Made by a program: the position numbers and the translations under genes. From positions 186,001-250,000 of the forward strand of contig NZ_JACOMF010000002.1 in assembly GCF_014283215.1 (NCBI RefSeq): 64,000 nucleotides of DNA. The letters run 5' to 3'. Source of the stretch: Siccirubricoccus deserti. GTDB taxonomy: Bacteria; Pseudomonadota; Alphaproteobacteria; Acetobacterales; Acetobacteraceae. This document shows positions 1 to 64,000 of the stretch, one piece after another. Every line of letters begins with the position of its first letter. The stretch's first letter is position 1. Below the pieces are notes generated by a model. The model saw only the letters and a list, made by a program, of their open reading frames with translations. It had not been told where the DNA came from and did no database searches.

Positions 1-275
1 CCGACCTGACCCTCTACGTCATCGATGTCTCGGCCGGCGACAAGATTCCCCGCAAGGGTGGCCCTGGCATCACCCGATCCGATATGCTGGTGATCAACAA
101 GATCGACCTGGCACCGCTGGTCGGCGCCGATCTTTCGGTGATGGACCGCGACGCGCGACGGATGCGCGGCGCACGGCCCTTCATCTTCACCAATCTCAAG
201 GAGGATACCGGCGTGGCCGAAATCGTGGACTTCATCCTGCAGCAGGGCGGCATCGCGCCCCGGGCGACCGCGTGA
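1..275 (+). CDS. ureG: Urease accessory GTPase UreG, C-terminal part
   Basis: This is the 3' end of a gene cut by the window edge; the first complete codon is at position 3 and about 90 residues are visible. UreG is the SIMIBI-class GTPase that drives nickel delivery into apo-urease with UreD, UreE and UreF. The visible part contains [18 protein letters not shown], typical of UreG, then [11 protein letters not shown], whose NKID is the G4 guanine-specificity motif, and a C-terminal [16 protein letters not shown] helix region. The P-loop and nickel-binding CPH motif lie upstream of the window. The stop overlaps the ureJ start (TGATG), so the two genes are translationally coupled at the end of a urease operon. 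Confidence 0.95.
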
Positions 276-841
276 TGAACGCGCTGCTGCTGATCGCGGC
301 GTTGCTGCTGCCAGTGCCGGCGCTGGCGCATGTCGGCGATGGCCTCCACGCCGGGCTTATGGCCGGGTTCCTGCACCCATTCAGCGGCGCCGACCATCTG
401 CTGGCCATGGTGACTCTCGGCGTCTGGGCCGGGCTGCTGGGCGGCGCGGCACGGCTGGTGCTGCCGGGCGCCTTCCTCGGCGCCATGGCGACGGGCGCGA
501 TCCTCGGCGTCACTGGCGTCGCGCTGCCGGGCGTGGAGGCGGGGGTGCTGGCCTCCGTGCTGGTGCTCGGCGCGCTGGTGGCGCTGATGGTGCGGCTGCC
601 GCTGGCGGCGGGCGCGGCGCTGGCCGGGGTGTTCGGCCTGCTGCATGGCCATGCCCATGGCACGGAGATGCTGGGAGGGTCCTTCGCGCTCTATGCGGCC
701 GGCTTCCTGGTGGCCACTTCGGTCCTGCTGGCCTCCGGGCTGGCGCTGGCCTCGGCCACCGCGCCCTGGGCCCGCCAGGCGGCGCGCACCGCGGGCGGCG
801 CCGCGGTGGCGGCGGGCGTGGTCCTGTTGCTGGCGGTCTGA
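275..841 (+). CDS. ureJ: HupE/UreJ family nickel-transport membrane protein
   Basis: A 188-residue membrane protein of the HupE/UreJ family, thought to admit nickel for urease or hydrogenase maturation. A cleavable N-terminal hydrophobic segment ends in ALAH. The family hallmark follows as HPFSGADHLLAMVTLGVWAG, with His and Asp residues proposed to bind nickel, and five to six more hydrophobic segments make up the rest. A second histidine cluster (LLHGHAHG) lies near residue 125. I chose the ATG at 275, which overlaps the ureG stop; a GTG one codon upstream is the alternative. The position directly after ureG supports UreJ rather than the hydrogenase paralogue HupE. Confidence 0.9.
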   Translation: MNALLLIAALLLPVPALAHVGDGLHAGLMAGFLHPFSGADHLLAMVTLGVWAGLLGGAARLVLPGAFLGAMATGAILGVTGVALPGVEAGVLASVLVLGALVALMVRLPLAAGAALAGVFGLLHGHAHGTEMLGGSFALYAAGFLVATSVLLASGLALASATAPWARQAARTAGGAAVAAGVVLLLAV

Positions 842-850
842 GCCGCCATC

Positions 851-881
851 CCCACGCCGGCCGGCCAACGGCCGGCGTGGG
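851..881. terminator. Bidirectional hairpin terminator between ureJ and the RraA-like gene
   Basis: A perfect inverted repeat with 13-bp arms (CCCACGCCGGCCG at 851-863, its complement at 869-881) and a 5-base loop lies between two convergent genes. It has no T-run, which is usual for terminators in very GC-rich genomes. Termination is inferred from position and stem strength. Confidence 0.7.
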
Positions 882-894
882 TCCGGTACTTCGG

Positions 895-1602
895 CTACTT
901 CTTCTTCTCGGCCTCGTAGCGCGCCTTGTTCTCGGCGTTCGGCGGATAGAGGCCGGGCAGCTTCTCGCCCTGCTCCACCTTGGAGACGATCCAGGCCTCC
1001 AGCCGCTCCTGCTCCGCGCCGCCGTCCAGCACCTCCTGCAGGAAGGCCTTCGGGATGCAGACCGCGCCATCGTCGTCGCAGACGATGATGTCATCCGGGA
1101 AGACCGCGACGCCGCCGCAGCCGATCGGCTCCTGCCAGCCGACGAAGGTGAGGCCGGCGACGGAGGGCGGGGCCGCGCCGCCGCGGCACCATACTGGCAT
1201 GTTGGTGCCGGTCACGCCGGCCACGTCGCGCACCGCGCCATCCGTCACCAGCGCGGTGACGCCGCGCTTCATCAGCCGGGCGCAGAGGATGTCGCCGAAG
1301 ATCCCGGCATCGGTCACGCCCATCGCATCGGCCACGGCGATCACCCCTTCCGGCATGTCCTCGATGGCGGCGCGGGTGGAGCGGGGGGAGGACCAGCTTT
1401 CCGGCGTCGCCAGATCCTCGCGCGCCGGGACGAAGCGCAGGGTGAAGGCCGGCCCGACCAGCCGGCGGCCCTTGGCGGTCGGGGTGAAGGGCTGCGGCCC
1501 GCGCATCCAGATGTTGCGCAGCCCCTTCTTCAGCAGCAGCGTGGTGATCGTCGCGGTGGAAATCTGTTCCAGTGTCGCGCGGGCAGCGGGGTCCAGGGCC
1601 AT
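895..1602 (-). CDS. RraA-like protein (HMG/CHA aldolase-type fold)
   Basis: A 235-residue protein of the RraA / 4-hydroxy-4-methyl-2-oxoglutarate aldolase superfamily, once mis-named 'demethylmenaquinone methyltransferase'. The metal and substrate site signature is visible as GDILCARLMKRG followed by VTDGAVRD, with the Arg-Asp pair at the end. Some members cleave 4-carboxy-4-hydroxy-2-oxoadipate-type acids into pyruvate plus oxaloacetate; others bind RNase E. Nothing in the neighbourhood fixes the substrate. The start ATG at 1602 has a strong ribosome site (AAAGGAGG) seven bases upstream. The C-terminus ends in a lysine-rich KARYEAEKKK tail. It is transcribed alone, convergent with ureJ. Confidence 0.85.
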   Translation of the reverse strand: MALDPAARATLEQISTATITTLLLKKGLRNIWMRGPQPFTPTAKGRRLVGPAFTLRFVPAREDLATPESWSSPRSTRAAIEDMPEGVIAVADAMGVTDAGIFGDILCARLMKRGVTALVTDGAVRDVAGVTGTNMPVWCRGGAAPPSVAGLTFVGWQEPIGCGGVAVFPDDIIVCDDDGAVCIPKAFLQEVLDGGAEQERLEAWIVSKVEQGEKLPGLYPPNAENKARYEAEKKK

Positions 1603-1677
1603 GCTTGGCCTCCTTTCGTCGGGTGGGCGGATAGTGCAGGGCGCGGTGGGCGGAGGAAACCGCCCCCTTGCGGAAAT

Positions 1678-2700
1678 TCAGCCGGCGGCGGCCAACGCCA
1701 GTATGTCGCCGGCGGCCTCCGCCAGGCGGTGCGGACCGTGCCGCGCCAGGGCGTAGCGGCGCGCCTCCTTGCGGAGCGCCCGCAGCCCTACCGAATCGGC
1801 CAGCAGCGCCTCCACCGCCGCCTCCAGCCCGTCCCGCGGCACCAGCCGTACCGCATCGGTGCCGGCGAAGCGGTCCTGCACGGCGAAGCCAAAGGCGATG
1901 GCCGGGGTGCCGCAGGCGAGCGATTCGAGGATCGTCCGCGGTACCCCCTCCCAGATCGAGCTGTGGACCATGAGGCGGGAGCGTGCCAGCACCCGCAGCA
2001 CCTCGGCATTCTCCAGCAGGCCGAGGAGGTGCACCTGCGGCTGCCCGGCCGCGGCGGCGGCCACCGCCTCGAAGGTCTCGCCCTCGCCGATCATCGCCAG
2101 GCGGTGCCGGTCGAAGAAGGGACGCAGGCCGATCTGGTTCTTGCGCGGCTCGAATTTGCCAACGTTCACCAGCTCGTAGAGCGGTTCCTCCGCCGCCGCA
2201 TGCGCCGCATCGGCCGCTGCCCAGTCGATGTATTTGGCCAGCGGCCGGCAGGGTAGCGGGCGGCCGAGCGCCGCATGGATCGCCGCGATCTGGTCCTCGC
2301 TCTCGGCCAGCACGAAATCCACCCGCGCGAGGATCGGGTCCACCGCGATGCCGCCGAGGATCAGGCCGACACGGGTGGTGGGCGCCAGAAGGTCCAGCGC
2401 CAGCGGCACGATATCGTAGCCGATGCCCTTGAACAGCACGATGTCGGGCGGCTCGGCGGCCAGCTGCCCGATCAGCGCCGGAGAGACCAGCTGCGGCCAG
2501 GGCGCGCCGTCGTTGGCGACCGGGAAATAGCTGACCGGCACCAGCCCGCCGAAGCTTTCGGTGCGCATGGCCGGCTCGCCGGACATCCGGTAGATCGCGA
2601 CGTCATGGCCCAGCCGCGCCAGCGCCTGGGCAACCATTCCCTCGCGGATTTCGCCGTAGAGGCGGGAGCCGGCATGCGACAGGACGAAGCGGATCCTCAT
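1678..2700 (-). CDS. GT4-like family glycosyltransferase
   Basis: A 340-residue GT-B fold glycosyltransferase. The N-terminus MRIRFVLSHAGSRLYGEI is the first Rossmann strand, and NVGKFEPRKNQ near residue 200 resembles the phosphate-contact loop of family 4 enzymes. The C-terminal EGVPRTILESLACGTPAIAF carries the E-x7-E type nucleotide-sugar motif. Donor and acceptor are unknown. It is the last gene of a tight leftward operon gnd-gntK-glycosyltransferase; its ATG overlaps the gntK stop as ATGA. Pairing a glycosyltransferase with gluconate metabolism is unusual and gives no obvious clue to function. An upstream in-frame extension through gntK in another frame is spurious. Confidence 0.8.
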   Translation of the reverse strand: MRIRFVLSHAGSRLYGEIREGMVAQALARLGHDVAIYRMSGEPAMRTESFGGLVPVSYFPVANDGAPWPQLVSPALIGQLAAEPPDIVLFKGIGYDIVPLALDLLAPTTRVGLILGGIAVDPILARVDFVLAESEDQIAAIHAALGRPLPCRPLAKYIDWAAADAAHAAAEEPLYELVNVGKFEPRKNQIGLRPFFDRHRLAMIGEGETFEAVAAAAAGQPQVHLLGLLENAEVLRVLARSRLMVHSSIWEGVPRTILESLACGTPAIAFGFAVQDRFAGTDAVRLVPRDGLEAAVEALLADSVGLRALRKEARRYALARHGPHRLAEAAGDILALAAAG

Positions 2701-3194
2701 CCCGTCGCCAGCGCCTCCAGCGCGGCGGCGAGGATCGCCTCCGGCGTCGCCGCGACCGAGAGGGTGATCGCCCCCTCCTCCGGCGCCGGCGGCTCCAGCG
2801 CGGCGAATTGGCTGGCCATCAGGCTCGGCGGCATGAAATGGCCTTCCCGCGCCGCCTGCCTCGCCATGATCAGCGCCGCCTCGCCGCTCAGGTGCAGCAG
2901 CCGCACCGCCGGCCGTCCAGCCCGCAGCCGGTCGCGGTAGCTGCGCTTCAGCGCCGAGCAGGTGACGACGCCGCCGGCGGCGCCCCGCGCATCCAGCCAG
3001 GCGCCGATCGCATCCAGCCAGGGCCAGCGGTCCGCATCCGTCAGCGGCTGGCCGCGGCTCATCTTGGCGACGTTGGCGGCCGGGTGGAACGCATCGGCAT
3101 CGGCGAAATCGACGCCGAGCGCCGTGGCCAGCAGCGGCCCGATCGTGCTCTTGCCGGACCCCGACACGCCCATCACCACGACCAGCGGGGTCAC
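2697..3194 (-). CDS. gntK: Gluconokinase
   Basis: A 165-residue kinase of the GntK/shikimate-kinase-like family that phosphorylates D-gluconate to 6-phosphogluconate. The P-loop GVSGSGKST sits at residues 9-17, followed by DADAFHPAANVAKM (substrate-binding Asp and His) and TCSALKRSYRDRLR, all diagnostic of GntK. I chose the GTG at 3194 because it overlaps the gnd stop (GTGA) and gives the usual length. The next ATG at 3173 would begin inside the strand leading to the P-loop and is too late. Its product is the substrate of the enzyme encoded just upstream, so the two genes form a gluconate-to-ribulose-5-phosphate module. Confidence 0.93.
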   Translation of the reverse strand: MTPLVVVMGVSGSGKSTIGPLLATALGVDFADADAFHPAANVAKMSRGQPLTDADRWPWLDAIGAWLDARGAAGGVVTCSALKRSYRDRLRAGRPAVRLLHLSGEAALIMARQAAREGHFMPPSLMASQFAALEPPAPEEGAITLSVAATPEAILAAALEALATG

Positions 3195-4168
3195 GGCTTC
3201 GGCGGCTCCAGATGCCCGCCGAAGCCCTTGCGCTGGGCCGAGAGCACCTTGCCGGAGAAGCGGTCCTCGTCCCGGCTGGTGAAGCGGGCGTAGAGCGCGG
3301 CCGAGAGCACCGGCGCCGAGACCGCCGTCTCCACCGCTGCCTGCACCGTCCAACGGCCCTCGCCGCTGTCGGAGACATGGCCGGAGAAGCCCTCCAACTG
3401 CGGGTCCTGCGCCAGCGCCTGGGCCGTCAGGTCGAGCAGCCAGGAGGCGACGACGCTGCCGCGCCGCCAGGCCTCGGTGATGTCGGGCAGGTTGAGCGTG
3501 AGGCGCTGGTCCTCCGGCAGGGTGGGGCTGTCGGCGTGGTGCAGGATATCGAGGCCCTCGGCGAAGGCCTGCATCATCCCGTACTCGATCCCGTTGTGGA
3601 TCATCTTGGTGAAATGCCCGGCGCCATTCGGCCCGGCATGGACATAGCCCTGCTCCGGCCGCGGGTCGCCGGTGCGGCCTGGTGTCGGCGGCGCCGCCTC
3701 CTTCCCCGGCACCAGCGCGGCGAAGATCGGGTCCAGCCGTCGCACCACCGCATCCTCGCCGCCGATCATCAGGCAGTAGCCGCGGGCCAGCCCCCAGACC
3801 CCGCCGGAGGTGCCGATGTCGAGGAAATGCAGCCCCTTCGCCCGCAGCATGGCGCCGCGGCGGACGCTGTCCTTCCACATGCTGTTGCCGCCATCGATCA
3901 GCACATCGCCGGGCGAGAGCAGCCCGGCGAGGGTCACCAGCGCCTCCTCGGTCGCCGCGCCCGCCGGTAGCATGATCCAGATGGCGCGCGGCGCTTCTAG
4001 CGCGGCGACCATTGCCGGCAGGTCGGCCACCGGCAGCGCGCCTTCCGCCCCCAGCGCCTCGCGCGCCGCGGTGTCGCGGTCGAAGGCGACGCAATGATGC
4101 CCGGCCTTCAGCAGCCGCCGCACGATGTTGCCGCCCATCCGCCCAAGGCCAACCATGCCGAGCTGCAT
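3191..4168 (-). CDS. gnd: 6-phosphogluconate dehydrogenase, decarboxylating (short GndA/YqeC type)
   Basis: A 325-residue NAD(P)-dependent dehydrogenase that converts 6-phosphogluconate to ribulose 5-phosphate and CO2. The N-terminus MQLGMVGLGRMG is a Rossmann GxGxxG motif typical of the short gnd class. DGGNSMWKDS and a KMIHNGIEYGMMQAFAEG catalytic helix with its Lys and Glu follow. The length matches the 300-330 residue class rather than the 470-residue E. coli enzyme. ATGs at 4177 and 4183 are alternatives; 4168 is preferred because it begins with the family N-terminus and has GGGATGG just upstream. First gene of the gnd-gntK-glycosyltransferase operon. Confidence 0.93.
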   Translation of the reverse strand: MQLGMVGLGRMGGNIVRRLLKAGHHCVAFDRDTAAREALGAEGALPVADLPAMVAALEAPRAIWIMLPAGAATEEALVTLAGLLSPGDVLIDGGNSMWKDSVRRGAMLRAKGLHFLDIGTSGGVWGLARGYCLMIGGEDAVVRRLDPIFAALVPGKEAAPPTPGRTGDPRPEQGYVHAGPNGAGHFTKMIHNGIEYGMMQAFAEGLDILHHADSPTLPEDQRLTLNLPDITEAWRRGSVVASWLLDLTAQALAQDPQLEGFSGHVSDSGEGRWTVQAAVETAVSAPVLSAALYARFTSRDEDRFSGKVLSAQRKGFGGHLEPPKP

Positions 4169-4221
4169 CTTTTCCATCCCCATATCCTGGCTCTGCCGGC
4201 GGCCCCGTGGCGCCGCTTCAT

Positions 4222-4305
4222 CATCATGGCCGGGGCTTGACCCGGCCATCCAATCACCTGTTTTCACCACACGTCCGGCTGCGCGGGTCAAGCCCGAGCA
4301 TGCCG
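4222..4305. repeat. Dispersed palindromic intergenic repeat, family A (copy 1)
   Basis: Two linked palindromes, GGCCGGGGCTTGACCCGGCC and GCGCGGGTCAAGCCCGAGC, separated by about 35 bases containing CACCTGTTTTCACCA. The same composite recurs at 27183, 42015 and 43511, with a half copy at 24438 and a diverged copy near 30200. It fills the gap between gnd and the fused oxidoreductase gene. Confidence 0.8.
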
Positions 4306-4321
4306 GAAACGGGTCAGCCTG

Positions 4322-7222
4322 CTAGCCGAACCGTGCCAGCGTGAACTCCGGCGGCACCGCATCCCGCCCCAATACCGCATCCGCCGTCATCCGGCCGGCG
4401 ATCGGCGCCAAGGTGTAGCCATTGCTGGTCACCGCCTGGAACAGGCCGGGGACCCCCGGCACCTCGCCCAGCAGCGGCGCCCGGTCCACCTCCACCGCCA
4501 GCCCGGTCCAGGCGCGGAGGGCGTGCATCCCGGCCAGCGCCGGCAGCACCCGCCCGGCGACCCACAGGTTGCCCTCGATGGAACGGCGCAGGTTGCGCGG
4601 GGAACCCCGCGCATCCAGCACCCCGGGCCAGCCGCCGCCGATCAGCACATGACCGCCGTCGCCCTGCTTCAGCGACAGGTGCCGCCCGGCATGGGCGACC
4701 AGGTGGCGCATCGCCGGCGCCGCCGCCTCGGTGGCGATCACCTGCTGCACGGACCCCACCACCGGCAGGCTGACGCCGAGCATGCCCGCGATCCGCCCGG
4801 CGTAGGCGCCGCCGCAATTGACGATGCGCCCGGCGCGAATCTCGCCGGCCCCGCTCGCCACGGTGAAGCCGCTGCCGGCGCGGGCGATGCCCTGCACCTC
4901 CACCCCTTCCCGCAGCCGGGCGCCGGCGTTTCCGGCCAGCCGGCGCAGGGCGGCGGTGCCGCGCAGCGGGTCGATCTGCCCCTCGCCGGGGCTGAAGCCG
5001 GCGCCGATGAAATCCGGGCCGAGATAGGGCGCCAGGCTGCGCAGCTCATTGGCGCCGAGTAGCTGGCTGTCGAGGCCCTGGCGCCGCTCGACCGCCACCT
5101 TGGCGCGCAGCCAGGCGAATTGCGCCGGGGTTTCGGCCAGCATCAGCCCACCTTCGGTGCGGATGCCAAGCCCCTCCCCCGCCTCGACGGCAAGCTGCTT
5201 CCAGAGGGCGATGCTGCGCGGCCCGAGCGGCAGCCGGTCGATCGACGGGCCGCCCTCCTGGCTGCCGTCGAAATCATAGCTGAGGAGCTGGACATGCAGG
5301 CTGCCGGCATTGGCGGTGCTGGCCGCCATGCCCGTCTCGCCGCGTTCCACCAGCAGCACATCGGCGCCCTCCCGCGCCAGGAACAGCGCGGTGGAGAGGC
5401 CGAGGGCGCCGCCGCCGATGACCAGCACCTCGCAGGATTCCGGCCGCGGCGCGGCGGGGCGGCCGGCCCAGGCGTTGTACTGCGGCCGCGGGTAGGCCGG
5501 CCAATCGCCGCCCTCGGGCACCTCCAGCATCAGCGCGGCGGCCGGCACCGGCTTCACCGGGGCGCGCGGCGCGGCGAAGCCGGCTTCGTCCGAGGCGCCC
5601 ACCAGCCGGGCGATGGCGGCGCCGCACATCCGCCCCTGGCAGCGGCCCATGCCGGCGCGCGTCGCCTTCTTCAGCGCGCCGAGGCTGCGGGCGCCGGCGG
5701 CGTGCTCGGCCCGCAGCCGGCCGGCGGTCACCTCCTCGCAGCGGCAGAGGACGGTGTCATCGGCGACCGCGGCGATGTCGAAGGGAGGCGCGGCGAAGAT
5801 CCGCCACAACGCAGCCTGGAACGCCGCGGCGCGGCGCCACTCGGCCCGCGCCGGCGCACCATCCGCCGCGGCGAAGCCGAGATCCCGCGCCGCCGCCAGC
5901 CCGGCCAGCCGGCCACGCGCGAGCGCGACGCGGGCGCCGCCGATCGTCGCGCCGTCGCCGACCGCGAAGACCGCATCCAGCGAGGTGCGGCCGACCTCAT
6001 CGGTGACCGTCTCCAGCCGCCCGAGCCCGCTGTCGACGAAGCGATGCGCCGCGCCGAGCGCGCGGGCCAGCCCGGTCTCCGGCTGGAAGCCGAGGTTCAG
6101 CGCGCAGGCATCCGCCGCGATCCGCTGCTCTCCCGCCGGCGTCGCCAGCCTAAGGGCGGCGAAGCGGCCGTCGCCCTCGCAGCCGAGGATGGTCGTGCCC
6201 CAGAGCAGCGGCACCTTGGCGGCGCTCAGCCTGCGCAGGATGCGGAGCCCGTCCCAGGCCAGGTCGGGCGCCGTGCGCAGCAGCCGCGCCGCGTCGCGCA
6301 GCAGGGCGAGGCCCGGCTTCGGCGCCACCTCCGCCACCGCCGCGACGCGCACGCCGCCTTCCAGCAATTCGCAGGCAAGCTGCAGGTTGAGCGGGCCATT
6401 GCCGGCGATCACCACGCTTTCCCCGGGCGAGACACGGTTGGCACGCGCCAGGGTCTGCATCGCCCCGGTCGTCATCACCCCGGGCAGGATCCAGCCGGGC
6501 ACCGGCACCGGACGTTCATGCGCGCCGGTGGCGAGGATCAGCCGGCGCGGGCGGAAGGTGAAGGCGGTCTCGCCGACCACCACGGCGATCTCATCCGGCG
6601 CGAAGCCGCCCCAGACGGTGGCGCCGCCGAGCATCTCCACCCCCGCCGCCCGCGCCTTGGCGCGCAGCGCCTCGCCCTGGCGGTGCTGCGCATCGGGTGC
6701 CGCATGGGTGTGGCTGGCGGCGAGCGGCTTCAGATACTGGCCGCCGGCCTCCACGCGCTCATCCAGCAGGATGACGGCGGCACCCGCCTCGGCCGCGGCG
6801 CAGGCAGCGGCCAGCCCGGCCGGACCGGCGCCGACCACCAGCACGTCGCATGCACGCTCGGCGATGGCGGCGGGCGGTGCGGCGAGCGGTGCCGGCAGGG
6901 CGGGGATCGCGCCCTGCACCTCCATGCCGGCGGCCACCTTCACCAGGCAGGCACGCTGGCCCGGCTTGCCATCGATGGTGACGATGCAGTCGAAGCAGGC
7001 GCCCATGCCGCAATAGAGGCCACGCGGCGCGCCGCCGGCGGTGTGGCGATAGGCGAGGATGCCGGCGGCCGAGAGCGCCGCAGCCAGGGTCTCGCCCGGC
7101 AACGCCTCGATCTCCCGCCCCTCGAAGCGCAGGCGGAGCGGCGTGCCGGCGGGGCGGATGTCCTTGTGGCGCAGGCGCAGGCCCTTGCCGCTGGACGGGG
7201 TATCGGGGAAGGGGCCGCGCAT
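4322..7222 (-). CDS. Fused 2Fe-2S / FAD-NAD / DAO-type flavin oxidoreductase (HcnABC- or opine-oxidase-like, single chain)
   Basis: A 966-residue protein joining three units that are usually separate subunits. Residues 25-105 form a small 2Fe-2S domain (Cys71, 76, 79, 92; LYCGMGACFDCIV). Residues 125-545 form an FAD/NAD-binding unit (Rossmann VLVVGAGPAG at 127-136) ending in a bacterioferritin-ferredoxin-like 2Fe-2S knuckle (Cys493, 495, 528, 533). Residues 598-966 form a D-amino-acid-oxidase-type FAD unit (VLVIGGGALG). The order matches the A, B and C subunits of hydrogen cyanide synthase, opine oxidase and D-hydroxyproline dehydrogenase. It probably oxidises an amino acid, imino acid or opine and passes electrons onward; the substrate is unknown. 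The start is uncertain: ATGs at 7222, 7234 and 7294 are in frame and none has a clear ribosome site. It is divergent from the M20 peptidase gene, with 115 bp between. Confidence 0.85.
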   Translation of the reverse strand: MRGPFPDTPSSGKGLRLRHKDIRPAGTPLRLRFEGREIEALPGETLAAALSAAGILAYRHTAGGAPRGLYCGMGACFDCIVTIDGKPGQRACLVKVAAGMEVQGAIPALPAPLAAPPAAIAERACDVLVVGAGPAGLAAACAAAEAGAAVILLDERVEAGGQYLKPLAASHTHAAPDAQHRQGEALRAKARAAGVEMLGGATVWGGFAPDEIAVVVGETAFTFRPRRLILATGAHERPVPVPGWILPGVMTTGAMQTLARANRVSPGESVVIAGNGPLNLQLACELLEGGVRVAAVAEVAPKPGLALLRDAARLLRTAPDLAWDGLRILRRLSAAKVPLLWGTTILGCEGDGRFAALRLATPAGEQRIAADACALNLGFQPETGLARALGAAHRFVDSGLGRLETVTDEVGRTSLDAVFAVGDGATIGGARVALARGRLAGLAAARDLGFAAADGAPARAEWRRAAAFQAALWRIFAAPPFDIAAVADDTVLCRCEEVTAGRLRAEHAAGARSLGALKKATRAGMGRCQGRMCGAAIARLVGASDEAGFAAPRAPVKPVPAAALMLEVPEGGDWPAYPRPQYNAWAGRPAAPRPESCEVLVIGGGALGLSTALFLAREGADVLLVERGETGMAASTANAGSLHVQLLSYDFDGSQEGGPSIDRLPLGPRSIALWKQLAVEAGEGLGIRTEGGLMLAETPAQFAWLRAKVAVERRQGLDSQLLGANELRSLAPYLGPDFIGAGFSPGEGQIDPLRGTAALRRLAGNAGARLREGVEVQGIARAGSGFTVASGAGEIRAGRIVNCGGAYAGRIAGMLGVSLPVVGSVQQVIATEAAAPAMRHLVAHAGRHLSLKQGDGGHVLIGGGWPGVLDARGSPRNLRRSIEGNLWVAGRVLPALAGMHALRAWTGLAVEVDRAPLLGEVPGVPGLFQAVTSNGYTLAPIAGRMTADAVLGRDAVPPEFTLARFG

Positions 7223-7337
7223 CGCCGCCAGCATGCCGGGGCCGACCGCCGGGCAAAAGCCTTTCCGTGCCGCGGCCGGGGCTTCTTCCGCCATCCCGGC
7301 GGTGCCAGGATGCCGGCGCCATTGAGGGGAAATCCGC

Positions 7338-8747
7338 ATGCCAGGGTCACGCGAAGGCGCCATTGCACGGGCCGTCGCCCGCTACGACGACGGGCAGTAT
7401 CTCGCGGCCCTCCGCACCCTGGTCGCGGTGCCGACCGAGAGCCAGATGCCGCAGCGCCTGCCCGACCTCTACCGCTACTGCGCCGAGGTGCTGCCACCAA
7501 TGCTGGCCGATATGGGTTTCGTCTCCACCGTGCTCGACAACCCGGAGGCGGGGCGTGGCCCGGTGCTGCTGGCGACCCGCATCGAGGATCCCGCGCTGCC
7601 GACCGTGCTGGTCTACGGCCATGGCGATGTGGTGCGCGGGCTGGCGCCGCAGTGGAGCAACGGCCGCGACCCCTGGGCGGTGACGGTCGAGGGCGACCGC
7701 TGGTATGGCCGCGGCACGGTCGACAACAAGGGTCAGCACCTGATCGCGCTGGAAGCGCTGCGCGCCGTGCTGGCCGAACGCGGCCGGCTGGGCTTCAACG
7801 CCAAATTCTTCGTCGAGACCGGCGAGGAGGTCGGCTCTCCGGGCCTTGCCGAATTCCTGCAACTGCACCGCGAGGCCTGCGCCGCCGACGTGTTCATCGC
7901 CCTCGACGGGCCGCGCCAGACCACCTTCATGCCGGAGATGTCGCTCGGCGCCCGGGGCGGCGTCGCCTTCGACCTGATGGTGGAGTACCGCGAGGGCGAG
8001 CATCATTCCGGCCATTGGGGCGGGGTGCTGGATGATCCGGGATTCGTCCTGGCCCATGCGCTGGCGTCGATCGTCACGCCGCGCGGGAAGATCCTGGTGG
8101 ATGGCTGGCTGCCGCGGCAGGTGCCCGCCGCGGTGAAGGCGGCCGTCGATGCGCTGGTGTTCGAGGACATCCCCGGCCTGCCCGAAGGCAGCGCGGATTG
8201 GGGCGAGCCGGGCCTGTCCAAGGCGGAGCGGATCTACTCCTCGACCGGCGTCATTGTCCTTGCCTCGGTCTGCGGCCACCCGGATGCGCCGACCAATGCG
8301 GTGCAGGGCAAGGCGCGGGCCAGGCTGCAGGTGCGGCACACCGTCGATGTGCCGGCCGAGACCATCGTGCCGAACCTCCGCCGCCACCTCGATGCGCGGG
8401 GCTTCGGGATGGTGCGGATCGAGGAGGCGCTGAACCGTTCGATGTTCCCGGCCAGCCGCACCGATCCGGAGAACCCCTGGGTGAAGGCGGTGGCGCGGTC
8501 GATGCAGCGCACCTCCAACCGCGCGCCGAACATCGTGCCCAACTCTTCCGGCTCCTCGCCCTCGGACCTGTTCCTGAAGATCCTCGACGCGCCCTGCATC
8601 TGGATTCCGAACAGCTACCCTGGCTGCAACCAGCATGGGCCGGATGAGCATGCGCTGGCGCCGCTGCTGCGGGAAGGGCTGGGACTGATGGCCGGCATCT
8701 GGTGGGATTTCGGCACCGGCGATGCGCCCGCGGCGAAGGGTGTCTGA
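7338..8747 (+). CDS. M20 family metallopeptidase
   Basis: A 469-residue zinc peptidase of the M20 (ArgE/DapE/carboxypeptidase G2/dipeptidase) clan. The metal ligands are in order: YGHGDVV (His, then Asp), GRGTVDNKG (bridging Asp), ETGEEVGS (catalytic Glu and ligand Glu) and GCNQHGPDEH (final His). A dimerisation domain occupies the middle. It should hydrolyse a dipeptide or N-acylated amino acid in the cytoplasm; no signal peptide is seen. GAGGGGA precedes the ATG. It is divergent from the fused amino-acid-oxidase-like gene and followed by the remnant of a peptide-binding protein, which suggests a peptide or opine catabolic island. Confidence 0.9.
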   Translation: MPGSREGAIARAVARYDDGQYLAALRTLVAVPTESQMPQRLPDLYRYCAEVLPPMLADMGFVSTVLDNPEAGRGPVLLATRIEDPALPTVLVYGHGDVVRGLAPQWSNGRDPWAVTVEGDRWYGRGTVDNKGQHLIALEALRAVLAERGRLGFNAKFFVETGEEVGSPGLAEFLQLHREACAADVFIALDGPRQTTFMPEMSLGARGGVAFDLMVEYREGEHHSGHWGGVLDDPGFVLAHALASIVTPRGKILVDGWLPRQVPAAVKAAVDALVFEDIPGLPEGSADWGEPGLSKAERIYSSTGVIVLASVCGHPDAPTNAVQGKARARLQVRHTVDVPAETIVPNLRRHLDARGFGMVRIEEALNRSMFPASRTDPENPWVKAVARSMQRTSNRAPNIVPNSSGSSPSDLFLKILDAPCIWIPNSYPGCNQHGPDEHALAPLLREGLGLMAGIWWDFGTGDAPAAKGV

Positions 8748-8800
8748 GACGCGGAAGGCCCGGCCGCCGCGCCACTTGTCATTTGTGATGAGGCGGTAAG

Positions 8801-9169
8801 TCATCCTCTCCCAGGGCTGCGCCGGCCCCTACCAGCCGGGTTGCGGGCGAAGGTGAAGACCACGTCATCCGCGGTGAAGAGCGTGCCGTTCTGGAAGCGC
8901 ACGCCCTCCCGCAGCCGGAACTCCCAACTGCGGTCGTCGATGGCGCGCCACCCGGTGGCGAGGCCGGGCTGCGGCCGCTGGTCGAGATCCGGATGCACCA
9001 GCCGGTCGAGCACATGCCAGGTCAGTGCAGGGTTGGGCGATAGGCCGAAGAAATGCGGATCCATGGAGGTGAAGGCACCGCCCACCGCAATGATGAGGTC
9101 GGCCGCCTTCGCCGGCATGGCCAGCAGTCCGGCCAGGGCAAGCCCGGGCCATCGCGCCCGATGTCGCAT
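8801..9169 (-). pseudogene. Truncated family 5 (peptide/opine) ABC transporter substrate-binding protein
   Basis: Only about 115 recognisable residues of a protein that is normally 500-540 long. A good ribosome site (AGGAGG) precedes the ATG at 9169. A signal peptide (MRHRARWPGLALAGLLAMPAKA) is followed by DLIIAVGGAFTSMDPHFF and LREGVRFQNGTLFTADDVVF, the standard N-terminal block of DppA/OppA-type proteins. Homology stops at FARNPAG and the frame runs into low-complexity residues to a stop. No other frame continues the family and no permease or ATPase gene follows. I read it as the 5' stump left by a deletion. The signal sequence and translation signals are intact, so a short exported peptide could still be made. 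Confidence 0.8.
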
Positions 9170-9233
9170 CTCCCGGCCTCCTTGCTCTCCCCGGAACAAG
9201 GAGGCCGGAAGGCGCGCCGCCGATACAAGCGGA

Positions 9234-10166
9234 TCAGTTTCCGCTGTAGTAGAGGGTGACGGTGTGGGTCGCCTCGGCGAACATCAGCCAGCGCTCCACC
9301 AGCAACCCGCCGAGCGCCAGCACCGCCGCCAGGGTCAGCGCCGCGGCGGCCAGCCCGCCGCCTAGCAGCAGGGCGAGCAGCGCCAGCAGCATCGGCGCGG
9401 CGAAGCCAGCAAGCAGGGTGATGTGGCGCAGCCTGGCGGCGTGCTTGCGGGCGATGCGGAAGCCCATCTCCCGCAGCAGGTAGTTGGTTTCCGTATGCGG
9501 CGGTTCGAGCGGCCGGACCTTGCCGATGAAGCCGAGGCTGGTGGCGGATTCCACCGTCGCCTCCGGCGGCGCCGCATCGATCGCCCGCCAATAGGCCCGC
9601 TTCAGCACCAGCGCCGCGCCACCGCCCAGCAGCGCCAGCACCACCGCAACGACGCCATCGCCCCAGAAGCCGCAGAGCATGGCCAGCAGCGCGGCGCCGC
9701 TGAAGGCCGAGAGCACCAGATAGCCCGGCACCACCAGCGGATGGTGCCATTGCCGGATCGGCGGCAGGGAGGCGTAGATCATACCGGTGCAGTAGACGGT
9801 GGCCACTGCCCCGGCTGCGGCCAGCAGCCCCATTGCCGCCGCCAGCCCCGGCCGGTCCGTGAGCAGCGCCAGGCCGAAGATTCCGGCCGGCACATAGGTG
9901 GCCAGCGCCGCCACCCCCTCCCGCGACAGCCAGGAGCTGCGCCATTGGCTGACGGCGCGCCAGGCCCGCCGCGGATTGCCGAGATGCGCGGTGGAGGAGA
10001 GCAGGCCAGCGGTGACGAGGACCAGCGCCAGGACCAGCGCGGTCAGGCCGAAGCCCTGCCCGCCCGGCACCAGCCCGAGCGGCCGCAGCAGCCCGAGCCA
10101 GAACAGCAACCCGTAGCCGGCACCGGAGGCGGTGGTGAAGAAGACGATCGAAGGTGCGGGGTTCAT
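9234..10166 (-). CDS. soeC: Membrane anchor subunit of a molybdoenzyme (SoeC/DmsC family)
   Basis: A 310-residue integral membrane protein with about eight hydrophobic segments, of the DmsC/SoeC anchor type that hands electrons to or takes them from quinone. AGLLSSTAHLGNPRRAWRA near residue 60 is the conserved anchor-family block, and a conserved IYASLPPIRQWHHPLV follows in the middle. The ATG overlaps the soeB stop as ATGA, so it is the third gene of a three-gene operon. The symbol rests on the operon matching sulfite dehydrogenase SoeABC; a DMSO- or thiosulfate-type reductase anchor is the alternative. Confidence 0.85.
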   Translation of the reverse strand: MNPAPSIVFFTTASGAGYGLLFWLGLLRPLGLVPGGQGFGLTALVLALVLVTAGLLSSTAHLGNPRRAWRAVSQWRSSWLSREGVAALATYVPAGIFGLALLTDRPGLAAAMGLLAAAGAVATVYCTGMIYASLPPIRQWHHPLVVPGYLVLSAFSGAALLAMLCGFWGDGVVAVVLALLGGGAALVLKRAYWRAIDAAPPEATVESATSLGFIGKVRPLEPPHTETNYLLREMGFRIARKHAARLRHITLLAGFAAPMLLALLALLLGGGLAAAALTLAAVLALGGLLVERWLMFAEATHTVTLYYSGN

Positions 10167-10933
10167 ACCTGCCGCTCCGATTCCATCGCCGGCATGCGGG
10201 TCAGCACCCGGTCCACCCAGCGCAGCAGCGGGTTCTTCACATCCATATGGGTCGGCGCATCCTCCACCGGCTTGGCCGGCGGCGTGGCGCGCTTGCGCGG
10301 CGGCAGGTAGCGGTTCACCGGGCTGTAGCCCAGCTCCGGCATCAGCGGCTGGCCACCGCGCTCTGCGACCAGCCTGCTGACCGCGCTGTCGGGGTCGCCG
10401 AGGTCGCCGAAATGCCGCGCCTTGGTCGGGCAGGTCAGCACACAGGCCGGCTGGCGCTGCGCCTCCGGGATGGTCTCGTTGTAGATGCGGTCGATGCAGA
10501 GGGTGCATTTCTTCATCACCCCCTCATCCTCGTCCATCTCCCGCGCGCCATAGGGGCAGGCCCAGGCGCAGAGGCCGCAGCCGATGCAGGTGTCGGCATT
10601 GACCAGCACGATGCCATCCTCGGCGCGCTTGTAGCTGGCGCCGGTGGGGCAGACGGTGACGCAGGCCGGCGTCTCGCAATGCAGGCAGGAGCGGGGGAAG
10701 TGCACGGTGCGCCCGGCCTCGCCCTCGCCTGCCTCGAAGCTGTGGACGCGGTTGAACCAGACGCCCTCGGCGCCGGCCGAATAGGGCTTGAGGTCGGGCA
10801 GCGGCGCGCTGTGGCCGCTGGCGTTCCATTCCTTGCAGTTGGTGGCGCAGGCCTGGCAGCCGACACAGGTGTCGAGGTCGATGACGAGGCCGAGCTTCTT
10901 CTGGCCGGGGGCGATTTCGGGCAGGCAGGTCAT
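10163..10933 (-). CDS. soeB: Four-cluster ferredoxin subunit of a molybdoenzyme (SoeB/DmsB family)
   Basis: A 256-residue electron-transfer subunit with four [4Fe-4S] binding groups: CVGCQACATNC, CLHCETPACVTVC, CIGCGLCAWACPYGAREMD and CTLCIDRIYN with a later CVLTC. This matches the SoeB, DmsB and PsrB family, which wires the catalytic subunit to the membrane anchor. There is no signal peptide, consistent with a cytoplasmic complex as described for SoeABC. Both ends overlap neighbours by four bases (ATGA), showing a tightly coupled operon. Confidence 0.9.
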   Translation of the reverse strand: MTCLPEIAPGQKKLGLVIDLDTCVGCQACATNCKEWNASGHSAPLPDLKPYSAGAEGVWFNRVHSFEAGEGEAGRTVHFPRSCLHCETPACVTVCPTGASYKRAEDGIVLVNADTCIGCGLCAWACPYGAREMDEDEGVMKKCTLCIDRIYNETIPEAQRQPACVLTCPTKARHFGDLGDPDSAVSRLVAERGGQPLMPELGYSPVNRYLPPRKRATPPAKPVEDAPTHMDVKNPLLRWVDRVLTRMPAMESERQV

Positions 10934-13803
10934 GCGGAGCTCTTCACCGAATAGCGCAGGATGTCGGGACGGTCGGGCATGTGCGGCGGCGGGCGCAACG
11001 CATCGGGATGCGGGCTGGTGATGCCGGCCTCCTCCGGCGCCGCCTTGGTGACGCGCACCCGCAAATCGTACCAGGCGGCCTGGCCGGTGACGGGGTCGGC
11101 ATTCGCGTGGCGGAAGCCGCCCTGGGCGGGCAGCCATTCGCTGATGACGTGGTTGAGCAGGAAGCCGCGCTGCGCCTCCGGGCTGTCCGGCGTCAGGCCC
11201 CAGGCGCCGGCGCGCTTGCCGATGGCGTTCCAGGTCCAGACGGTATCCGGGTTCACGCCCTCCATCAGCGCGACCTGGCATTTCAGCCTGCCGCTGCGGC
11301 TGTCCACCCAGACCCAGTCATCGGCCGCGAGCCCCATCGCCTCCGCCCGGCTGCGCGCCATGTAGAGCTTGTTGGCGCCGTGGATCTGCCGCAGCCAGGC
11401 ATTCATCGAGCCCCAGGAATGGTACATCGCCATCGGCCGCTGGGTGACGGCGGAGAGCGGGAACTCCGCCAAGTCCTGGCTCGCGTGCTCCAGCGGTGCG
11501 TACCAGATGGGCAGCGGGTCGCAGTAGGTGCGGATGCGCTCGCGCAGCCTTTCGGGCGGCTGCTTGGCGCCATGGCCCTCGGCGGCAAGGCGGAATTTCT
11601 GCAGCGGCTCGGACCAGAGCTGCAGCACGATCTGGTCGGACTTCCCCATCAGGCCCATGGCCTTGGAGTGCTCCAGATAGATGCGGTTGGCGTGCTTCAT
11701 CCATTCCTGCTCGGGCGGCAGGTGGTCGCGCCAGAAGCAGCCATTGTCGATGTAGCGCTGGAGCTGGTCCGGGTTGGGCTCGCCGACGCCCTTCCTGCTG
11801 CCGTCGAGGCCGCGGAAGCCGGCGAGCGGGCCGACCCCCGGCATGCGCTGGTGGTTCACGATGTAGTCCGGGTAGTCCTTGAAGCGCGGCGCGCCATCCT
11901 CCTTCACGAAGGCCGGCAGGCCGAGCCGCGCGCCCAGCTCGATCAGCACGTCCTGGAAGGGGCGCACGTCGCGGTCGGGCTTGATCACCGGCTGGCGGAT
12001 CGCATCGCCCGCGCCATGCGGGCTGCCGATTGGCCGGTCGAGGATCGAGATGCAGTCCCAGCGCTCAAGGTAGGTGGTGTCGGGCAGGATGAGGTCGGCG
12101 TAGGGCACCGTCTCGCTGAAATAGGCGTCCGAGTAGATGACATGCGGGATGCGATAGCTGCCATCCGCCTTCGTCTCGGTCAGGATGCGGATCACCTCGC
12201 CCGGATTCATGGCGCTGTTCCAGGCCATGTTGGCCATGAACATGAACAGCGTGTCGATCGGGTAGGGATCCTCGGCGCCGGCATTGCCGATGACCGTGTG
12301 CATCATCCCGTGCAGCGCCAGCGGCGCTTCCCAGGAGAAGGCCTTATCGATGCGCAGCGGGTTACCCTCGTCGTCGACCAGCAGGTCATCCGGCCCATGC
12401 GGGAAGGAGAGGATATTGCCCGCCAGCGGCGTGTTCGGCTTGGCGCCCTTGCCGGCTGGCCCCGGCCCCGGCGGGATCGGCCGCGGGAAAGGCGATTTGT
12501 AGCGCCAGGAACCGGGGGTATCGACCGCGCCCAGCAGCATCTGCAGCAGGTGCAGCGCGCGGCAGGTGTGAAAACCGTTGGAATGCGCGCTGATGCCGCG
12601 CATGGCGTGGAAGGCGACCGGCCGGCCGGTGACGGTCTCGTGCCGGCGGCCCCAGACATCGGTCCAGGGCTGTTCCAGCGTGATCGCCTGGTTGAAGGCG
12701 ACCTCGGCAATCTCGTCGGCGATACGGCGGATGCGGTCGGCGGTGATGCCGCAGCGTTCCGCCACCGCCTCCGGCGCGTAGTCGGGCGTGAGGTAACGCT
12801 CCGCCAGCAGATGGAAAACCGGACGGGCGCTGCGGCCATCGGGCAGGATGAAATTCCCGACCATCACCGGCGACAGGTCCGCCGCCTGCGCCTCGGTCGC
12901 GCCGCGGGCGCGGTCCCAGGCCAGTGGCTGGCCATTCGCATCACGGGCGAAGAGCCCGTCGTCGGCGCCGCCGGGATTGCGCACAACCAGCCAGGCGGCA
13001 TTGGTGTAGCGCGCCATGAACTCCAGATCGATGCGATCGGTCCGCAGCAGCTCATGCACCAGGGCCAGCACGAAGAGCCCGTCGGTGCCGGGGCGCAGCC
13101 CCACCCATTCATCGGCGATGGCGGAATAGCCGGTGCGCACCGGGTTGACCGAGAGGAATTTGGCGCCGCGCGCCTTCAGCTTCGACAGGCCGAGCTTGAT
13201 CGGGTTGCTGTCGTGATCCTCGGCGACGCCGAACATCAGCAGGTATTTGGTGCGCTCCCAATCCGGCTCGCCGAATTCCCAGAAGCTGCCGCCGATGGAG
13301 TAGAGCCCGCCGGCCGCCATGTTGACCGAGCAGAAGCCGCCATGCGCGGCGAAATTCGGCGTGCCGAATTGCGCCGCCCAGAAGCCGGTCAGGCTCTGCG
13401 ACTGGTCGCGGCCGGTGAAGAAGGCGAGGCGGCGCGGATCGGTCTCCCGCACATGCCGCAGCCAGCCGGTCGCGGTTTCCAGCGCTTCCTCCCAGCTGAT
13501 CTCGGCATATTCGCCGCTGCCGCGCGGGCCGACCCGCTTCAGGGGCGCGCGCAGCCGGGCCGGGGCATACTGGGTCATGATGCCCGCGCTGCCCTTGCCG
13601 CAGAGCACGCCGCGGTTCACCGGATGGTCCGGGTTGCCCTCGATGTAGCGGATCCTGCCATCCTTCAGATGCACCCGGATGCCGCAGCGGCAGGCGCACA
13701 TGTAGCAGGTGGTGGTCTTGACCGTGTCACCCACCGGCGGCGAGTAGTCGACGCGGGCATCCGGCAACGGGCGGGTTGGCGGCGGCGTCGGCGCTTCCGG
13801 CAT
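10930..13803 (-). CDS. soeA: Molybdopterin oxidoreductase catalytic subunit, probable sulfite:quinone dehydrogenase SoeA
   Basis: A 957-residue CISM/DMSO-reductase family enzyme. The N-terminal [4Fe-4S] motif reads TTTCYMCACRCGIRVHLKDG with the fourth Cys in GVLCGKG. The likely molybdenum-ligand Cys is in HGGFCSVNMAAGG. The C-terminal molydop-binding domain begins around LAEFPLSAVTQRPMAMYHS. The CYMCACRCGI start, the size, the absence of a Tat signal and the A-B-C gene order fit SoeA, which oxidises sulfite to sulfate in the cytoplasm; this assignment is from memory of the family, not a search. The ATG at 13803 is chosen with AGAGG upstream; an in-frame extension to 13896 looks non-coding. 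The promoter should lie in 13804-13971. Confidence 0.85.
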   Translation of the reverse strand: MPEAPTPPPTRPLPDARVDYSPPVGDTVKTTTCYMCACRCGIRVHLKDGRIRYIEGNPDHPVNRGVLCGKGSAGIMTQYAPARLRAPLKRVGPRGSGEYAEISWEEALETATGWLRHVRETDPRRLAFFTGRDQSQSLTGFWAAQFGTPNFAAHGGFCSVNMAAGGLYSIGGSFWEFGEPDWERTKYLLMFGVAEDHDSNPIKLGLSKLKARGAKFLSVNPVRTGYSAIADEWVGLRPGTDGLFVLALVHELLRTDRIDLEFMARYTNAAWLVVRNPGGADDGLFARDANGQPLAWDRARGATEAQAADLSPVMVGNFILPDGRSARPVFHLLAERYLTPDYAPEAVAERCGITADRIRRIADEIAEVAFNQAITLEQPWTDVWGRRHETVTGRPVAFHAMRGISAHSNGFHTCRALHLLQMLLGAVDTPGSWRYKSPFPRPIPPGPGPAGKGAKPNTPLAGNILSFPHGPDDLLVDDEGNPLRIDKAFSWEAPLALHGMMHTVIGNAGAEDPYPIDTLFMFMANMAWNSAMNPGEVIRILTETKADGSYRIPHVIYSDAYFSETVPYADLILPDTTYLERWDCISILDRPIGSPHGAGDAIRQPVIKPDRDVRPFQDVLIELGARLGLPAFVKEDGAPRFKDYPDYIVNHQRMPGVGPLAGFRGLDGSRKGVGEPNPDQLQRYIDNGCFWRDHLPPEQEWMKHANRIYLEHSKAMGLMGKSDQIVLQLWSEPLQKFRLAAEGHGAKQPPERLRERIRTYCDPLPIWYAPLEHASQDLAEFPLSAVTQRPMAMYHSWGSMNAWLRQIHGANKLYMARSRAEAMGLAADDWVWVDSRSGRLKCQVALMEGVNPDTVWTWNAIGKRAGAWGLTPDSPEAQRGFLLNHVISEWLPAQGGFRHANADPVTGQAAWYDLRVRVTKAAPEEAGITSPHPDALRPPPHMPDRPDILRYSVKSSA

Positions 13804-13971
13804 GCCTCTGGTGTCTCCCCTCACTGGTTGGCCGGCAAGTAACGCACGCGCCACTCCTGCGGGCAATTCTCGCGCCCGGCCGGAATTCCACGACATTATT
13901 CGTGGGATAGGGTGGCTGATGCAGATTTCACGCGAAAGCGGCGGAGTTCATTTCCCGTGTCGCCGGCAACG

Positions 13972-14670
13972 CTATTGTTGTGTCGCTTCCACGAAGGGCG
14001 GCGTGAGCCAGAGCGGCTCCTTCAGCCGCTTCAGGAATGCCAGATGCGCCTCCTGCTCCGCCGCGCTCGGCACGATCGGCCGCGGCGTCCGTTCGCGGGC
14101 CAGCCCGGCCACCTGGACGACCGGCGTCCTGCTGGCGGTCGCCAGGTGCAGGCCCGGCTGCTTGCCGCCCATCAGCTCCAGGTAGACCTGGGCCAGCAGC
14201 TTCACGTCGAGCAGCGCGTTATGGCTGGTGCGCATCGAGTTATCGACGCCGAAGCGGCGGCAGAGCGCATCCAGGCTGTTCGGCATGCCGGGAAAGCGCT
14301 TCTTCGCCAGCGCCAGGCTGTCCACCATGCGGGCGCGGTCAAGCGGCGCCTGGCCCACCCGGCGCAGCTCCGCGTCGAGGAAGCCGAAATCGAAGGGAGC
14401 GTTGTGCGCGACGATGGGATCGCCGGCGATGAAGCCCAGGAACTCCCCCGCCACCTCGGCGAACTTCGGCTTGCCGCGCAGCATCTCGGCGGTGAAGCCG
14501 TGGATGCGCGTGCTCTCCTCCGGCACATCGCGTTCCGGGTCCAGCAGCACGTGATAGGTCTGGCCGGTGGGGATCAGGTTCACCAACTCGATCGCCGCGA
14601 TCTCGATCACCCGGTCCCCGGTCGCCGGGTCGAGGCCAGTGGTTTCGGTGTCCAGCACAAGCTGCCGCAT
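13972..14670 (-). CDS. dnaQ: DNA polymerase III epsilon subunit (3'-5' proofreading exonuclease)
   Basis: A 232-residue DEDDh exonuclease. ExoI is LVLDTETTGLDP (Asp, Glu), ExoII is IVAHNAPFDFGFLDAEL (Asp), and ExoIII is SHNALLDVKLLAQVY (His, Asp), so all catalytic residues are present. The C-terminal tail is the presumed alpha-subunit contact. Its start overlaps the coaE stop (TGATG). It ends the leftward aroE-coaE-dnaQ operon, an order widely kept in alphaproteobacteria. Confidence 0.96.
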   Translation of the reverse strand: MRQLVLDTETTGLDPATGDRVIEIAAIELVNLIPTGQTYHVLLDPERDVPEESTRIHGFTAEMLRGKPKFAEVAGEFLGFIAGDPIVAHNAPFDFGFLDAELRRVGQAPLDRARMVDSLALAKKRFPGMPNSLDALCRRFGVDNSMRTSHNALLDVKLLAQVYLELMGGKQPGLHLATASRTPVVQVAGLARERTPRPIVPSAAEQEAHLAFLKRLKEPLWLTPPFVEATQQ

Positions 14671-15257
14671 CAGCCCCTCAGCTCCCGCACCAGCTTACGG
14701 ATGCGGCGCTGCGCGAAATGCCGCGACAAGCCGGTGTGGACCAGGTGATCGGCGCGGCGGCGCTTCTCGGCATCCGGCATCTGCCGGGCCAGGATGGCGC
14801 GTAGCCGCTCCTCCGTCATGCCGGGGCGGCGCAGCACCCGCCAGCGCTGCACCGCGGCGGGGGCGGTGACCACGACTACCTGGTCGCAGCGGCCGGCGCC
14901 CTTGGTTTCGAACAGCAATGGCACGTCCAACACCACCAGCGGCTCGGCGCGGCGGCGGGCGGCGGCGATGAAGCGGCGTTCGGTATCGCGGACCAGCGGG
15001 TGCAGGATGCGCTCCAGCCGCGTCAGCGCCGCGGGATTGCCGAGCACGGCGCGGCGCAGTGCCTCCCGGTTCACCCGGCCTTGCTCCACCGTGCCGGGGA
15101 AGGCGGCGGCGATCGGCCCGACGCCGCGGCCGCCCTTCGCCTGCAGTTCATGCACCGCCGCATCGGCATCGAAGACCGGGATGCGCAGCCGGCGGAAGGT
15201 GCCGGTGGCGGTGGATTTTCCCATGCCGATGCCACCGGTCAGGCCGAGGATCTTCAT
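14670..15257 (-). CDS. coaE: Dephospho-CoA kinase
   Basis: A 195-residue P-loop kinase catalysing the last step of coenzyme A synthesis, phosphorylation of dephospho-CoA. The N-terminal MKILGLTGGIGMGKSTATG holds the Walker A motif, PVFDADAAVHEL the substrate-site aspartates, and HPLVRD and DVPLLFE are typical CoaE blocks. It lies between aroE and dnaQ with overlaps at both ends (ATGA with aroE, TGATG with dnaQ). Confidence 0.96.
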   Translation of the reverse strand: MKILGLTGGIGMGKSTATGTFRRLRIPVFDADAAVHELQAKGGRGVGPIAAAFPGTVEQGRVNREALRRAVLGNPAALTRLERILHPLVRDTERRFIAAARRRAEPLVVLDVPLLFETKGAGRCDQVVVVTAPAAVQRWRVLRRPGMTEERLRAILARQMPDAEKRRRADHLVHTGLSRHFAQRRIRKLVRELRG

Positions 15258-16114
15258 GCCTGGCTGGGCGCCTCGGCCCGCAGCGGGATGTCGCCGCCGA
15301 CGAAATCGCGCAGCTCATCATCGACCGCCGGCGTCACCCCGAACCAAGCGCTGAAGCCGGGCCGCGCCTGGTGCAGCAGCATGCCGAGCCCATCGACGGC
15401 GCGCAGGCCACGCGCCCGGGCGGTCGCCAGCAGCGGCGTCTCCCGCGGCACGTAGACGATGTCGGCCACCACCGCATCCGCCGGCAGCGAAGAAAGGTCG
15501 ATCCGCAGCGGCGGCTGCCCCTGCATGCCGAGCGAGGTGGTGTTCACCAGCAGCTTCGCGGCGTCGAGCGGCGGGGCCTCGGCCACGGCGATCGGGCCAC
15601 CCAGGGTCCGCGCCAGCGCCTCGGCCCGCGCCGGGGTGCGGTTCACCAGGGTCACCCGCGGGCAGCCGGCATCCAGCAGCACGGCGGCGATGGCCCGGGC
15701 GGAGCCGCCGGCGCCGAGGATCACCACCGGCCCGGCATCCGGCGTCCAGCCCGGCACCTGCTCGGCGCAATGCGCGAGGAACCCCCAGCCATCGGTATTG
15801 GAACCCTCGATCTGCCCGTCCCGGAACACCAGCGTGTTCACTGCCCCGGCCCGCAGGGCGGAGGGGTCCACCCGGTCGCAGACCGCGAAGGCGGCTTCCT
15901 TGTGCGGGATGGTGACATTGGCGCCGCGGAAGCCGAGGTCGGCGAGGGCCCGGACGCTATCGGCGAACCGCTCCGGCCGCACGGCCAGCGGCACATAGGC
16001 GCCGTCGATGCCATGCCGGCGCAGCCACAGCCCGTGCAGCCGCGGCGAGCGGGAATGGGCGACGGGCCAGCCGAGGATGCCGGCGAGGCTGGTATGACCG
16101 GTGAGGATCGACAT
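15254..16114 (-). CDS. aroE: Shikimate dehydrogenase
   Basis: A 286-residue NADPH-dependent enzyme reducing 3-dehydroshikimate in aromatic amino-acid synthesis. GWPVAHSRSPRLH contacts shikimate, GANVTIPHKEAAF carries the catalytic Lys, AVNTLVF and GSNTDGWGF complete the active site, and ILGAGGSARA is the nucleotide-binding turn. I chose the ATG at 16114; the open frame runs further upstream, over the start of the oppositely transcribed methyltransferase gene, without support. It heads the aroE-coaE-dnaQ operon. Confidence 0.95.
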   Translation of the reverse strand: MSILTGHTSLAGILGWPVAHSRSPRLHGLWLRRHGIDGAYVPLAVRPERFADSVRALADLGFRGANVTIPHKEAAFAVCDRVDPSALRAGAVNTLVFRDGQIEGSNTDGWGFLAHCAEQVPGWTPDAGPVVILGAGGSARAIAAVLLDAGCPRVTLVNRTPARAEALARTLGGPIAVAEAPPLDAAKLLVNTTSLGMQGQPPLRIDLSSLPADAVVADIVYVPRETPLLATARARGLRAVDGLGMLLHQARPGFSAWFGVTPAVDDELRDFVGGDIPLRAEAPSQA

Positions 16115-16175
16115 GCGCCATACCAAGCCCCGGACAGGCTTGCGGTCAATGCCGGGACGGCGCCAGGGTGACGGC

Positions 16176-16904
16176 ATGCTGCCCGATCCTGAGCTGATCT
16201 TCGATCTTGGTGCAAACCGCGGGGAGGACACCGAATTCTACCTCGCCAAGGGCTTCCGCGTGGTCGCGGTGGAGGCCAACCCGGTGCTGCATGCGGACCT
16301 CGCGGCCCGTCTCGCCGCGCCGGTCGCCAGCGGCCAACTGGTGCTGCTCAACATCGGCGTATGGGAGGCGCCGGGGGTGCTAGGCTTCTACGCCAATGCC
16401 GACAACGACCATTGGAGCAGCTTCGACCCCGCCTATGGCACGCGCCAGGGCACGCGCTACCAGGTATTAGAGATCCCCTGCCGCACCCTGCCCGCGCTGG
16501 TCGCGGAGTTCGGGCTGCCGCATTACCTGAAGATCGACATCGAGGGCGCCGACCGCTTCGCCGTCGCCCAGCTCACCGCGCTGCCGGGGCTGCCCGACTA
16601 CATCTCGGTGGAGGAATACGGCGTGGCGGCGATCGATGCCCTGGCCGCCGCCGGCTATGCCCGCTTCCAGTGCCTGCCGCAAAACGACAAATCCTGGGCG
16701 GTGCCGCCGCGGCCACCGCGCGAGGGCGGCTATGCGCCGCGGCTCTCCACCGGCAAGGACAGCGGGCTGTTCGGCGCCGAGCTGCCGGGGGCATGGCTGG
16801 ATCCGGCGGCGGCGCGGGCGGCCTATGTCGCCGGTATCCGGGACGAGGATTGGCGCTACGTCGGGCCGCCCGGCGAGTGGTGGGACATCCACGCCGGGCG
16901 GTAG
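16176..16904 (+). CDS. FkbM family SAM-dependent methyltransferase
   Basis: A 242-residue protein of the FkbM methyltransferase family. The SAM-binding region reads LIFDLGANRGEDTEFYLAKG, with VVAVEANP forming motif II, and HYLKIDIEGADRFAV is the characteristic FkbM post-motif. FkbM enzymes O-methylate varied small molecules, sugars or lipids, so the substrate cannot be named. The ATG at 16176 gives a start just before the first SAM strand; ATGs at 16101 and 16149 are less likely. It is a single gene divergent from aroE. Confidence 0.85.
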   Translation: MLPDPELIFDLGANRGEDTEFYLAKGFRVVAVEANPVLHADLAARLAAPVASGQLVLLNIGVWEAPGVLGFYANADNDHWSSFDPAYGTRQGTRYQVLEIPCRTLPALVAEFGLPHYLKIDIEGADRFAVAQLTALPGLPDYISVEEYGVAAIDALAAAGYARFQCLPQNDKSWAVPPRPPREGGYAPRLSTGKDSGLFGAELPGAWLDPAAARAAYVAGIRDEDWRYVGPPGEWWDIHAGR

Positions 16905-16913
16905 CCCGCCCTG

Positions 16914-18182
16914 CTACTCCGCCGGCACCGCCGCCGGCTGAGCCGCGCCACGGGTCCAGAGCTCCGGCTGCAGCTCCTCCGGCCGGTTGGGGAAGAACAT
17001 GGCGCAGACCAGGGTGATGGCGCCGGCTGCCGCCAGCAGCAGCATCGGCACGGTCAGCCCGCCGGTCGCCGCATGCAGCAGCCCGACCAGCGGCGAGGCG
17101 GCGGCGGCGCCGAGGAAGCCGATGGTGAAGCGGATGGAATAGAGCTTCACCCGCAGCGGCGGGGCGACGTAGCGCGCCGTCATCGTCTCGTTCACCGTCA
17201 CCTGGCCGAAGATGGAAGCCGCGACCAGGGCCGAGAGCGGCAGCACCCACCAGCCATCGGCGAAGGCCAGCAGCGCCAGGCAGGGCGCCAGCACCAGGGC
17301 GAGCGGCATGAACACCCGCTTCAGCGTGTGGCGGTCGATCATCTGCCCGACGGTGTACTGGGTGAGGCCGCCGCAGAGCGTCGCCAGGAAGGCCAGCATG
17401 CCGACGACCGGCAGCAGGTCCGGCGAACTCGCCAGGCGTTCCGCCATCAGCTTGGGCAGCAGCAGGGTGAAGGCATTGAACACCAGCCCGGACACCGCGG
17501 CGATCGCCAGCAGCACGATGACCGCCCGCCGCACCACCGCCGGCGGAATGGCAGGGAAGGGCTTCTGTGGCCCGCCCGCCTTGGCGGCATCGAAGGGCGG
17601 CTCGAACAGGTAGAACAGGCCGAGCACCACGCTGATCGCCCCCGGGATGCCGAAGGCCCAGTGCCAGCCGAGCTGGGCGGTCAGGAAGGCGGTGACCACC
17701 GGGGCGAGCGCGACGCCGAGATTGCCGAAGACGCCATTGATGCCGACCGCGCGGCCGACCCGGCTGCCCGCCGCCTCCACCAAGGTCGCGGTGCCGACCG
17801 GGTGGTAGATCGCCGCGAAACCGCCCATCAGCCCGAGCGCCAGGGCCAGGGCCAGGGGCGTGGTGGCGAAGGCCGTCAGCAGCAGCCCTGCCCCGACGCC
17901 GAAGAAGAAGGCCGCCATCAACGCCCGCGCGCCGAAGCGCGCCGCCAGCCAGCCCATCGGCAGGGCCCCGAGCCCGTAGACGACGAACATGCCGGTGCCG
18001 AGGGCCAGGATCGGCCCATAGGATTCGCCGAAGTCGAACGGCGATTGCTGCACCATGCCGAGCACCGCCGTTGCCAGGATCAGCAGGCAGTAATGGGTGA
18101 TGGTATGGGCGGCGTTGATGAAGGCGATCTGCCGCGAGGCGGGGTCCAGCATCTTGGGGCGTGTCCTTCCCGGAACCGCCAT
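16914..18182 (-). CDS. MFS transporter
   Basis: A 422-residue major facilitator superfamily permease with about twelve hydrophobic segments. The loop between helices 2 and 3 reads GWLAARFGARALMAAFF, a loose form of the MFS signature, and there is a cytoplasmic linker around residues 200-215. The substrate is unknown. Two starts are possible: ATG 18182 with GAGGG close upstream (chosen) or ATG 18152, nearer the first helix. It converges with the FkbM gene, leaving only 9 bases between the stops. Confidence 0.8.
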   Translation of the reverse strand: MAVPGRTRPKMLDPASRQIAFINAAHTITHYCLLILATAVLGMVQQSPFDFGESYGPILALGTGMFVVYGLGALPMGWLAARFGARALMAAFFFGVGAGLLLTAFATTPLALALALGLMGGFAAIYHPVGTATLVEAAGSRVGRAVGINGVFGNLGVALAPVVTAFLTAQLGWHWAFGIPGAISVVLGLFYLFEPPFDAAKAGGPQKPFPAIPPAVVRRAVIVLLAIAAVSGLVFNAFTLLLPKLMAERLASSPDLLPVVGMLAFLATLCGGLTQYTVGQMIDRHTLKRVFMPLALVLAPCLALLAFADGWWVLPLSALVAASIFGQVTVNETMTARYVAPPLRVKLYSIRFTIGFLGAAAASPLVGLLHAATGGLTVPMLLLAAAGAITLVCAMFFPNRPEELQPELWTRGAAQPAAVPAE

Positions 18183-18386
18183 CCTACCCTCGGGACGGTG
18201 GCATCGGCCAAGCCGCAGTTAGCACCGGTCGGGCCCGGCCTCGACACCCTGTTGCGGTGCCGGAGCGGCTTGGGGCCGGGCACCGCCCGCCCCGGCCATA
18301 TCAAGCCCTTGTTCTCGCTGGAAACCGGAATTCGCGGGCCAAGCCCGTGGATGGGGCTGGCCGGGCGGCTGCTCGGAACCGACCTG

Positions 18387-19304
18387 CTACGCCTGCTTCC
18401 GCTCGATCAACCCGCGCCTTATCCGCCGCCCGCGCCGGATCCGGTCCTCGATGAACTCCGCCTGGCCATAGCGCACCGCGCGGGCCAGCGCATGGCTGTC
18501 CTCGGTGAAGCGCGCCAGCATCTCCAGCAGCGCGTCGCGGTTGTTGAGGAAGATGTCGCGCCACATGTCGACGTCGCTGGAGGCGATGCGGGTGAAGTCA
18601 CGGAAGCCGGAGGCGGCGAATTTCAGCACCGCCTCGCGCGTCTCCTCCGCCAGGTCGTCGGCGGTGCCGCAGATGGTGAAGGCGATCAGATGCGGCAGGT
18701 GGCTGACGATGGCCACCACCTTGTCATGCGTCTCCGCATCCATCCGCTCGACCATGGAGCCGCAGCGGCGCCAAAGGGCGGTGATCTTCTCCACCGCCGC
18801 CGGATCGCCGTTCGGCACCGGGGTCAGGATGCAATAGCGGCCCTCGAACAAGGTGGCGAAGCCCGCCTCCGGCCCGCTGTGCTCGGTGCCGGCCATCGGA
18901 TGCGCCGGCACCAGCCGCACGCCGGGCGGCAGCTGCGGCAGCAGGTCGCGGATCACGCTGCCCTTGGTGGAGCCGACGTCGCTCAGGATGCAGCCCGGCG
19001 CCAGATGCGGCGCGATCTGCGCCATCACCCCGGCATAGGCGCCGACCGGCACGCAGAGGATCACCGCATCGGCACCCTCCACCGCCCGCGCCGGATCCTC
19101 CTCCACCACATCGGCGAAGCCGAGGGCGCGGACCTTGGCCAGCGTCTCCGGCCGGCGGGTATGCGCCACCACGGTGCGGGCGATGTCCCCGCGCTCCCGC
19201 GCCGCCCGGGCGATGGAACTGCCGATCAGCCCGACGCCGATCAGGCAGAGCCGGTTGAACAGCGGCGCGTCCCCCGCGTGGCCGGACAACGGCTCAGGCG
19301 GCAT
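18387..19304 (-). CDS. tyrA: Prephenate (or arogenate) dehydrogenase
   Basis: A 305-residue TyrA-family dehydrogenase for tyrosine synthesis. The NAD-binding motif is [17 protein letters not shown], and the catalytic His lies in [14 protein letters not shown], with SHLPHLIAF further on. There is no chorismate mutase or ACT domain. The ATG at 19304 overlaps the end of hisC by 11 bases, so it is the last gene of the chorismate mutase-hisC-tyrA operon. Some alphaproteobacterial members prefer arogenate (TyrC), which the sequence alone does not decide. Confidence 0.93.
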
Positions 19305-20391
19305 CGGCGCTGCGCATGAAGTCCCGCAGCGCATCCGCCACCATGCCGCATTCCTCCGCCGTGCCGATGGTGATGCGCAGGCAGTGCGGCAGGGCATAGG
19401 CGCCCATGGCGCGGACGATCAGGCCGCGCCCCTTCAGTGCCGCATCCGCCGCCGCGGCACGCGCCGGGGTCGCGAAATCGGCCAGGATGAAATTGCCCTC
19501 GCTCGGGTGGACGGTGATGCCGGCCGCACGCAGGGCCTCGGAGAGCTTTGCCCGCCATGCGGTGTTGTGCGCGACCGACTTCTCCACCCAGCCGGGCTCG
19601 GCCAGCGCCGCGACGCCGGCCGCCATGGCGGGCGCGTTCACGTTGAACGGCCCGCGCACCCGGTTGAGCACGTCGATCACGTGCGGCGGGGCGTAGCACC
19701 AGCCGAGCCGCACGCCGCCGAGGCCAAAGACCTTGCTAAAGGTGCGCGTCATCACCGTGTTGGTGCCGGCTTCGACCAGCGCCGTGCCGGGGTCGTAGTC
19801 CGGCCGGGTAACGTATTCGGCATAGGCGCTGTCCAGCACCAGCAGCACATCCTCGCGCAGCGCCGCGCGCAGCCGCGTCACCTCGGCCGCCGGCAGCAGG
19901 GAGCCGGTCGGGTTGTTCGGGTTGGCGAGGAACATCAGCCTGGTCCGCGGCCCGACCGCGGCCAGCATGGCGTCCACATCGGCGGTCAGGTTGCGCTCCG
20001 GCGCCTTGATGATCTGGCAGCCGGCGTAGCGGCCGGAGACCTCGTACATGGTGAAGCCATGCGCGCTCATCACCAGCTCCGTCCCCTCGCCGCCATAGGC
20101 GAGGATCAGGTGCTGGATGATCTCGTCCGAGCCGTTGCCGCAGACGACGCGCGCCGGATCGACCCCGAAGCGCGTGCCGATCGCCTCGCGCAGCGCGGTG
20201 GCGCCGCCGTCCGGGTAGCGATGCAGCTTGGCCGCCAACTCGGCATAGGCCGCCTGTGCCGCGGGCGGCACGCCGAAGGCGCCTTCGTTGGAGGAGAGCT
20301 TGATGATGCGGTTGACGCCGGGGATCTTCGATTCGCCGCCGACATAGGGCTCGATCGAGAGGATGCTCGGGCGCGGCATGACGTTGGGCAT
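19294..20391 (-). CDS. hisC: Histidinol-phosphate / aromatic aminotransferase
   Basis: A 365-residue class II PLP aminotransferase. The PLP lysine lies in [28 protein letters not shown] is the cofactor-binding turn, and [10 protein letters not shown] carries the substrate-carboxylate Arg. HisC proteins placed between chorismate mutase and tyrA usually also transaminate prephenate or aromatic oxo-acids, so it may serve histidine and aromatic synthesis at once. The ATG at 20391 is preferred because GAGAGGAG lies at proper spacing; a GTG at 20400, overlapping the upstream stop, is too close to that site. Confidence 0.93.
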
Positions 20392-20396
20392 GGCGG

Positions 20397-21275
20397 TCAC
20401 TCTCCTCTCTCGGGCACGGCATAGCCGCCGAGCGGCAGGGCCCGCGCCGGCAGGGAGCCAAGGCGCGGGTCGTCGGCGGCCACCACCCCATCCACCTCGG
20501 CCAGGGCACGCACCACCCCGCCATCGCGGCGCAGCTGCAACAGACGCGGCGGCAGGCCGGCGGCTGTCAGTGCCGCGGCAAGCTGGGCCCGGCCGCGGTC
20601 ATCGGCCAGTTCCAGCCGCAGCAGGGTGCGGTCGGCGCCGGAGGGGTCGGCGGCGCCCTGGGTGACCGCCAGGGCTTCCGGGACGTTCTCGCCGCCGGGC
20701 GCCCAGAACGGCAGCCGGGCGACCACCTGCAGCCGTGGGCTGTCGAGGCCGGTCCACCAGGCGGCTTCGGGCGCCTCGGCCTCCTCCGGCAGGGGCAGCA
20801 CGGCCACCTGGGCCTCGCCATTGGCGACGGCGGCCAGCGCCCGGGCGGCGGTCTCGTGGCTGCGCAGCGGGGTCTGGCTGCCGAAATGCTCGCGCGCCAG
20901 CCGGGCCTGTTCCGGCCCCCGGGCATAGACGGCAACGGAGAACCCGCCCTGCATAGCGGAGGAGCCGGCCAGGATCTCCCGCCAAAGCTGCACCAGGGCG
21001 CCGGGCGGCAGCGGCCCGGCATGGCGCCGCAGCAGGCGGCGGAGGATCATCGCCTCCCGACCCGGGCGGAGCGGGCTGGCCTGGCGCCCGGCCTTGATGC
21101 CGCTCGCCGCCAGCCGCGCCACCACATCGGCCCGGCGCATCACCAACTCGTGCAGGCGGTCGTCCAGGACGTCGATCTCGGCCCGCAGCGCGGCGAGGGC
21201 GGTGTCGGACGGGTTCGGCGCCGCGGCGGGCGTGGAGCCGGCGGTCGGCAGGTCGATGTCGTGGGGTGCGGTCAT
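20397..21275 (-). CDS. Chorismate mutase with degenerate prephenate-dehydratase-like C-terminus
   Basis: A 292-residue protein. Residues 25-110 are an AroQ-type chorismate mutase helix bundle ([20 protein letters not shown], with the paired Arg and Lys of the active site). The remainder resembles a worn prephenate dehydratase: [19 protein letters not shown] recalls the GPxGTxS region, and [20 protein letters not shown] recalls an ACT segment, but the diagnostic Thr-Arg-Phe motif is missing. It probably converts chorismate to prephenate for the downstream HisC and TyrA, with the tail regulatory or inert. It is the first gene of the operon, divergent from metX. The long reading frame upstream of 21275 is a mirror of metX. 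Confidence 0.8.
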
Positions 21276-21467
21276 CTCGATAACGGCTTTCCCGCATGCT
21301 TTAGACGGGGCGGGGGCGGTCGCCAAGGCGTCCGCATCGGCCTGCCCCTCCCGCGCCGCGGCGGGCAATTGTTGAAGCCGGGGCGCCACGGCCCTATTGC
21401 TGCCGCCTCGGCCTGGAGAATGCACCGGACCGAACCCCGCGAGAACCTCGCAGCACCCAGGCCAGGC

Positions 21468-22622
21468 ATGCCCGCACCCGTCGCCCCGTTTGATCAGGTG
21501 GACCACCAGCGCGCCGTCTTCGCCGACGGCCTTGCGCTGGATTGCGGGACCGTGCTGGCGCCCATGGCGGTCGCCTATCGCACCTATGGCAGGCTGAACG
21601 CCGCCCGCAGCAACGCCGTGCTGGTCTGCCATGCGCTGACCGGGGACCAGTACGTGGCGGAGCCGCACCCGCTGACCGGCCGCGCCGGCTGGTGGCAGAC
21701 CATCCTCGGCCCCGGCAAGCCGCTCGACACCGACCGGTATTTCATCATCTGCGCCAATGTGCTCGGCGGCTGCATGGGCTCGACCGGGCCGCGGGAGGAG
21801 ATGACGGATGCTACGGGTCGCGGCCTTGGCCGCCCCTGGGGCACGGATTTCCCCAATGTCACCATCCGCGACATGGTCCGCGCCCAGAAGCTTCTGACCG
21901 ACCACCTCGGCATCTCTCGCCTGCTCGGTGTCGTCGGCGGGTCGATGGGGGGGATGCAGGTGCTGGAATGGGCGGCGACCTTCCCGGACGCGGTCTATGC
22001 CGCGGCACCCATCGCCACCGCCGCCTATCACAGCGCGCAGAACATCGCCTTCCACGAGGTCGGCCGCGCCGCCATCCATTCCGACCCCGACTGGAACGGC
22101 GGCCGCTACTGGGCGGATGGGCGGGTGCCGGCGAAGGGCCTGTCGGTCGCCCGGATGGTGGCGCACATCACCTACCTGTCGGAACAGGCGCTGACCCGGA
22201 AGTTCGGCCGCCGCCTGCGCGGCGCCAGCGCGGTGACCTTCCTCGAAGACGTGTTCGAGGTGGAGAGCTACCTGCGCCACCAGGGCAGCACCTTCGTCCA
22301 GCGCTTCGACGCCAACAGCTACCTGACCATCACCCGGGCGATGGACTATTTCGACCTGGCGGCGGAGCATGGCGGCAACCTCGCCGCTGCCTTCCGCGGC
22401 ACCGGCTCGCGCTTCTTCGTCGCCAGCTTCAGCAGCGACTGGCTGTTCCCGACCAGCGAGAGCCGGGCCATCGTCCGCGCCCTGAACGCCGCGGCGGCGA
22501 ATGTCAGCTTCGTCGAGATCGCCTCCGACAAGGGCCATGACGCCTTCCTGCTGGAGGAACCCGACTTCCACCGCGCGCTCGGCGGCTTCCTCGCCGGCTG
22601 CGCCGATCGCCTGGGGGTCTGA
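21468..22622 (+). CDS. metXA: Homoserine O-acetyltransferase
   Basis: A 384-residue alpha/beta-hydrolase acyltransferase making O-acetyl-homoserine for methionine synthesis. The nucleophile Ser is in [10 protein letters not shown], the catalytic Asp in SSDWLFPT and the His in [23 protein letters not shown] forms the oxyanion region. I chose the ATG at 21468, giving the usual N-terminus; an in-frame ATG at 21420 with GGAG only two bases away is the alternative. It is followed after two bases by metW, a standard metX-metW pair. I saw no SAM-II riboswitch in the 192-bp leader. Confidence 0.93.
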
Positions 22623-22624
22623 GC

Positions 22625-23293
22625 ATGCCGGAAGCCGTCGGCGACATCCGCCCCTCGCCGCGGCGCGGCGACATCCGCTATGTCGCCAAGAACATGCGGC
22701 TCGACCTGCGGCTGATCGCGGAGATGATTCCGCGCGGCGCAAGGGTGCTCGACATCGGCTGCGGCGACGGCGCGCTGCTGGCGCACCTGACCGCCGAGAA
22801 GGGCGCCGATGCGCGGGGGATCGAGATCGACATGGCCGCGGCCACCCAGGCGGTCGCCGCCGGGCTCGCGGTGATCCAGGGCGATGCCGACAACGACCTG
22901 GCGGTCTACCCGGATGGCGCCTTCGATTTCGTGGTGCTGTCCCGCACCCTGCAGGCGGTGGAGAAGCCGCGCGAGGTGCTGCGGCAGATGCTGCGCATCG
23001 GCCACCACGCCATCGTCTCCTTCCCCAATTTCGGCCACTGGCTGGTGCGCTGGCAGCTGATCTCCACCGGGCGGATGCCGATGACCAGCACCTGGCACCG
23101 CGCCTGGTACGAGACGCCGAACATCCACCCCTGCACCATCCGCGACTTCTTCGACCTCTGCGCGCTGGACGGCTACACGGTGGAGCAGTGGCTGGCGGTG
23201 GATGAGCATGGGCTGAAGGCGCCCTGGCGCCGCTCGCCGCGACTGGCCAACCTGTTCGGCGAACAGGCGCTGTTCCAGCTCAGGCGGGGATAG
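22625..23293 (+). CDS. metW: Methionine biosynthesis protein MetW
   Basis: A 222-residue protein with a class I SAM-binding core (ARVLDIGCGDGALLAHL, then GIEID) and the MetW-specific blocks RTLQAVEKPREVL, SFPNFGHW and YETPNIHPCTIRDFF. MetW works with MetX in homoserine acylation in many proteobacteria. It is two bases downstream of metX and surely cotranscribed. The TAG stop is the first three bases of a family B repeat. Confidence 0.95.
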   Translation: MPEAVGDIRPSPRRGDIRYVAKNMRLDLRLIAEMIPRGARVLDIGCGDGALLAHLTAEKGADARGIEIDMAAATQAVAAGLAVIQGDADNDLAVYPDGAFDFVVLSRTLQAVEKPREVLRQMLRIGHHAIVSFPNFGHWLVRWQLISTGRMPMTSTWHRAWYETPNIHPCTIRDFFDLCALDGYTVEQWLAVDEHGLKAPWRRSPRLANLFGEQALFQLRRG

Positions 23294-23320
23294 GGCGGAT
23301 CGCGGAGGGGCGCGAGCCCC
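23291..23320 (+). repeat. Stop-codon-linked repeat, family B (copy 1, after metW)
   Basis: The element starts with the metW TAG stop and continues GGCGGATCGCGG, then a GGGGC/GCCCC hairpin with a four-base loop at 23307-23320. The same layout is seen at 31935, 34821 and 57213. It may act as a transcription terminator or RNA 3'-end stabiliser. Confidence 0.7.
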
Positions 23321-23413
23321 CCGGAGCGTCCGCGCGCTGTCGCCACGGGTGCCGGCCCTTGCGTTCCGCGCACCGTCTTGCCTCCATACCGGCGCCAAAC
23401 GAGGAGGCCGGCG

Positions 23414-24379
23414 TTGCCTGCGACCCACCATATCGAACCGACACTCGACAATATCCGCTGGGGCGCCTTCGACGCCCTGTTCCCGCCGGTGCGGGAGGTG
23501 GACCCGGGCGACCTCGTCATCCTCGAATGCGTCTCCGGCGGCCCGGAGCAGATGCCGCCGGCGGACAGCGGCCTGAAGCTGCCGCCGCGGCTGGCGGCGA
23601 TCCATGGCGCCAGCCCACCGCGCCTCGGCCCGCACATCCTGACCGGGCCGGTGGCGGTGAAGGGCGCCGAGCCGGGCGACTGCCTGCGCGTCGACATCGA
23701 GCGGATCGATCTCGGCTGCGACTGGGGCTATTGCGGCTTCCGCCCGCTGATGGGCACTCTGCCGGAGGATTTCCCCTACCGGCGCGTCGTCCACATCCCG
23801 GTGGACCGGGAGGCGATGACCTGCAAGGTGCCGGTCGGCCCCGGCATCACCCTGCCGCTCTCGCCCTTCTTCGGCGTCATGGGCGTGGCGCCGCCGCCGG
23901 AATGGGGCGCGATCTCCACCAAGGAGCCGCGCGCGCATGGCGGCAACCTCGACAACAAGGAGATCGGCGCCGGCGCCACGCTGTTCCTGCCGGTCTTCGT
24001 GCCGGGCGCCAATTTCTCGGCCGGCGACGGCCACGGCGTGCAGGGCGACGGCGAGGTCTGCATCAACGCGCTGGAGATCTGCCTGACCGGGCATTTCCGC
24101 CTGAGCCTGGAGAAGGGCGGCGGCGCCCGGGATCCGGTGCTCCGCTTCCCCCGCGCCGAGACGGCGACCCACTACATCAGCATGGGCATGCACGAGGATC
24201 TCGACCTCGCCATGAAGCAGGCGCTGCGGGAGATGATCGCCTTCATCGTCTCCCGCTCCAACCTCTCGGCCGCCGATGCCTACCAGCTCTGCAGCCTGGC
24301 GGTGGATTTCCACGTCACCCAGACGGTGAACGGCGAGAAGGGCGTGCATGGTCTGCTGAAGAAGGGGCTGCTGTTCTGA
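23414..24379 (+). CDS. Acetamidase/formamidase family protein
   Basis: A 321-residue FmdA/AmdA-family amide hydrolase, which releases ammonia from formamide, acetamide or related small amides. Family blocks include GPHILTGPVAVKGAEPGDCL, GTHxxN-like HGGNLDNKEIG, GANFSAGDGHGVQGDGE (metal and active-site region) and the C-terminal VNGEKGVHGLLKKG. I chose a TTG start at 23414 because GAGGAGG sits six bases upstream and the protein then begins near the first conserved strand; an ATG 12 codons earlier lacks a ribosome site and precedes that GAGGAGG. It is a single gene. Confidence 0.85.
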   Translation: MPATHHIEPTLDNIRWGAFDALFPPVREVDPGDLVILECVSGGPEQMPPADSGLKLPPRLAAIHGASPPRLGPHILTGPVAVKGAEPGDCLRVDIERIDLGCDWGYCGFRPLMGTLPEDFPYRRVVHIPVDREAMTCKVPVGPGITLPLSPFFGVMGVAPPPEWGAISTKEPRAHGGNLDNKEIGAGATLFLPVFVPGANFSAGDGHGVQGDGEVCINALEICLTGHFRLSLEKGGGARDPVLRFPRAETATHYISMGMHEDLDLAMKQALREMIAFIVSRSNLSAADAYQLCSLAVDFHVTQTVNGEKGVHGLLKKGLLF

Positions 24380-24437
24380 GCTGAGTCCTGCGGGTGTATG
24401 CCGCGCCTCCGCTTCCCTTGCGAAAACAGGGGGTTGG

Positions 24438-24466
24438 GATGGCCGGGGCAAGCCCGGCCATGACGG
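24438..24466. repeat. Half copy of intergenic repeat family A
   Basis: GGATGGCCGGGGCAAGCCCG followed by GCCATGACGG matches one palindrome of the family A composite; the second half is absent. It occupies the 125-bp gap between the amidase gene and the phosphodiesterase-like gene. Confidence 0.65.
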
Positions 24467-24504
24467 AGGCGCGGCGTTTCCTCGCGGCCTGCTAACATGC
24501 CGCC

Positions 24505-25917
24505 ATGCGCGCCATCCTCCTGCTGCTCGACGGCCTCCGCCCCGATCTCGTCACCCCGGCGCGGATGCCGCATCTGGCGGCGCTGGCCGCCCGCGGCACG
24601 CGTTTCGCCAATGCCCGCAGCGTCTTCCCGAGCGAGACCCGCGTCGCCACCAGCTCCCTTGTCACCGGCAGCCGCCCGGCGGCGCACGGGCTGACCGCCA
24701 ACACCATCTTCGCCGCCCATCTCGCGCCGGAACGGCTGCTGAAGACCAACAGCGTCGCCGATCTGTTGGTGCTGGCCGATGGCGCGCCGTATCCGCTGCA
24801 GCGTCCCGGCCTCGGCGAGATCCTGGCGGCAGCCGGCCGGTCGCTCGCGGTGGTCTCGGCCGGCTCGCCGGGCCAGGCCTTCCTGGCGCACCCGCTGGCC
24901 GGGCCACTCGGCGCCTTCCGCTGGAACGCCGCCGACACCGAGGGCGCGGCCGCCCGGCTGGTCGCCACCCGCTTCGGCCCGACCCCGCCCGCCGCCATCC
25001 CCAACCTGCCCCGGCTGCGCCTCGCCACCCGCGTGCTGTTCGAGCATGTGCTGCCGGATCTCCGCCCCGACATCGCCCTGTTCTGGTGCCCGGAGCCCGA
25101 CGTCAGCTTCCACTACCGTGGCCTCGACGCGGCAGAGACCCGCACCGCCCTCGCCGCCGCCGATGCGCTGGTCGGCCAGGCGCTGGACTGGCGCGCGGCG
25201 CAGCCCGATGCGGCGGAGATCGCCCTGCTGGTGCTTTCCGACCACGGCCATGTCAGCGGCGACCGCAAGCTGGATCTGGCGGCGGAGCTCAGCCGCGGCG
25301 GCTTCGCGGCGGGGCATGGGCTGGCGCCGGGCATCGATATCGTGGTGGCGCCGGCGGCGGCGCCCGGGCTCTGGCTGCGCGATCCGGCCCTGGCGCCGGC
25401 GGTGGCCGAGTTTCTCGCGGCGCAGAGCTGGGCCGGGCCGCTGCTGGCACGCGACCCGGCGCTGCTGCCGGGCGCGCTGCCGCTCGCCACCCTCGATGCC
25501 GCGCATCCGCGCAGCGCCGATCTCACCCTCTGCTTCGCCGGGACGGAGGCGGCGGATCACTGGGGCCTGCCCGGCCGCGCCCCCTTCGACGCGCCGGATG
25601 TGCCGGAGGGCGGCGGCATGCATGGCGGGCTGCACCGGCGCGAACTGGCCACGCTGCTGATCGCCGAAGGCGGCCCCTTCCGCCGCGCCGCGACGGTCCG
25701 GGCCGCCTGCGACCTGACCGATGTGGCGCCGACCCTGCTCCACCTGCTCGGGCTGCCGGCCCCTGGCATGCAGGGCCGGATCCTGGCGGAAGCCTGGGAC
25801 GCTGGTGCCGAAGCGCCGCCCGTCCCGGCCGACATCGCCCTGCCGGGCGGCTTCACCCTGGAAGCGGTGCGCCAGGGCGGGCGGTTCTACCCGACCGGGC
25901 TCAGCGCCAGCCGCTGA
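24505..25917 (+). CDS. Alkaline-phosphatase-superfamily protein (nucleotide pyrophosphatase/phosphodiesterase type)
   Basis: A 470-residue protein of the type I phosphodiesterase / NPP branch. The first metal Asp is in LLLLDGLRPDLVTP, the catalytic Thr/Ser region in SVFPSETRVATSSLVTGS, later metal ligands in CPEPDVSFHYRG and LSDHGHVSGD, and a C-terminal His in GGGMHGGLHRRE. No signal peptide is apparent, so it may be cytoplasmic. The substrate could be a nucleotide, phosphonate or glycan phosphate ester. Its last 17 bases overlap the end of the oppositely transcribed SDR gene. Confidence 0.82.
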   Translation: MRAILLLLDGLRPDLVTPARMPHLAALAARGTRFANARSVFPSETRVATSSLVTGSRPAAHGLTANTIFAAHLAPERLLKTNSVADLLVLADGAPYPLQRPGLGEILAAAGRSLAVVSAGSPGQAFLAHPLAGPLGAFRWNAADTEGAAARLVATRFGPTPPAAIPNLPRLRLATRVLFEHVLPDLRPDIALFWCPEPDVSFHYRGLDAAETRTALAAADALVGQALDWRAAQPDAAEIALLVLSDHGHVSGDRKLDLAAELSRGGFAAGHGLAPGIDIVVAPAAAPGLWLRDPALAPAVAEFLAAQSWAGPLLARDPALLPGALPLATLDAAHPRSADLTLCFAGTEAADHWGLPGRAPFDAPDVPEGGGMHGGLHRRELATLLIAEGGPFRRAATVRAACDLTDVAPTLLHLLGLPAPGMQGRILAEAWDAGAEAPPVPADIALPGGFTLEAVRQGGRFYPTGLSASR

Positions 25918-27007
25918 CCCGGCGCCCCGCATCCCGCGCCAGGCGCCGCACCGGCCGCGTCCCGGGCGCCATGACCCGGCCGGCGCCCATCCGCCGCGCC
26001 GCGCCGACCCCCAGCACCAGCGCGCCAAGGCCGACCAGGGCAGTCGCGGTCAGCACCGGGTGGAGCTGGGCCTCAAGAAATAGGCTGGTGCTGCGCACCG
26101 GCGCCACCGGCCGCGTCAGGCTCTTCTCCGTGCCGTCCTCGCGCGGGGCGTGCAGGTTGTCGGCCCGCTCCGGCTTCGGCCGCTTGTCAGTGGTCTGCAC
26201 CGCATAGCCCACTGCCTCCAGCACCAGATCGGTGGTGCGGGGAAAGAGGCTGCCCATCAGCGCAATGACGTGGCCGCCGAAGCCCACCACGATCTCCCGC
26301 CGGCGATGCTCGCAGGCGTAGAGGATGGCGCGCGCCACCAGCCGCGGGTCATAGGCCGGTGGCGGCACCCGCACGCCGGGGCTGTCGAGGTAGCTGCGCG
26401 CATGCTCCTGGAACGCCGTCTCGATGCCGGAGGGCTTGATGAGGGTGACGCTGACCGGCGCCCCATCCCGCTCCAGCTCCATCCGCAGCGCGTCGGTGAA
26501 GGCCCGCACCGCATGCTTGGTGGCGGAATAAGGGCCCTGCAGGATCATCGCCCGGTCCGACAGCACGCTGCCGATGTTGACGATGGCGCCGCCGCCGCGC
26601 TGGCGCAGCGCCCGGGCCGCGATGGTGCTGCCATGCACCACGCCCCAGTAATTGGTCTCGAACAGCCGGTGGTGGTCGGCGAGCGGGATCTTCTCGATCT
26701 CGCCATAGATGGAGGTGCCGGCGTCGTTCACCCAGGAATCGAAGCCGCCGAACACCTCCTGCGTCTTCTGCGCCGCCGCTTCCAGCTCCGGCAGCCGGCC
26801 GACGTCGGCCACCGCGTAATCGGCCGAGGCGCCGCGGCCGCGCAACTCCTCGACAATGGTCCTCAGCGCTTCCTCGTTGCGGGCGATCAGCATGACCCGC
26901 GCCCCTGCCTGCGCCGCCATCCGGGCGGTGGCGAGGCCGATGCCGGAGCTGGCGCCGGTGATGACGATGGTCTGTTGCGACAGCGGCTTCAGGCGGATGG
27001 ACGCCAT
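25901..27007 (-). CDS. SDR family oxidoreductase with C-terminal membrane segment
   Basis: A 368-residue classical short-chain dehydrogenase. The NAD(P) motif is TGASSGIGLATARMA, the NNAG motif is WVNDAGTS with Asp in place of the second Asn, the catalytic Ser lies in IGSVLSDRAM and the Tyr-x3-Lys is YSATKHAVRAF. After about residue 255 an atypical tail carries a hydrophobic segment (ALVGLGALVLGVGAA) and an Arg-rich end, suggesting membrane association. The substrate is unknown. It converges on and slightly overlaps the phosphodiesterase-like gene. Confidence 0.85.
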   Translation of the reverse strand: MASIRLKPLSQQTIVITGASSGIGLATARMAAQAGARVMLIARNEEALRTIVEELRGRGASADYAVADVGRLPELEAAAQKTQEVFGGFDSWVNDAGTSIYGEIEKIPLADHHRLFETNYWGVVHGSTIAARALRQRGGGAIVNIGSVLSDRAMILQGPYSATKHAVRAFTDALRMELERDGAPVSVTLIKPSGIETAFQEHARSYLDSPGVRVPPPAYDPRLVARAILYACEHRRREIVVGFGGHVIALMGSLFPRTTDLVLEAVGYAVQTTDKRPKPERADNLHAPREDGTEKSLTRPVAPVRSTSLFLEAQLHPVLTATALVGLGALVLGVGAARRMGAGRVMAPGTRPVRRLARDAGRRVSGWR

Positions 27008-27182
27008 GGGGAACCTCGGCGGCTTGGGGGCGGGCGTTGAACCCCGCCCCCGATGCCGGGTTCCGCGATGTTACGCCCTGCCGCCGGAGGAGCGGCTGCC
27101 CGCTACGGGCGCTCATCCGCCGCCGCGGTCCGCTCTGGCAGCCTGCGGAAAGACCCTGACAAGGTTCGGGAGTGCCGCCGCT

Positions 27183-27275
27183 CCGTCATGGCCGGGCTTG
27201 ACCCGGCCACCGCTAACCACCTGACTTTGCCGGGCGTCTGGATGCACGGGTCAAGCCCGTGCATGACGGAGGAGA
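27183..27275. repeat. Intergenic repeat family A (copy 3)
   Basis: A full composite: GTCATGGCCGGGCTTGACCC, a spacer with CACCTGACTTTGC, then GGATGCACGGGTCAAGCCCG with GTGCATGACGGAGG. It fills most of the 292-bp space between the SDR and superoxide dismutase genes; I see no gene in the rest of that gap. Confidence 0.85.
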
Positions 27276-27299
27276 GCGATCCGGCTGTTCCGCAGCCCG

Positions 27300-28040
27300 C
27301 TACACCTTCAGCGTGCCGGCCTTGGCCGCGGCGTAGCGCTGGCCGATGGCGTCCCAGTTCAGCACGTTCCACCAGGCGCGGGTGTATTCGGCGCGGCGGT
27401 TCTGGTACCGCAGGTAATAGGCGTGCTCCCAGACATCGTTGCCGAGCAGCGCCCGCTGCCCCTCCATCAGCGGCGAGTCCTGGTTCGGCTTCTGCACGAT
27501 CGCCAGCTTGCCGTCCCGCGTCACCGTCACGAAGGCCCAGCCGGAGCCGAATTGGGTGTTCGCCGCCTGTTCGAAGCGATTGCGGAAGGTATCCCAGCCA
27601 CCGAGGTCGCGCTGGATCGCCGCCATGAGCTCGCCCGTGGGCTGGCCGCCGCGGCCGCCCATCAGGCCCCAGAACATGCTGTGGTTGGCGTGGCCGCCGC
27701 CGTTGTTGCGGACCGCGGTCCGGATGCCCTCCGGCAGCTCCCCGATCTTCGACAGCAAGGTCTCGATCGGCATGCTGTGCAGCGCGGTGTGCTCGCGCAG
27801 CGCGGCGTTCAGGTTGTTCACATAGGCCTGGTGGTGCAGGTCGTGGTGGATCTGCATGGTCCTGGCGTCGATCGCCGCCTCATTCGCCTCCGCGGCATAG
27901 GGCAGCGGCGGCAGGGTGAAGGGCCCGGTCGGCGGCGTCGGCGCCGGCGCCTGGGCGAAGACGCGGTGCGGCCCCGCAAAGGCGATGCCGAGGCCGGCCG
28001 CGCCCCACAGCATGCTGCGGCGGTCGAGTGGTCTGGTCAT
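27300..28040 (-). CDS. Exported Fe/Mn superoxide dismutase with Tat-type signal
   Basis: A 246-residue superoxide dismutase preceded by a twin-arginine signal (MTRPLDRRSMLWGAAG, hydrophobic stretch, cleavage near VFAQA). The four metal ligands are present: MQIHHDLHHQAYVNNLN, GGHANHSMFW and the Asp and His of DVWEHAYYLRY. GGHANHSMFWGLMG resembles the Mn class, but metal choice needs assay. A short proline-rich linker follows the signal. AGGAGG lies seven bases before the ATG at 28040; a longer frame upstream lacks support. Export by Tat implies folding and metal loading in the cytoplasm before action in the periplasm. Confidence 0.92.
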   Translation of the reverse strand: MTRPLDRRSMLWGAAGLGIAFAGPHRVFAQAPAPTPPTGPFTLPPLPYAAEANEAAIDARTMQIHHDLHHQAYVNNLNAALREHTALHSMPIETLLSKIGELPEGIRTAVRNNGGGHANHSMFWGLMGGRGGQPTGELMAAIQRDLGGWDTFRNRFEQAANTQFGSGWAFVTVTRDGKLAIVQKPNQDSPLMEGQRALLGNDVWEHAYYLRYQNRRAEYTRAWWNVLNWDAIGQRYAAAKAGTLKV

Positions 28041-28094
28041 GACGTGCCTCCTGAAACCCTGCGCAATTGGGCCGCCGCCGCCGCGAACCAAGCC

Positions 28095-29171
28095 TCAGCG
28101 CAGGGCGCGATAGGCGAAAGCCGCATTGCCGTCCCAGGCGACCGCGGCGGGTCCGCCGATGCGCGGCATCCGGGTGCCCGGCGGGCGCCGCGCCACCAGC
28201 ATGCCGCCCTCGCCGATCTCCAGCAGCAGCCGAACATGGTCACCGAGGAAGACCTGGTCGCGCAACGCCGCGGGCAGCGCGCCCTCCCCCATCTCCTCCG
28301 CCGACATCGCCGCTACCGCCACTTTCTCCAGCCGGACCGCGACGATACAGCGGCTGCCAGGGCCGCCGGCATCGGCAACCCGCGCTTCCACCTCCGGCCC
28401 GCAGTCGAGGCGGATGCGCGCCATGTCATCCTCCAGCGCCAGCACCGTGCCGGGCAGCCGGTTGTTCTCGCCGACCAGGCTGGCGACGAAGGCGGTGGCG
28501 GGCGCCTCGTACAGAGCCTGCGGCGTCGCCACCTGCACCACCGCGCCGGCCTCCAGCACGATGATGCGATCGGCCAGCGCCATCGCCTCCGGCGCCTCCC
28601 GCGTTGCCAGCAGCACCGTCAGCCCGAGCCGGCGGAACAGGCCCCGCATCTCGAGGCCGAGACGTTGGCGCATGGCGGGATCGAGGCCGTCCAGCGGGTC
28701 GTCCAGCAGCAGCACCGCCGGCTCCGCCACCACCGCCCGGGCCAGGCAGAGGCGGAGCTGCTGCAGCGGCGGCAGCTGCGGCGGCTTGCGCCCCTCGAAC
28801 CCATCCAGCCCGAGCAGGGTCAGCACCCGGGCGATGCGCGCCGGCTGTTCCGCCGCCGGCACCCCCCGGGCGATCAGCGGATGGGCGACATTCTCCTGCA
28901 CCGTGCGGTTGCGGAACAGCGCCGCCGGCGGCACCAGCAGGCCGAAGCCGCGGCGGTCCGGCGGGATCCGGAACAGTGGCTCGCCGTGCAAGGTGGCGCT
29001 GCCGGCATCGGCGGTGTCCTGCCCGGCCAGGATGCGCAGCGCCGCGGTCTTGCCGCTGCCGGCGGGGCCGAGCAGCGCCACGCATTCGCCGGCCGCAAGC
29101 TCCAGATCCAGGCGGTGAAGTCCCCCGGCCGCCTTGCGCAAGCCCTCCAGCCGCAGCAGCGACGCCGCCAT
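28095..29171 (-). CDS. Degenerate ABC transporter ATP-binding-like protein (PotA/UgpC type)
   Basis: A 358-residue protein with the layout of carbohydrate/polyamine-type ABC ATPases: a nucleotide-binding domain (1-230) and a TOBE-like C-terminal domain (240-358). Walker A is intact (GPAGSGKT, 35-42). All other catalytic motifs deviate. The Q-loop Gln is Pro81 (LVPPAALF). The LSGGQ signature is LPPLQQLR (133-140). The Walker B glutamate is Asp158 (VLLLDDPLDGLD). The switch His is Arg191 (LLATREAPEAM). It likely binds but hydrolyses ATP poorly, or is a decaying gene, though the frame is open and codon use normal. No permease or binding protein is nearby. Confidence 0.8.
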   Translation of the reverse strand: MAASLLRLEGLRKAAGGLHRLDLELAAGECVALLGPAGSGKTAALRILAGQDTADAGSATLHGEPLFRIPPDRRGFGLLVPPAALFRNRTVQENVAHPLIARGVPAAEQPARIARVLTLLGLDGFEGRKPPQLPPLQQLRLCLARAVVAEPAVLLLDDPLDGLDPAMRQRLGLEMRGLFRRLGLTVLLATREAPEAMALADRIIVLEAGAVVQVATPQALYEAPATAFVASLVGENNRLPGTVLALEDDMARIRLDCGPEVEARVADAGGPGSRCIVAVRLEKVAVAAMSAEEMGEGALPAALRDQVFLGDHVRLLLEIGEGGMLVARRPPGTRMPRIGGPAAVAWDGNAAFAYRALR

Positions 29172-29311
29172 TCCCCGTTCCCCGACGCTCCGTGGCGGCG
29201 CCCGCCTCCCGCCGCACCGCGGCCCGTACCACCGATCCATGGCCACCGGAACCATGGCGGGCCGGGCGGCGTTCCAGCGCCAAGGTTTCCCCCTCGCAAG
29301 GAGTAGATGCG

Positions 29312-29665
29312 ATGAGCAGCAGCGCCGCGAATGATTTTTCCCAGGACGCCAAGGTGTTGAAGGAGCAGGCCAAGGACAGCGCCGCGCGGGTGAGCGACGA
29401 CGCGCGCGAGGAACTGGCCAAGCTGCGCGCCCAGGTGGAGCGGCTGATGTCGGAGCGGGTGACCCCGGCGCTCGCCGGCGCCGCCGACCAGGTGCAGGAC
29501 TATGCCGACCGCGCCCGCGCCAGCATCGAGCACCAGGCGGATGCGCTGAGCGACACGGTGCGCGAGCGGCCGCTGATGGCGATCGCGGTCGCCGCCGTCG
29601 GCGGCTACCTGATCGGCCGGCTGATGGGTGGAAACACCTACGTCTATCCGCGCGACCGGCACTGA
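29312..29665 (+). CDS. DUF883 / ElaB-YqjD-like ribosome- or membrane-associated protein
   Basis: A 117-residue protein with a long charged amphipathic helix (residues 10-85, many Ala, Glu, Arg and Gln) and a C-terminal hydrophobic segment MAIAVAAVGGYLIGRLMGG. This is the DUF883 layout of E. coli YqjD and ElaB, tail-anchored proteins linked to stationary-phase ribosome binding. AAGGAG lies upstream of the ATG at 29312. It sits six bases before a YqjE-like gene, the same pairing as yqjD-yqjE. The long reading frame upstream is a mirror of the ABC gene. Confidence 0.85.
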   Translation: MSSSAANDFSQDAKVLKEQAKDSAARVSDDAREELAKLRAQVERLMSERVTPALAGAADQVQDYADRARASIEHQADALSDTVRERPLMAIAVAAVGGYLIGRLMGGNTYVYPRDRH

Positions 29666-29671
29666 CCGGCG

Positions 29672-30106
29672 ATGCGGCTGATCAGCCTTCTGCGGCTGGC
29701 GGCGCAGGCGGAATCGCTGCGCTGGCGCCGCATGGGCCGCGGCTACGCCATCCAGGCCGCGCTCGGTGCTGGCGCCGCCGCCTTCGCGCTGATGCTGCTG
29801 GTCATGCTGCATGTTGCGGCGCTGATCTGGTTGGCGGAGGGGCGCAACGGCGTCTCGGCGGCGTTGATCATCGCCTTCGTCGATCTGGTGATCCTCGCCG
29901 TGCTCGGCTGGCTGGCCGCCCGGCATGCCGAGGATCCGGTGGCGGTGGAGGCTGAGCGGGTGCGCAACGACGCGCTGCGCCAAGTGGGCGACCAGACGGC
30001 GCGGGTTGCCATGCTGGCGCCGCTGCTGCGCAGCCAGTCGGCCAAGAAGGGGCTGGTGGGCGCTGCGCTCACCGCCGCGGTGGTCGGGCTGCTCACCCGG
30101 CGGTGA
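29672..30106 (+). CDS. YqjE/holin-X-like membrane protein
   Basis: A 144-residue protein with two hydrophobic segments (AGAAAFALMLLVMLHVAALIW and ALIIAFVDLVILAVLGWLAA) flanked by charged helices. This fits the 'putative Actinobacterial holin-X' / YqjE family, which despite its name is not phage-linked here. It is paired with the DUF883 gene. A probable role is envelope stress or membrane remodelling; evidence is only topological and contextual. Confidence 0.7.
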   Translation: MRLISLLRLAAQAESLRWRRMGRGYAIQAALGAGAAAFALMLLVMLHVAALIWLAEGRNGVSAALIIAFVDLVILAVLGWLAARHAEDPVAVEAERVRNDALRQVGDQTARVAMLAPLLRSQSAKKGLVGAALTAAVVGLLTRR

Positions 30107-30148
30107 TCCGGGTGAGGGTCTGTGGGGCAGATTGCCAGGGCAGACACT

Positions 30149-30170
30149 GTTCAGGTGGCATCACCTGAAC
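30149..30170. terminator. Perfect hairpin after the YqjD/YqjE-like pair
   Basis: GTTCAGGTG and CACCTGAAC form 9-bp arms around a 4-base loop, 43 bp beyond the end of the YqjE-like gene. There is no T-run. It may end transcription of that pair, or be a protein-binding inverted repeat. Confidence 0.5.
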
Positions 30171-30199
30171 GGTACGGCCGCAGTTTCCCCCGCGCCCTC

Positions 30200-30295
30200 A
30201 CGTCATGCGCGAGCCTGATCCGCGCATCGGAGTCCACCTAAAAAGCAAGAGGCTGTATCGCCGGATCAAGCCCGGCCGTGACAGATCGGGAAGGT
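30200..30295. repeat. Diverged intergenic repeat family A (copy 4)
   Basis: GTCATGCGCGAGCCTGATCC with GCGCATC, a 40-base spacer, then GCCGGATCAAGCCCGGCCGT and GACAGATCGGGAAGG. The two palindrome types are in the reverse order relative to the other copies, so this copy is inverted and has drifted. Confidence 0.6.
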
Positions 30296-30334
30296 GCGCT
30301 CGCGTCGTGCACCGACCTGCCAGAAGGCCGCCCC

Positions 30335-30790
30335 CTACCCCGGCCGGTCCTCATGCCGCTTCAGGCGGCCGATTACGAACAGCGTGGCCGTGGTGAACAG
30401 GCAGATCATCAGCGCGACATCGTAATTTGCCAGGCCGACGGCGACGCCAATCGCCCCGGTCGCCCAGAGCGAGGCGGCGGTCGCCGTGCCATGCACCTCG
30501 CCGCCGCCCTTCAGTATCGCGCCACCGCCGATGAAGCCGATGCCGGTGATCACGCCCTCGACGATGCGCGCCGTGCCTTCCGGCGAATCCCGCAGCATGC
30601 CCTCGGCGGCCTGGATGAAGCCGCAGGCAGCGATGGCGACCAGCGGGAAGGTGCGGAGCCCGGCGCTGCGGTCCTCCCGCTCCCGGTTCCAGCCGATCGG
30701 GAAGGCCAGGGCATAGGCGATCGCCAGGTCACGGATATGCGGAATGAAGGCAAGGTGCCGGGTGGAGGGCAGCAGGTCCGAGAGGTCCAT
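30335..30790 (-). CDS. MgtC/SapB family membrane protein
   Basis: A 151-residue membrane protein of the MgtC/SapB family. It has four to five hydrophobic segments, the family motif ALAFPIGWNREREDRSAGLR with its invariant Arg/Glu cluster, and GIGFIGGGAILKGGGEVHG followed by TAASLWATGAIGVAVG. The longer C-terminal ACT-like domain of Salmonella MgtC is absent. Members are tied to growth at low Mg2+ and modulation of F-type ATPase. No ribosome site precedes the ATG at 30790. It is divergent from the acyl-CoA hydrolase gene. Confidence 0.9.
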   Translation of the reverse strand: MDLSDLLPSTRHLAFIPHIRDLAIAYALAFPIGWNREREDRSAGLRTFPLVAIAACGFIQAAEGMLRDSPEGTARIVEGVITGIGFIGGGAILKGGGEVHGTATAASLWATGAIGVAVGLANYDVALMICLFTTATLFVIGRLKRHEDRPG

Positions 30791-30917
30791 GAAATTGATA
30801 ACGCCGCCGCGCCGATGACGTTGCGCAACGGCGCCCCCGGTTCTCCGCGGCCTCGGGTTGCCGCGCCGGACGTCACGGGCTACGCGGCACCCTGGATGCT
30901 GGAGAGGGACACGCCGC

Positions 30918-31937
30918 GTGAGCGAAACCGCTGAGCCGACCATCCTGGCCCGCCGTGAGGGCGCGGCCGGTACCTTGCTGATGAATCGGCCGAAGACCCT
31001 CAACGCCCTCGACCTTGAGATGATCCGCGGCTTCCAGGCGGCGATCGATGCCTGGAAGGATGATCCGGCGGTGCGGCTGGTGGTGCTGGAAGGCGCCGGT
31101 GGCCGGGCCTTCTGCGCCGGTGGCGACGTCCGCCGCATCCGCGAATACGCCATCGCCGGCGACACCGCGGCGATCGAGAATTTCTTCGCCGAGGAATATG
31201 CCGTGAACCGCGGCATCGCCACCTTCGGCAAGCCCTGGGCCTCGCTGATCGACGGTGTCTGCATGGGCGGTGGCATCGGCGTCTCGGTGCATGGCGCGCC
31301 GGTGGTGGTCACCGAAAGCGCCATGCTGGCGATGCCGGAGACGGCGATCGCGTTGTTTCCGGATGTCGGCACCTCCTACATCCTGCCGAAGCTGCCCGGT
31401 GCCATGGGCACCTGGCTGGCCCTGACCGGAGCGCGGCTACGCGGTGGCGAGGCGGTGCATGCCGGCCTCGCCACCCATTTTGTGCCGAAGGCGAAGCTGC
31501 CCGCGCTGCGCGAGGCGCTGCTGGGCGGCGATGCGGCGGTGGTGGCGCAGTACGCCGAAGCCGCGCCGGAGCCTTCCTTCGCGCCGCACCGCGCGGCGAT
31601 CGACCGCTGCTTCGGCCAGGACAGCGTGCCGGCCATCCTGGCGGCGCTGGCCGCCGAGGGCAGCGAATGGGCCGCCGAGCAGGCGAAGATCCTCCGCCGG
31701 ATGTCGCCGACCAGCCTCGCGGTCTCGCTGGAGCTGCTGCGGCGCGGCGCCGGCGCGACGCTTGACGCTTGCCTGGAGATGGAGCTGGCGCTGACTCGCA
31801 GCGTGGTGAACCGCCACCCGGACTTCCGCGAGGGCGTGCGCAGCGTGCTGGTGGACAAGGACGGCACGCCGCGCTGGACGCCGGATAGCGTCGAGGCGCT
31901 GGATCCGGCGGCGATCCGCGCGCTGTTCGCCGGGTAG
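30918..31937 (+). CDS. 3-hydroxyisobutyryl-CoA hydrolase (enoyl-CoA hydratase/isomerase superfamily)
   Basis: A 339-residue crotonase-fold protein. LLMNRPKTLNALDLEMIRGF, GGRAFCAGGDVRRI (oxyanion-hole Gly and the HIBCH-type GGDVR), CMGGGIGVSVHG and PETAIALFPDVGTSY identify the HIBYL-CoA hydrolase branch, which acts in valine breakdown. The GTG at 30918 is chosen, with GGAGAGGGA upstream; the earlier ATG lacks support. The TAG stop is the start of a family B repeat. No other valine-degradation genes are adjacent. Confidence 0.88.
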   Translation: MSETAEPTILARREGAAGTLLMNRPKTLNALDLEMIRGFQAAIDAWKDDPAVRLVVLEGAGGRAFCAGGDVRRIREYAIAGDTAAIENFFAEEYAVNRGIATFGKPWASLIDGVCMGGGIGVSVHGAPVVVTESAMLAMPETAIALFPDVGTSYILPKLPGAMGTWLALTGARLRGGEAVHAGLATHFVPKAKLPALREALLGGDAAVVAQYAEAAPEPSFAPHRAAIDRCFGQDSVPAILAALAAEGSEWAAEQAKILRRMSPTSLAVSLELLRRGAGATLDACLEMELALTRSVVNRHPDFREGVRSVLVDKDGTPRWTPDSVEALDPAAIRALFAG

Positions 31938-31966
31938 GGCGGATCGCCAAGGGGCGTGAACGCCCC
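31935..31966 (+). repeat. Stop-codon-linked repeat, family B (copy 2)
   Basis: The gene's own TAG is followed by GGCGGATCGCC and a GGGGCG/CGCCCC hairpin with a TGAA loop at 31951-31966. Confidence 0.7.
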
Positions 31967-32328
31967 GAAGCGTGAACCCGCTCTACAGACAACAGGCTCC
32001 AGGATTGCGTTAGGGCATGGGCGCAATCCGTTGTAGCGGCCCCGGGTGGAGCATCGTCCAGATGGACCGGCTGAACACCGCCGGCACCATCTCGATTGGC
32101 CGGCGTTTCCATGCCATAGCATTGCGGACCGGGCCGGCGTTCTGAACACGCCCACAGAACCGCCGCGCAGTTTTGCGGGGGTACCGATGGTCCCTCCCGA
32201 TCCAGGCCGCCTTCCGCGGCAAAGCCGCGGAGAGGCCCCAGCAAACGCCCGGTTCCGACAGGCGCTTCAAGTGGCACCTACCAGGGCCCGGCGGCATGCT
32301 TCGGCCGAACGGCGAAAGGAGCGGGCCG
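31967..32328. other. Non-coding stretch with stem-loop and repeat C
   Basis: Together with the preceding family B copy this is a 391-bp gap without a gene. It holds a stem-loop with 8-bp arms GGATTGCG and CGCAATCC at 32002-32029, enclosed by a weaker pair CTACA..CAAC / GTTGTAG. A family C repeat follows at 32159-32260, then AAGGAG as the ribosome site for the thioesterase gene. I see nothing protein-coding in it. Confidence 0.7.
32159..32260. repeat. Dispersed intergenic repeat, family C (copy 1)
   Basis: It contains GGTCCCTCCCGATC, CCTTCCGCGGCAAAGCCGCG and AAACGCCCGGTTCCG in the same order as the copy at 56701. CCGCGGCAAAGCCGCGG is itself a hairpin. Length is about 100 bp; relative to copy 2 it lacks a short block in the middle. 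Confidence 0.75.
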
Positions 32329-32715
32329 ATGCAGCAGGACCCCAGCCCGATGCCGCGCGGCGAACTCGCGGTACGCACCCTGGCCATGCCGGCCGACACC
32401 AACCCGGCCGGCGACATCTTCGGCGGCTGGATCATGTCGCTGATGGATGTGGCCGGCGGCATCACCGCGGTGGCGCGGGTCGGCGGGCGGGTCGCCACGG
32501 TGGCGGCGACCGACATGGCCTTCCTGAAGCCGGTGAAGGTCGGCGACGTGGTCTGCTGCTACTGCGACCCGGCGCGCACCGGCCGCACCTCCCTCACCCT
32601 GCATGTCGAGGTCTGGGTGCTGCGCCAGGGCCAGGGCGAGCGCATCAAGGTCACCTCGGCCGACATCACCTATGTGGCGCTGGACGGGCAGGGCCGCCCG
32701 CGCCCGATCGGCTGA
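32329..32715 (+). CDS. Acyl-CoA thioesterase (YciA-like hotdog fold)
   Basis: A 128-residue single hotdog-domain thioesterase. DTNPAGDIFGGWIMSLMDVA carries the catalytic Asn/Asp and the hotdog helix, and VAATDMAFLKPVKVGDVV is the next conserved block, as in YciA. It should hydrolyse medium or long acyl-CoAs in the cytoplasm as a hexamer. AAGGAG is seven bases before the ATG at 32329; the longer frame upstream crosses repeat C and is not coding. It precedes the TRAP permease gene by 68 bp. Confidence 0.9.
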   Translation: MQQDPSPMPRGELAVRTLAMPADTNPAGDIFGGWIMSLMDVAGGITAVARVGGRVATVAATDMAFLKPVKVGDVVCCYCDPARTGRTSLTLHVEVWVLRQGQGERIKVTSADITYVALDGQGRPRPIG

Positions 32716-32783
32716 CACCATTTCGGCCTGGCGAGGTTTGGGTTAAGGCAGGGCACGCTTCTCCCCCACTGCGCGAGACCCGC

Positions 32784-34823
32784 ATGACCAGCAGCACGAC
32801 CCTGCCGCCCGAAGTGCCCCAGGGCGCGCTGGACGACGTGACCGCCCAGCGCGTCGAGGCGCTGATCGAGGAGGAGGAGGGCGCCCAGAACCGCTTCGCC
32901 GGCTGGCTCGGCTACCTCGGCACCGGGCTCGCCCTGGCGATGGCGCTGTTCCACCTCTGGGCGGCCTGGGACATCGTGCCGACCACGTCGCTGCGCTTCA
33001 TCCATGTCGGCTTCGCCATGGGGCTCGGCTTCCTGCTCTTCCCGGTGGCGCGGCGCTGGCGGCACCGGCTGATGCCCTGGGACATGCTGCTGATCGCGGC
33101 CGCCCTCTATGTCACCTGGTACCTGCTCTACGGCGGCGACATGATCGGCACCGAGCCGCTGATCGACCGCTACGTCTTCCCTGAGATGCAGGACCTGCTG
33201 GTCGGCTGGCTGCTGATCCTGCTGGTGCTGGAGGTGACGCGGCGGGCCACCGGCTGGGTGATGCCGGTGGTCGCCGGGGCCTTCCTGCTCTACGGCTTCT
33301 TCGGCAACCTGCTGCCGTCGCCCTGGCAGCACCAGGGCTATGACAGCGAACGGCTGATCCCGCACCTGACCATCACCCTGGACGGCATCTTCGGCACGGC
33401 GGTGGATGTCTCCGCCTCGTTGATCATCCTCTTCACCATCTATGGCGCCATCCTGCAGCTCAGCGGGGCCGGGAAGTTCTTCGTCGACTTCTCCTTTGCC
33501 GCCACCGGCGGGCGGGCGACCTCGGCGGGGCGCACTGTGGTGCTCTCCTCCTTCCTGCTCGGTGGGCCGAGCGGCTCCGGTGTCGCCACCACCGTCACCC
33601 TTGGCACCGTCGCCTGGCCGATGATGAAGCGGGTGGGCTACCGGCCGGATGATGCCGGCGGGCTGCTGGCGGCGGGCGGGCTGGGGGCCATCATCTCCCC
33701 GCCGGTGCTGGGCGCGGCGGCCTTCCTGATCGCCGAGTACCTCAAGCTCGGCTACCTGGAAGTGCTGCGCATGGCGGTGGTGCCGACCGTGCTCTATTAC
33801 GCCGCCCTGCTGTTCATGGTGGAGCTGGACCAGCGCCGTATCGGCGCTCAGCATGCGCTGGCCGGCACGACGCGGGAAACCGTCACCTCGGAAGGCGCCT
33901 GGGCGCTGACGAAGAAGTACGGCTTCCACTTCTCCTCGCTGCTGGCGATCGTCGTCTTCATGGTGCTGGGCTACTCGCCGACCATGTCGGTGCTCTACGC
34001 CATGGGCGTGGCGGTGGCGCTGTCGTTCATCCGGCGGGACAGCGCGCTCTGGCCGGGCAAGCTGGTGGCGGCGCTGGCCTCGGGCGCGGTGCAATCGGTC
34101 GGCATCGCCGCCACCTGCGCCTGCGCCGGGATCATCGTCGGCGTCATCACCCTGACCGGGCTCGGGCTGAAATTCTCCGAGATCGCGATCCAGGCGGCGG
34201 GCGGCTCGCTGGTCGTCACCGCGCTCTACACCGCGCTGATCGTCTGGATCGTCGGCCTCGCGGTGCCGGTGACCGCCAGCTACATCATCTGCGCGGTGGT
34301 CGCGGCGCCGGCGCTGATCAAGCTCGGCGTGCCGGATTACGCGGCGCATATGTTCGTCTTCTACTATGCGGTGCTGTCCGAGGTCTCGCCGCCTACCGCG
34401 CTCAGCCCCTTCGCCGCCGCGGCGATCACCGGCGCCGGGCCCTACCGCACCACCTTGCAGGCGTGGAAATACACCCTGCCGGCCTTCGTCCTGCCCTTCG
34501 TCTTCGTCACCGACCCGGATGGCGTTGGCCTGCTGCTGGCCTTCAAGCCGGGGATGACCTGGGCCGATGTCGCCTGGCAGATCACCCTGGCGGCGGCCGG
34601 GCTGGCGGCACTGGCGGCGGCCTGCCAGGGCTTTGCCCGGCGGGCATTGGCGGGGTGGGAGCGTGCGGGCTTCGCCGTGGCCGGGGTGCTGATGGTGTTC
34701 CCGGCGCTGCTCGAGGCCGGGTTCGGCGATGCGGTGCCGGCGCCGCACTGGATCGGCCTGGGCCTTGGCGCCGCGCTGCTGGCGCTGCAATGGCGGGGGC
34801 CACGCGTCGGCGTTGCGGCATAG
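32784..34823 (+). CDS. TRAP transporter fused permease (DctQ-DctM type, TAXI class)
   Basis: A 679-residue integral membrane protein joining the small four-helix and the large twelve-helix TRAP subunits. A cytoplasmic N-terminal region is followed by helices from about residue 45. The large-subunit core is recognised by SGAGKFFVDFSFA, LGGPSGSGVATTVTLGTVAWP, GGLGAIISPPVLGAAAFLIAEYL and SEVSPPTALSPFAAAAITGA. Such fused permeases use a TAXI-type periplasmic binding protein to import C4- or aromatic-type acids with sodium. No binding-protein gene is present in the window, so its partner must be elsewhere. The TAG stop begins a family B repeat. Confidence 0.92.
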   Translation: MTSSTTLPPEVPQGALDDVTAQRVEALIEEEEGAQNRFAGWLGYLGTGLALAMALFHLWAAWDIVPTTSLRFIHVGFAMGLGFLLFPVARRWRHRLMPWDMLLIAAALYVTWYLLYGGDMIGTEPLIDRYVFPEMQDLLVGWLLILLVLEVTRRATGWVMPVVAGAFLLYGFFGNLLPSPWQHQGYDSERLIPHLTITLDGIFGTAVDVSASLIILFTIYGAILQLSGAGKFFVDFSFAATGGRATSAGRTVVLSSFLLGGPSGSGVATTVTLGTVAWPMMKRVGYRPDDAGGLLAAGGLGAIISPPVLGAAAFLIAEYLKLGYLEVLRMAVVPTVLYYAALLFMVELDQRRIGAQHALAGTTRETVTSEGAWALTKKYGFHFSSLLAIVVFMVLGYSPTMSVLYAMGVAVALSFIRRDSALWPGKLVAALASGAVQSVGIAATCACAGIIVGVITLTGLGLKFSEIAIQAAGGSLVVTALYTALIVWIVGLAVPVTASYIICAVVAAPALIKLGVPDYAAHMFVFYYAVLSEVSPPTALSPFAAAAITGAGPYRTTLQAWKYTLPAFVLPFVFVTDPDGVGLLLAFKPGMTWADVAWQITLAAAGLAALAAACQGFARRALAGWERAGFAVAGVLMVFPALLEAGFGDAVPAPHWIGLGLGAALLALQWRGPRVGVAA

Positions 34824-34852
34824 AGCGGATCGCGGCGGGGCGCGAACGCCCC
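34821..34852 (+). repeat. Stop-codon-linked repeat, family B (copy 3)
   Basis: It starts with the permease's TAG, then AGCGGATCGCGG and a perfect GGGGCG/CGCCCC hairpin with a CGAA loop at 34837-34852. Confidence 0.72.
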
Positions 34853-34866
34853 ATCGGGTGAATCCG

Positions 34867-34887
34867 CCGCGGGGGGCAGCCCCGCGG
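34867..34887. terminator. Hairpin between convergent TRAP permease and SDR genes
   Basis: CCGCGGGG and CCCCGCGG form 8-bp arms around GGCAG. It lies between two convergent genes and directly after the family B hairpin, so it probably ends transcription from both sides. Confidence 0.6.
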
Positions 34888-34891
34888 CCGA

Positions 34892-35797
34892 TCAGGCCTC
34901 GTCCAGTACGAAAGCCGGCACCTGCCGGCCGTCGGTGTCGGTGAAGCCGTATTCGCGTGCCAGATCCGCGACCCGCAGCGCCGTGCCGGTCTTCGCCATC
35001 ACCGCCGGATCGGCGGCCAGCGCGGCGATGGCGCGGCCGAGATAACGTGGCGATTCGGTCCGGGCCAGCTCCGGCCGCTCCCGCCAATTGCGCTCATCCG
35101 CCCGGTGCATGGCCAGCACCAGCTCCGTCCGCATCCAGCCCGGCGAGACGGCCACCGAGGCGACGCCATGGGGCCGCAGCTCCTGCGCCATGCCGAAGGC
35201 GAGGCGGGTGATGGTGGCCTTCGCCAGGTCGTAGAAGAGGTTGCCGCGCATGTAGCGGTCGCGGTCCCAAAAGGTGGTGCAGATGATCAGCCCATGCCCC
35301 TGGCGGATCATGCGCGGCGCCGCGCAGCGGCTGGCCAGCAGGTGGTTGCGCACGCCGCGGTCCATCATGGACTCCCAATGCGCCAGCGGATGCGCCCAGA
35401 AGGGTGCGTCGAAGACGCCATCGAAGGTCTCGTGCCCGCCCCAGGCATTGTTGACGAGCAGATCGAGCCGTCCCTCCGCCGCCTCCACCTGCGTGAACAG
35501 CGCCTCGACCTCTTCCTCCCGGCCGTGGTCGCAGGGCAGGGCGATGCCGCGGCCGCCGAGCCGGGTGACCTCCTCGGCGGTCTCGTCGATGCTGCCCCGC
35601 ATGATGGCGAGTCCGGAGGCCGCCATGATCCGCTCATACCCGCCGGCCGGCCGGCCACGCCGGCTGCGGCCGGTGACATAGACGGTCGCCCCTGCGGCGC
35701 CGAGTTCCAGCGCCGCGCCGCGGCCGGCACCGCGGCTGGCGCCGGTGACCATGGCGACCTTGCCGGCAAGGGGCCGGTCGAGTGTTCCGTCCTGCAT
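34892..35797 (-). CDS. SDR family oxidoreductase
   Basis: A 301-residue short-chain dehydrogenase. VTGASRGAGRGAALELG is the cofactor motif, LLVNNAWGG is the NNAG motif, and the C-terminal part holds VSPGWMRTEL. The usual Ser and Tyr-x3-Lys active site reads CTTFWDRDRY...YDLAKATITRLA, so YDLAK supplies Tyr and Lys but the catalytic Ser is replaced or shifted. The reaction is unknown. The ATG at 35797 has AGAGGA upstream; a TTG one codon earlier is in frame. It is monocistronic. Confidence 0.85.
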   Translation of the reverse strand: MQDGTLDRPLAGKVAMVTGASRGAGRGAALELGAAGATVYVTGRSRRGRPAGGYERIMAASGLAIMRGSIDETAEEVTRLGGRGIALPCDHGREEEVEALFTQVEAAEGRLDLLVNNAWGGHETFDGVFDAPFWAHPLAHWESMMDRGVRNHLLASRCAAPRMIRQGHGLIICTTFWDRDRYMRGNLFYDLAKATITRLAFGMAQELRPHGVASVAVSPGWMRTELVLAMHRADERNWRERPELARTESPRYLGRAIAALAADPAVMAKTGTALRVADLAREYGFTDTDGRQVPAFVLDEA

Positions 35798-35952
35798 CAA
35801 TCCTCTCCGCTGCCTGAAGGTTCTGCTGCCCCGGGCCTCCTGGCAAGGGCCGGAAGGCCTTGCAGCCGGAAGCCGCGCCGCTTCGGACGCCGAAGCCGGA
35901 AATCCCAGCGTGACGCGGAAATAACGCCGGTTCGTTTCGGCTCTGCGTTACA

Positions 35953-36609
35953 ATGGCGACCATGCATCCGCGCCTCGCATGGCTGGTCCTGCTTGCGTTG
36001 CTGCCCGGCGGCTGCGGCAACTCCGGCATGGCCGGGCTTCTGCCGGCGCTGGGGTGGCCCGAGGTGCTGCAACGCCTGCCCATCGCCACCGAGGAGGAGC
36101 CGGTCGCCGACCCCGCCACCGGCCGCGCCATCCGCCTCTGGATCGGCCGGCGCGGCACGCGGGCGGCGCTGCTGCAGGAGCTTGGCGAGCGGCGGCTGTG
36201 GCGGACATCCTCCGGCGTGGTGGTGGCGACCGATGGCGGCCGGGTGGTGGCGACCTCCGGCCTGCGGGAGGTTCTGGCCGCCACCCGCTTCGACGGCCCG
36301 GACCCGCTGGCCAACCCCGCCGCCCTGCTGGACCGCACGGTGGAGGCGCGACGGATGGTCGACCTGATGCGGGCCGACCGCGAGCCTGCCGGCATGCGCT
36401 TCGGCATCGCCGTCGAATGCCGGCTGCGGGCCAGGCGCACCGAGGAGGATGCGGTGCTGCTGGTCGAGGAACGTTGCCGCGCTGGCCGCGAGGGCCGCTT
36501 CACCAACCGCTACTGGGTGGCGCCGGAAGGCGGTGCGGTGCTGCGGGCCGAGCAATGGGTCGGCCCCGGCGCGCCGGTGCTGGCGCTAGAGTTCAGCCCC
36601 GCCAGCTGA
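35953..36609 (+). CDS. YjbF/GfcB family lipoprotein
   Basis: A 218-residue predicted lipoprotein: a short hydrophobic signal ends at LLPGGCGN, with Cys in place for lipidation although Pro stands where a small aliphatic residue is preferred. The body matches the YjbF/GfcB family of group 4 capsule and exopolysaccharide loci, with RLWIGRRGTRAALLQ, DPLANPAALLD and a NRYWVAPEGGAVLRAEQWVG C-terminal strand pair. In enterobacteria yjbF sits with yjbE, yjbG and yjbH; here the YjbH-like gene is 18 kb away. The last 17 bases overlap the end of the oppositely transcribed WecA-like gene. ATG 35962 is an alternative start. Confidence 0.75.
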   Translation: MATMHPRLAWLVLLALLPGGCGNSGMAGLLPALGWPEVLQRLPIATEEEPVADPATGRAIRLWIGRRGTRAALLQELGERRLWRTSSGVVVATDGGRVVATSGLREVLAATRFDGPDPLANPAALLDRTVEARRMVDLMRADREPAGMRFGIAVECRLRARRTEEDAVLLVEERCRAGREGRFTNRYWVAPEGGAVLRAEQWVGPGAPVLALEFSPAS

Positions 36610-37648
36610 GGCCCGCCCGTGCCACCCGCTGCCCGACATAGACGGTCCAGCCAAGCTGCACCGCCAGCGCGGGCAGCACCACCAGCGGCTTCAGCGTGCC
36701 CGGCAGGTGCAGGAACCACACCGCCAGCGCCGCATGGAACAGCGTGAAGCCCCAATGGATGGCGGCGACGCTCCTGGTGCCCAGGCCGCTGCGCTGCGCC
36801 ATCTGGTAGAGATGGGTGCGATGCGCGGCGCCCACCCGGTCGCCCATCGCGCCGCGCCGCGCCAGGGTGAAGGCGGCATCCCACAGCAGCCCGAACAGCA
36901 GCAGCGGCACGATCAGGAAGCTGACCTGCGTCGAATCGAAGCGCGCTGCCGCGACCGCCAGCACCGCCAGGGTGAAGCCGGCGAATTGGCTGCCGACATC
37001 GCCCATGAAGATCCGCGCCGGATGCAGGTTGTACGGCAGGAAGCCGGCGAAGCCGGCGGCGAGGAACAGCGCGGCCGCATAGACGAAGCGCCCGCCCTCG
37101 GTCGCCGCGATGGCGGCCAGGGCAGCGCAGGCGATCAGCAGAGTACCGCCCACCAGCCCGTCCAGCCCATCCATGAAATTCACCGCATTGGTGCAGCCGA
37201 TGATCCAGACCAGGGTCAGCAGCGTTCCCAGCAGCCCAAGCTCGACATGGCCGACATAGGGAATGGCCAGCCGCGACAGCGTCAGTCCGCTGGCCACCGC
37301 CACCAGCGCCGCCGCCGCCTGGCAGCCCAGCCGCAGCCGGGCCGAGAGGTCGCGGATGTCATCCACCAGCGCCACCCCGGCGATCGCCACCGCGGCGAAG
37401 ATGACGCCGAGGAATTGCCGCTCCGCCAGCCGGGCGAAATCCGCCAGCTGGTAGAGCACCAGCATGCCGGCGATGAAGGCCAGCACCACGCCCACTCCGC
37501 CGCCCCGCGGCGTCGGCCGGACATGGGCGCTGCGACCGTTCGGATGGTCGAGGATCGGGAAGGCGATCATCCCCCGCACCACGATGCCCGACAGGCAGGC
37601 GAGGCCGAGCGCGAAGAGCAGGTGCTGGGACAGGGCATTGAGCGTCAT
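36593..37648 (-). CDS. Polyprenyl-phosphate glycosyl-1-phosphate transferase (WecA/MraY family)
   Basis: A 351-residue integral membrane enzyme with about ten helices. It starts polymer synthesis by moving a sugar-1-phosphate from UDP-sugar to undecaprenyl phosphate. Signature loops are DHPNGRSAHVRPTPRGGG, ALVDDIRDLSARLRL (Asp-Asp), NAVNFMDGLDGLVGG, FMGDVGSQFAGF and the C-terminal AAHRTHLYQMAQRSG, whose His-rich motif is typical of WecA-like rather than MraY proteins. It probably primes O-antigen or exopolysaccharide synthesis. It is one of two priming enzymes in this window; the other is the sugar transferase at 46994. Confidence 0.9.
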   Translation of the reverse strand: MTLNALSQHLLFALGLACLSGIVVRGMIAFPILDHPNGRSAHVRPTPRGGGVGVVLAFIAGMLVLYQLADFARLAERQFLGVIFAAVAIAGVALVDDIRDLSARLRLGCQAAAALVAVASGLTLSRLAIPYVGHVELGLLGTLLTLVWIIGCTNAVNFMDGLDGLVGGTLLIACAALAAIAATEGGRFVYAAALFLAAGFAGFLPYNLHPARIFMGDVGSQFAGFTLAVLAVAAARFDSTQVSFLIVPLLLFGLLWDAAFTLARRGAMGDRVGAAHRTHLYQMAQRSGLGTRSVAAIHWGFTLFHAALAVWFLHLPGTLKPLVVLPALAVQLGWTVYVGQRVARAGLSWRG

Positions 37649-37720
37649 GCGCGCCGGGGTGTGGCGGAACCGCGCCGGCGCGGCAAGGGCGCGGCCCGGC
37701 CATCCGTCAGGGCAGGAGTG

Positions 37721-37839
37721 CCTGTCAAACCCGGCCGCTTCCCTGTGCCCTTCCGCGGCAAAGCCACGGAAGGCAGGCCGAAACGCCGGTCAGGAGGGGC
37801 CATCGGGTCCCCCAGGACCGGCAAAGCGGTGTTGCGGGC
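37721..37839. repeat. Intergenic repeat family C (copy 3, inverted)
   Basis: Read on the minus strand this segment aligns along its whole length with the copy at 56701, including CCGGCGTTTCGGCCTGCCTT, the CCGCGGAAGG core and GGGAAGCGGCCGGGTTTG. It fills the gap between the WecA-like and Old Yellow Enzyme genes. Confidence 0.72.
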
Positions 37840-37844
37840 AGCTC

Positions 37845-38957
37845 CTACAGCGGCGGCAGCGGCGCGGCGATCGCCGGGTCGCGGGTCATCCGGCCGAGGG
37901 TGTTCCAGCCGCGCTCATACTGCGGCGGCACCTTCAGCGCCTCGGTCCGGCCGAGCGCGGCGGCGGCATGCAGCGGCCAGTAGGGGTCGCGCAGCAGGAG
38001 CCGGCCCAGCAGGATCAGGTCGGCCTTGCCCTCGGTCAGGATCGCCTGCGCCTGCGCCGGCTCGGTGATCAGCCCGACCGCCGCCACGGCGACCCCGGCG
38101 CCCCGGCGCACCGCCTCCGCCCCCGGCACCTGATAGCCCGGGCCGAGCGGGATCTTCTGCCGGTGGTCGAGCCCGCCGCTGGACACGTCGACCATGTCGA
38201 CGCCGAGCGCCTTCAGCCGGGCCGAGAGCCGCACCGTCTCCTCGGTGGTCCAGCCGCCCTCGACCCAATCGGTGTGGGAGAGCCGGACGCAGAGCGGGAT
38301 CTCATCCGGGATGGCGGCGCGCACTGCCTTGGTCACCGCCTCGGCGAAGCGGGTCCGACCGTCGAAATCGCCGCCCCAGGCATCGTTGCGGCGGTTCGAC
38401 AGCGGCGAGAGGAATTGGTGCACCAGATAGCCATGCGCCGCATGCAGCTCGATGAAGCGGTAGCCGGCGGCGACGCTGCGCTTCGCCGCGGCGGCGAAAT
38501 CGGCGATCGCCTGGGCGATCTCGGCCTCGGAGAGGGCATGCGGCACGGCGAAATCGCCGAAGGCGGCGGCGGAGGGGGCGATGGCCTGCCAGCCCGGCTG
38601 GGCCGGGCCATCCGCCCAGGGCGCCATGCGGCTGGCCTTGCGCCCGGCATGGGCGATCTGGATGGCCGGCACCGAGCCGGCGGCGGTGATGCCGGCGACC
38701 AGGCGCTTGTGGCCGGCAAGCTGGGCATCCTCCCAGATGCCGAGGTCGCCGTGCGAGATGCGGCCCTCGGGCGCGACCGCCGCAGCCTCCGTCATGGTCA
38801 GGCCGGCGCCGCCGATCGCGCGGGAGACCAGGTGGGCGTAGTGCCACTCGGTCGCCTTGCCGTCGTCCGCGGAGCAGTACTGGCACATCGGCGAGACGCC
38901 GATGCGATTCTTCAGGGTCACGCCGCGCAGGGTCAGCGGCTCGAACAGATCAGTCAT
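37845..38957 (-). CDS. NADPH dehydrogenase, Old Yellow Enzyme family (YqjM-like)
   Basis: A 370-residue FMN-dependent ene-reductase. The thermophilic-like class is recognised by NRIGVSPMCQYCS (Cys in the flavin site), QIAHAGRKAS, the His pair in FIELHAAHGYLVHQFLSP and GGDFDGRTRF. It reduces activated C=C bonds of enones, maleimides or nitro compounds; the physiological substrate is unknown. The ATG overlaps the stop of the DUF2272 gene (ATGA), so it is the downstream gene of a ribA-DUF2272-OYE set, with RibA supplying flavin precursor. Confidence 0.92.
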   Translation of the reverse strand: MTDLFEPLTLRGVTLKNRIGVSPMCQYCSADDGKATEWHYAHLVSRAIGGAGLTMTEAAAVAPEGRISHGDLGIWEDAQLAGHKRLVAGITAAGSVPAIQIAHAGRKASRMAPWADGPAQPGWQAIAPSAAAFGDFAVPHALSEAEIAQAIADFAAAAKRSVAAGYRFIELHAAHGYLVHQFLSPLSNRRNDAWGGDFDGRTRFAEAVTKAVRAAIPDEIPLCVRLSHTDWVEGGWTTEETVRLSARLKALGVDMVDVSSGGLDHRQKIPLGPGYQVPGAEAVRRGAGVAVAAVGLITEPAQAQAILTEGKADLILLGRLLLRDPYWPLHAAAALGRTEALKVPPQYERGWNTLGRMTRDPAIAAPLPPL

Positions 38958-39832
38958 GACAGGGGGCTCCCAGGCATTCCCGCGGGGAATGCCGTGTTGT
39001 CGGACACGGGTCCGGCCACCGGGCCGGCATCATCGGGCCCTGGCCTGGACGGAGCGCCGGACCAGGGTGGCAGGCGACCGAGGCGGTTCTCGAAGATCGC
39101 GAACCACACCGGGGCGCCGCCGGGTCTGGGCAGAAGATAGCCGGTTCCGTCGGCGGTGAAACGGGTACGGGTGACGGCGTCGCGGACATTTCCGCCGATG
39201 GCGTCGACGAAGCCGGGCCCGGTGGCCACGGCGATATCGCAATGCATCGGCCGGAAGGCGCCGGCATCGGCGGCGCGCTGGCGCCAATGCACGATCGGCG
39301 CCCGGCTGCGGTCGGCGCAGAGCAGGTCGCCCGCCCGCGGCGCGTATTCCGCCGGACCATGCGGCAGGAAGGGGGCGGTGGCAGGGAAGGCGGCCGCGTC
39401 GCGGATCAGCGCGTCGAGGTAATGCACATGGGAGGCGGACGGCGGGAATTCCCGCGTATCCACCCCGGCGGCGCGCATGACGTAGCTGATGAAGGCGGCG
39501 GACCAGAAGGGCTCCTGCCACAGCGCCGCGCCCTTGGCCCGGCCGGCCAGCGCCGCGGCGTAGAGGTCGCGGTTGCGGGCGACGGCACCCTCATCCTCCG
39601 GCACGGCGCGCCAGTAGGCGAGGACACGGGGGAAATTCGCCGGATCGCTCTCGGCGCCGGCAGCGGGCTGCGGGCTGGCATCCGCCGGCGCCACCACCGC
39701 GCCCCATTCCGCCCATTCGGCGAGCGCGATGCGCAGCATCCGCTCCCGTGCCGCCGGCGGGTAGACCAGTGGCGGGGCCGGCACGGCGGCCGTGCAGGCG
39801 CCGAGCAGCAGCAGCAGGACCAGGGTCCGCAT
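38954..39832 (-). CDS. DUF2272 domain lipoprotein
   Basis: A 292-residue predicted lipoprotein: LVLLLLLGACTAA provides a lipobox. The DUF2272 core shows WSAAFISYVMRAAGVDTREF, SHVHYLDALIRDA, PRAGDLLCADRS, PMHCDIAVATG and DAIGGNVRDAVTRTR. The Cys/His arrangement resembles NlpC/P60- or CHAP-type amidase folds, which suggests a peptidoglycan-related role; that is inference. It lies 14 bases after ribA and overlaps the OYE gene, so all three are likely cotranscribed. Confidence 0.8.
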   Translation of the reverse strand: MRTLVLLLLLGACTAAVPAPPLVYPPAARERMLRIALAEWAEWGAVVAPADASPQPAAGAESDPANFPRVLAYWRAVPEDEGAVARNRDLYAAALAGRAKGAALWQEPFWSAAFISYVMRAAGVDTREFPPSASHVHYLDALIRDAAAFPATAPFLPHGPAEYAPRAGDLLCADRSRAPIVHWRQRAADAGAFRPMHCDIAVATGPGFVDAIGGNVRDAVTRTRFTADGTGYLLPRPGGAPVWFAIFENRLGRLPPWSGAPSRPGPDDAGPVAGPVSDNTAFPAGMPGSPLS

Positions 39833-39846
39833 GCGGCAGGCCGGCG

Positions 39847-41052
39847 TCAGGGCTCGTCCTGCAAGGCCAGCAGATGGCCGAAGCGGGCCGCCTTGGTCGC
39901 CAGGTAGCCGTCGTTCACCCCGTTCGGGGCGAACTCATGCGCCTCCCGCCCCGCGATGGTCACGCCGCAGGCCGCCAGCCCGGCCAGCTTGTCCGGGTTG
40001 TTGGTCAGCAGCCGGATGCGGTGGATGCCGAGCTGGTCCAGCATGGTGGCGGCAACCAGGAAGTTCCGCTCATCCGCGCCCCAGCCGAGCGCCCGGTTGG
40101 CGTCGAGCGTGTCGAGCCCGGCATCCTGCAGCGTATAGGCGCGCAACTTGTTCACCAGGCCGATGCCGCGCCCTTCCTGCGCCAGGTAGAGCAGCACCCC
40201 GCCATCAGGGTCGGTGGCCATGCGGGCGATGGCGCCGCGGAGCTGCGGCCCGCAATCGCAGCGGAGCGAGCCGAGAAGGTCGCCGGTGAAGCATTCCGAA
40301 TGCAGCCGGACCAGCGGTGCCCTTCCCTCGGCCGCCACCACCTCGGGCTGGCCGATCAGGATGGCGAGGTGCTCGATCCCGCCATCGGCGGCACGGAAGG
40401 CGATGATCCGGGCGTCGGCGGTGGCCTCCAGCGGCACCGCCGCCTCGGCGACGCGGCGCAGGCTGGTGGCGGCCGAGGCCGGGTAGGCGAGGACATCGGC
40501 GGCCTCCACCGCCAGCAGGTCGGGCCGCGGCAGCCCGTCCCGCGGCGGCGCCTGAGGCGCGGCGATCACCGCCGGCAGCAGCCGGCCGAGCTTGGCCAGC
40601 GCCAGGGCGGCGGCGGCCAGCGGCGGGGCCGGCACCCGTTCGGTGCGGGCGCCCTCCGGCAGCAGCCGGTCCAGGGTAGGGTCGGCCAGGCTGCGCAGCG
40701 TCGCGGGATCCAGCAGCGCTTGCGGCAGGCGGAGCGCCACTGCCGCCTCCTCGGCCCCCAGCACCGGCCGCAGCGCCGGCACCGGTGCCACCGCGGCGGC
40801 GCGGGTCGGCGCCAGCAGCAGCACCGGCGGCGACTTCGCCAGACCGGTGATTTCAGCCAGCCCACGCGCGCCCACGGTCTCGGCAGCAGCCATCACAAGA
40901 CTGTGTTCGCCGCTTCTGAGCAGCACGGGCGTGCCCCGGCGCAATTCCGCCGCAGCCCGATGCACCGCCCGAAGGGCGGAGACGGCGGGATCAGGCAGCA
41001 TGGCAGGGGTGGACGCCTGCGGTTCGGAAGCCATCATACGGGGCATGGTCAT
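39847..41052 (-). CDS. ribA: GTP cyclohydrolase II with degenerate RibB-like N-terminus
   Basis: A 401-residue protein. Residues 200-401 are GTP cyclohydrolase II, which opens GTP for riboflavin synthesis: zinc ligands are in HSECFTGDLLGSLRCDCGPQ (C-x10-C-x-C), GVLLYLAQEGRGIGLVNKLR is the catalytic region, and LLTNNPDKL the guanine site. Residues 20-195 resemble a dihydroxybutanone-phosphate synthase that has lost its acidic catalytic loop, as is common in alphaproteobacterial RibA. ATGs at 41052, 41046 and 41034 are all possible. I saw no FMN riboswitch in the leader up to the divergent response-regulator gene. Confidence 0.92.
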   Translation of the reverse strand: MTMPRMMASEPQASTPAMLPDPAVSALRAVHRAAAELRRGTPVLLRSGEHSLVMAAAETVGARGLAEITGLAKSPPVLLLAPTRAAAVAPVPALRPVLGAEEAAVALRLPQALLDPATLRSLADPTLDRLLPEGARTERVPAPPLAAAALALAKLGRLLPAVIAAPQAPPRDGLPRPDLLAVEAADVLAYPASAATSLRRVAEAAVPLEATADARIIAFRAADGGIEHLAILIGQPEVVAAEGRAPLVRLHSECFTGDLLGSLRCDCGPQLRGAIARMATDPDGGVLLYLAQEGRGIGLVNKLRAYTLQDAGLDTLDANRALGWGADERNFLVAATMLDQLGIHRIRLLTNNPDKLAGLAACGVTIAGREAHEFAPNGVNDGYLATKAARFGHLLALQDEP

Positions 41053-41262
41053 GACTATAGGTCCATCGCAGGCGCATGGCGCCCCGCCAATGTGGCGTGG
41101 AAAGGGCGCCCGAAAGACCCCTGGGTGAAATAATCGGGAATGGTCACGGTCTTGTCGCCGCTACCGTCCCAAACCCATGTATGCGTCCACACTGTCGCCA
41201 CAGCTTCGCCACCGATGGCGGATACGATGGCGTTGAGAGCAGTGAAACCGCTGGGAGATGGC

Positions 41263-41979
41263 ATGGCCGGTCCGCGCCCCTTGCTGATCGTGGATGACGA
41301 CGCCGCATTGCGCGCGACGCTGGCGGAGCAGCTTTCGCTGGATGGCGAATTCGCCCCGGCCGAAGCCGCCACGGCCGAGGAGGCCCAGCAGATGCTCGCC
41401 GACGCGGCCGCCCGATTCGACGCGGTCCTGCTCGACATCGGCCTGCCGGATGGCGACGGGCGGGAGCTCTGCACCCTGCTCCGGCGCCAGGGCATCAAGA
41501 TCCCGATCATCATGCTGACCGGGGCGGATGGCGAACAGGATGTGGTGCGTGGCCTCGATGCCGGGGCCAATGACTACATCGCCAAGCCGTTCCGGCTGAA
41601 CGAGCTGCTGGCGCGGCTGCGCGCCCAGCTCCGGGTCTATGACAATTCCGAGGATGCGGTCTTCGTGATCGGGCCCTACAGCTTCCGGCCCTCCTCCAAG
41701 CTGCTGCTGGAGCAGGCGCGCAACCGGAAGATCCGGCTGACCGAGAAGGAAAGCGCCATCCTGAAATACCTCTACCGCGCCGGCGGAAGGCCGGTGGGGC
41801 GGCAGATCCTGCTGAACGAGGTCTGGGGCTACAATAGCGCGGTCACCACCCATACGCTGGAGACCCACATCTACCGCCTGCGGCAGAAGATCGAGCCGGA
41901 CCCGACCAACGCAAGGCTGCTGCTGACCGAGGGCGGTGGCTACAAGCTGGATGCGACGGCGGGCCAGGCGAACGCCTGA
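41263..41979 (+). CDS. OmpR-family response regulator (orphan)
   Basis: A 238-residue two-component regulator. The receiver domain (5-120) has the acidic pair in LLIVDDDAALR, the phospho-acceptor Asp in AVLLDIGLPDGDG, Thr in IIMLTGADG and Lys in IAKPFRLNEL. The C-terminal winged helix (140-235) shows LTEKESAILKYLYRAGG, ILLNEVWGYNSAVTTHTLET and HIYRLRQKIE, typical of OmpR/PhoB DNA binding. No histidine kinase is adjacent. ATG 41263 has GGGAG upstream; the longer frame from 41140 lacks family similarity. It is divergent from ribA. Confidence 0.92.
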   Translation: MAGPRPLLIVDDDAALRATLAEQLSLDGEFAPAEAATAEEAQQMLADAAARFDAVLLDIGLPDGDGRELCTLLRRQGIKIPIIMLTGADGEQDVVRGLDAGANDYIAKPFRLNELLARLRAQLRVYDNSEDAVFVIGPYSFRPSSKLLLEQARNRKIRLTEKESAILKYLYRAGGRPVGRQILLNEVWGYNSAVTTHTLETHIYRLRQKIEPDPTNARLLLTEGGGYKLDATAGQANA

Positions 41980-42014
41980 GCGTCCGGCGCCGGCGCGCCG
42001 CCGACAGTGAGACG

Positions 42015-42096
42015 CCGTCATGGCCGGACTTGATCCGGCCATGACGACGTGGCCGCGGAAGCGGATGCGCGGATCAGGTCCGCGCATGACGGAGGG
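42015..42096. repeat. Intergenic repeat family A (copy 5)
   Basis: GTCATGGCCGGACTTGATCC with GGCCATGACG, a short spacer, and GGATGCGCGGATCAGGTCCG with CGCATGACGGAGG. The paired changes (TTGATC, ATCAGG) keep both stems, which suggests selection on structure. It lies between convergent genes. Confidence 0.82.
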
Positions 42097-42123
42097 AGGG
42101 CGATCCGCCGTGCGATGCGCCCC

Positions 42124-42714
42124 CTATTCCAGCCGCACCGCCTCGTCGAAGCTCAGCCGCGGGCTGCGCTCGAACAGGCCGGTGGGGTCGCCGTAGCCAA
42201 GATTGACCAGGAAATTCGACTTCCAGCCGGTGTCGGCGAAGAAGGCCGCGTCCACCTTGGCGTTGTCGAAGCCGCTCATCGCCCCGGTATCCAGCCCGAG
42301 CGCGCGGGCGGCGATGATCAGATAGGCCCCTTGCAGGGTGCCGTTGCGGAAGGCCGTCACCTCGGCCAGCGATGGATTGTCGGAGAACCAGGACCGCGCA
42401 TCGGTGTGCGGGAAGAGCTTCGGCAGCTGCTCGTAGAAGGCCGGGTCATAGGCGACGATGGCGGTGACCGGGGCGGTCATGGTCTTGGCGATGTTGCCCT
42501 CGGACAGCGCCGGCTTCAGCTTCGCCTTGCCCTCCGCCGTGCGGATGAAGACGAAGCGGGCGGGGGAGCTGTTGGCGCTGGTCGGGCCGTATTTCAGCAG
42601 GTCGTAGAGGTCCTGAAGCTTGGTGTCCGGGATCGGCCGGTCCTGCCAGGCATTCTGGGTGCGGGCGCTGCGGAAGAGCTGGTCGAGGGCAGCGGGATCG
42701 AGGTCCTGGGTCAT
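42124..42714 (-). CDS. Nitroreductase-family flavoprotein, malonic semialdehyde reductase type (RutE-like)
   Basis: A 196-residue FMN-dependent reductase. [15 protein letters not shown] is the FMN-phosphate contact of RutE/HadB proteins, [17 protein letters not shown] the second flavin block, and [20 protein letters not shown] the substrate-side helix. RutE reduces malonic semialdehyde from uracil breakdown, but no other rut genes are here, so general aldehyde or nitro reduction is equally possible. The ATG at 42714 has GGAG nine bases upstream. Confidence 0.85.
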
Positions 42715-42835
42715 GGCGAAACTCCGTATTCGGTTCGGCCATGGATATCGCGCCTCCGCCACGGCCGGCCAATGCGCCGGGCCGGATGGGCGCCATCACC
42801 GCTGCTGATGATGGCGCGGGGCCGGACGGGCGCCC

Positions 42836-43405
42836 TCAGACCTCCTCGACCTGCTCCACCGCCACGACCTCCGGCACGTAGTGCCGCAGCATATTCTCCA
42901 CCCCATGCTTCAGCGTGGCGCGGGAGGAGGGGCAGCCGGAGCAGGAGCCCTGGAGCTGCAGCTTCACGATGCCATCGCGGAAGCCGCGGAAGATGATGTC
43001 GCCGCCATCGCCGGCCACCGCCGGGCGCACCCTGGTGTCCAGCAACTCCTTGATCTGCTCGACCAGTTCGGCATCCGCCGCGTCGAACTCCTCATCCTCC
43101 GCCTCGGCGGTGCCGGCGCCCTCCAGCACCGGCAGGCCGGACATGTAGTGGTCCATGATGGCGCCCAGCACCTGCGGCCGCAGCCCATGCCATTCGGCCT
43201 CGTCCGTCTGGGTCACGGTGATGAAGTCGGCGCCGAGGAACACCCGGGCCACGCCGGGCAGGGTAAAGATGCGGGAGGCCAGCGGGCTGCGGGCGGCGGC
43301 CTCGGGGCTGGAGAAATCGGCGCTGCCCCGGTTCCCCATCACGTCCCGGCCGGGAAGAAACTTCAGGGTGGCGGGGTTCGGGGTGCCTTCGGTTTCGATG
43401 AACAT
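42836..43405 (-). CDS. NifU-family Fe-S cluster scaffold/carrier (Nfu)
   Basis: A 189-residue Nfu protein. The N-terminal Nfu_N domain (MFIETEGTPNPATLKFLPGR, then SRIFTLPGVARVFLGADFIT) is followed by a NifU-like C-terminal domain (115-189) with DGGDIIFRGFRDGIVKLQL and the cluster-binding CSGCPSS motif. It delivers [4Fe-4S] clusters to client proteins; the molybdoenzyme and ferredoxins in this window are typical kinds of client. It is a single gene. Confidence 0.94.
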   Translation of the reverse strand: MFIETEGTPNPATLKFLPGRDVMGNRGSADFSSPEAAARSPLASRIFTLPGVARVFLGADFITVTQTDEAEWHGLRPQVLGAIMDHYMSGLPVLEGAGTAEAEDEEFDAADAELVEQIKELLDTRVRPAVAGDGGDIIFRGFRDGIVKLQLQGSCSGCPSSRATLKHGVENMLRHYVPEVVAVEQVEEV

Positions 43406-43510
43406 GGGGCTCGTCCTGGTGATGCCGCAGGGAATACCGGACCAAGGTGGTCGGTTTTACCCGCCGGTGCAAGGCGGGGCGGCGGCCCAAGGTGTGGGCA
43501 TCCGCAAACC

Positions 43511-43598
43511 GGCCATGGCCGGGCCTGGCCCGACCAGCCAACCCACTGTTTTCACGAAAGATCGGATGCGCGGGTCAGGACCCGCGCATGACGGGGAA
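43511..43598. repeat. Intergenic repeat family A (copy 6)
   Basis: GGCCATGGCCGGGCCTGGCC, a spacer with CCCACTGTTTTCACGAAAGA, then GGATGCGCGGGTCAGGACCC with GCGCATGACGGGGAAGG. It lies in the 281-bp gap between the USP and NifU genes; nothing coding is seen in the remainder. Confidence 0.82.
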
Positions 43599-43686
43599 GG
43601 TGCAACTCGCCGTTCTGCGGCACGCTACCAGGCGGCGCACCCGGCGCCTGCAGGGGAGCTGAACGCGCCGGGTTCAGCCCCATGCA

Positions 43687-44193
43687 TCATGTCACCCGCT
43701 CCATTTCCTTGTCGTCCAGCCCGCCCGGCACGATGGTCATCGGCACCCGCACCTGCGTCGCATAGCGGCCGGTTAGTGCCGAGATCAGCGGCCCCGGCCC
43801 GCTGCTGCCGCCAGCGGAGGAGGCCAGCACCAGGATGGAGATGCGCGGATCTTCCTCCAGCAGCGCCAGCAGCTCGTCGCGCGGGTCGCCCTCGCGGATC
43901 AGCAGGATCGGGATGCCGCCGGTGATCTCATTCACCTGAGCGGCAAGGCCGGAGAGCAGCTTCTCCGCCTCCTCCCGCCGCTCCTCGGCCATCATCGCGC
44001 CGACCCCGGCCCATTCCACCAGCCCCTCGGGCTCGATCACCCGCAACAGCGCCACCCTTCCGCCACCGTTGCGGGCGCGCAGGCAGGCGTAGCGCAGCGC
44101 CACCGCGCGCTCCGGGCTGTCGTCCACCACCACCAGGAAGACGCGATCGCGCTTGGTTGCGGCCGCGGTCGCCTCGGGTGTCGTCTCGGCCAT
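43687..44193 (-). CDS. Universal stress protein family protein
   Basis: A 168-residue UspA-fold protein. The N-terminal strand FLVVVDDSPERAVALRYACL has the conserved Asp. The C-terminal ATP-binding region is weak: SSAGGSSGPGPLISALTG replaces G-2x-G-9x-G-S/T only loosely. It sits directly after TIGR02186 and the sulfite exporter gene, a linkage common in alphaproteobacteria, so it may serve that transporter. Its ATG overlaps the preceding stop by one base (TGATG). Confidence 0.85.
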   Translation of the reverse strand: MAETTPEATAAATKRDRVFLVVVDDSPERAVALRYACLRARNGGGRVALLRVIEPEGLVEWAGVGAMMAEERREEAEKLLSGLAAQVNEITGGIPILLIREGDPRDELLALLEEDPRISILVLASSAGGSSGPGPLISALTGRYATQVRVPMTIVPGGLDDKEMERVT

Positions 44194-44933
44194 CAGCTCC
44201 TCCGGAACACCACGCTGCCAAACCAACCAGCGAAGGCCGCCAGCAGGATGCAGGCAATACCGTAGACCAAGGGCTGGTCTTCCGCGACGCTGGCGATGCG
44301 GTCGGCGGTGCCGACGCGGTCCACCCGGAAGGCCAGCTCCTGCCGCGCCACCACCTGGCGGGACCGCACCAGCAGCACCTCCACCCGGTAGTCGCCCGTC
44401 GGCACCCCGGCCGGCAGCGGCAGCCGGACATGGAACAGCCGGCTGCCGGCGATCTCCACCGGCTGGGAATCCTCGACCCAGAGGCCGGACAGCACCTCCA
44501 GCTCCAGCAGGGCGGCGCGGAAAGCCGGGCTGCGGGCCCCGGTACTCACCAGCGGCAGGGCATCGAGGCCCAATCCATATCGGTGCCGCTCTACCTCCGG
44601 CAATAGCTGCCAGGCCGGGCGGGTGCCGGCGACGAAGTAAAAGCCCGGCACGTCGGCGAAGCGGGCCGAAGGGCCGTTGACCCAGAGCACGCCGAGCACC
44701 GGCACCTTGCGCCGCACCACGGTCGGCCGGTTCGGCCCATGCACCACCACCACCACCTCATCCCCGCCGGGGCCGATCGGCGCTTCGGTGCTGCCGAAGA
44801 CCATGAGCTGGGCGCCGGTGAAGCCGGTGGTGACCTCGACCGCGTCCTGCGACAGCGCCGCGACCAACGCATCCTGCGCCCGGGCCGGAAGCGCCAGCAG
44901 GACCAGTAGCAGCAGCAGGCTGCCTGCCCTCAC
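44193..44933 (-). CDS. TIGR02186 family membrane-anchored protein
   Basis: A 246-residue protein with a signal peptide (LLLLLVLLALPARAQ), a beta-rich periplasmic domain (VTTGFTGAQLMVFGSTE, VVVVHGPNRPTVVRRK, VNGPSARFADVPGFY) and one C-terminal transmembrane helix (LVYGIACILLAAFAGWFGSV). This architecture is TIGR02186, known in alphaproteobacteria beside TauE/SafE exporters but without assigned biochemical function. A GTG start at 44933 overlaps the exporter's stop (GTGA), so the three genes TauE-TIGR02186-USP form one operon. Confidence 0.85.
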   Translation of the reverse strand: MRAGSLLLLLVLLALPARAQDALVAALSQDAVEVTTGFTGAQLMVFGSTEAPIGPGGDEVVVVVHGPNRPTVVRRKVPVLGVLWVNGPSARFADVPGFYFVAGTRPAWQLLPEVERHRYGLGLDALPLVSTGARSPAFRAALLELEVLSGLWVEDSQPVEIAGSRLFHVRLPLPAGVPTGDYRVEVLLVRSRQVVARQELAFRVDRVGTADRIASVAEDQPLVYGIACILLAAFAGWFGSVVFRRS

Positions 44934-45838
44934 AGCGCCGGGCCGCTGCTGAACAGGTTCTCGGGCGGCCGCAGCAGGCCCCAGAGCAGGCTCAGCGCCA
45001 CCCCCAGCACCAGCATGCCGAGCAGCGCGCGGGTTTCCTCACCGCGCAGCTTGCCCCCCATGGAGGCGCCGAATTGCGCACCGGCAACGCCGCCGAGCAG
45101 CAGCAACAGGGTCAGCAGCAGGTCAACGGTGCCAAGCTGGATCGCCTGCAGCAGCGTCACGTTGGCAGCCACGAACACCACCTGGAACAACGAGGTGCCG
45201 ATGACCACCGAAGTCGGGATGCCGAGCAGGTAGATCATCGCCGGCACCAGCATGAAGCCGCCGCCGACGCCCATCACCGCCGAGAGCACGCCGATCCCGA
45301 CACCGATAGCGAAGGGCGGGATCACCGAGATATAGAGCCGCGACTTGCGGAACCGCATCTTCAGCGGCAGGCCATGCACCCAGAAATGCTCGTGCAGCTT
45401 GCGCTTCATCGCGTTGCGGCGGCGCAGGATGGCCCGCACGCTCTCCATCACCATCAGCCCGCCGACGGTGCCGAGCACCACCACGTAGAACAGCGACACC
45501 GCCAGATCGACCTGGCCGACCCGCCGCAGCAGGGCGAAGAGCTGCACGCCGAGCAGTGATCCGGTGAGGCCGCCGACCAGCAGCACGGTGCCCATCCGGG
45601 CATCGACAGTGCCGCGTCGCCATTGGGCGATCAGGCCGGAGACGCTGGCGCCGAGGGTCTGGTTGGCGCCGGAGGCGACCGCCACCGGGGCCGGGATGCC
45701 GATCAGGATCAGCAGCGGGGTCAGCAGGAAGCCGCCGCCGACGCCGAACAGCCCCGAGAGCCAGCCCACGCCGAAGCCGATGCCGACCAGCAGGAGGGCA
45801 TCCACGGACATCTCGGCGATCGGCAGGTAGACCTGCAA
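44930..45838 (-). CDS. Sulfite exporter TauE/SafE family protein
   Basis: A 302-residue membrane protein with two repeated halves of four helices. Each half starts with the family motif: GWLSGLFGVGGGFLLTPLL and VLSAVMGVGGGFMLVPAMI. TauE/SafE proteins export sulfite, sulfoacetate or related anions. I chose a TTG at 45838 (L of LQVYLPIAEMS), which has GGAAG upstream and gives the typical N-terminus; an ATG at 45811 is the alternative, and the frame to 46246 overlaps the neighbouring gene and is spurious. A molybdenum sulfite dehydrogenase candidate is in the same window but 35 kb away. Confidence 0.88.
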   Translation of the reverse strand: MQVYLPIAEMSVDALLLVGIGFGVGWLSGLFGVGGGFLLTPLLILIGIPAPVAVASGANQTLGASVSGLIAQWRRGTVDARMGTVLLVGGLTGSLLGVQLFALLRRVGQVDLAVSLFYVVVLGTVGGLMVMESVRAILRRRNAMKRKLHEHFWVHGLPLKMRFRKSRLYISVIPPFAIGVGIGVLSAVMGVGGGFMLVPAMIYLLGIPTSVVIGTSLFQVVFVAANVTLLQAIQLGTVDLLLTLLLLLGGVAGAQFGASMGGKLRGEETRALLGMLVLGVALSLLWGLLRPPENLFSSGPAL

Positions 45839-45998
45839 CGCGGCTTCCGGATCAGACGGGAGGGGGAACGGCTCGGGAATGGCGGTTTGAACCGGGGGCG
45901 GCAGCCGCGCAACCCCGAATCGCCCCGTAAACGCACGGTGGTGAACCGGTTCGCAGCCGCTGCGTTCAGCCCGCAACGCCATCCTGGGGGATAGACCC

Positions 45999-46916
45999 AT
46001 GCAGACCCGCGTCGCCGACACCGAACTCGCTGCCGGTACCTCCCTTCCTGAAGGGGCGCCCGCGCTCCCGCCACGCATTTCCTGGGGTGCCGTCTTCGCC
46101 GGCGGCGTGGTGGCGGTGGCGATCGGCGCCATGCTGTCGATCCTAGGCGTGGCGATCGGCGCCAGCGCCGTCGACGCCACCAACGCCGACACCCCAAGCG
46201 GCCAGACCTTCGGCATTGCCGGCGGCGTCTGGCTGCTGGTGTCCAACCTGATCGGGCTGGCCGCGGGCGGCTATGTCGCGGCCCGGCTCTCCGGCTCGAC
46301 CGACACCACCGACACGACGCTGCACGGGCTGTCGGTCTGGGCGATCGGCTATCTGCTCTCGGCGGTGCTGCTCGGCAACATCATCGCCGGCACTGCCAGC
46401 ACCGCGGTCCAGGGCGCCTCCTCGGTGCTCGGCGGGGTGATGCAGGGGGCCGGGCAGGCTGCCTCGGCAGCGGGCGGGCCAGCCAGCCAGATGGCGCAGC
46501 AGGTCGATCCGCGGCAACTGGTGGAGCGGGCGCAGGCTGCGCTCAGCACCGGCGGTGACCCGGCGCAGATGACCAGCGACCAGCGCAACGCCGAGATCGC
46601 CCAGCTGCTGACCCGCCGGGTGACCGACGGCAACTTGGCGCAGGCCGACCGCGACCGGCTGGGGCAGCTGGTGGCGGCCGAGTACAACATCGCGCCGGAT
46701 GAGGCGCAGCGCCGGCTGCAGCAGGTGGAGCAGCAGGCGACCCAGACGGCGCAGGAGGCCGAGCGCCAGGCTCGCAGCGCCGCCGATGCCGCGGCGACCG
46801 CCGGCGCGGTCGCGGCCTATTGGGCCTTTGCCGCGCTGCTGCTCGGCGCCGCCGCCGCGGTACTCGGTGCCCGTGTCGGCACCCGCAACACCGTGCCGGT
46901 CCGCCGCTACGCCTAA
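45999..46916 (+). CDS. Conserved alphaproteobacterial membrane protein (unknown function)
   Basis: A 305-residue protein. A proline-rich N-terminus is followed by hydrophobic segments at about 30-55, 72-95, 110-130 and 270-295. Between them (160-265) lies a long Gln/Ala/Arg-rich helical region with SDQRNAEIAQLLTRRVTDGN and repeated QVEQQATQTAQEAERQAR, suggesting a coiled coil. Similar proteins, sometimes labelled 'PhnA-like', are common in Rhizobiales and Rhodospirillales; the name carries no functional meaning. It is monocistronic, with GGGGGAT before the ATG. Confidence 0.65.
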   Translation: MQTRVADTELAAGTSLPEGAPALPPRISWGAVFAGGVVAVAIGAMLSILGVAIGASAVDATNADTPSGQTFGIAGGVWLLVSNLIGLAAGGYVAARLSGSTDTTDTTLHGLSVWAIGYLLSAVLLGNIIAGTASTAVQGASSVLGGVMQGAGQAASAAGGPASQMAQQVDPRQLVERAQAALSTGGDPAQMTSDQRNAEIAQLLTRRVTDGNLAQADRDRLGQLVAAEYNIAPDEAQRRLQQVEQQATQTAQEAERQARSAADAAATAGAVAAYWAFAALLLGAAAAVLGARVGTRNTVPVRRYA

Positions 46917-46925
46917 CCTGCCGGG

Positions 46926-46961
46926 AGCGGATCGTGACCCAGTTGGGGCCGCGATCCGCTG
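46926..46961. terminator. Inverted repeat after the unknown membrane protein gene
   Basis: AGCGGATCG and CGATCCGCT form perfect 9-bp arms around an 18-base loop. The arm sequence is the same AGCGGATCG core as family B repeats, here present twice in opposite orientation. Possible terminator. Confidence 0.5.
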
Positions 46962-46993
46962 CGGCTTTCTGCCTTCAGATTAGCCTTAATGCC

Positions 46994-47644
46994 CTACCCT
47001 TCCCCCGCTCTGGCGGGGGAAGGCTTTTCGGCACCCAGTCGCGGCATCGTCGCATGGCCGGGCGCTGTCGCCCCATGGCCGCGCAGCAGCAGTCCGGCAC
47101 AGCGCAGCAGCAATCCCAGGTCGGCCGCCAAGCCCGGCCGCGCCGCGTAGCGGACATCCAGCGCCAGTCGCCGCGGCCAGGGCACCCGGTTGCGGCCGGC
47201 CGCCTGTGCAAGCCCGGCGAGGCCCGGCCGGACCCGATGCCGCAGCGCCTGCGCCGGGGTCAGCAGCGGCAGGTATTCCAGCGGCAGGGGGCGTGGCCCG
47301 ACCAGGCTCATCTCGCCGCGCAGCACGTTCACCAGCTGCGGCAACTCATCCAGCCCGCTGGCCCGCAACCACCGGCCGAAGCCGCCGAGGCGGGGCGCGT
47401 CCTCGCCCGGGCCGGGCGCCATGCTGCGGAATTTCACGAGGGTGAAGCCCACCCCGCCGCGTCCGATCCGCGCCTGGCGGAACAGCACCGGCCGGCCGAG
47501 CACGCCGAGCACCGCCAGCGCAACCAGCGCCAGCACCGGCGCGGCGGCAACCAGCAGGGTAGTGGCGCCCAGCACATCCAGCAGCCGCTTGCCCCGGCGC
47601 TCGTACCAGCCGCCCTGACCCTTCCCGTGCCCGGGGCCGCTCAA
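46994..47644 (-). CDS. Bacterial sugar transferase (priming undecaprenyl-phosphate glycosyltransferase, WcaJ/ExoY type)
   Basis: A 216-residue enzyme transferring the first sugar-1-phosphate to the lipid carrier for exopolysaccharide assembly. KRLLDVLGATTLLVAAAPVL is the membrane-embedded start, GRPVLFRQARIGRGGVGFTL, KFRSM and LPQLVNVLRGEMSLVGPRPL are the catalytic core with the Pro-Arg-Pro motif, and RVRPGLAGLAQ the end. It lacks the N-terminal multi-helix domain of WbaP. I chose a TTG at 47644, overlapping the upstream stop as TTGA; no other start fits. Last gene of the leftward polysaccharide operon. Confidence 0.88.
   Translation of the reverse strand: MSGPGHGKGQGGWYERRGKRLLDVLGATTLLVAAAPVLALVALAVLGVLGRPVLFRQARIGRGGVGFTLVKFRSMAPGPGEDAPRLGGFGRWLRASGLDELPQLVNVLRGEMSLVGPRPLPLEYLPLLTPAQALRHRVRPGLAGLAQAAGRNRVPWPRRLALDVRYAARPGLAADLGLLLRCAGLLLRGHGATAPGHATMPRLGAEKPSPARAGEG
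46997..47028 (+). terminator. Rho-independent-like terminator facing the unknown membrane protein gene
   Basis: CCTTCCCCCG and CGGGGGAAGG form a 10-bp stem with a 6-base loop, followed by CTTTT. It overlaps the last codons of the sugar transferase gene on the other strand and is oriented to stop rightward transcripts. Confidence 0.55.
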
Positions 47645-48882
47645 GGAATCGGTCCGCTGGTATGGTCGGGGCGCCGCGCCTCCACCCCCAGCGACAGCAG
47701 CAGGCCGAGGGCGAACCAAGCCATGCGGTTGCCGAGGTCGGTCGAGAGCATCACCGTCAGCGCCATCGGCAGCACCAGCGCGGCGATCTCCGCCGCCCGC
47801 TCCGGCGCCACATGCCGGGCCTGGCGACAGGCCAGGGCGACGCCGCCGCCGAAGCTGGCCAGCCACAGCAGCAGGCCGGGCAGCCCAGCCTCCGCCAACA
47901 TCTCCAGCGCATGGTTGTGCGGGTGCAGGCTGCGGTCGTCGCCGCTGCCGGCGGCAATGGTGAAGCCACCTGTGCCGAGGCCCCAGGGCGCCGCCGCGCC
48001 GGCCCAGCGCAGCGCCTGGTCCCAGAGCAGCAGCCGGGCCGGGGTGCGCTCCGTCGGGTCGCCGATCAGCCTTTCCAGCGTCGCCAGCCCCTGCGCCATC
48101 TCCGGCAGCCGCGCCAGCAGTGCCAGCCCGAGCCCGCCGGCCAGCGCCACGCCGGCCGCCCAGCCGAGCGCCGCCAGCGGCCGCCGGCCCCGCCAGAGCA
48201 GCAGCGCCGGTGACAGGGCCACGCCGAGGCTGAGCGCCAGCAGCGCCGCCCTGCCGCCCGGCAGCAGCACCGCCACCGCCAGCGCCAGCACCACCACCGC
48301 CCAGCCCAGGCGGCGGAGGCCGCGCGCCCGGACCAGCCGCACCGCCGCCAGCCCGGCGGCGCAGGCGATTGCCATCCCGGCCAGCTGGTACTGCACCCGG
48401 GTCCGCGTCGGGTCGGCCCCGATCTCGCCGCCCAGCACCACCTGGTTGGCGGCGATGCCCCAGCCCACGGCAGCGCCGACCGCGAGGCCGATCAGCACCA
48501 CCGCTGTGGCGAAGCGCCGCCGGGTCGGGCCATCAGCGCCCACCAGCAGCCCCGCCAGCAGCATCGGCGGCCCGAGCAGCACGATCTGCGGCAGCTTCTC
48601 CGCCACCACCGAGGCGGAGCGGCTCCAGCCCCCGGCCAGCACCAGCCAGAATGGCAGCAGCCCGGCGCCGAGCAGCGGCAGCGCCAGCGCCGCCGAGACG
48701 TGCCACCGCCGCACCAGCAGCAGCAAGAACAGCGAAGGCAGCAGCAGCGCCAGGGCAACGAGGGTGAGGTCCACCGGCAGCGCCGCCAGAACCGGCAGGG
48801 ATTTCAGGGCGCCGGCGAATTGCAGAACCGCGGCGAGGGCGCCGGTCCCGACTGCCAGCGCCGCGGCATCGGCGCGGCTCAA
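47641..48882 (-). CDS. O-antigen ligase/polymerase family protein (Wzy_C domain)
   Basis: A 413-residue membrane protein with about eleven helices and the Wzy_C/O-ligase periplasmic loop GLGTGGFTIA followed by HPHNHALEMLAEAGLPGLLLW, whose His and Glu are typical of WaaL/Wzy enzymes. It either polymerises repeat units or attaches polymer to an acceptor; in this operon a polymerase role is more likely. The start is a TTG at 48882 overlapping the Wzz-like stop (TTGA), the same unusual junction as at the next gene. Confidence 0.85.
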   Translation of the reverse strand: MSRADAAALAVGTGALAAVLQFAGALKSLPVLAALPVDLTLVALALLLPSLFLLLLVRRWHVSAALALPLLGAGLLPFWLVLAGGWSRSASVVAEKLPQIVLLGPPMLLAGLLVGADGPTRRRFATAVVLIGLAVGAAVGWGIAANQVVLGGEIGADPTRTRVQYQLAGMAIACAAGLAAVRLVRARGLRRLGWAVVVLALAVAVLLPGGRAALLALSLGVALSPALLLWRGRRPLAALGWAAGVALAGGLGLALLARLPEMAQGLATLERLIGDPTERTPARLLLWDQALRWAGAAAPWGLGTGGFTIAAGSGDDRSLHPHNHALEMLAEAGLPGLLLWLASFGGGVALACRQARHVAPERAAEIAALVLPMALTVMLSTDLGNRMAWFALGLLLSLGVEARRPDHTSGPIP

Positions 48883-49769
48883 TCGGCGCCGCCGCGGTGG
48901 CCGGCGAAGCCGAAGGGCAGCTCCGCCTGCCGGTGGCGTGGCACGGCGCCGCCGAGCAGCACCGCGCAGGCCGCGCCGAACAGCGCCAGCACCGGCGCCG
49001 CCACCGCCAGCAGCAGCAGCAGCAGTGCCCGGTTCGGCAGCGAAGGGCGGAGCTCGACCATCGGCCGGGAGACCAGCCGCGCCGCCACCGCCTCATCCAC
49101 TCCGATGATCAGTCCGCTGCGCTGGTGCTGGCCGAGCTGTTCGTAGAGCATGTTGCGCAGGAAGAGATCGGTTTCCACCGCCAGCCGCGCCTCGATGGCG
49201 ACGATGCGGCGGCGGGTCAACTCGGCAAGGTCGGCGCGTACCTTGGCCTCGGCCATGGCGTGCAGCCGCTGCAGCGCGCCCAGCGCCGCGGCGCGGTCCT
49301 GGTGCGCGAGGCTGAGGGTAACGGTTACCGTGCCGATGCCCGGCGTGATGGCGAGGTTCCGCTCGACCCAGTTCTGCGCATCGTCCAGATCGGCCTCGGT
49401 CCGGAGGGCAAGCAGGCGGCGCAGGGCGCCGCCCGGGCCGCTGCCGCGCAGCCCGGTGAGATAGGTCAGCAACCCGGTCTCCCGCGCCAGCACCGCCACC
49501 GCCTCCGGCGAGCGCAGCACGTCGAGGTAGACGGCGAAATGCCCGGTCTGCCGGGCCTCCAGCAGCCCGCCGCCGAGCAGGGGCGTGGGCGAGAGCAGGG
49601 TGGAGGTGGCGATCCCGGTGGTCTCCGCCGGCGCGATCACCGCCTGGGCGACATAGAGCCGCGGCAGGAATTGCACGATGGCGGCCCCCGCGGCGAAGAA
49701 CAGCAGCGCCGCCATCACGATGGCCAGGCGGATGCGCCACATCCTGCGGAGCAATTGGTCCAACGGCAT
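48879..49769 (-). CDS. Chain-length-determinant-like (Wzz) inner-membrane protein
   Basis: A 296-residue protein with two transmembrane helices bracketing a periplasmic helical domain: the first is LAIVMAALLFFAAGAAIVQF (about 15-35), the second ALLLLLLAVAAPVLALFGAA (about 250-270). In between are a beta strand after the first helix (RLYVAQAVIAP) and a long helix, as in Wzz/PCP proteins. There is no C-terminal tyrosine kinase. It would set polymer length and couple to the outer-membrane exporter. The ATG at 49769 lies 51 bases after the heparinase-like gene. Confidence 0.8.
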   Translation of the reverse strand: MPLDQLLRRMWRIRLAIVMAALLFFAAGAAIVQFLPRLYVAQAVIAPAETTGIATSTLLSPTPLLGGGLLEARQTGHFAVYLDVLRSPEAVAVLARETGLLTYLTGLRGSGPGGALRRLLALRTEADLDDAQNWVERNLAITPGIGTVTVTLSLAHQDRAAALGALQRLHAMAEAKVRADLAELTRRRIVAIEARLAVETDLFLRNMLYEQLGQHQRSGLIIGVDEAVAARLVSRPMVELRPSLPNRALLLLLLAVAAPVLALFGAACAVLLGGAVPRHRQAELPFGFAGHRGGAD

Positions 49770-49820
49770 CGAACAGGTCGCCCACCCCGGCCAAGCCACT
49801 TCCAAGGATCGTTTCGAAGA

Positions 49821-51544
49821 CTATTCAACCTGTGGATGATTCGGTAGCAGGATTTCGCTTTCGATGCGATGAAGCGGCGCGCGGCAACGTGCAACCAGAA
49901 CGACTGCTTCGCGCATCACGCCGTAGCCGGGGCTCTCCCACCCCTGCTCCAGCCGGCAGTCGAGCGGCGCGTCCGCGGTGATGCGCAGCCGGGCAAGCGG
50001 GCTTTCGGCGCCATCCAAGGTCGCGCGCCATTCCGCCGGGGCCAGCCGCCAGCGCAACGCCACCTGCCGGAAGGGGCCGGAGAGCCTGTCTTCCACCAGC
50101 CAGCGCCGGCCCTCGACGCGGATCACGCGGTCCTGCCGGTTGCCACGGCAATCCCGCAGCCAGGCACCATCCGGCAGGGCGCCGGTCCGCGGCCAGCGGG
50201 CGAAGAGAAAGCGGGAGACGCGCGGCATCTGGTCGGCGCCGTCGAACTCCACCGTGTTGTGGCCGGCGGTGCCACCGAGATGCGCGTGCCACCAGCCTGC
50301 GGCGGGGTTGTAGGCGCCGGTCCCGCCATCCCGCAGCAGGTTCAGCGGCCCATCCCAGAGGTCGAGGTGCAGCAGGTCGGCATGGCCCGGACGGAAGCGG
50401 ATCGGACCAGTGCGCAGGAAGGCTCGGGCGCCGCCGGCATGCCAAGCCATCAGCCCGCCGCCGGCCCAGCGCGCCGGCGGGGCGGGCAGCGGCGGCGCCT
50501 TCGCCAGACCCAGCCAAGCGCAGCCGGCATCGTCGCGGAGGCCGGCGGAGCGCCCGGCCAGCAGCCGTGCCGCGCGTTCCAGGCTGGGGCGGGTGTCATT
50601 CGGCCCCGCCAGCGACAGATCGGCGAAGGCCGAGCTGTCCTGGTGGCCGAGCCGCGGCGTTGCACCGGTCTCCGGGTCGGTCACCCGCCACAGCCATTCC
50701 ACCGCCGCACCGCCGCGCTCCGCCGCGAAGCGGGGTAGCGCCACCAACCAGACCGTCACCGCCAGCACATCCAGCAGTAGCCGGTGGAGAGCTGGGCGAA
50801 GCCGCCGTCCGATGCCACCAGCCGCCGGATCGCGGCCTCCAGCCGGGCCTGGCCCTGCCGCGCCCAGCCGGCCTCGCCGCAGAACAGCCCGCAGACCCAG
50901 AGCCCGGCCGCCTCGGAGACCGTGTGGTTGTTGTCCTGCGCCAGCGCATAGGCCGGGGTGGCGGCGATCCGCCTGCCATGCAGCGCCAGCAATTGCCGCG
51001 CCCCGGCCGGCGGCGCACCGCCAAGCAGGGCGAGCGCCAGCGCCAGGTGCAGCGCGCGCAGCGCCGCCTCCTGTCCGCAGGCCCAGTTCGGGCCGCGAAA
51101 GGGCGGGTTCGCCGTCAGCCAGGCCGCCAGCCATGCTTCCGCCCGCGCCGCATGCCCGGCCGCGGGATCCAGCCGCGCCGCCTGCGCCAGCAGCGGCAGC
51201 TCCGCCCAACGGCTGGCTTCCCAGACCGGGCGGATGTCGCCCGGGCCGAACAGGTCGAGCGCCAGGGTCGGGGCCTCGGCCGCGAAGGGTCCATGCCAAT
51301 CGCCCGGCGCCACCGCCGCCGCCCGGGCCAGCACTGCCGCCGCATGACCGGCGGACAGGGCTGGCGGCGGTGGGAAGGGCGGCGCCGGCAGGAAAGGCCC
51401 CGCCGGCAGGGGCCTATCGCGCAGCGCCCGGCGCGCCAGCAGCCGGGCCGGCACCGCCTGGTGCCAGGCCGCCAACAGCACCGGCTGTGGGCCCAGGCGG
51501 CAGGCCGCATCGATTACCAGGCGCAGCTGCGCAATATATTCCAT
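49821..51544 (-). pseudogene. Heparinase II/III-like protein, frameshifted
   Basis: The gene is split over two frames. The first part (51544-50778) covers an alpha/alpha-toroid domain (WACGQEAALRALHLALAL, AQDNNHTVSEAAGLWVCG) up to GGFAQLSTGY. The second part (about 50786-49821) resumes with HRLLLDVLAVTVWL and continues through the beta-sandwich half (FRPGHADLLHLDLW, AGHNTVEFDGADQM). Restoring one extra copy of the 10-bp unit CACCGGCTAC at 50777-50786 rejoins the frames and recreates the family motif STGYHRLLLD. Intact, it would give about 575 residues, probably a polysaccharide lyase acting on the polymer made here. The start is uncertain; no ribosome site precedes the ATG. Confidence 0.85.
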
Positions 51545-51546
51545 TG

Positions 51547-51560
51547 CATTATCGATAATG
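51547..51560. promoter_or_regulatory. 14-bp palindrome in the divergent polysaccharide control region
   Basis: CATTATCGATAATG is a perfect palindrome in the AT-richest patch of the window, between two divergent polysaccharide genes. A second inverted repeat, CTTCAC-ATCGTG-GTGAAG, lies at 51588-51605. Either could be a regulator-binding site; the function is inferred from position only. Confidence 0.5.
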
Positions 51561-51667
51561 ATCTGAATAAGAATTGATGCAAGCGATCTTCACATCGTGG
51601 TGAAGTCATACACCCGGGGGATCTGGTCCTGAGGCGCTGTTCGGGTCGCTCCATCCTCCATCGCCTG

Positions 51668-54417
51668 ATGGCCGCGCTACTGGTGCCGCTTGCCCTGGTC
51701 CCGCCGGGCGCGCTGGCGCAGGCGACCCATGGCGGCACTCCAGGTGGCTACCTCGCGGCGCCATCCCTGCCGCCAACCCTGCCCGGTGGCCTGCCGCTGC
51801 CGAGCCTGCCGCAGCTGACCCAGCAGGACATGCTGCAGCGCATCCTGGACGGCGGCGCTACCCGCCCGCCCGCCCAGCCTCCGCCCTCGCCACCGCCGCT
51901 CGCAGTACCTGCCTATGCCCCAGGGCCGGAGGAGCCGCTTTCCCCCGCCGAGGCCTTCTTCGCCGCCCGCGACCCCGGCAGCCCCCGGCCGCTTCGCCAA
52001 TTCGGCTACGACAATCTGCGTGGCGGCGTGCCGCAGGGGCAGAGCTTCGGCATCCTGCCGGAGGACTACCTGCTCGGCCGCGACGACGAGGTGGTGCTGG
52101 CCTTCCGCGGCCGCGTCCGGCAGACCCTCACCCTCCGCATCGGCCGCGACGGCACCCTGCTGGTGCCGGAGCTGCGCCCGTTCCCGCCGCCGGCCGCACC
52201 CTGCGGGAGCTGCGCAGCGAGTTGGAGGCACGGGCGCAGCGCGACCTCGGCGGCTCGGAGGTCTTCGTCTCGCTCGGCCAGCTCCGGCAGATCGGCGTCT
52301 TCGTCGGCGGGGAGGTGGCGCGGCCCGGCTTGCAGGCGCTGACCTCGCTTTCCTCCGTACTGGATGCGCTGGTCGCCGCCGGCGGCATCCGCCGCACCGG
52401 CTCGCTCCGCGCCATCCGGGTGGAGGGGCCGGGCGGCCGCCGCAGCATCGACCTCTACCCGGTCATCGCCGGGGAGGGGGCGACGCCGGACCTCCGGTTG
52501 CGCGAGGGCGAGCGCATCCTGGTGCCACCGCTCGGCGCGGTCGCTGCGGTCGGCGGCGAGGTGACGCGGCCCGCCATCTACGAGCTGCCCGCGGGCACCG
52601 CCCAGGCACCGCTCGCCGCCATGCTGCGGCTGGCTGGCGACCCGCTGCGGCCGAGCGGCAACCGCTTCCTGCTGCAGACCACGGACGCCGAAGGCCGCCG
52701 CAGCCTGCGGGAGATCGGCCCGCGCGATCCGCTGCGCCGCGGCGATGCGCTGCGGGTGGAACCGGGCTCCGACGTGGTGGCGCAGGACCTGCGGCTGGCC
52801 GGCCATGTGGTGACGCCATTGCTGCGGGCGGCCGGCGGCCGTGGCCAGACCCTGCGCGGCCTGCTCTCCGACCCGCGGCTGGTCCGCCCCGATCCCTATG
52901 CCAGGCTCGGCGTCATCTGGCGGACCGACCCGCGCAACCGCACCCGCCGCTTCCATCCCTTCGACCTCGGCCGGGTGCTGACCGGCCAGGCCGATGCGCC
53001 GCTGCAGGAGGGCGACGAGATCATCCTGCTCGGCCAGCGGGACGTCGCGTGGCTGGCCAGCCCCGGCGTGCAGCAGGCGCTGCGCGGCGATGCGGCGGAA
53101 ATGACCGAACTGGCGCCGCCGCCGACGCAGCCCGCCACAGCGCAGGGCACGTCCTTCGGCCTGCCCGCGGCCGGCATGCCCGGCGGGCTGGCGCCGCCTG
53201 CCGCTCCCACGCCTCCCCTGGCCGGCCCGGATTGCCCGGCGCTGGTGCAAGTGACCATTGCCGCCCAGGCCTCCCGCCGCCGCTTCGCCCATATCCGCAG
53301 CGCCGGCTTCCCGGATTTCGGCCGGGCGCCCTGCCCGCAGATCTTCCTCGACTACCCCACGCTGCTGCCCTTCCTGCTCGACCAGGCGGTACTGCTGACC
53401 GGGGAAGTGCGGCTGCCCGGGCTGTTCCCCGTCGTCGACGGCGCCGGGCTGGATGCGGTGCTGGCGGCGGCCGGCGGCGCCACCGACACCGCCGACCTCT
53501 CCACGGTGGAATTCGCCCGCGAGCCGTCCGACCAGAGCAGCACCCTGCCGCTGTCGCGCACCTTGCTCGACCTGCGGTCGCGGAACTTCGCCGCCATCCG
53601 CCTCTCCCCGCGCGACGTGGTGCGGCTGCCGCGCGGCTTCGGCGACCGCGACCTGGGGCCGGTGACCTTGGTCGGCGAATTCCTCCGCCCCGGCATCTAT
53701 GACATCCGCCGCGGCGAGCGGCTTTCCGAGGTCATCGCCCGGGCCGGTGGGCTGACCCCCCAGGCCTACCCTTATGGCGCCGTCTTCAGCCGCGACAGTG
53801 TGCGGCAGCGCCAGCAGGAGGGCTTCCAGCGCACCGCGCGGGAACTGGAGCAGGGGCTGATGCAGGTGGCGGCCGGCCAGGCGGTGGCCGGGCTGCGCGG
53901 CCAGGCCGACCTCGGTGGCGCCGTCAACGCCGGCCAGGCGCTGGCGGCCACCCTGCGGCAGACCCGCGCCGCCGGACGGATGGTGGTGGAGGCCAACCCG
54001 GTGGTGCTGGCCGGCCGCCCCGACCTCGACGTGCTGATGGAGCCGGGCGACCTGGTCGCCATGCCGAAGCGGCCGAATGAGGTGACGGTGGTCGGGGCCG
54101 TGCTGAACCCCGGCAGCCTGCAATTCGCCACCGGCTGGAAGGCCGCCGAATACGTCCGCGCCGCCGGCGGCGAACAACGCTTCGCCGATGGCGGCCGGGC
54201 CTTCGTGGTGCTGCCCAATGGCCAGTCGGCACCCGCCGGCCTCGGCGCCTGGCAGGCCGGCGGGCCGCCGATCCCGCCCGGTAGCGTGGTGGTGGTGCCA
54301 CAGGACCCCTCACCCTACGAAGGCTGGGGCGTGCTGCGCGACGTCACCCAGGTGCTGTCGCAGATCGCCCTCTCCAGCGCCGCCCTGGCCGTCATCGTGC
54401 GGTCGAGTGGGCGGTAG
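51668..54417 (+). pseudogene. Polysaccharide export protein (Wza-like, multiple SLBB domains), frameshifted
   Basis: A signal peptide (MAALLVPLALVPPGALAQA) and a proline-rich stretch lead to the export domain LPEDYLLGRDDEVVLAFRGR, which breaks frame near 52183-52190. The next frame resumes as AGRTLRELRSELEARAQRDL, and SLBB repeats follow (GVFVGGEVARPGLQAL, AAVGGEVTRPAIYELP, LTGEVRLPGLFPV, TLVGEFLRPGIYDIRRGERL, VTVVGAVLNPGSLQF). A C-terminal hydrophobic segment ends the protein. One missing base (for example a G in TTCCCGGCC) restores a roughly 915-residue protein. It would form or gate the outer-membrane channel for polysaccharide export. Either a real mutation or an assembly indel. Confidence 0.85.
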
Positions 54418-54601
54418 GCTGAGGGAGCAAGACGAGGAGGGCGCCGCCCCCCTCGACCCCTCGCCAAGGGCCAAAAGGCCCTCGGAGTCCACGACTTACC
54501 GCTGCCCGGAGGACCCCCAAAGGGATCATCCGGGCAGCGATGAAATCCACATCGGGGGCCGGGGACCGGTTCGGTCCCCGGCGGGCGGGTCCAGGGAGGG
54601 C
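54418..54601. repeat. Structured repeat-like DNA fused to the 5' end of yjbH
   Basis: This segment holds several hairpins: AGGGCCAAAAGGCCCT; CTGCCCGGAGG with CATCCGGGCAG; GGGGACCGGTTCGGTCCCC; and CCAGGGAGGGCAGAG facing CTCTCCTTGG, which runs into the yjbH coding frame. It resembles the 'GGGTCC-AGGGAGGGCAGAGCC' type intergenic elements common in Acetobacteraceae (recalled, not searched). No start codon for yjbH is found in it. Confidence 0.55.
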
Positions 54602-56695
54602 AGAGCTCTCCTTGGCCTGGCATTCGCAACCCTGTTCACGCTGTCCGCGACAGCGCAGGAGGTGCCGGCGACGGGCAGTGATTACGGCGGGGCTGGATTG
54701 CTGGAGATGCGCAATGCGCGCTTCCGGCCGGATGGGACGTTGGAGGCCGGGACGGCGCTGCGGCATCAGCGGCGCTTCTGGTTCCTGAATTTCCAGGCAT
54801 TGCCTTTCCTGGAGACCACCTTCCGCCTGGCCGAGCGGCTGGACGCCACCGCCGGCAGCGGTACCACCACCGACCGCGCCTTCGATGTGAAGCTCCGGCT
54901 ATGGGAGGAGGATCGCTGGCGCCCGGCCCTGGCGGTGGGGCTGCAGGATGCGATCGGTACCGGGATCTACGGTGGCGAGTATGTCGTCGCCTCCAAGCGC
55001 TTCGGTGCGCTGGACCTGACGCTTGGCCTGGGCTGGGGGCGGCTCGGCACCGGTGGCGGTTTGCGCAATCCGCTCGGGCAGCTGTCAGGGCGCTTCCTCG
55101 ACCGGTCGCGGCGGGTCGGCGAGGGTGGGACGCCAGCCTTCGGCGCCTGGTTCCACGGGCGGGAGGCGGCGGTGTTCGGAGGCATCGAATACAGCCTGCC
55201 GCCGCTGCCCACCCCCTGGGGCGAGGTCGAGGGGCTGCGCGCCAAGCTGGAATGGTCCGGCGATGCGCTGCGCGACGAGCGGGGCGGCTACCCGTCCCGC
55301 ACCACCGGCCTGCGGGGGAAGGCGGCGTCGCGGCTGAACCTTGGGCTGCAATGGCAGCCCAACCCCTGGGTCGATGCCGGGGTCAGCTTCGTCCATGGCA
55401 CCGACCTGCTGCTGCGGCTGTCGCTGCGGCTGGATCCACGGCACCCGCCGGAACTTCCGCGCCGGCCGCCGCCGCCCATGGCGCCGAGGCCGGCCGGGGC
55501 GGAGGCGGATGCGGCGGGGCTGGCGGCGGCGCTGCGGGGTGCCGGCTTCCGCCCGCTCGGCCTGGGGATCACCGGCACGGAGGCACGCATCGCGGTCGAG
55601 GGCGGACGCTACGCCAGCCTCGCCCAGGTCGCCGGCCGGGTGGCGCGGGCGGCGCAGCCGCATCTGCCGCCGGAGGTGGAACTGCTCCGGATCGAATGGC
55701 ATCGCGCCGGCGTGCCCATCGCCCGCACGGTTCTACTGCGGGAGGCGATGGAGGCCGCCACCACCGGCCACGGCAGCGCCGAGGAGGTGCTGGCCACCAC
55801 GACCCTGCTGCCGGCCACGGCCGAGCGCTTCCCGCCCGGCACCGGCGCCGCCTGGCCACAGCTCACCTGGGCGGTGGAACCCCGGCTGGCGCTGCAGCTC
55901 GGCGATCCGCGCATCGGGGTCGGCTGGCAGTCGGGCATGGCCTTCGGGGCGCGCCTTGGGCTGGGCGATGGCTATGCGCTGGCCGGCAGCGTCAGCCAGG
56001 CCATGGGCGGCAACCTCGACCGTGCGACCCCCTCCGACAGCCAGCTGCCGCATGTCCGTAGCGACCTCGCGCGCTATGCGCAGGAGGGGAAGACGGCGAT
56101 CCCGACGCTCTACGGCGAACGGCTCTGGACCCCGGCGCCGGATGTCTTCGCCCGGCTGACCGCCGGGATGCTGGAGCCGATGTTCACCGGCGCACAGGGC
56201 GAGGTGCTGTGGCGCCCGGCCGACCGGCCCTTCGCCCTCGGGCTCGACCTCGGCTGGGTGGTGCAGCGGGAGTTCCGCCAGCGGCTGGCGGTGCGCAACC
56301 ACTCGGTCACCACCGGCCATGCCGCGGTCTATGCCGACCTGCCGGTCTGGAACCTCTACGGCATAGTGCGCGCCGGGCGCTATCTGGCGGGCGACTGGGG
56401 CGGCACGCTGGAGCTCGGACGCCGGTTCGACAGCGGGATCGAGGTGGGCGGCTTCGTCACCCTGACGAACGTATCCTACGGCCGGTTCGGCGAGGGCAGC
56501 TTCGACAAGGGCATCTTCCTCCGCATCCCGCTGCAATTGCTGGGACCGGAGACCGCGGCGCGGGCCGGGGCGGTGATCCGGCCGGTGTTGCGCGATGGCG
56601 GCCAGCGGCTGGCGGTGGACAACCCGCTTTGGGAGGCGACGCGGGACGGGCGGGCGGAGGCGCTGGGGCGCGGCTTCCTGGGGTTCCTGCATTGA
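54602..56695 (+). CDS. YjbH/GfcD-like outer-membrane beta-barrel protein, 5' end uncertain
   Basis: About 697 residues of a YjbH-family outer-membrane protein of exopolysaccharide loci. A signal-like stretch (LLGLAFATLFTLSATAQE) is followed by GGAGLLEMRNARF, alternating beta strands rich in Gly and aromatics, and a late block WNLYGIVRAGRYLAGDWGGT with FGEGSFDKGIFLRIPL. No ATG, GTG or TTG lies in frame between 54418 and the signal sequence; upstream in-frame starts fall inside the SLBB gene. The coordinate is where homology-like sequence begins. The start may have been lost or replaced when the adjoining repeat element arrived, or an indel is present. YjbH partners the YjbF lipoprotein found at 35953. 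Confidence 0.75.
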   Translation, partial: RALLGLAFATLFTLSATAQEVPATGSDYGGAGLLEMRNARFRPDGTLEAGTALRHQRRFWFLNFQALPFLETTFRLAERLDATAGSGTTTDRAFDVKLRLWEEDRWRPALAVGLQDAIGTGIYGGEYVVASKRFGALDLTLGLGWGRLGTGGGLRNPLGQLSGRFLDRSRRVGEGGTPAFGAWFHGREAAVFGGIEYSLPPLPTPWGEVEGLRAKLEWSGDALRDERGGYPSRTTGLRGKAASRLNLGLQWQPNPWVDAGVSFVHGTDLLLRLSLRLDPRHPPELPRRPPPPMAPRPAGAEADAAGLAAALRGAGFRPLGLGITGTEARIAVEGGRYASLAQVAGRVARAAQPHLPPEVELLRIEWHRAGVPIARTVLLREAMEAATTGHGSAEEVLATTTLLPATAERFPPGTGAAWPQLTWAVEPRLALQLGDPRIGVGWQSGMAFGARLGLGDGYALAGSVSQAMGGNLDRATPSDSQLPHVRSDLARYAQEGKTAIPTLYGERLWTPAPDVFARLTAGMLEPMFTGAQGEVLWRPADRPFALGLDLGWVVQREFRQRLAVRNHSVTTGHAAVYADLPVWNLYGIVRAGRYLAGDWGGTLELGRRFDSGIEVGGFVTLTNVSYGRFGEGSFDKGIFLRIPLQLLGPETAARAGAVIRPVLRDGGQRLAVDNPLWEATRDGRAEALGRGFLGFLH

Positions 56696-56700
56696 GAGCT

Positions 56701-56820
56701 CCCCGCAAAACCGCTTCGCAGCCTTGCGAGGGCCTTGCTGGTCCCTCCCAATCGGCGTTTTGGCATGCCTTCCGCAGCAAAGCCGCGGAATGGCCTCGGG
56801 AAGCGCCCGGTTCTGGTGGG
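56701..56820. repeat. Intergenic repeat family C (copy 2)
   Basis: CCCCGCAAAACCGCTTCGC, GGTCCCTCCCAATCGGCGTT, GCCTTCCGCAGCAAAGCCGC and GGGAAGCGCCCGGTTCTGG match the copies at 32159 and, inverted, 37721. It begins six bases after the yjbH stop. Confidence 0.78.
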
Positions 56821-56835
56821 CACTCCACGGTCTGC

Positions 56836-56857
56836 GGACCGGTCAATGAACCGGTCC
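56836..56857. other. Hairpin upstream of the DUF1330 gene
   Basis: GGACCGGT and ACCGGTCC form 8-bp arms around CAATGA. A second inverted repeat, ATTACAACGGCC facing GGCCGCTGTAAT, encloses the next 45 bases and ends just before the DUF1330 ribosome site, so it could influence that gene's leader. Confidence 0.45.
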
Positions 56858-56921
56858 CCGGGATTACAACGGCCCTCAAATGCGTCAGCATTCATGGCCG
56901 CTGTAATAGGGGAGGACGGAC

Positions 56922-57215
56922 ATGGCCGCCTATCTGCTCGCCAACATCCGGGTGAAGGACCCGGCGCGTTTCGCCGAGTACCGTGAGAAGGTGGCACCGC
57001 TGATCGCCGCCTTCGGCGGCCGCTACCTGATCCGCGGCGGCGCGGTCGCCCCGGTGGAGGGGGCGAAGGTGTTCGAGCGCGTGGTGGTGCTGGAATTCCC
57101 CGACATGGCGAGCCTCCGCGCCTTCTACGACAGCCCCGAATACGCTCCGCTGATCGCCTTGCGGCAGCAGGCGAGCGAGGGCGATGTGGCGCTGGTCGAG
57201 GGCTACGCCGGATAG
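56922..57215 (+). CDS. DUF1330 family protein
   Basis: A 97-residue dimeric alpha/beta-barrel (ferredoxin-like) protein. MAAYLLANIRVKDPARFAEY, the central GGRYLIRGG and FYDSPEYAPLIALRQQAS are the standard DUF1330 blocks. No enzymatic role is established for the family. GGGGAGGA precedes the ATG. Its TAG stop is part of a family B repeat. Confidence 0.9.
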   Translation: MAAYLLANIRVKDPARFAEYREKVAPLIAAFGGRYLIRGGAVAPVEGAKVFERVVVLEFPDMASLRAFYDSPEYAPLIALRQQASEGDVALVEGYAG

Positions 57216-57236
57216 AGCGGATCGCGGAGGGGCGGA
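57213..57236 (+). repeat. Stop-codon-linked repeat, family B (copy 4)
   Basis: TAGAGCGGATCGCGGAGGGG starts exactly at the DUF1330 stop. Its GCGGAGG pairs with CCTCCGC inside the end of the convergent gene, giving a possible bidirectional terminator. Confidence 0.7.
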
Positions 57237-57237
57237 A

Positions 57238-57537
57238 TCACGCCTCCGCCAGCACCTCCCGCAGCCAGGCCTCGCCCTCCGGCGGCAGCCCGGCCCATGC
57301 GGGGGTGCCGGAGATGGGGCAGACCAGCAGCAGCAGCTCCGGCGCGCCTTCGGCATTCAGTGCCCGGCGCAGGTGGTCGCGGAGGTAGGCGGGGGAGAGG
57401 CCGGTGGCCACCAGCGTGGCGCCGGCATGCAGCGGCCAATGCTCCGGGCTGGCTTCGAAGATCGCATCGAAGAAGGCCTTGCGCGCGGCGGGGCCAACCC
57501 CCTCCAGCGCGTGCAGCACCAGCAGGCATTGTGGCAT
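57238..57537 (-). CDS. Small hypothetical protein
   Basis: A 99-residue protein I do not recognise: MPQCLLVLHALEGVGPAARK, a middle LVATGLSPAYLRDHLRRAL and a hydrophobic LLLLVCPISGTPAWAGLPPE. No signal peptide or membrane helix is clear. The ATG has GAGGGT upstream, and it lies nine bases after the DUF488 gene in the same direction, so the two are probably cotranscribed. Codon use matches its neighbours, supporting a real gene. Confidence 0.6.
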   Translation of the reverse strand: MPQCLLVLHALEGVGPAARKAFFDAIFEASPEHWPLHAGATLVATGLSPAYLRDHLRRALNAEGAPELLLLVCPISGTPAWAGLPPEGEAWLREVLAEA

Positions 57538-57546
57538 GGCGGACCC

Positions 57547-58003
57547 TCAGCTGGGGTGGAGATGCGTCACTACCACCCCGGGCACCCCTGCTGCCACTGC
57601 TTCCGCTACGAGCGTCCGGTGGCACGCTGCCGGATCGGCCTCAAGGCAGAGCAGGCAGACCCGTTCCCGCGTCGCCCGCTCCGCCAGCCCGGCCAGCGCC
57701 GCCTGCGGCTCGGTGCCGGCAAGATGGGCGGTGAAGATGCGTCGCATCTCGGCCGGCCGGCCAGAACGCGCCGCCACCCGCCCCGCCGCCGGGGTGCCGA
57801 GCGGGCGCAGGTGCAGATAGCCGATCCCCGCCGCCTCCAGCGCCGCCGAGAGCGCGGTCTTGGAGAAGCCAGGCTTGCGGCTGTTGGCGATGGCCCGGAC
57901 ATCGACCAGGGTGGTGACCTCCGCCGCCCGCAGCGTGGCGATCACCCGGTCCGGGGTCGCCTCGCCATAGCCGATGGTGAAGATGAGCCGCGCGGCCAGG
58001 ACA

Positions 58004-58023
<20 letters not shown>
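57547..58023 (-). CDS. DUF488 family protein
   Basis: A 158-residue DUF488 protein. RLIFTIGYGEATPDRVIATL, LVDVRAIANSRKPGFSK and the Cys/His cluster CLEADPAACHRTLVAEAV are the family's hallmarks. Function is unknown, though the conserved Cys and His suggest a metal site or nuclease-like role. The ATG at 58023 overlaps the end of maeB by 20 bases. The family N-terminus would begin nearer RLIFTIGYG, but no better start codon is available. Confidence 0.88.
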
Positions 58024-60307
<2,284 letters not shown>

Positions 60308-60477
60308 TCCCGCGTTCCCTCGACCCGATCCCTGGGCGATGCACTGCCGCCGCCCGACGTACCGTCCAGCATCGCAGCCGCGCGAGGGTTCGGGAAGGAG
60401 GCTGCTTCGCATCGGCGAAGGCTGCTGCATCGCCCCGGACGATTACGTCAGGGCCGCTTGCAGGCTAGGTAGGGGCC

Positions 60478-63135
60478 ATGGATCAGACCGCCGCCCCGCC
60501 GCTGCCCTCCGCCGAGGGCGCCTCGCCCGCCATGGCGCAATGGTTCGCCTGCAAGGCGCAGCACCCGGATGCGCTGCTGTTCTTCCGCATGGGCGACTTC
60601 TTCGAGCTGTTCTTCGCCGATGCCGAGGCGGCCAGCGGGGCGCTCGACATCGCCCTGACCTACCGCGGGGAGCACCAGGGCCAGCGCATCGCCATGTGCG
60701 GCGTGCCGGTGCATAGCCATGAGGGCTACCTCGCCCGGCTGATCCGGCGCGGCTTCCGCGTCGCCATCGCCGAGCAGATGGAAACCCCGGAGGAAGCCAA
60801 GCGCCGCAAGGCCAGCGCGGTGCGGCGGGAGGTGGTGCGCCTGGTCACCCCGGGCACCATCACCGAGGACAGCCTGCTGGAGGCCGCCCGCCCTGCCTGG
60901 CTGCTGTCCCTCGCCCCCGATGCGGAACGGCTCGGCGCCGCCTGGCTCGACATCTCGACCGGCGCTTTCGAGACCGAGGTGCTGGCGGCGGAGGACCTTC
61001 CGGCCCTGCTGGCCCGGCTGGAACCCGCCGAGATCCTGGCTCCGCCGGCGCTCGGCCTTGCCGGGGCGGTGGCGACGGCACCGCCGCGCGATGCCGCCCG
61101 CCGCGTCGCCGAGGCCTATCATGTCGCCACCCTGGACGGTTTCGGCGAATATCACCCGGCCGAGATCGCCGCCGCCGCCATGGCGATCGACTATCTCCGC
61201 GCCACCCAGAAGGACGCCTTCCCGCATCTGTCGCGGCCGGTGCCGCGCGGCGGCCAGGGCGTGCTGCAGATGGACGCGGCGACCCGGCGCAGCCTGGAAA
61301 TCCTCCGCGCCGAGCGCGGTGGTACGCAGGATTGCCTGCTGGGCGCGGTGGACCGCACGGTGACCGCCGCCGGCACGAGGGCGTTGGCCGCCCGGCTCGG
61401 CGCGCCGCTGGCCGAGGTCGAGCCGATCGCCGCCCGGCACGACGCGGTGGCGGCGCTGCTGGCCGCCACGCCGCTGCGCGCCGCCATCCGCGCCCGCCTG
61501 AAGGGCGCGCCGGACGTGGCGCGGGCGCTGGCCCGGCTCTCCCTGGACCGCTTTGCGCCGCGCGACCTCGCCGCCGTCCGTGACGGCCTCGCCCGCGCCG
61601 CCGCCATCGCCGAGGCGCTGGAGCACCCCGGCGGCCTCGCCGCCATCCCGCCGCTGCTGGCCGCCGCCGGCCGCGCCCTGCGCCCCTCCCCCGACCCTGG
61701 CGCCGAACTGGCGCGCGCCCTGGCCGAGAGCCTGCCCGCCCGGCTCGACGACCCCGGTATCATCGCCCCCGGCTATGATGGCGAGCTGGATGCGCTGCGG
61801 CGGCTGCGCGACGATGCCCGCGGCGCCATCGCCGCCTTGCAGCTCGACCTCGCCCAGGCCTGGGGCGTCGCCGCGCTGAAGGTCCGCCACCACCAGCAAT
61901 TCGGCTATCTGGCCGAGTTGCCGGCGGCGGCCGGGGAGAAGCTGCTGCGCGAGGCGCCGGCCACCGCGACGGGCGCCTTCGCCCCAATCCACCGCCAGAC
62001 CATGGCCAATGGCCATCGCTTCACCTGCGCCGCCCTGGCCGACCTCGACCGCCGCCTGTCCGAGGCCGCCGACCAGGCGGCGCGGCGGGAGAAGCGGATC
62101 ACCCGGCATCTGCGCGAGCTTTGCCTGGCCGCTGCCCCCGGCCTGACCGCGGCGGCCGAGGCGCTGGCCGAGATCGACCTGCACGCCGCTGCCGCCGAGC
62201 TGGCCGCCGAGGGCGGCTGGTGCCGGCCGGAGCTGACCGAGCGGCCGGAGTTCTGCATCACCGGCGGCCGCCATCCGGTGGTCGCCGCCGCCCTGGCGCG
62301 CAACCGGGCCGGCGCCTTCGTGCCCAACGACTGCGACCTGTCGCCAGGCCGGCGGATCTGCCTGCTCACCGGGCCGAACATGGCCGGCAAATCCACCTTC
62401 CTGCGGCAGAACGCGCTCTTCGCCGTGCTGGCCCAGGCCGGCTTCTACCTCCCGGCGGAGGCGGCGCGGCTCGGGCTGGTCGACCGGCTGTTCTCCCGCG
62501 TCGGCGCCGCCGACGACATTGCCGGCGGGCGCTCCACCTTCATGGTCGAGATGGCCGAGACGGCGGCCATCCTCAACCTGGCCGGGCCGCGGTCGCTGGT
62601 GGTGCTGGACGAGGTCGGCCGCGGCACCGCCACCTGGGATGGATTGGCGGTCGCCTGGGCGGTGCTGGAGGCGCTGCACGACCGCACCCGTTGCCGGACG
62701 ATCTTCGCCACCCATTTTCATGAGCTGACCGCGCTGGCCGGCAAGCTGCCCGAACTGACCCTCGCCACCATGCGGGTGAAGGAGTGGAAGGGCGAGGTGG
62801 TGTTCCAGCACAGCGTCGGCCCGGGCGCGGCGGAGCGAAGCTGGGGGCTGCATGTGGCACGGCTCGCCGGCGTTCCCCGTGTCGTGCTGGCCCGCGCCGC
62901 CCAGGTGCTGGAAGCGCTGGAGGCCCGCGCCCGCGGCCTCGATCCGCTGTCCGAGGAGCTGCCGCTGTTCGCCCGGCCACCGGCGGGACCGGCCGCGCCC
63001 ACGGATCCGGTCCCCCAGCACCCGGCGCTGGAGGCGCTCGCGGCGATCGATCCGGACACGGTTTCGCCGCGGGAAGCGCAACAGACGCTGTATCGGTTGC
63101 AGGCGTTGCTCAATGGTGCTGTCAACAACCGATGA
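60478..63135 (+). CDS. mutS: DNA mismatch repair protein MutS
   Basis: An 885-residue mismatch-recognition ATPase. The N-terminal FFRMGDFFELFFADA contains the Phe-x-Glu mismatch wedge. The ATPase domain has Walker A LLTGPNMAGKSTFLRQNA, GRSTFMVEMAETA and Walker B LVVLDEVGRGTATWDGLA (Ala where Ser is usual in GTSTxDG), then FATHFHELTAL and the C-terminal LDPLSEELPLF region. AGGTAGGGG precedes the ATG. Its stop overlaps glnD as ATGA. Confidence 0.97.
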   Translation: MDQTAAPPLPSAEGASPAMAQWFACKAQHPDALLFFRMGDFFELFFADAEAASGALDIALTYRGEHQGQRIAMCGVPVHSHEGYLARLIRRGFRVAIAEQMETPEEAKRRKASAVRREVVRLVTPGTITEDSLLEAARPAWLLSLAPDAERLGAAWLDISTGAFETEVLAAEDLPALLARLEPAEILAPPALGLAGAVATAPPRDAARRVAEAYHVATLDGFGEYHPAEIAAAAMAIDYLRATQKDAFPHLSRPVPRGGQGVLQMDAATRRSLEILRAERGGTQDCLLGAVDRTVTAAGTRALAARLGAPLAEVEPIAARHDAVAALLAATPLRAAIRARLKGAPDVARALARLSLDRFAPRDLAAVRDGLARAAAIAEALEHPGGLAAIPPLLAAAGRALRPSPDPGAELARALAESLPARLDDPGIIAPGYDGELDALRRLRDDARGAIAALQLDLAQAWGVAALKVRHHQQFGYLAELPAAAGEKLLREAPATATGAFAPIHRQTMANGHRFTCAALADLDRRLSEAADQAARREKRITRHLRELCLAAAPGLTAAAEALAEIDLHAAAAELAAEGGWCRPELTERPEFCITGGRHPVVAAALARNRAGAFVPNDCDLSPGRRICLLTGPNMAGKSTFLRQNALFAVLAQAGFYLPAEAARLGLVDRLFSRVGAADDIAGGRSTFMVEMAETAAILNLAGPRSLVVLDEVGRGTATWDGLAVAWAVLEALHDRTRCRTIFATHFHELTALAGKLPELTLATMRVKEWKGEVVFQHSVGPGAAERSWGLHVARLAGVPRVVLARAAQVLEALEARARGLDPLSEELPLFARPPAGPAAPTDPVPQHPALEALAAIDPDTVSPREAQQTLYRLQALLNGAVNNR

Positions 63136-64000
63136 GCCGGGCTAGGCTGGGGGGAATGACATCCGCGGCCGCATTTCCCGCCAGGGCGACGGCCCAGCGC
63201 TCCACCGCGCTGGCCGATGCACCTTCTGTGATCCCCGACCTGATCGCGGAACTCACCGGCGCGCCCGATGGCTCGCCGATCCGCCGGGAGGCGGCACTCG
63301 ACCTGCTCCGCCGCCACCTCGGCCGGATCCAGCTTCGGGTGCAGGACGCCTTCGAGGCGCAGGAGCTCTCCGGTCTCGCCTCCGCCCGCTGGCTGGCGGC
63401 GCTGACCGACGGGCTGATGCAGGCGATCCACGCCTATGCCGTGGCCATGGTCCCGCCCCGCAACCCGGCGGAGGAGGCCGAGCCGCCCTTCGCCCTGGTC
63501 GCCACCGGCGGCTACGGCCGCGGCGTGCTGGCGCCCTATTCCGACATTGACCTGCTGTTCCTCACCGAGCAATCCGCCGGGCCGCGGGTGCAGCGCATGG
63601 TGGAGTTCGTGCTCTACCTGCTGTGGGACCTCGGGCTGAAGGTCGGCCATGCCACCCGCTCCATCCGCGACTGCATGGAGGAAGCCGGGCGGGACACCAC
63701 CGTGCTCACCGCCCTGGTCGATGCTCGCTTCCTGGTCGGCGACCGCCCGGTCTTCGAACGTTTCCTCGAAGTCTTCCACCGCACCCGGCAGGAGCGTGGG
63801 CTCGGTCCCTTCCTCGCTGCCAAGCGGGCGGAACGGGCCGGCCGCCATGCCCGCTACGGCGACAGCCCCTATCTGGTCGAGCCGCATGTGAAGGAAGGCC
63901 GCGGCGGGTTGCGCGACCTGCAGACCCTCTATTGGCTGGCGCGCTACGCCTTCAACACCCAGCGCATGCCGGAGCTGGTCGGCGCCGACAGCCCCGGCGG
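63132..64000 (+). CDS. glnD: Bifunctional PII uridylyltransferase / uridylyl-removing enzyme GlnD, N-terminal part
   Basis: The first 289 residues of a protein normally about 930 long; it runs off the window. The nucleotidyltransferase motif VATGGYGRGVLAPYSDIDLL carries the two metal-binding aspartates, and VGHATRSIRDCMEEAGRD, DARFLVGDRPVFERF and EPHVKEGRGGLRDLQTLYW are GlnD signatures. It senses glutamine and modifies PII proteins. ATG 63132 overlaps the mutS stop; ATG 63156, with GGGGGGA directly before it, is the alternative. The order mutS-glnD is common in alphaproteobacteria. Confidence 0.95.
   Translation, partial: MSRARLGGMTSAAAFPARATAQRSTALADAPSVIPDLIAELTGAPDGSPIRREAALDLLRRHLGRIQLRVQDAFEAQELSGLASARWLAALTDGLMQAIHAYAVAMVPPRNPAEEAEPPFALVATGGYGRGVLAPYSDIDLLFLTEQSAGPRVQRMVEFVLYLLWDLGLKVGHATRSIRDCMEEAGRDTTVLTALVDARFLVGDRPVFERFLEVFHRTRQERGLGPFLAAKRAERAGRHARYGDSPYLVEPHVKEGRGGLRDLQTLYWLARYAFNTQRMPELVGADSPG

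Follow-up and report, generated by a model that had tools for sequence, protein, structure and literature searches.

A putative amino- or imino-acid dehydrogenase with gamma, alpha and beta parts on one chain in Siccirubricoccus deserti and its relatives

The window, by which we mean the whole 64,000-nucleotide stretch of Siccirubricoccus deserti DNA that was analysed, carries on its minus strand an uninterrupted frame of 966 codons, running from an ATG at 7222 to a stop at 4322. An alternative start upstream, the ATG at 7363, would give a protein of 1013 aa. The frame, its parts and the features beside it are the following.

4322 to 7222, minus strand: single-chain gamma-alpha-beta flavoprotein, putative dehydrogenase, 966 aa (open frame, Pfam, homologues, structure model)
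6914 to 7144, minus strand: gamma part, Fer2_4 [2Fe-2S] domain, residues 27-103 (Pfam PF13510, E 1.6e-24)
6947 to 7012, minus strand: Cys71-x4-Cys76-x2-Cys79-x12-Cys92, first [2Fe-2S] ligand set (sequence)
5918 to 6847, minus strand: alpha part, Pyr_redox_2 FAD domain, residues 126-435 (Pfam PF07992, E 8.8e-32)
5600 to 5749, minus strand: alpha part, BFD-like Fe-S knuckle (Fer2_BFD), residues 492-541 (Pfam PF04324, E 1.1e-8)
5432 to 5560, minus strand: alpha-beta junction, residues 555-597 (frame end at locus L041 against the alignment, by eye)
4379 to 5428, minus strand: beta part, DAO FAD domain, residues 599-948 (Pfam PF01266, E 6.6e-61)
4508 to 4516, minus strand: Arg903-x-Trp905, putative FMN-binding motif (invariant in 80/80)
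7191 to 8842, no strand: replacement scar, 1.65 kb here vs ~6.1 kb in the collinear locus L060 (3870-9999) (blastn collinearity on both sides)
7338 to 8747, plus strand: M20 peptidase of the PRK07079 subfamily, a local neighbour (NF005478, 578.6 bits, cut-off 330)
8769 to 9199, minus strand: SBP_bac_5 gene remnants (C112:194834-195169 and 194769-194882; Pfam SBP_bac_5)

The domain search agreed with the original prediction of a 966-codon frame with the order Fer2_4 - Pyr_redox_2 - Fer2_BFD - DAO, and each of the four domains scored above its curated Pfam cut-off. The DAO (beta) domain is likely the substrate-oxidising part. Up to about residue 567 the junction was similar to the C terminus of the two-gene alpha protein of L041 in a by-eye comparison, and the part beyond is likely a fusion linker. 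The eight cysteines that had been named were found in place, and residues 71, 76, 79, 92, 493, 495, 528 and 533 are invariant in all 80 full-length sequences, the window's included. The first set fits C-x4-C-x2-C-x11-12-C, which PMC4575208 gives as the gamma [2Fe-2S] motif of the opine/D-hydroxyproline dehydrogenase type, and the 2Fe-2S protein encoded between ooxB and ooxA on pTiA6 has identical spacing. The ligands of the BFD-like knuckle, Cys493, 495, 528 and 533, are spaced C-x-C-x32-C-x4-C. The alpha-subunit motif is printed as C-x-C-x15-20-C-x4-C (PMC4575208), a spacing that does not suit the reference proteins either: when 12 split alpha proteins, including OoxA, were compared, x12-24 fitted none and x27-37 fitted all 12. 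As the iron of OdhABC fits one [2Fe-2S] per alpha-beta-gamma (PMC4575208), the knuckle may be without a cluster. The GxGxxG FAD motifs (Gly131/133/136 and Gly603/605/608) occur in 80/80 full-length sequences. Arg-x-Trp, named as the FMN motif of alpha/beta complexes (PMC4575208), was present in 14/14 separate beta/DAO proteins compared and missing from the single ThiO row. FMN probably acts as a relay between the alpha and beta parts. The FAD - Fe-S - FAD path suggested beforehand had left out this alpha/beta FMN, whose motif is conserved here.

The whole chain was predicted with high confidence (mean pLDDT 90.9, pTM 0.91), and the halves of the model matched 1y56_A, 1y56_B and chains of sarcosine oxidase and glycine oxidase. 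With VIA-align, the beta part aligned with 4ysh_B (Z 44.6, rmsd 2.2, 359 aligned) and 1y56_B (Z 43.1, rmsd 2.1, 358 aligned), the rows covering mainly residues 592-966, so that the alpha half was barely tested by this comparison. A chain-spanning match was not found in the viral structure library.

The fusion frame is a real conserved gene: it recurs in many genera, shows a dN/dS of 0.27 against its nearest relative (simple Nei-Gojobori count) and yields a confident whole-chain model. Stops or frameshifts at the domain junctions had been named as the point that would speak against it, and a full-length, stop-free single frame was present at 80 of the 87 collected loci. Of 150 Acetobacteraceae genomes, 36 gave strong matches, and 29 aligned relatives were 30-81% identical. 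The single-chain form is widespread in Proteobacteria, usually amid nutrient-breakdown genes. The novelty of the fusion had been made to depend on its being neither common nor characterised already; it is common, and a partial search of the open literature, beyond which a mention may exist, returned no paper on the single-chain form.

The single-chain gamma-alpha-beta protein is treated as a variant that would act like the known split enzymes, and it is not classed as a member because one 966-aa frame stands against three subunits in alpha4beta4gamma4. Split OdhABC has two FAD, FMN and [2Fe-2S], and is dye-linked with no oxidase activity; its subunits occur at ~1:1:1 in alpha4beta4gamma4 (PMC4575208). 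The remark that a single chain fixes stoichiometry needs qualifying, as the split OdhABC already has this ratio. The proposed kinship with alpha/beta/gamma opine-dehydrogenase-type enzymes was supported by matching domains and motifs: OdhABC and the Ti-plasmid OoxB-(2Fe-2S)-OoxA share the gamma, alpha and beta domains and the ADP-binding, first [2Fe-2S], CxC...CxxxxC and Arg-x-Trp motifs. They differ in being three proteins with other gene neighbours, and in the beta tree OoxB branches far from the fusions. The statement that the described opine and D-hydroxyproline enzymes are separate products agrees with PMC4575208 and with pTiA6, where ooxB, the 2Fe-2S gene and ooxA are three genes, but needs amending for forms with gamma and alpha fused, namely two-gene loci L134 and L041 and L-ProDH, where these two already share one chain (PMC4575208).

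This L-proline dehydrogenase of Pyrococcus horikoshii (PH1363/PH1364, 1y56) has Arg-x-Trp in its beta chain and both chains match the model, whereas its beta chain is separate. The two-gene gamma-alpha plus beta form (Roseicitreum L134; L041) comprises the nearest-placed separate relatives of the fusions and differs by a stop between alpha and beta; at L134 the two genes overlap by 14 bases. We know of no characterisation of this form. Sarcosine oxidase SoxA/SoxB (1vrq, 2gag) similarly has an alpha chain with Fer2_4 and Pyr_redox-type domains and a DAO beta chain, but its alpha chain continues into GCV_T where the window's protein has DAO. ThiO shares the DAO fold, and glycine oxidase 4ysh was the top-scoring PDB relative of the beta part, whereas ThiO is a single domain without Fe-S parts. 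Identity with SoxA/SoxB was rejected (TIGR01372, 150.2 vs cut-off 1164 bits; TIGR01373, 86.4 vs 529.45 bits), as was identity with ThiO glycine oxidase (TIGR02352, 121.2 vs 250.8 bits).

In the tree of the DAO (beta) part, which had been proposed as a check with OoxB included, all 32 tested fusions lay on one side of a branch (support 98/96) and OoxB was far from this clade, where it meets a long outgroup branch. The ThiO row, the outgroup, was very distant. When PH1364 was added, 31 fusions stayed together (95/97) and PH1364 fell outside their clade on a very long branch. The two-gene pair joined the fusions weakly (85/71). The alpha tree did not unite the fusions: it required 2 changes, and 0% of the 200 bootstrap trees had 1. 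The two-gene form fell among them there (92/91), and the AU test of one fusion clade gave p 0.052.

Additionally, we determined the gene company of the fusion in relatives by tblastn with seed genes, using identity thresholds of our own choice and including the seeds' own loci. Among 60 well-covered loci, a DapA-like gene was present at 55 and missing from 5, and SBP3, permease, and hydantoinase or M20 genes were present at 50 each. The Azospirillum and A. vitis hydantoinases exceeded the TIGR02033 and PRK13404 cut-offs. PDB relatives of the ABC binding protein were assorted amino-acid binders, with opine binders among the weaker ones. A DUF3830 gene sometimes adjoins the fusion, and no PDB match to it was found by sequence. 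K-E-S-T, the K of which we take to be the Schiff-base lysine, is kept in 58 DapA-like proteins; in these 58, YNNPA is invariant and followed by Thr in at least 80%. The Belnapia DapA-like neighbour has YNNPAT vs YNVPGR in three aligned DHDPSs, and thus does not carry the Arg of Y-N-x-P-x-R that presumably binds the substrate carboxylate in DHDPS. A DHDPS-like role may still apply, as the Azospirillum protein narrowly exceeds the NCBIfam dapA cut-off (TIGR00674, 206.15 bits; Azospirillum 207.8, Gluconobacter 200.5). Six loci of acetic acid bacteria additionally hold, ~6-9 kb from the fusion, a split flavoenzyme pair accompanied by a further DapA-like gene. The recurrence of DapA-like lyase, ABC transporter and hydantoinase/M20 genes beside the fusion suggests an uncharacterised catabolic pathway.

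From the sequence comparisons and the model, we consider it fairly probable that the protein is a single-chain gamma-alpha-beta flavin/Fe-S dehydrogenase of amino or imino acids, of the opine, D-hydroxyproline or archaeal L-proline type. The C-terminal DAO domain would carry out FAD-linked dehydrogenation of an amino acid or secondary amine, and electrons would pass from its FAD to an FMN at the beta/alpha meeting point (Arg-x-Trp), and onwards through the FAD and the Fe-S centre(s) in the alpha and gamma parts, leaving for a respiratory acceptor and not mainly for O2. In most relatives, the amino acid would be released by the hydantoinase or M20 hydrolase and imported via the amino-acid ABC transporter, and the resulting imine or keto acid would go to the adjoining DapA-family Schiff-base lyase.

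Close relatives have DapA, SBP3 and permease genes next to the fusion; the strain of the window has none of these beside it, and no close DapA or SBP3 homologue was found elsewhere in the genome. The L060 segment 3870-9999 holds these DapA-like, SBP3 and permease genes. The SBP_bac_5 remnants adjoining the scar consist of residues 2-116 plus a fragment from 192-228 that contains two stops. The divergent M20 gene had been taken as a hint at amino-acid or opine catabolism; this hint is weak and local, as the usual block is missing here and another M20 gene and SBP wreckage stand in its place. The same-genus homologues of the M20 gene, the closest included, lie on contigs other than the one bearing the fusion in that genome. 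The shrinkage of the ~6.1 kb block to 1.65 kb, the adjoining SBP_bac_5 remnants and the lack of close DapA or SBP3 homologues elsewhere in the genome would fit a gene orphaned by pathway loss in this strain and now decaying or repurposed, which we regard as rather doubtful, since frame and motifs are still intact. Similarly, the dN/dS of 0.27 is close to the 0.26 between the block-bearing L048 and L049, though a recent loss would leave no trace in it, and, compared with L048, the end branch of the window's protein is the shorter one in the beta tree (0.087 vs 0.14) and slightly the longer one in the alpha tree (0.12 vs 0.10).

A hydroxyproline-type enzyme, acting on a (hydroxy)proline-like cyclic substrate with the DapA-like neighbour deaminating the pyrroline product, would agree with the kinship with D-HypDH/L-ProDH enzymes, the DapA-like gene at 55/60 loci and the split pair with its DapA-like gene in the six acetic acid bacteria loci; the deaminase of the D-hydroxyproline pathway is itself DapA-like. 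We nevertheless judge this unlikely. Among 30 genomes with the fusion, the window's own not being one of them, only 13 had the hydroxyproline epimerase family (Pro_racemase) above cut-off, which speaks against the canonical hydroxyproline pathway, and hydantoinase and M20 genes are not known to belong to that pathway. An opine dehydrogenase splitting N-(carboxyalkyl) amino acids into amino acid and keto acid is improbable: the domain set and motifs equal those of OdhABC/Oox, but OoxB is far from the fusion clade, albeit beside a long outgroup branch, and opine cleavage should need no DapA-like lyase afterwards. The annotation of the three plasmid loci that have one lists neither an arginase nor an ornithine cyclodeaminase gene. 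Less probable again are an oxidase of the glycine or sarcosine type and a single-chain HcnABC-like HCN-forming enzyme, for which it would speak that the DAO domain aligns best with 4ysh; against this, the ThiO and SoxA/SoxB family scores are far below cut-offs, GCV_T is not among the Pfam matches and the ThiO outgroup is very distant. Finally, long chance frames are numerous in high G+C sequence, but a frame uniting separate genes through missed junction stops is a negligible prospect and was ruled out by conservation, as one frame is kept at 80/87 loci in many genera and the parts share it continuously under purifying selection.

With the dehydrogenase reading preferred, the gene sets may, as a tentative extension, represent an unrecognised widespread catabolic module of importer, hydantoinase/M20, fused dehydrogenase, DapA-type lyase and sometimes DUF3830, whose target, a cyclic or else an N-acylated amino acid, would be new as a bacterial nutrient. 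With variations, the module would extend from acetic acid bacteria and rhizobia as far as Comamonadaceae and a SAR11-type genome; the window's strain would have retained the enzyme while the module was dismantled. The gene company that recurs around the fusion indicates a nutrient masked by the annotation 'FAD-dependent oxidoreductase'. A natural single chain could ease expression, structure solving and spectroscopy of the opine/hydroxyproline/proline dehydrogenase machinery, and the three-, two- and one-gene states would offer a ladder for how electron-transfer complexes turn into single proteins.

The window contains a frame of 966 codons that is open throughout, and the encoded domains follow the originally predicted order:

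Window 4322-7222, minus strand: fusion gene (gamma-alpha-beta on one chain)
Residues 27-103: Fer2_4 (Pfam, above curated cut-off)
Residues 126-435: Pyr_redox_2 (Pfam, above curated cut-off)
Residues 492-541: Fer2_BFD (Pfam, above curated cut-off)
Residues 599-948: DAO (Pfam, above curated cut-off)

With NCBIfam, none of the best 25 of 114 matching models reached its cut-off. At window 7160-7222 the conserved M-R-L start of many relatives reads G-K-G-L-R-L, as it does in loci L048 (Siccirubricoccus phaeus) and L010, and since Leu replaces Met at this position the true start of the window protein is probably located upstream.

To judge conservation, 87 loci were compared, comprising the window, 80 loci from a scan of named genomes and six plasmid loci. 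A full-length, stop-free frame was present in 80 of the 87; L057 has one stop and L047, L067, L077, L102, L104 and L112 are partial. In L047 (8017-10506, Azospirillum sp. B510) only the later part is open, as an 829-aa frame from seed residue 168. The eight cysteines named in the original prediction (71, 76, 79, 92, 493, 495, 528 and 533), both glycine motifs, Arg903 and Trp905 were invariant across the 80 full-length frames. The window copy and L048 gave a dN/dS of 0.27 (simple Nei-Gojobori script), inside the span of 0.13-0.35 of all ten pairs among five close copies. The alpha motif spacing is x32 in the window protein and x27 or longer in OoxA of pTiA6; the x15-20 printed in the Fig 6 legend of PMC4575208 fits neither.

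An AlphaFold2 model built on an alignment of 30 sequences (A3) had a mean pLDDT of 90.9 and a pTM of 0.91. Its C-terminal part aligned with glycine oxidase 4ysh_B (Z 44.6, rmsd 2.2, 359 residues) and with the L-proline dehydrogenase beta chain 1y56_B (Z 43.1, rmsd 2.1, 358 residues). Foldseek also matched 1y56_A (target TM 0.83) and SoxA chains, which map to the N-terminal half by sequence search, and among its best 50 rows no solved chain spans the whole fusion (top query TM-score 0.46). Five sarcosine oxidase beta chains align with the model from residue 495-505 to 966, and because these alignments begin in the alpha knuckle, the model gives a bare hint that alpha and beta still touch in the single chain as they do in the complexes.

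The window copy is the single full copy in its own genome (6.33 Mb, 275 contigs). Within the family, 36 of 150 genomes, own genome included, matched at E 1e-100 or better; in 28 of them residues 25-952 or more are found in one place, interrupted in one genome by an in-frame TGA, and the other eight show incomplete or paired places, of which several lie at contig ends. When the phylum was sampled thinly, 5 of 398 genomes, again counting the own genome, matched at E 1e-80; in one of the other four (L041) a gene for gamma-alpha precedes a gene for beta on its own. Sixteen plasmid records matched at 1e-50, and in seven a single place covers 80% of the query or more. The annotation reads 'FAD-dependent oxidoreductase' in six rows and 'FAD-binding oxidoreductase' in one, which is a separate DAO gene; the rest are unannotated. 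The named-genome scan with alignment A1 returned at least 594 pattern matches, at least 580 of them encoding a relative. The best 80 were retained, a set biased towards the fusion by its ranking on likeness, and they come from Acetobacteraceae (including Gluconobacter, Komagataeibacter and Gluconacetobacter), Comamonadaceae, rhizobia, Stappia, Jannaschia, Thalassospira, Granulosicoccus and one Pelagibacteraceae genome. Full-text searches of an open library, judged at listing level, brought up no paper on the single-chain form.

That the parts are separate gene products in described opine enzymes was borne out. In PMC4575208, the opine dehydrogenase OdhABC is described as a dehydrogenase, not an oxidase, with three subunits in a ratio of about 1:1:1 (alpha4beta4gamma4), two FAD, one FMN between alpha and beta and one [2Fe-2S], and gene orders B-C-A, C-A-B and B1-C-A-B2 are given. 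On pTiA6, ooxB, a (2Fe-2S) protein gene and ooxA are three overlapping genes. Nitratireductor has three overlapping genes arranged gamma, alpha, beta as in the fusion, and in Roseicitreum gamma and alpha are fused with beta separate. Azospirillum brasilense Cd (L133:4486-8456) carries a four-gene beta1-gamma-alpha-beta2 set, the order described for Bradyrhizobium; its beta1 clusters with OoxB and its beta2 with Nitratireductor beta.

In a beta-domain tree holding 32 fusions chosen from the 80 full-length frames, with ThiO as outgroup, one branch set off all 32 (support 98/96) and the two-gene pair (Roseicitreum and L041) joined them next, weakly (85/71); the tree program warned that the long ThiO outgroup attaches at the OoxB pair. 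With PH1364, the 1y56 beta subunit, added and the long row of L126 (Pelagibacteraceae) omitted, the 31 fusions again grouped together (95/97). In the alpha-domain tree the pair was nested within the fusions, giving two changes; one change occurred in 0 of 200 bootstrap trees, with the same outcome without L126, and a tree forcing the 31 fusions together was not quite rejected (AU p 0.052). The beta domain thus favours a single fusion event, and the alpha tree also allows two fusions, an exchange or a split at a later time.

Neighbouring genes were sought with seeds mainly from annotated Azospirillum and Agrobacterium vitis loci, at identity thresholds of 30-50% by family, and counted, within the stretch covered, over 60 loci that extend 5.5 kb or more to either side (window excluded, seed loci included). 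We found DapA-like genes at 55, the amino-acid ABC binding protein SBP3 at 50, permease at 50, GntR at 39, ATPase at 35, hydantoinase at 35, M20 at 31, hydantoinase or M20 at 50 and DUF3830 at 18. A DapA-like gene was found at 69 of 86 loci, and in 58 of these it lies no more than 300 bases from the fusion. These DapA-like proteins keep K-E-S-T, which we take to hold the Schiff-base lysine, and mostly have Thr where three aligned DHDPSs have Arg. Against the NCBIfam dapA model (cut-off 206.15) the Azospirillum protein scored narrowly above (207.8 bits) and the Gluconobacter protein narrowly below (200.5 bits); as a guide to what this neighbour does, the dapA name is probably mistaken. Hydroxyproline epimerase family members exceeded the cut-off in 13 of 30 fusion-bearing genomes. 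In six loci of acetic acid bacteria (L101, L109, L111, L114, L120 and L123) alpha and beta occur a second time as a split pair, at roughly 0.6-4.3 kb and some 6-9 kb away from the fusion; this pair is accompanied by a distant DapA-like gene of its own. The Pelagibacteraceae locus (L126:3371-14983) combines fusion, DapA-like gene and hydantoinase with apparent TRAP transporter genes, named by eye, in place of the ABC transporter.

The window itself differs beside the gene. Window 12735-8843 and, piecewise, 7190-897 find their match in a collinear relative, L060, whose intervening 6.1 kb (permease, SBP3 and DapA genes) compares with 1.65 kb in the window. This shorter stretch carries an M20 gene assigned to the PRK07079 subfamily. 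Next to it are the remains of an SBP_bac_5 binding protein gene, which cover residues 2-116 and a short piece, 192-228, that contains two stops. This replacement (window 7191-9199) was found in no compared relative, and the enzyme gene beside it is intact. The closest genome-wide matches to DapA-like protein and SBP3 were 34% and 29% identical. In G063, taken to be the S. phaeus genome, M20 homologues lie on contigs C29 (84%) and C26 (51%) and the fusion on C16. The divergent M20 gene had been read as a substrate hint; as it sits in a replaced block and its G063 homologues are on other contigs, it says little about substrate here, although other M20 genes are frequent elsewhere. Further along the minus strand (9234-13896), look-alikes of a molybdopterin oxidoreductase, a multi-cluster ferredoxin and a membrane anchor were recognized by eye.

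The originally proposed FAD - Fe-S - FAD path omitted the FMN that OdhABC has between alpha and beta (PMC4575208), and in the redrawn path FMN would lie between the two flavoprotein parts. The BFD-like knuckle may hold no cluster, since in PMC4575208 the iron content of OdhABC fits one [2Fe-2S] per unit. The fusion is best read, with reasonable likelihood, as a single-chain diflavin/FMN/Fe-S amino- or imino-acid dehydrogenase. More boldly, and tentatively, it may take part in a DapA-linked pathway whose substrate would be a cyclic or N-acyl amino acid.
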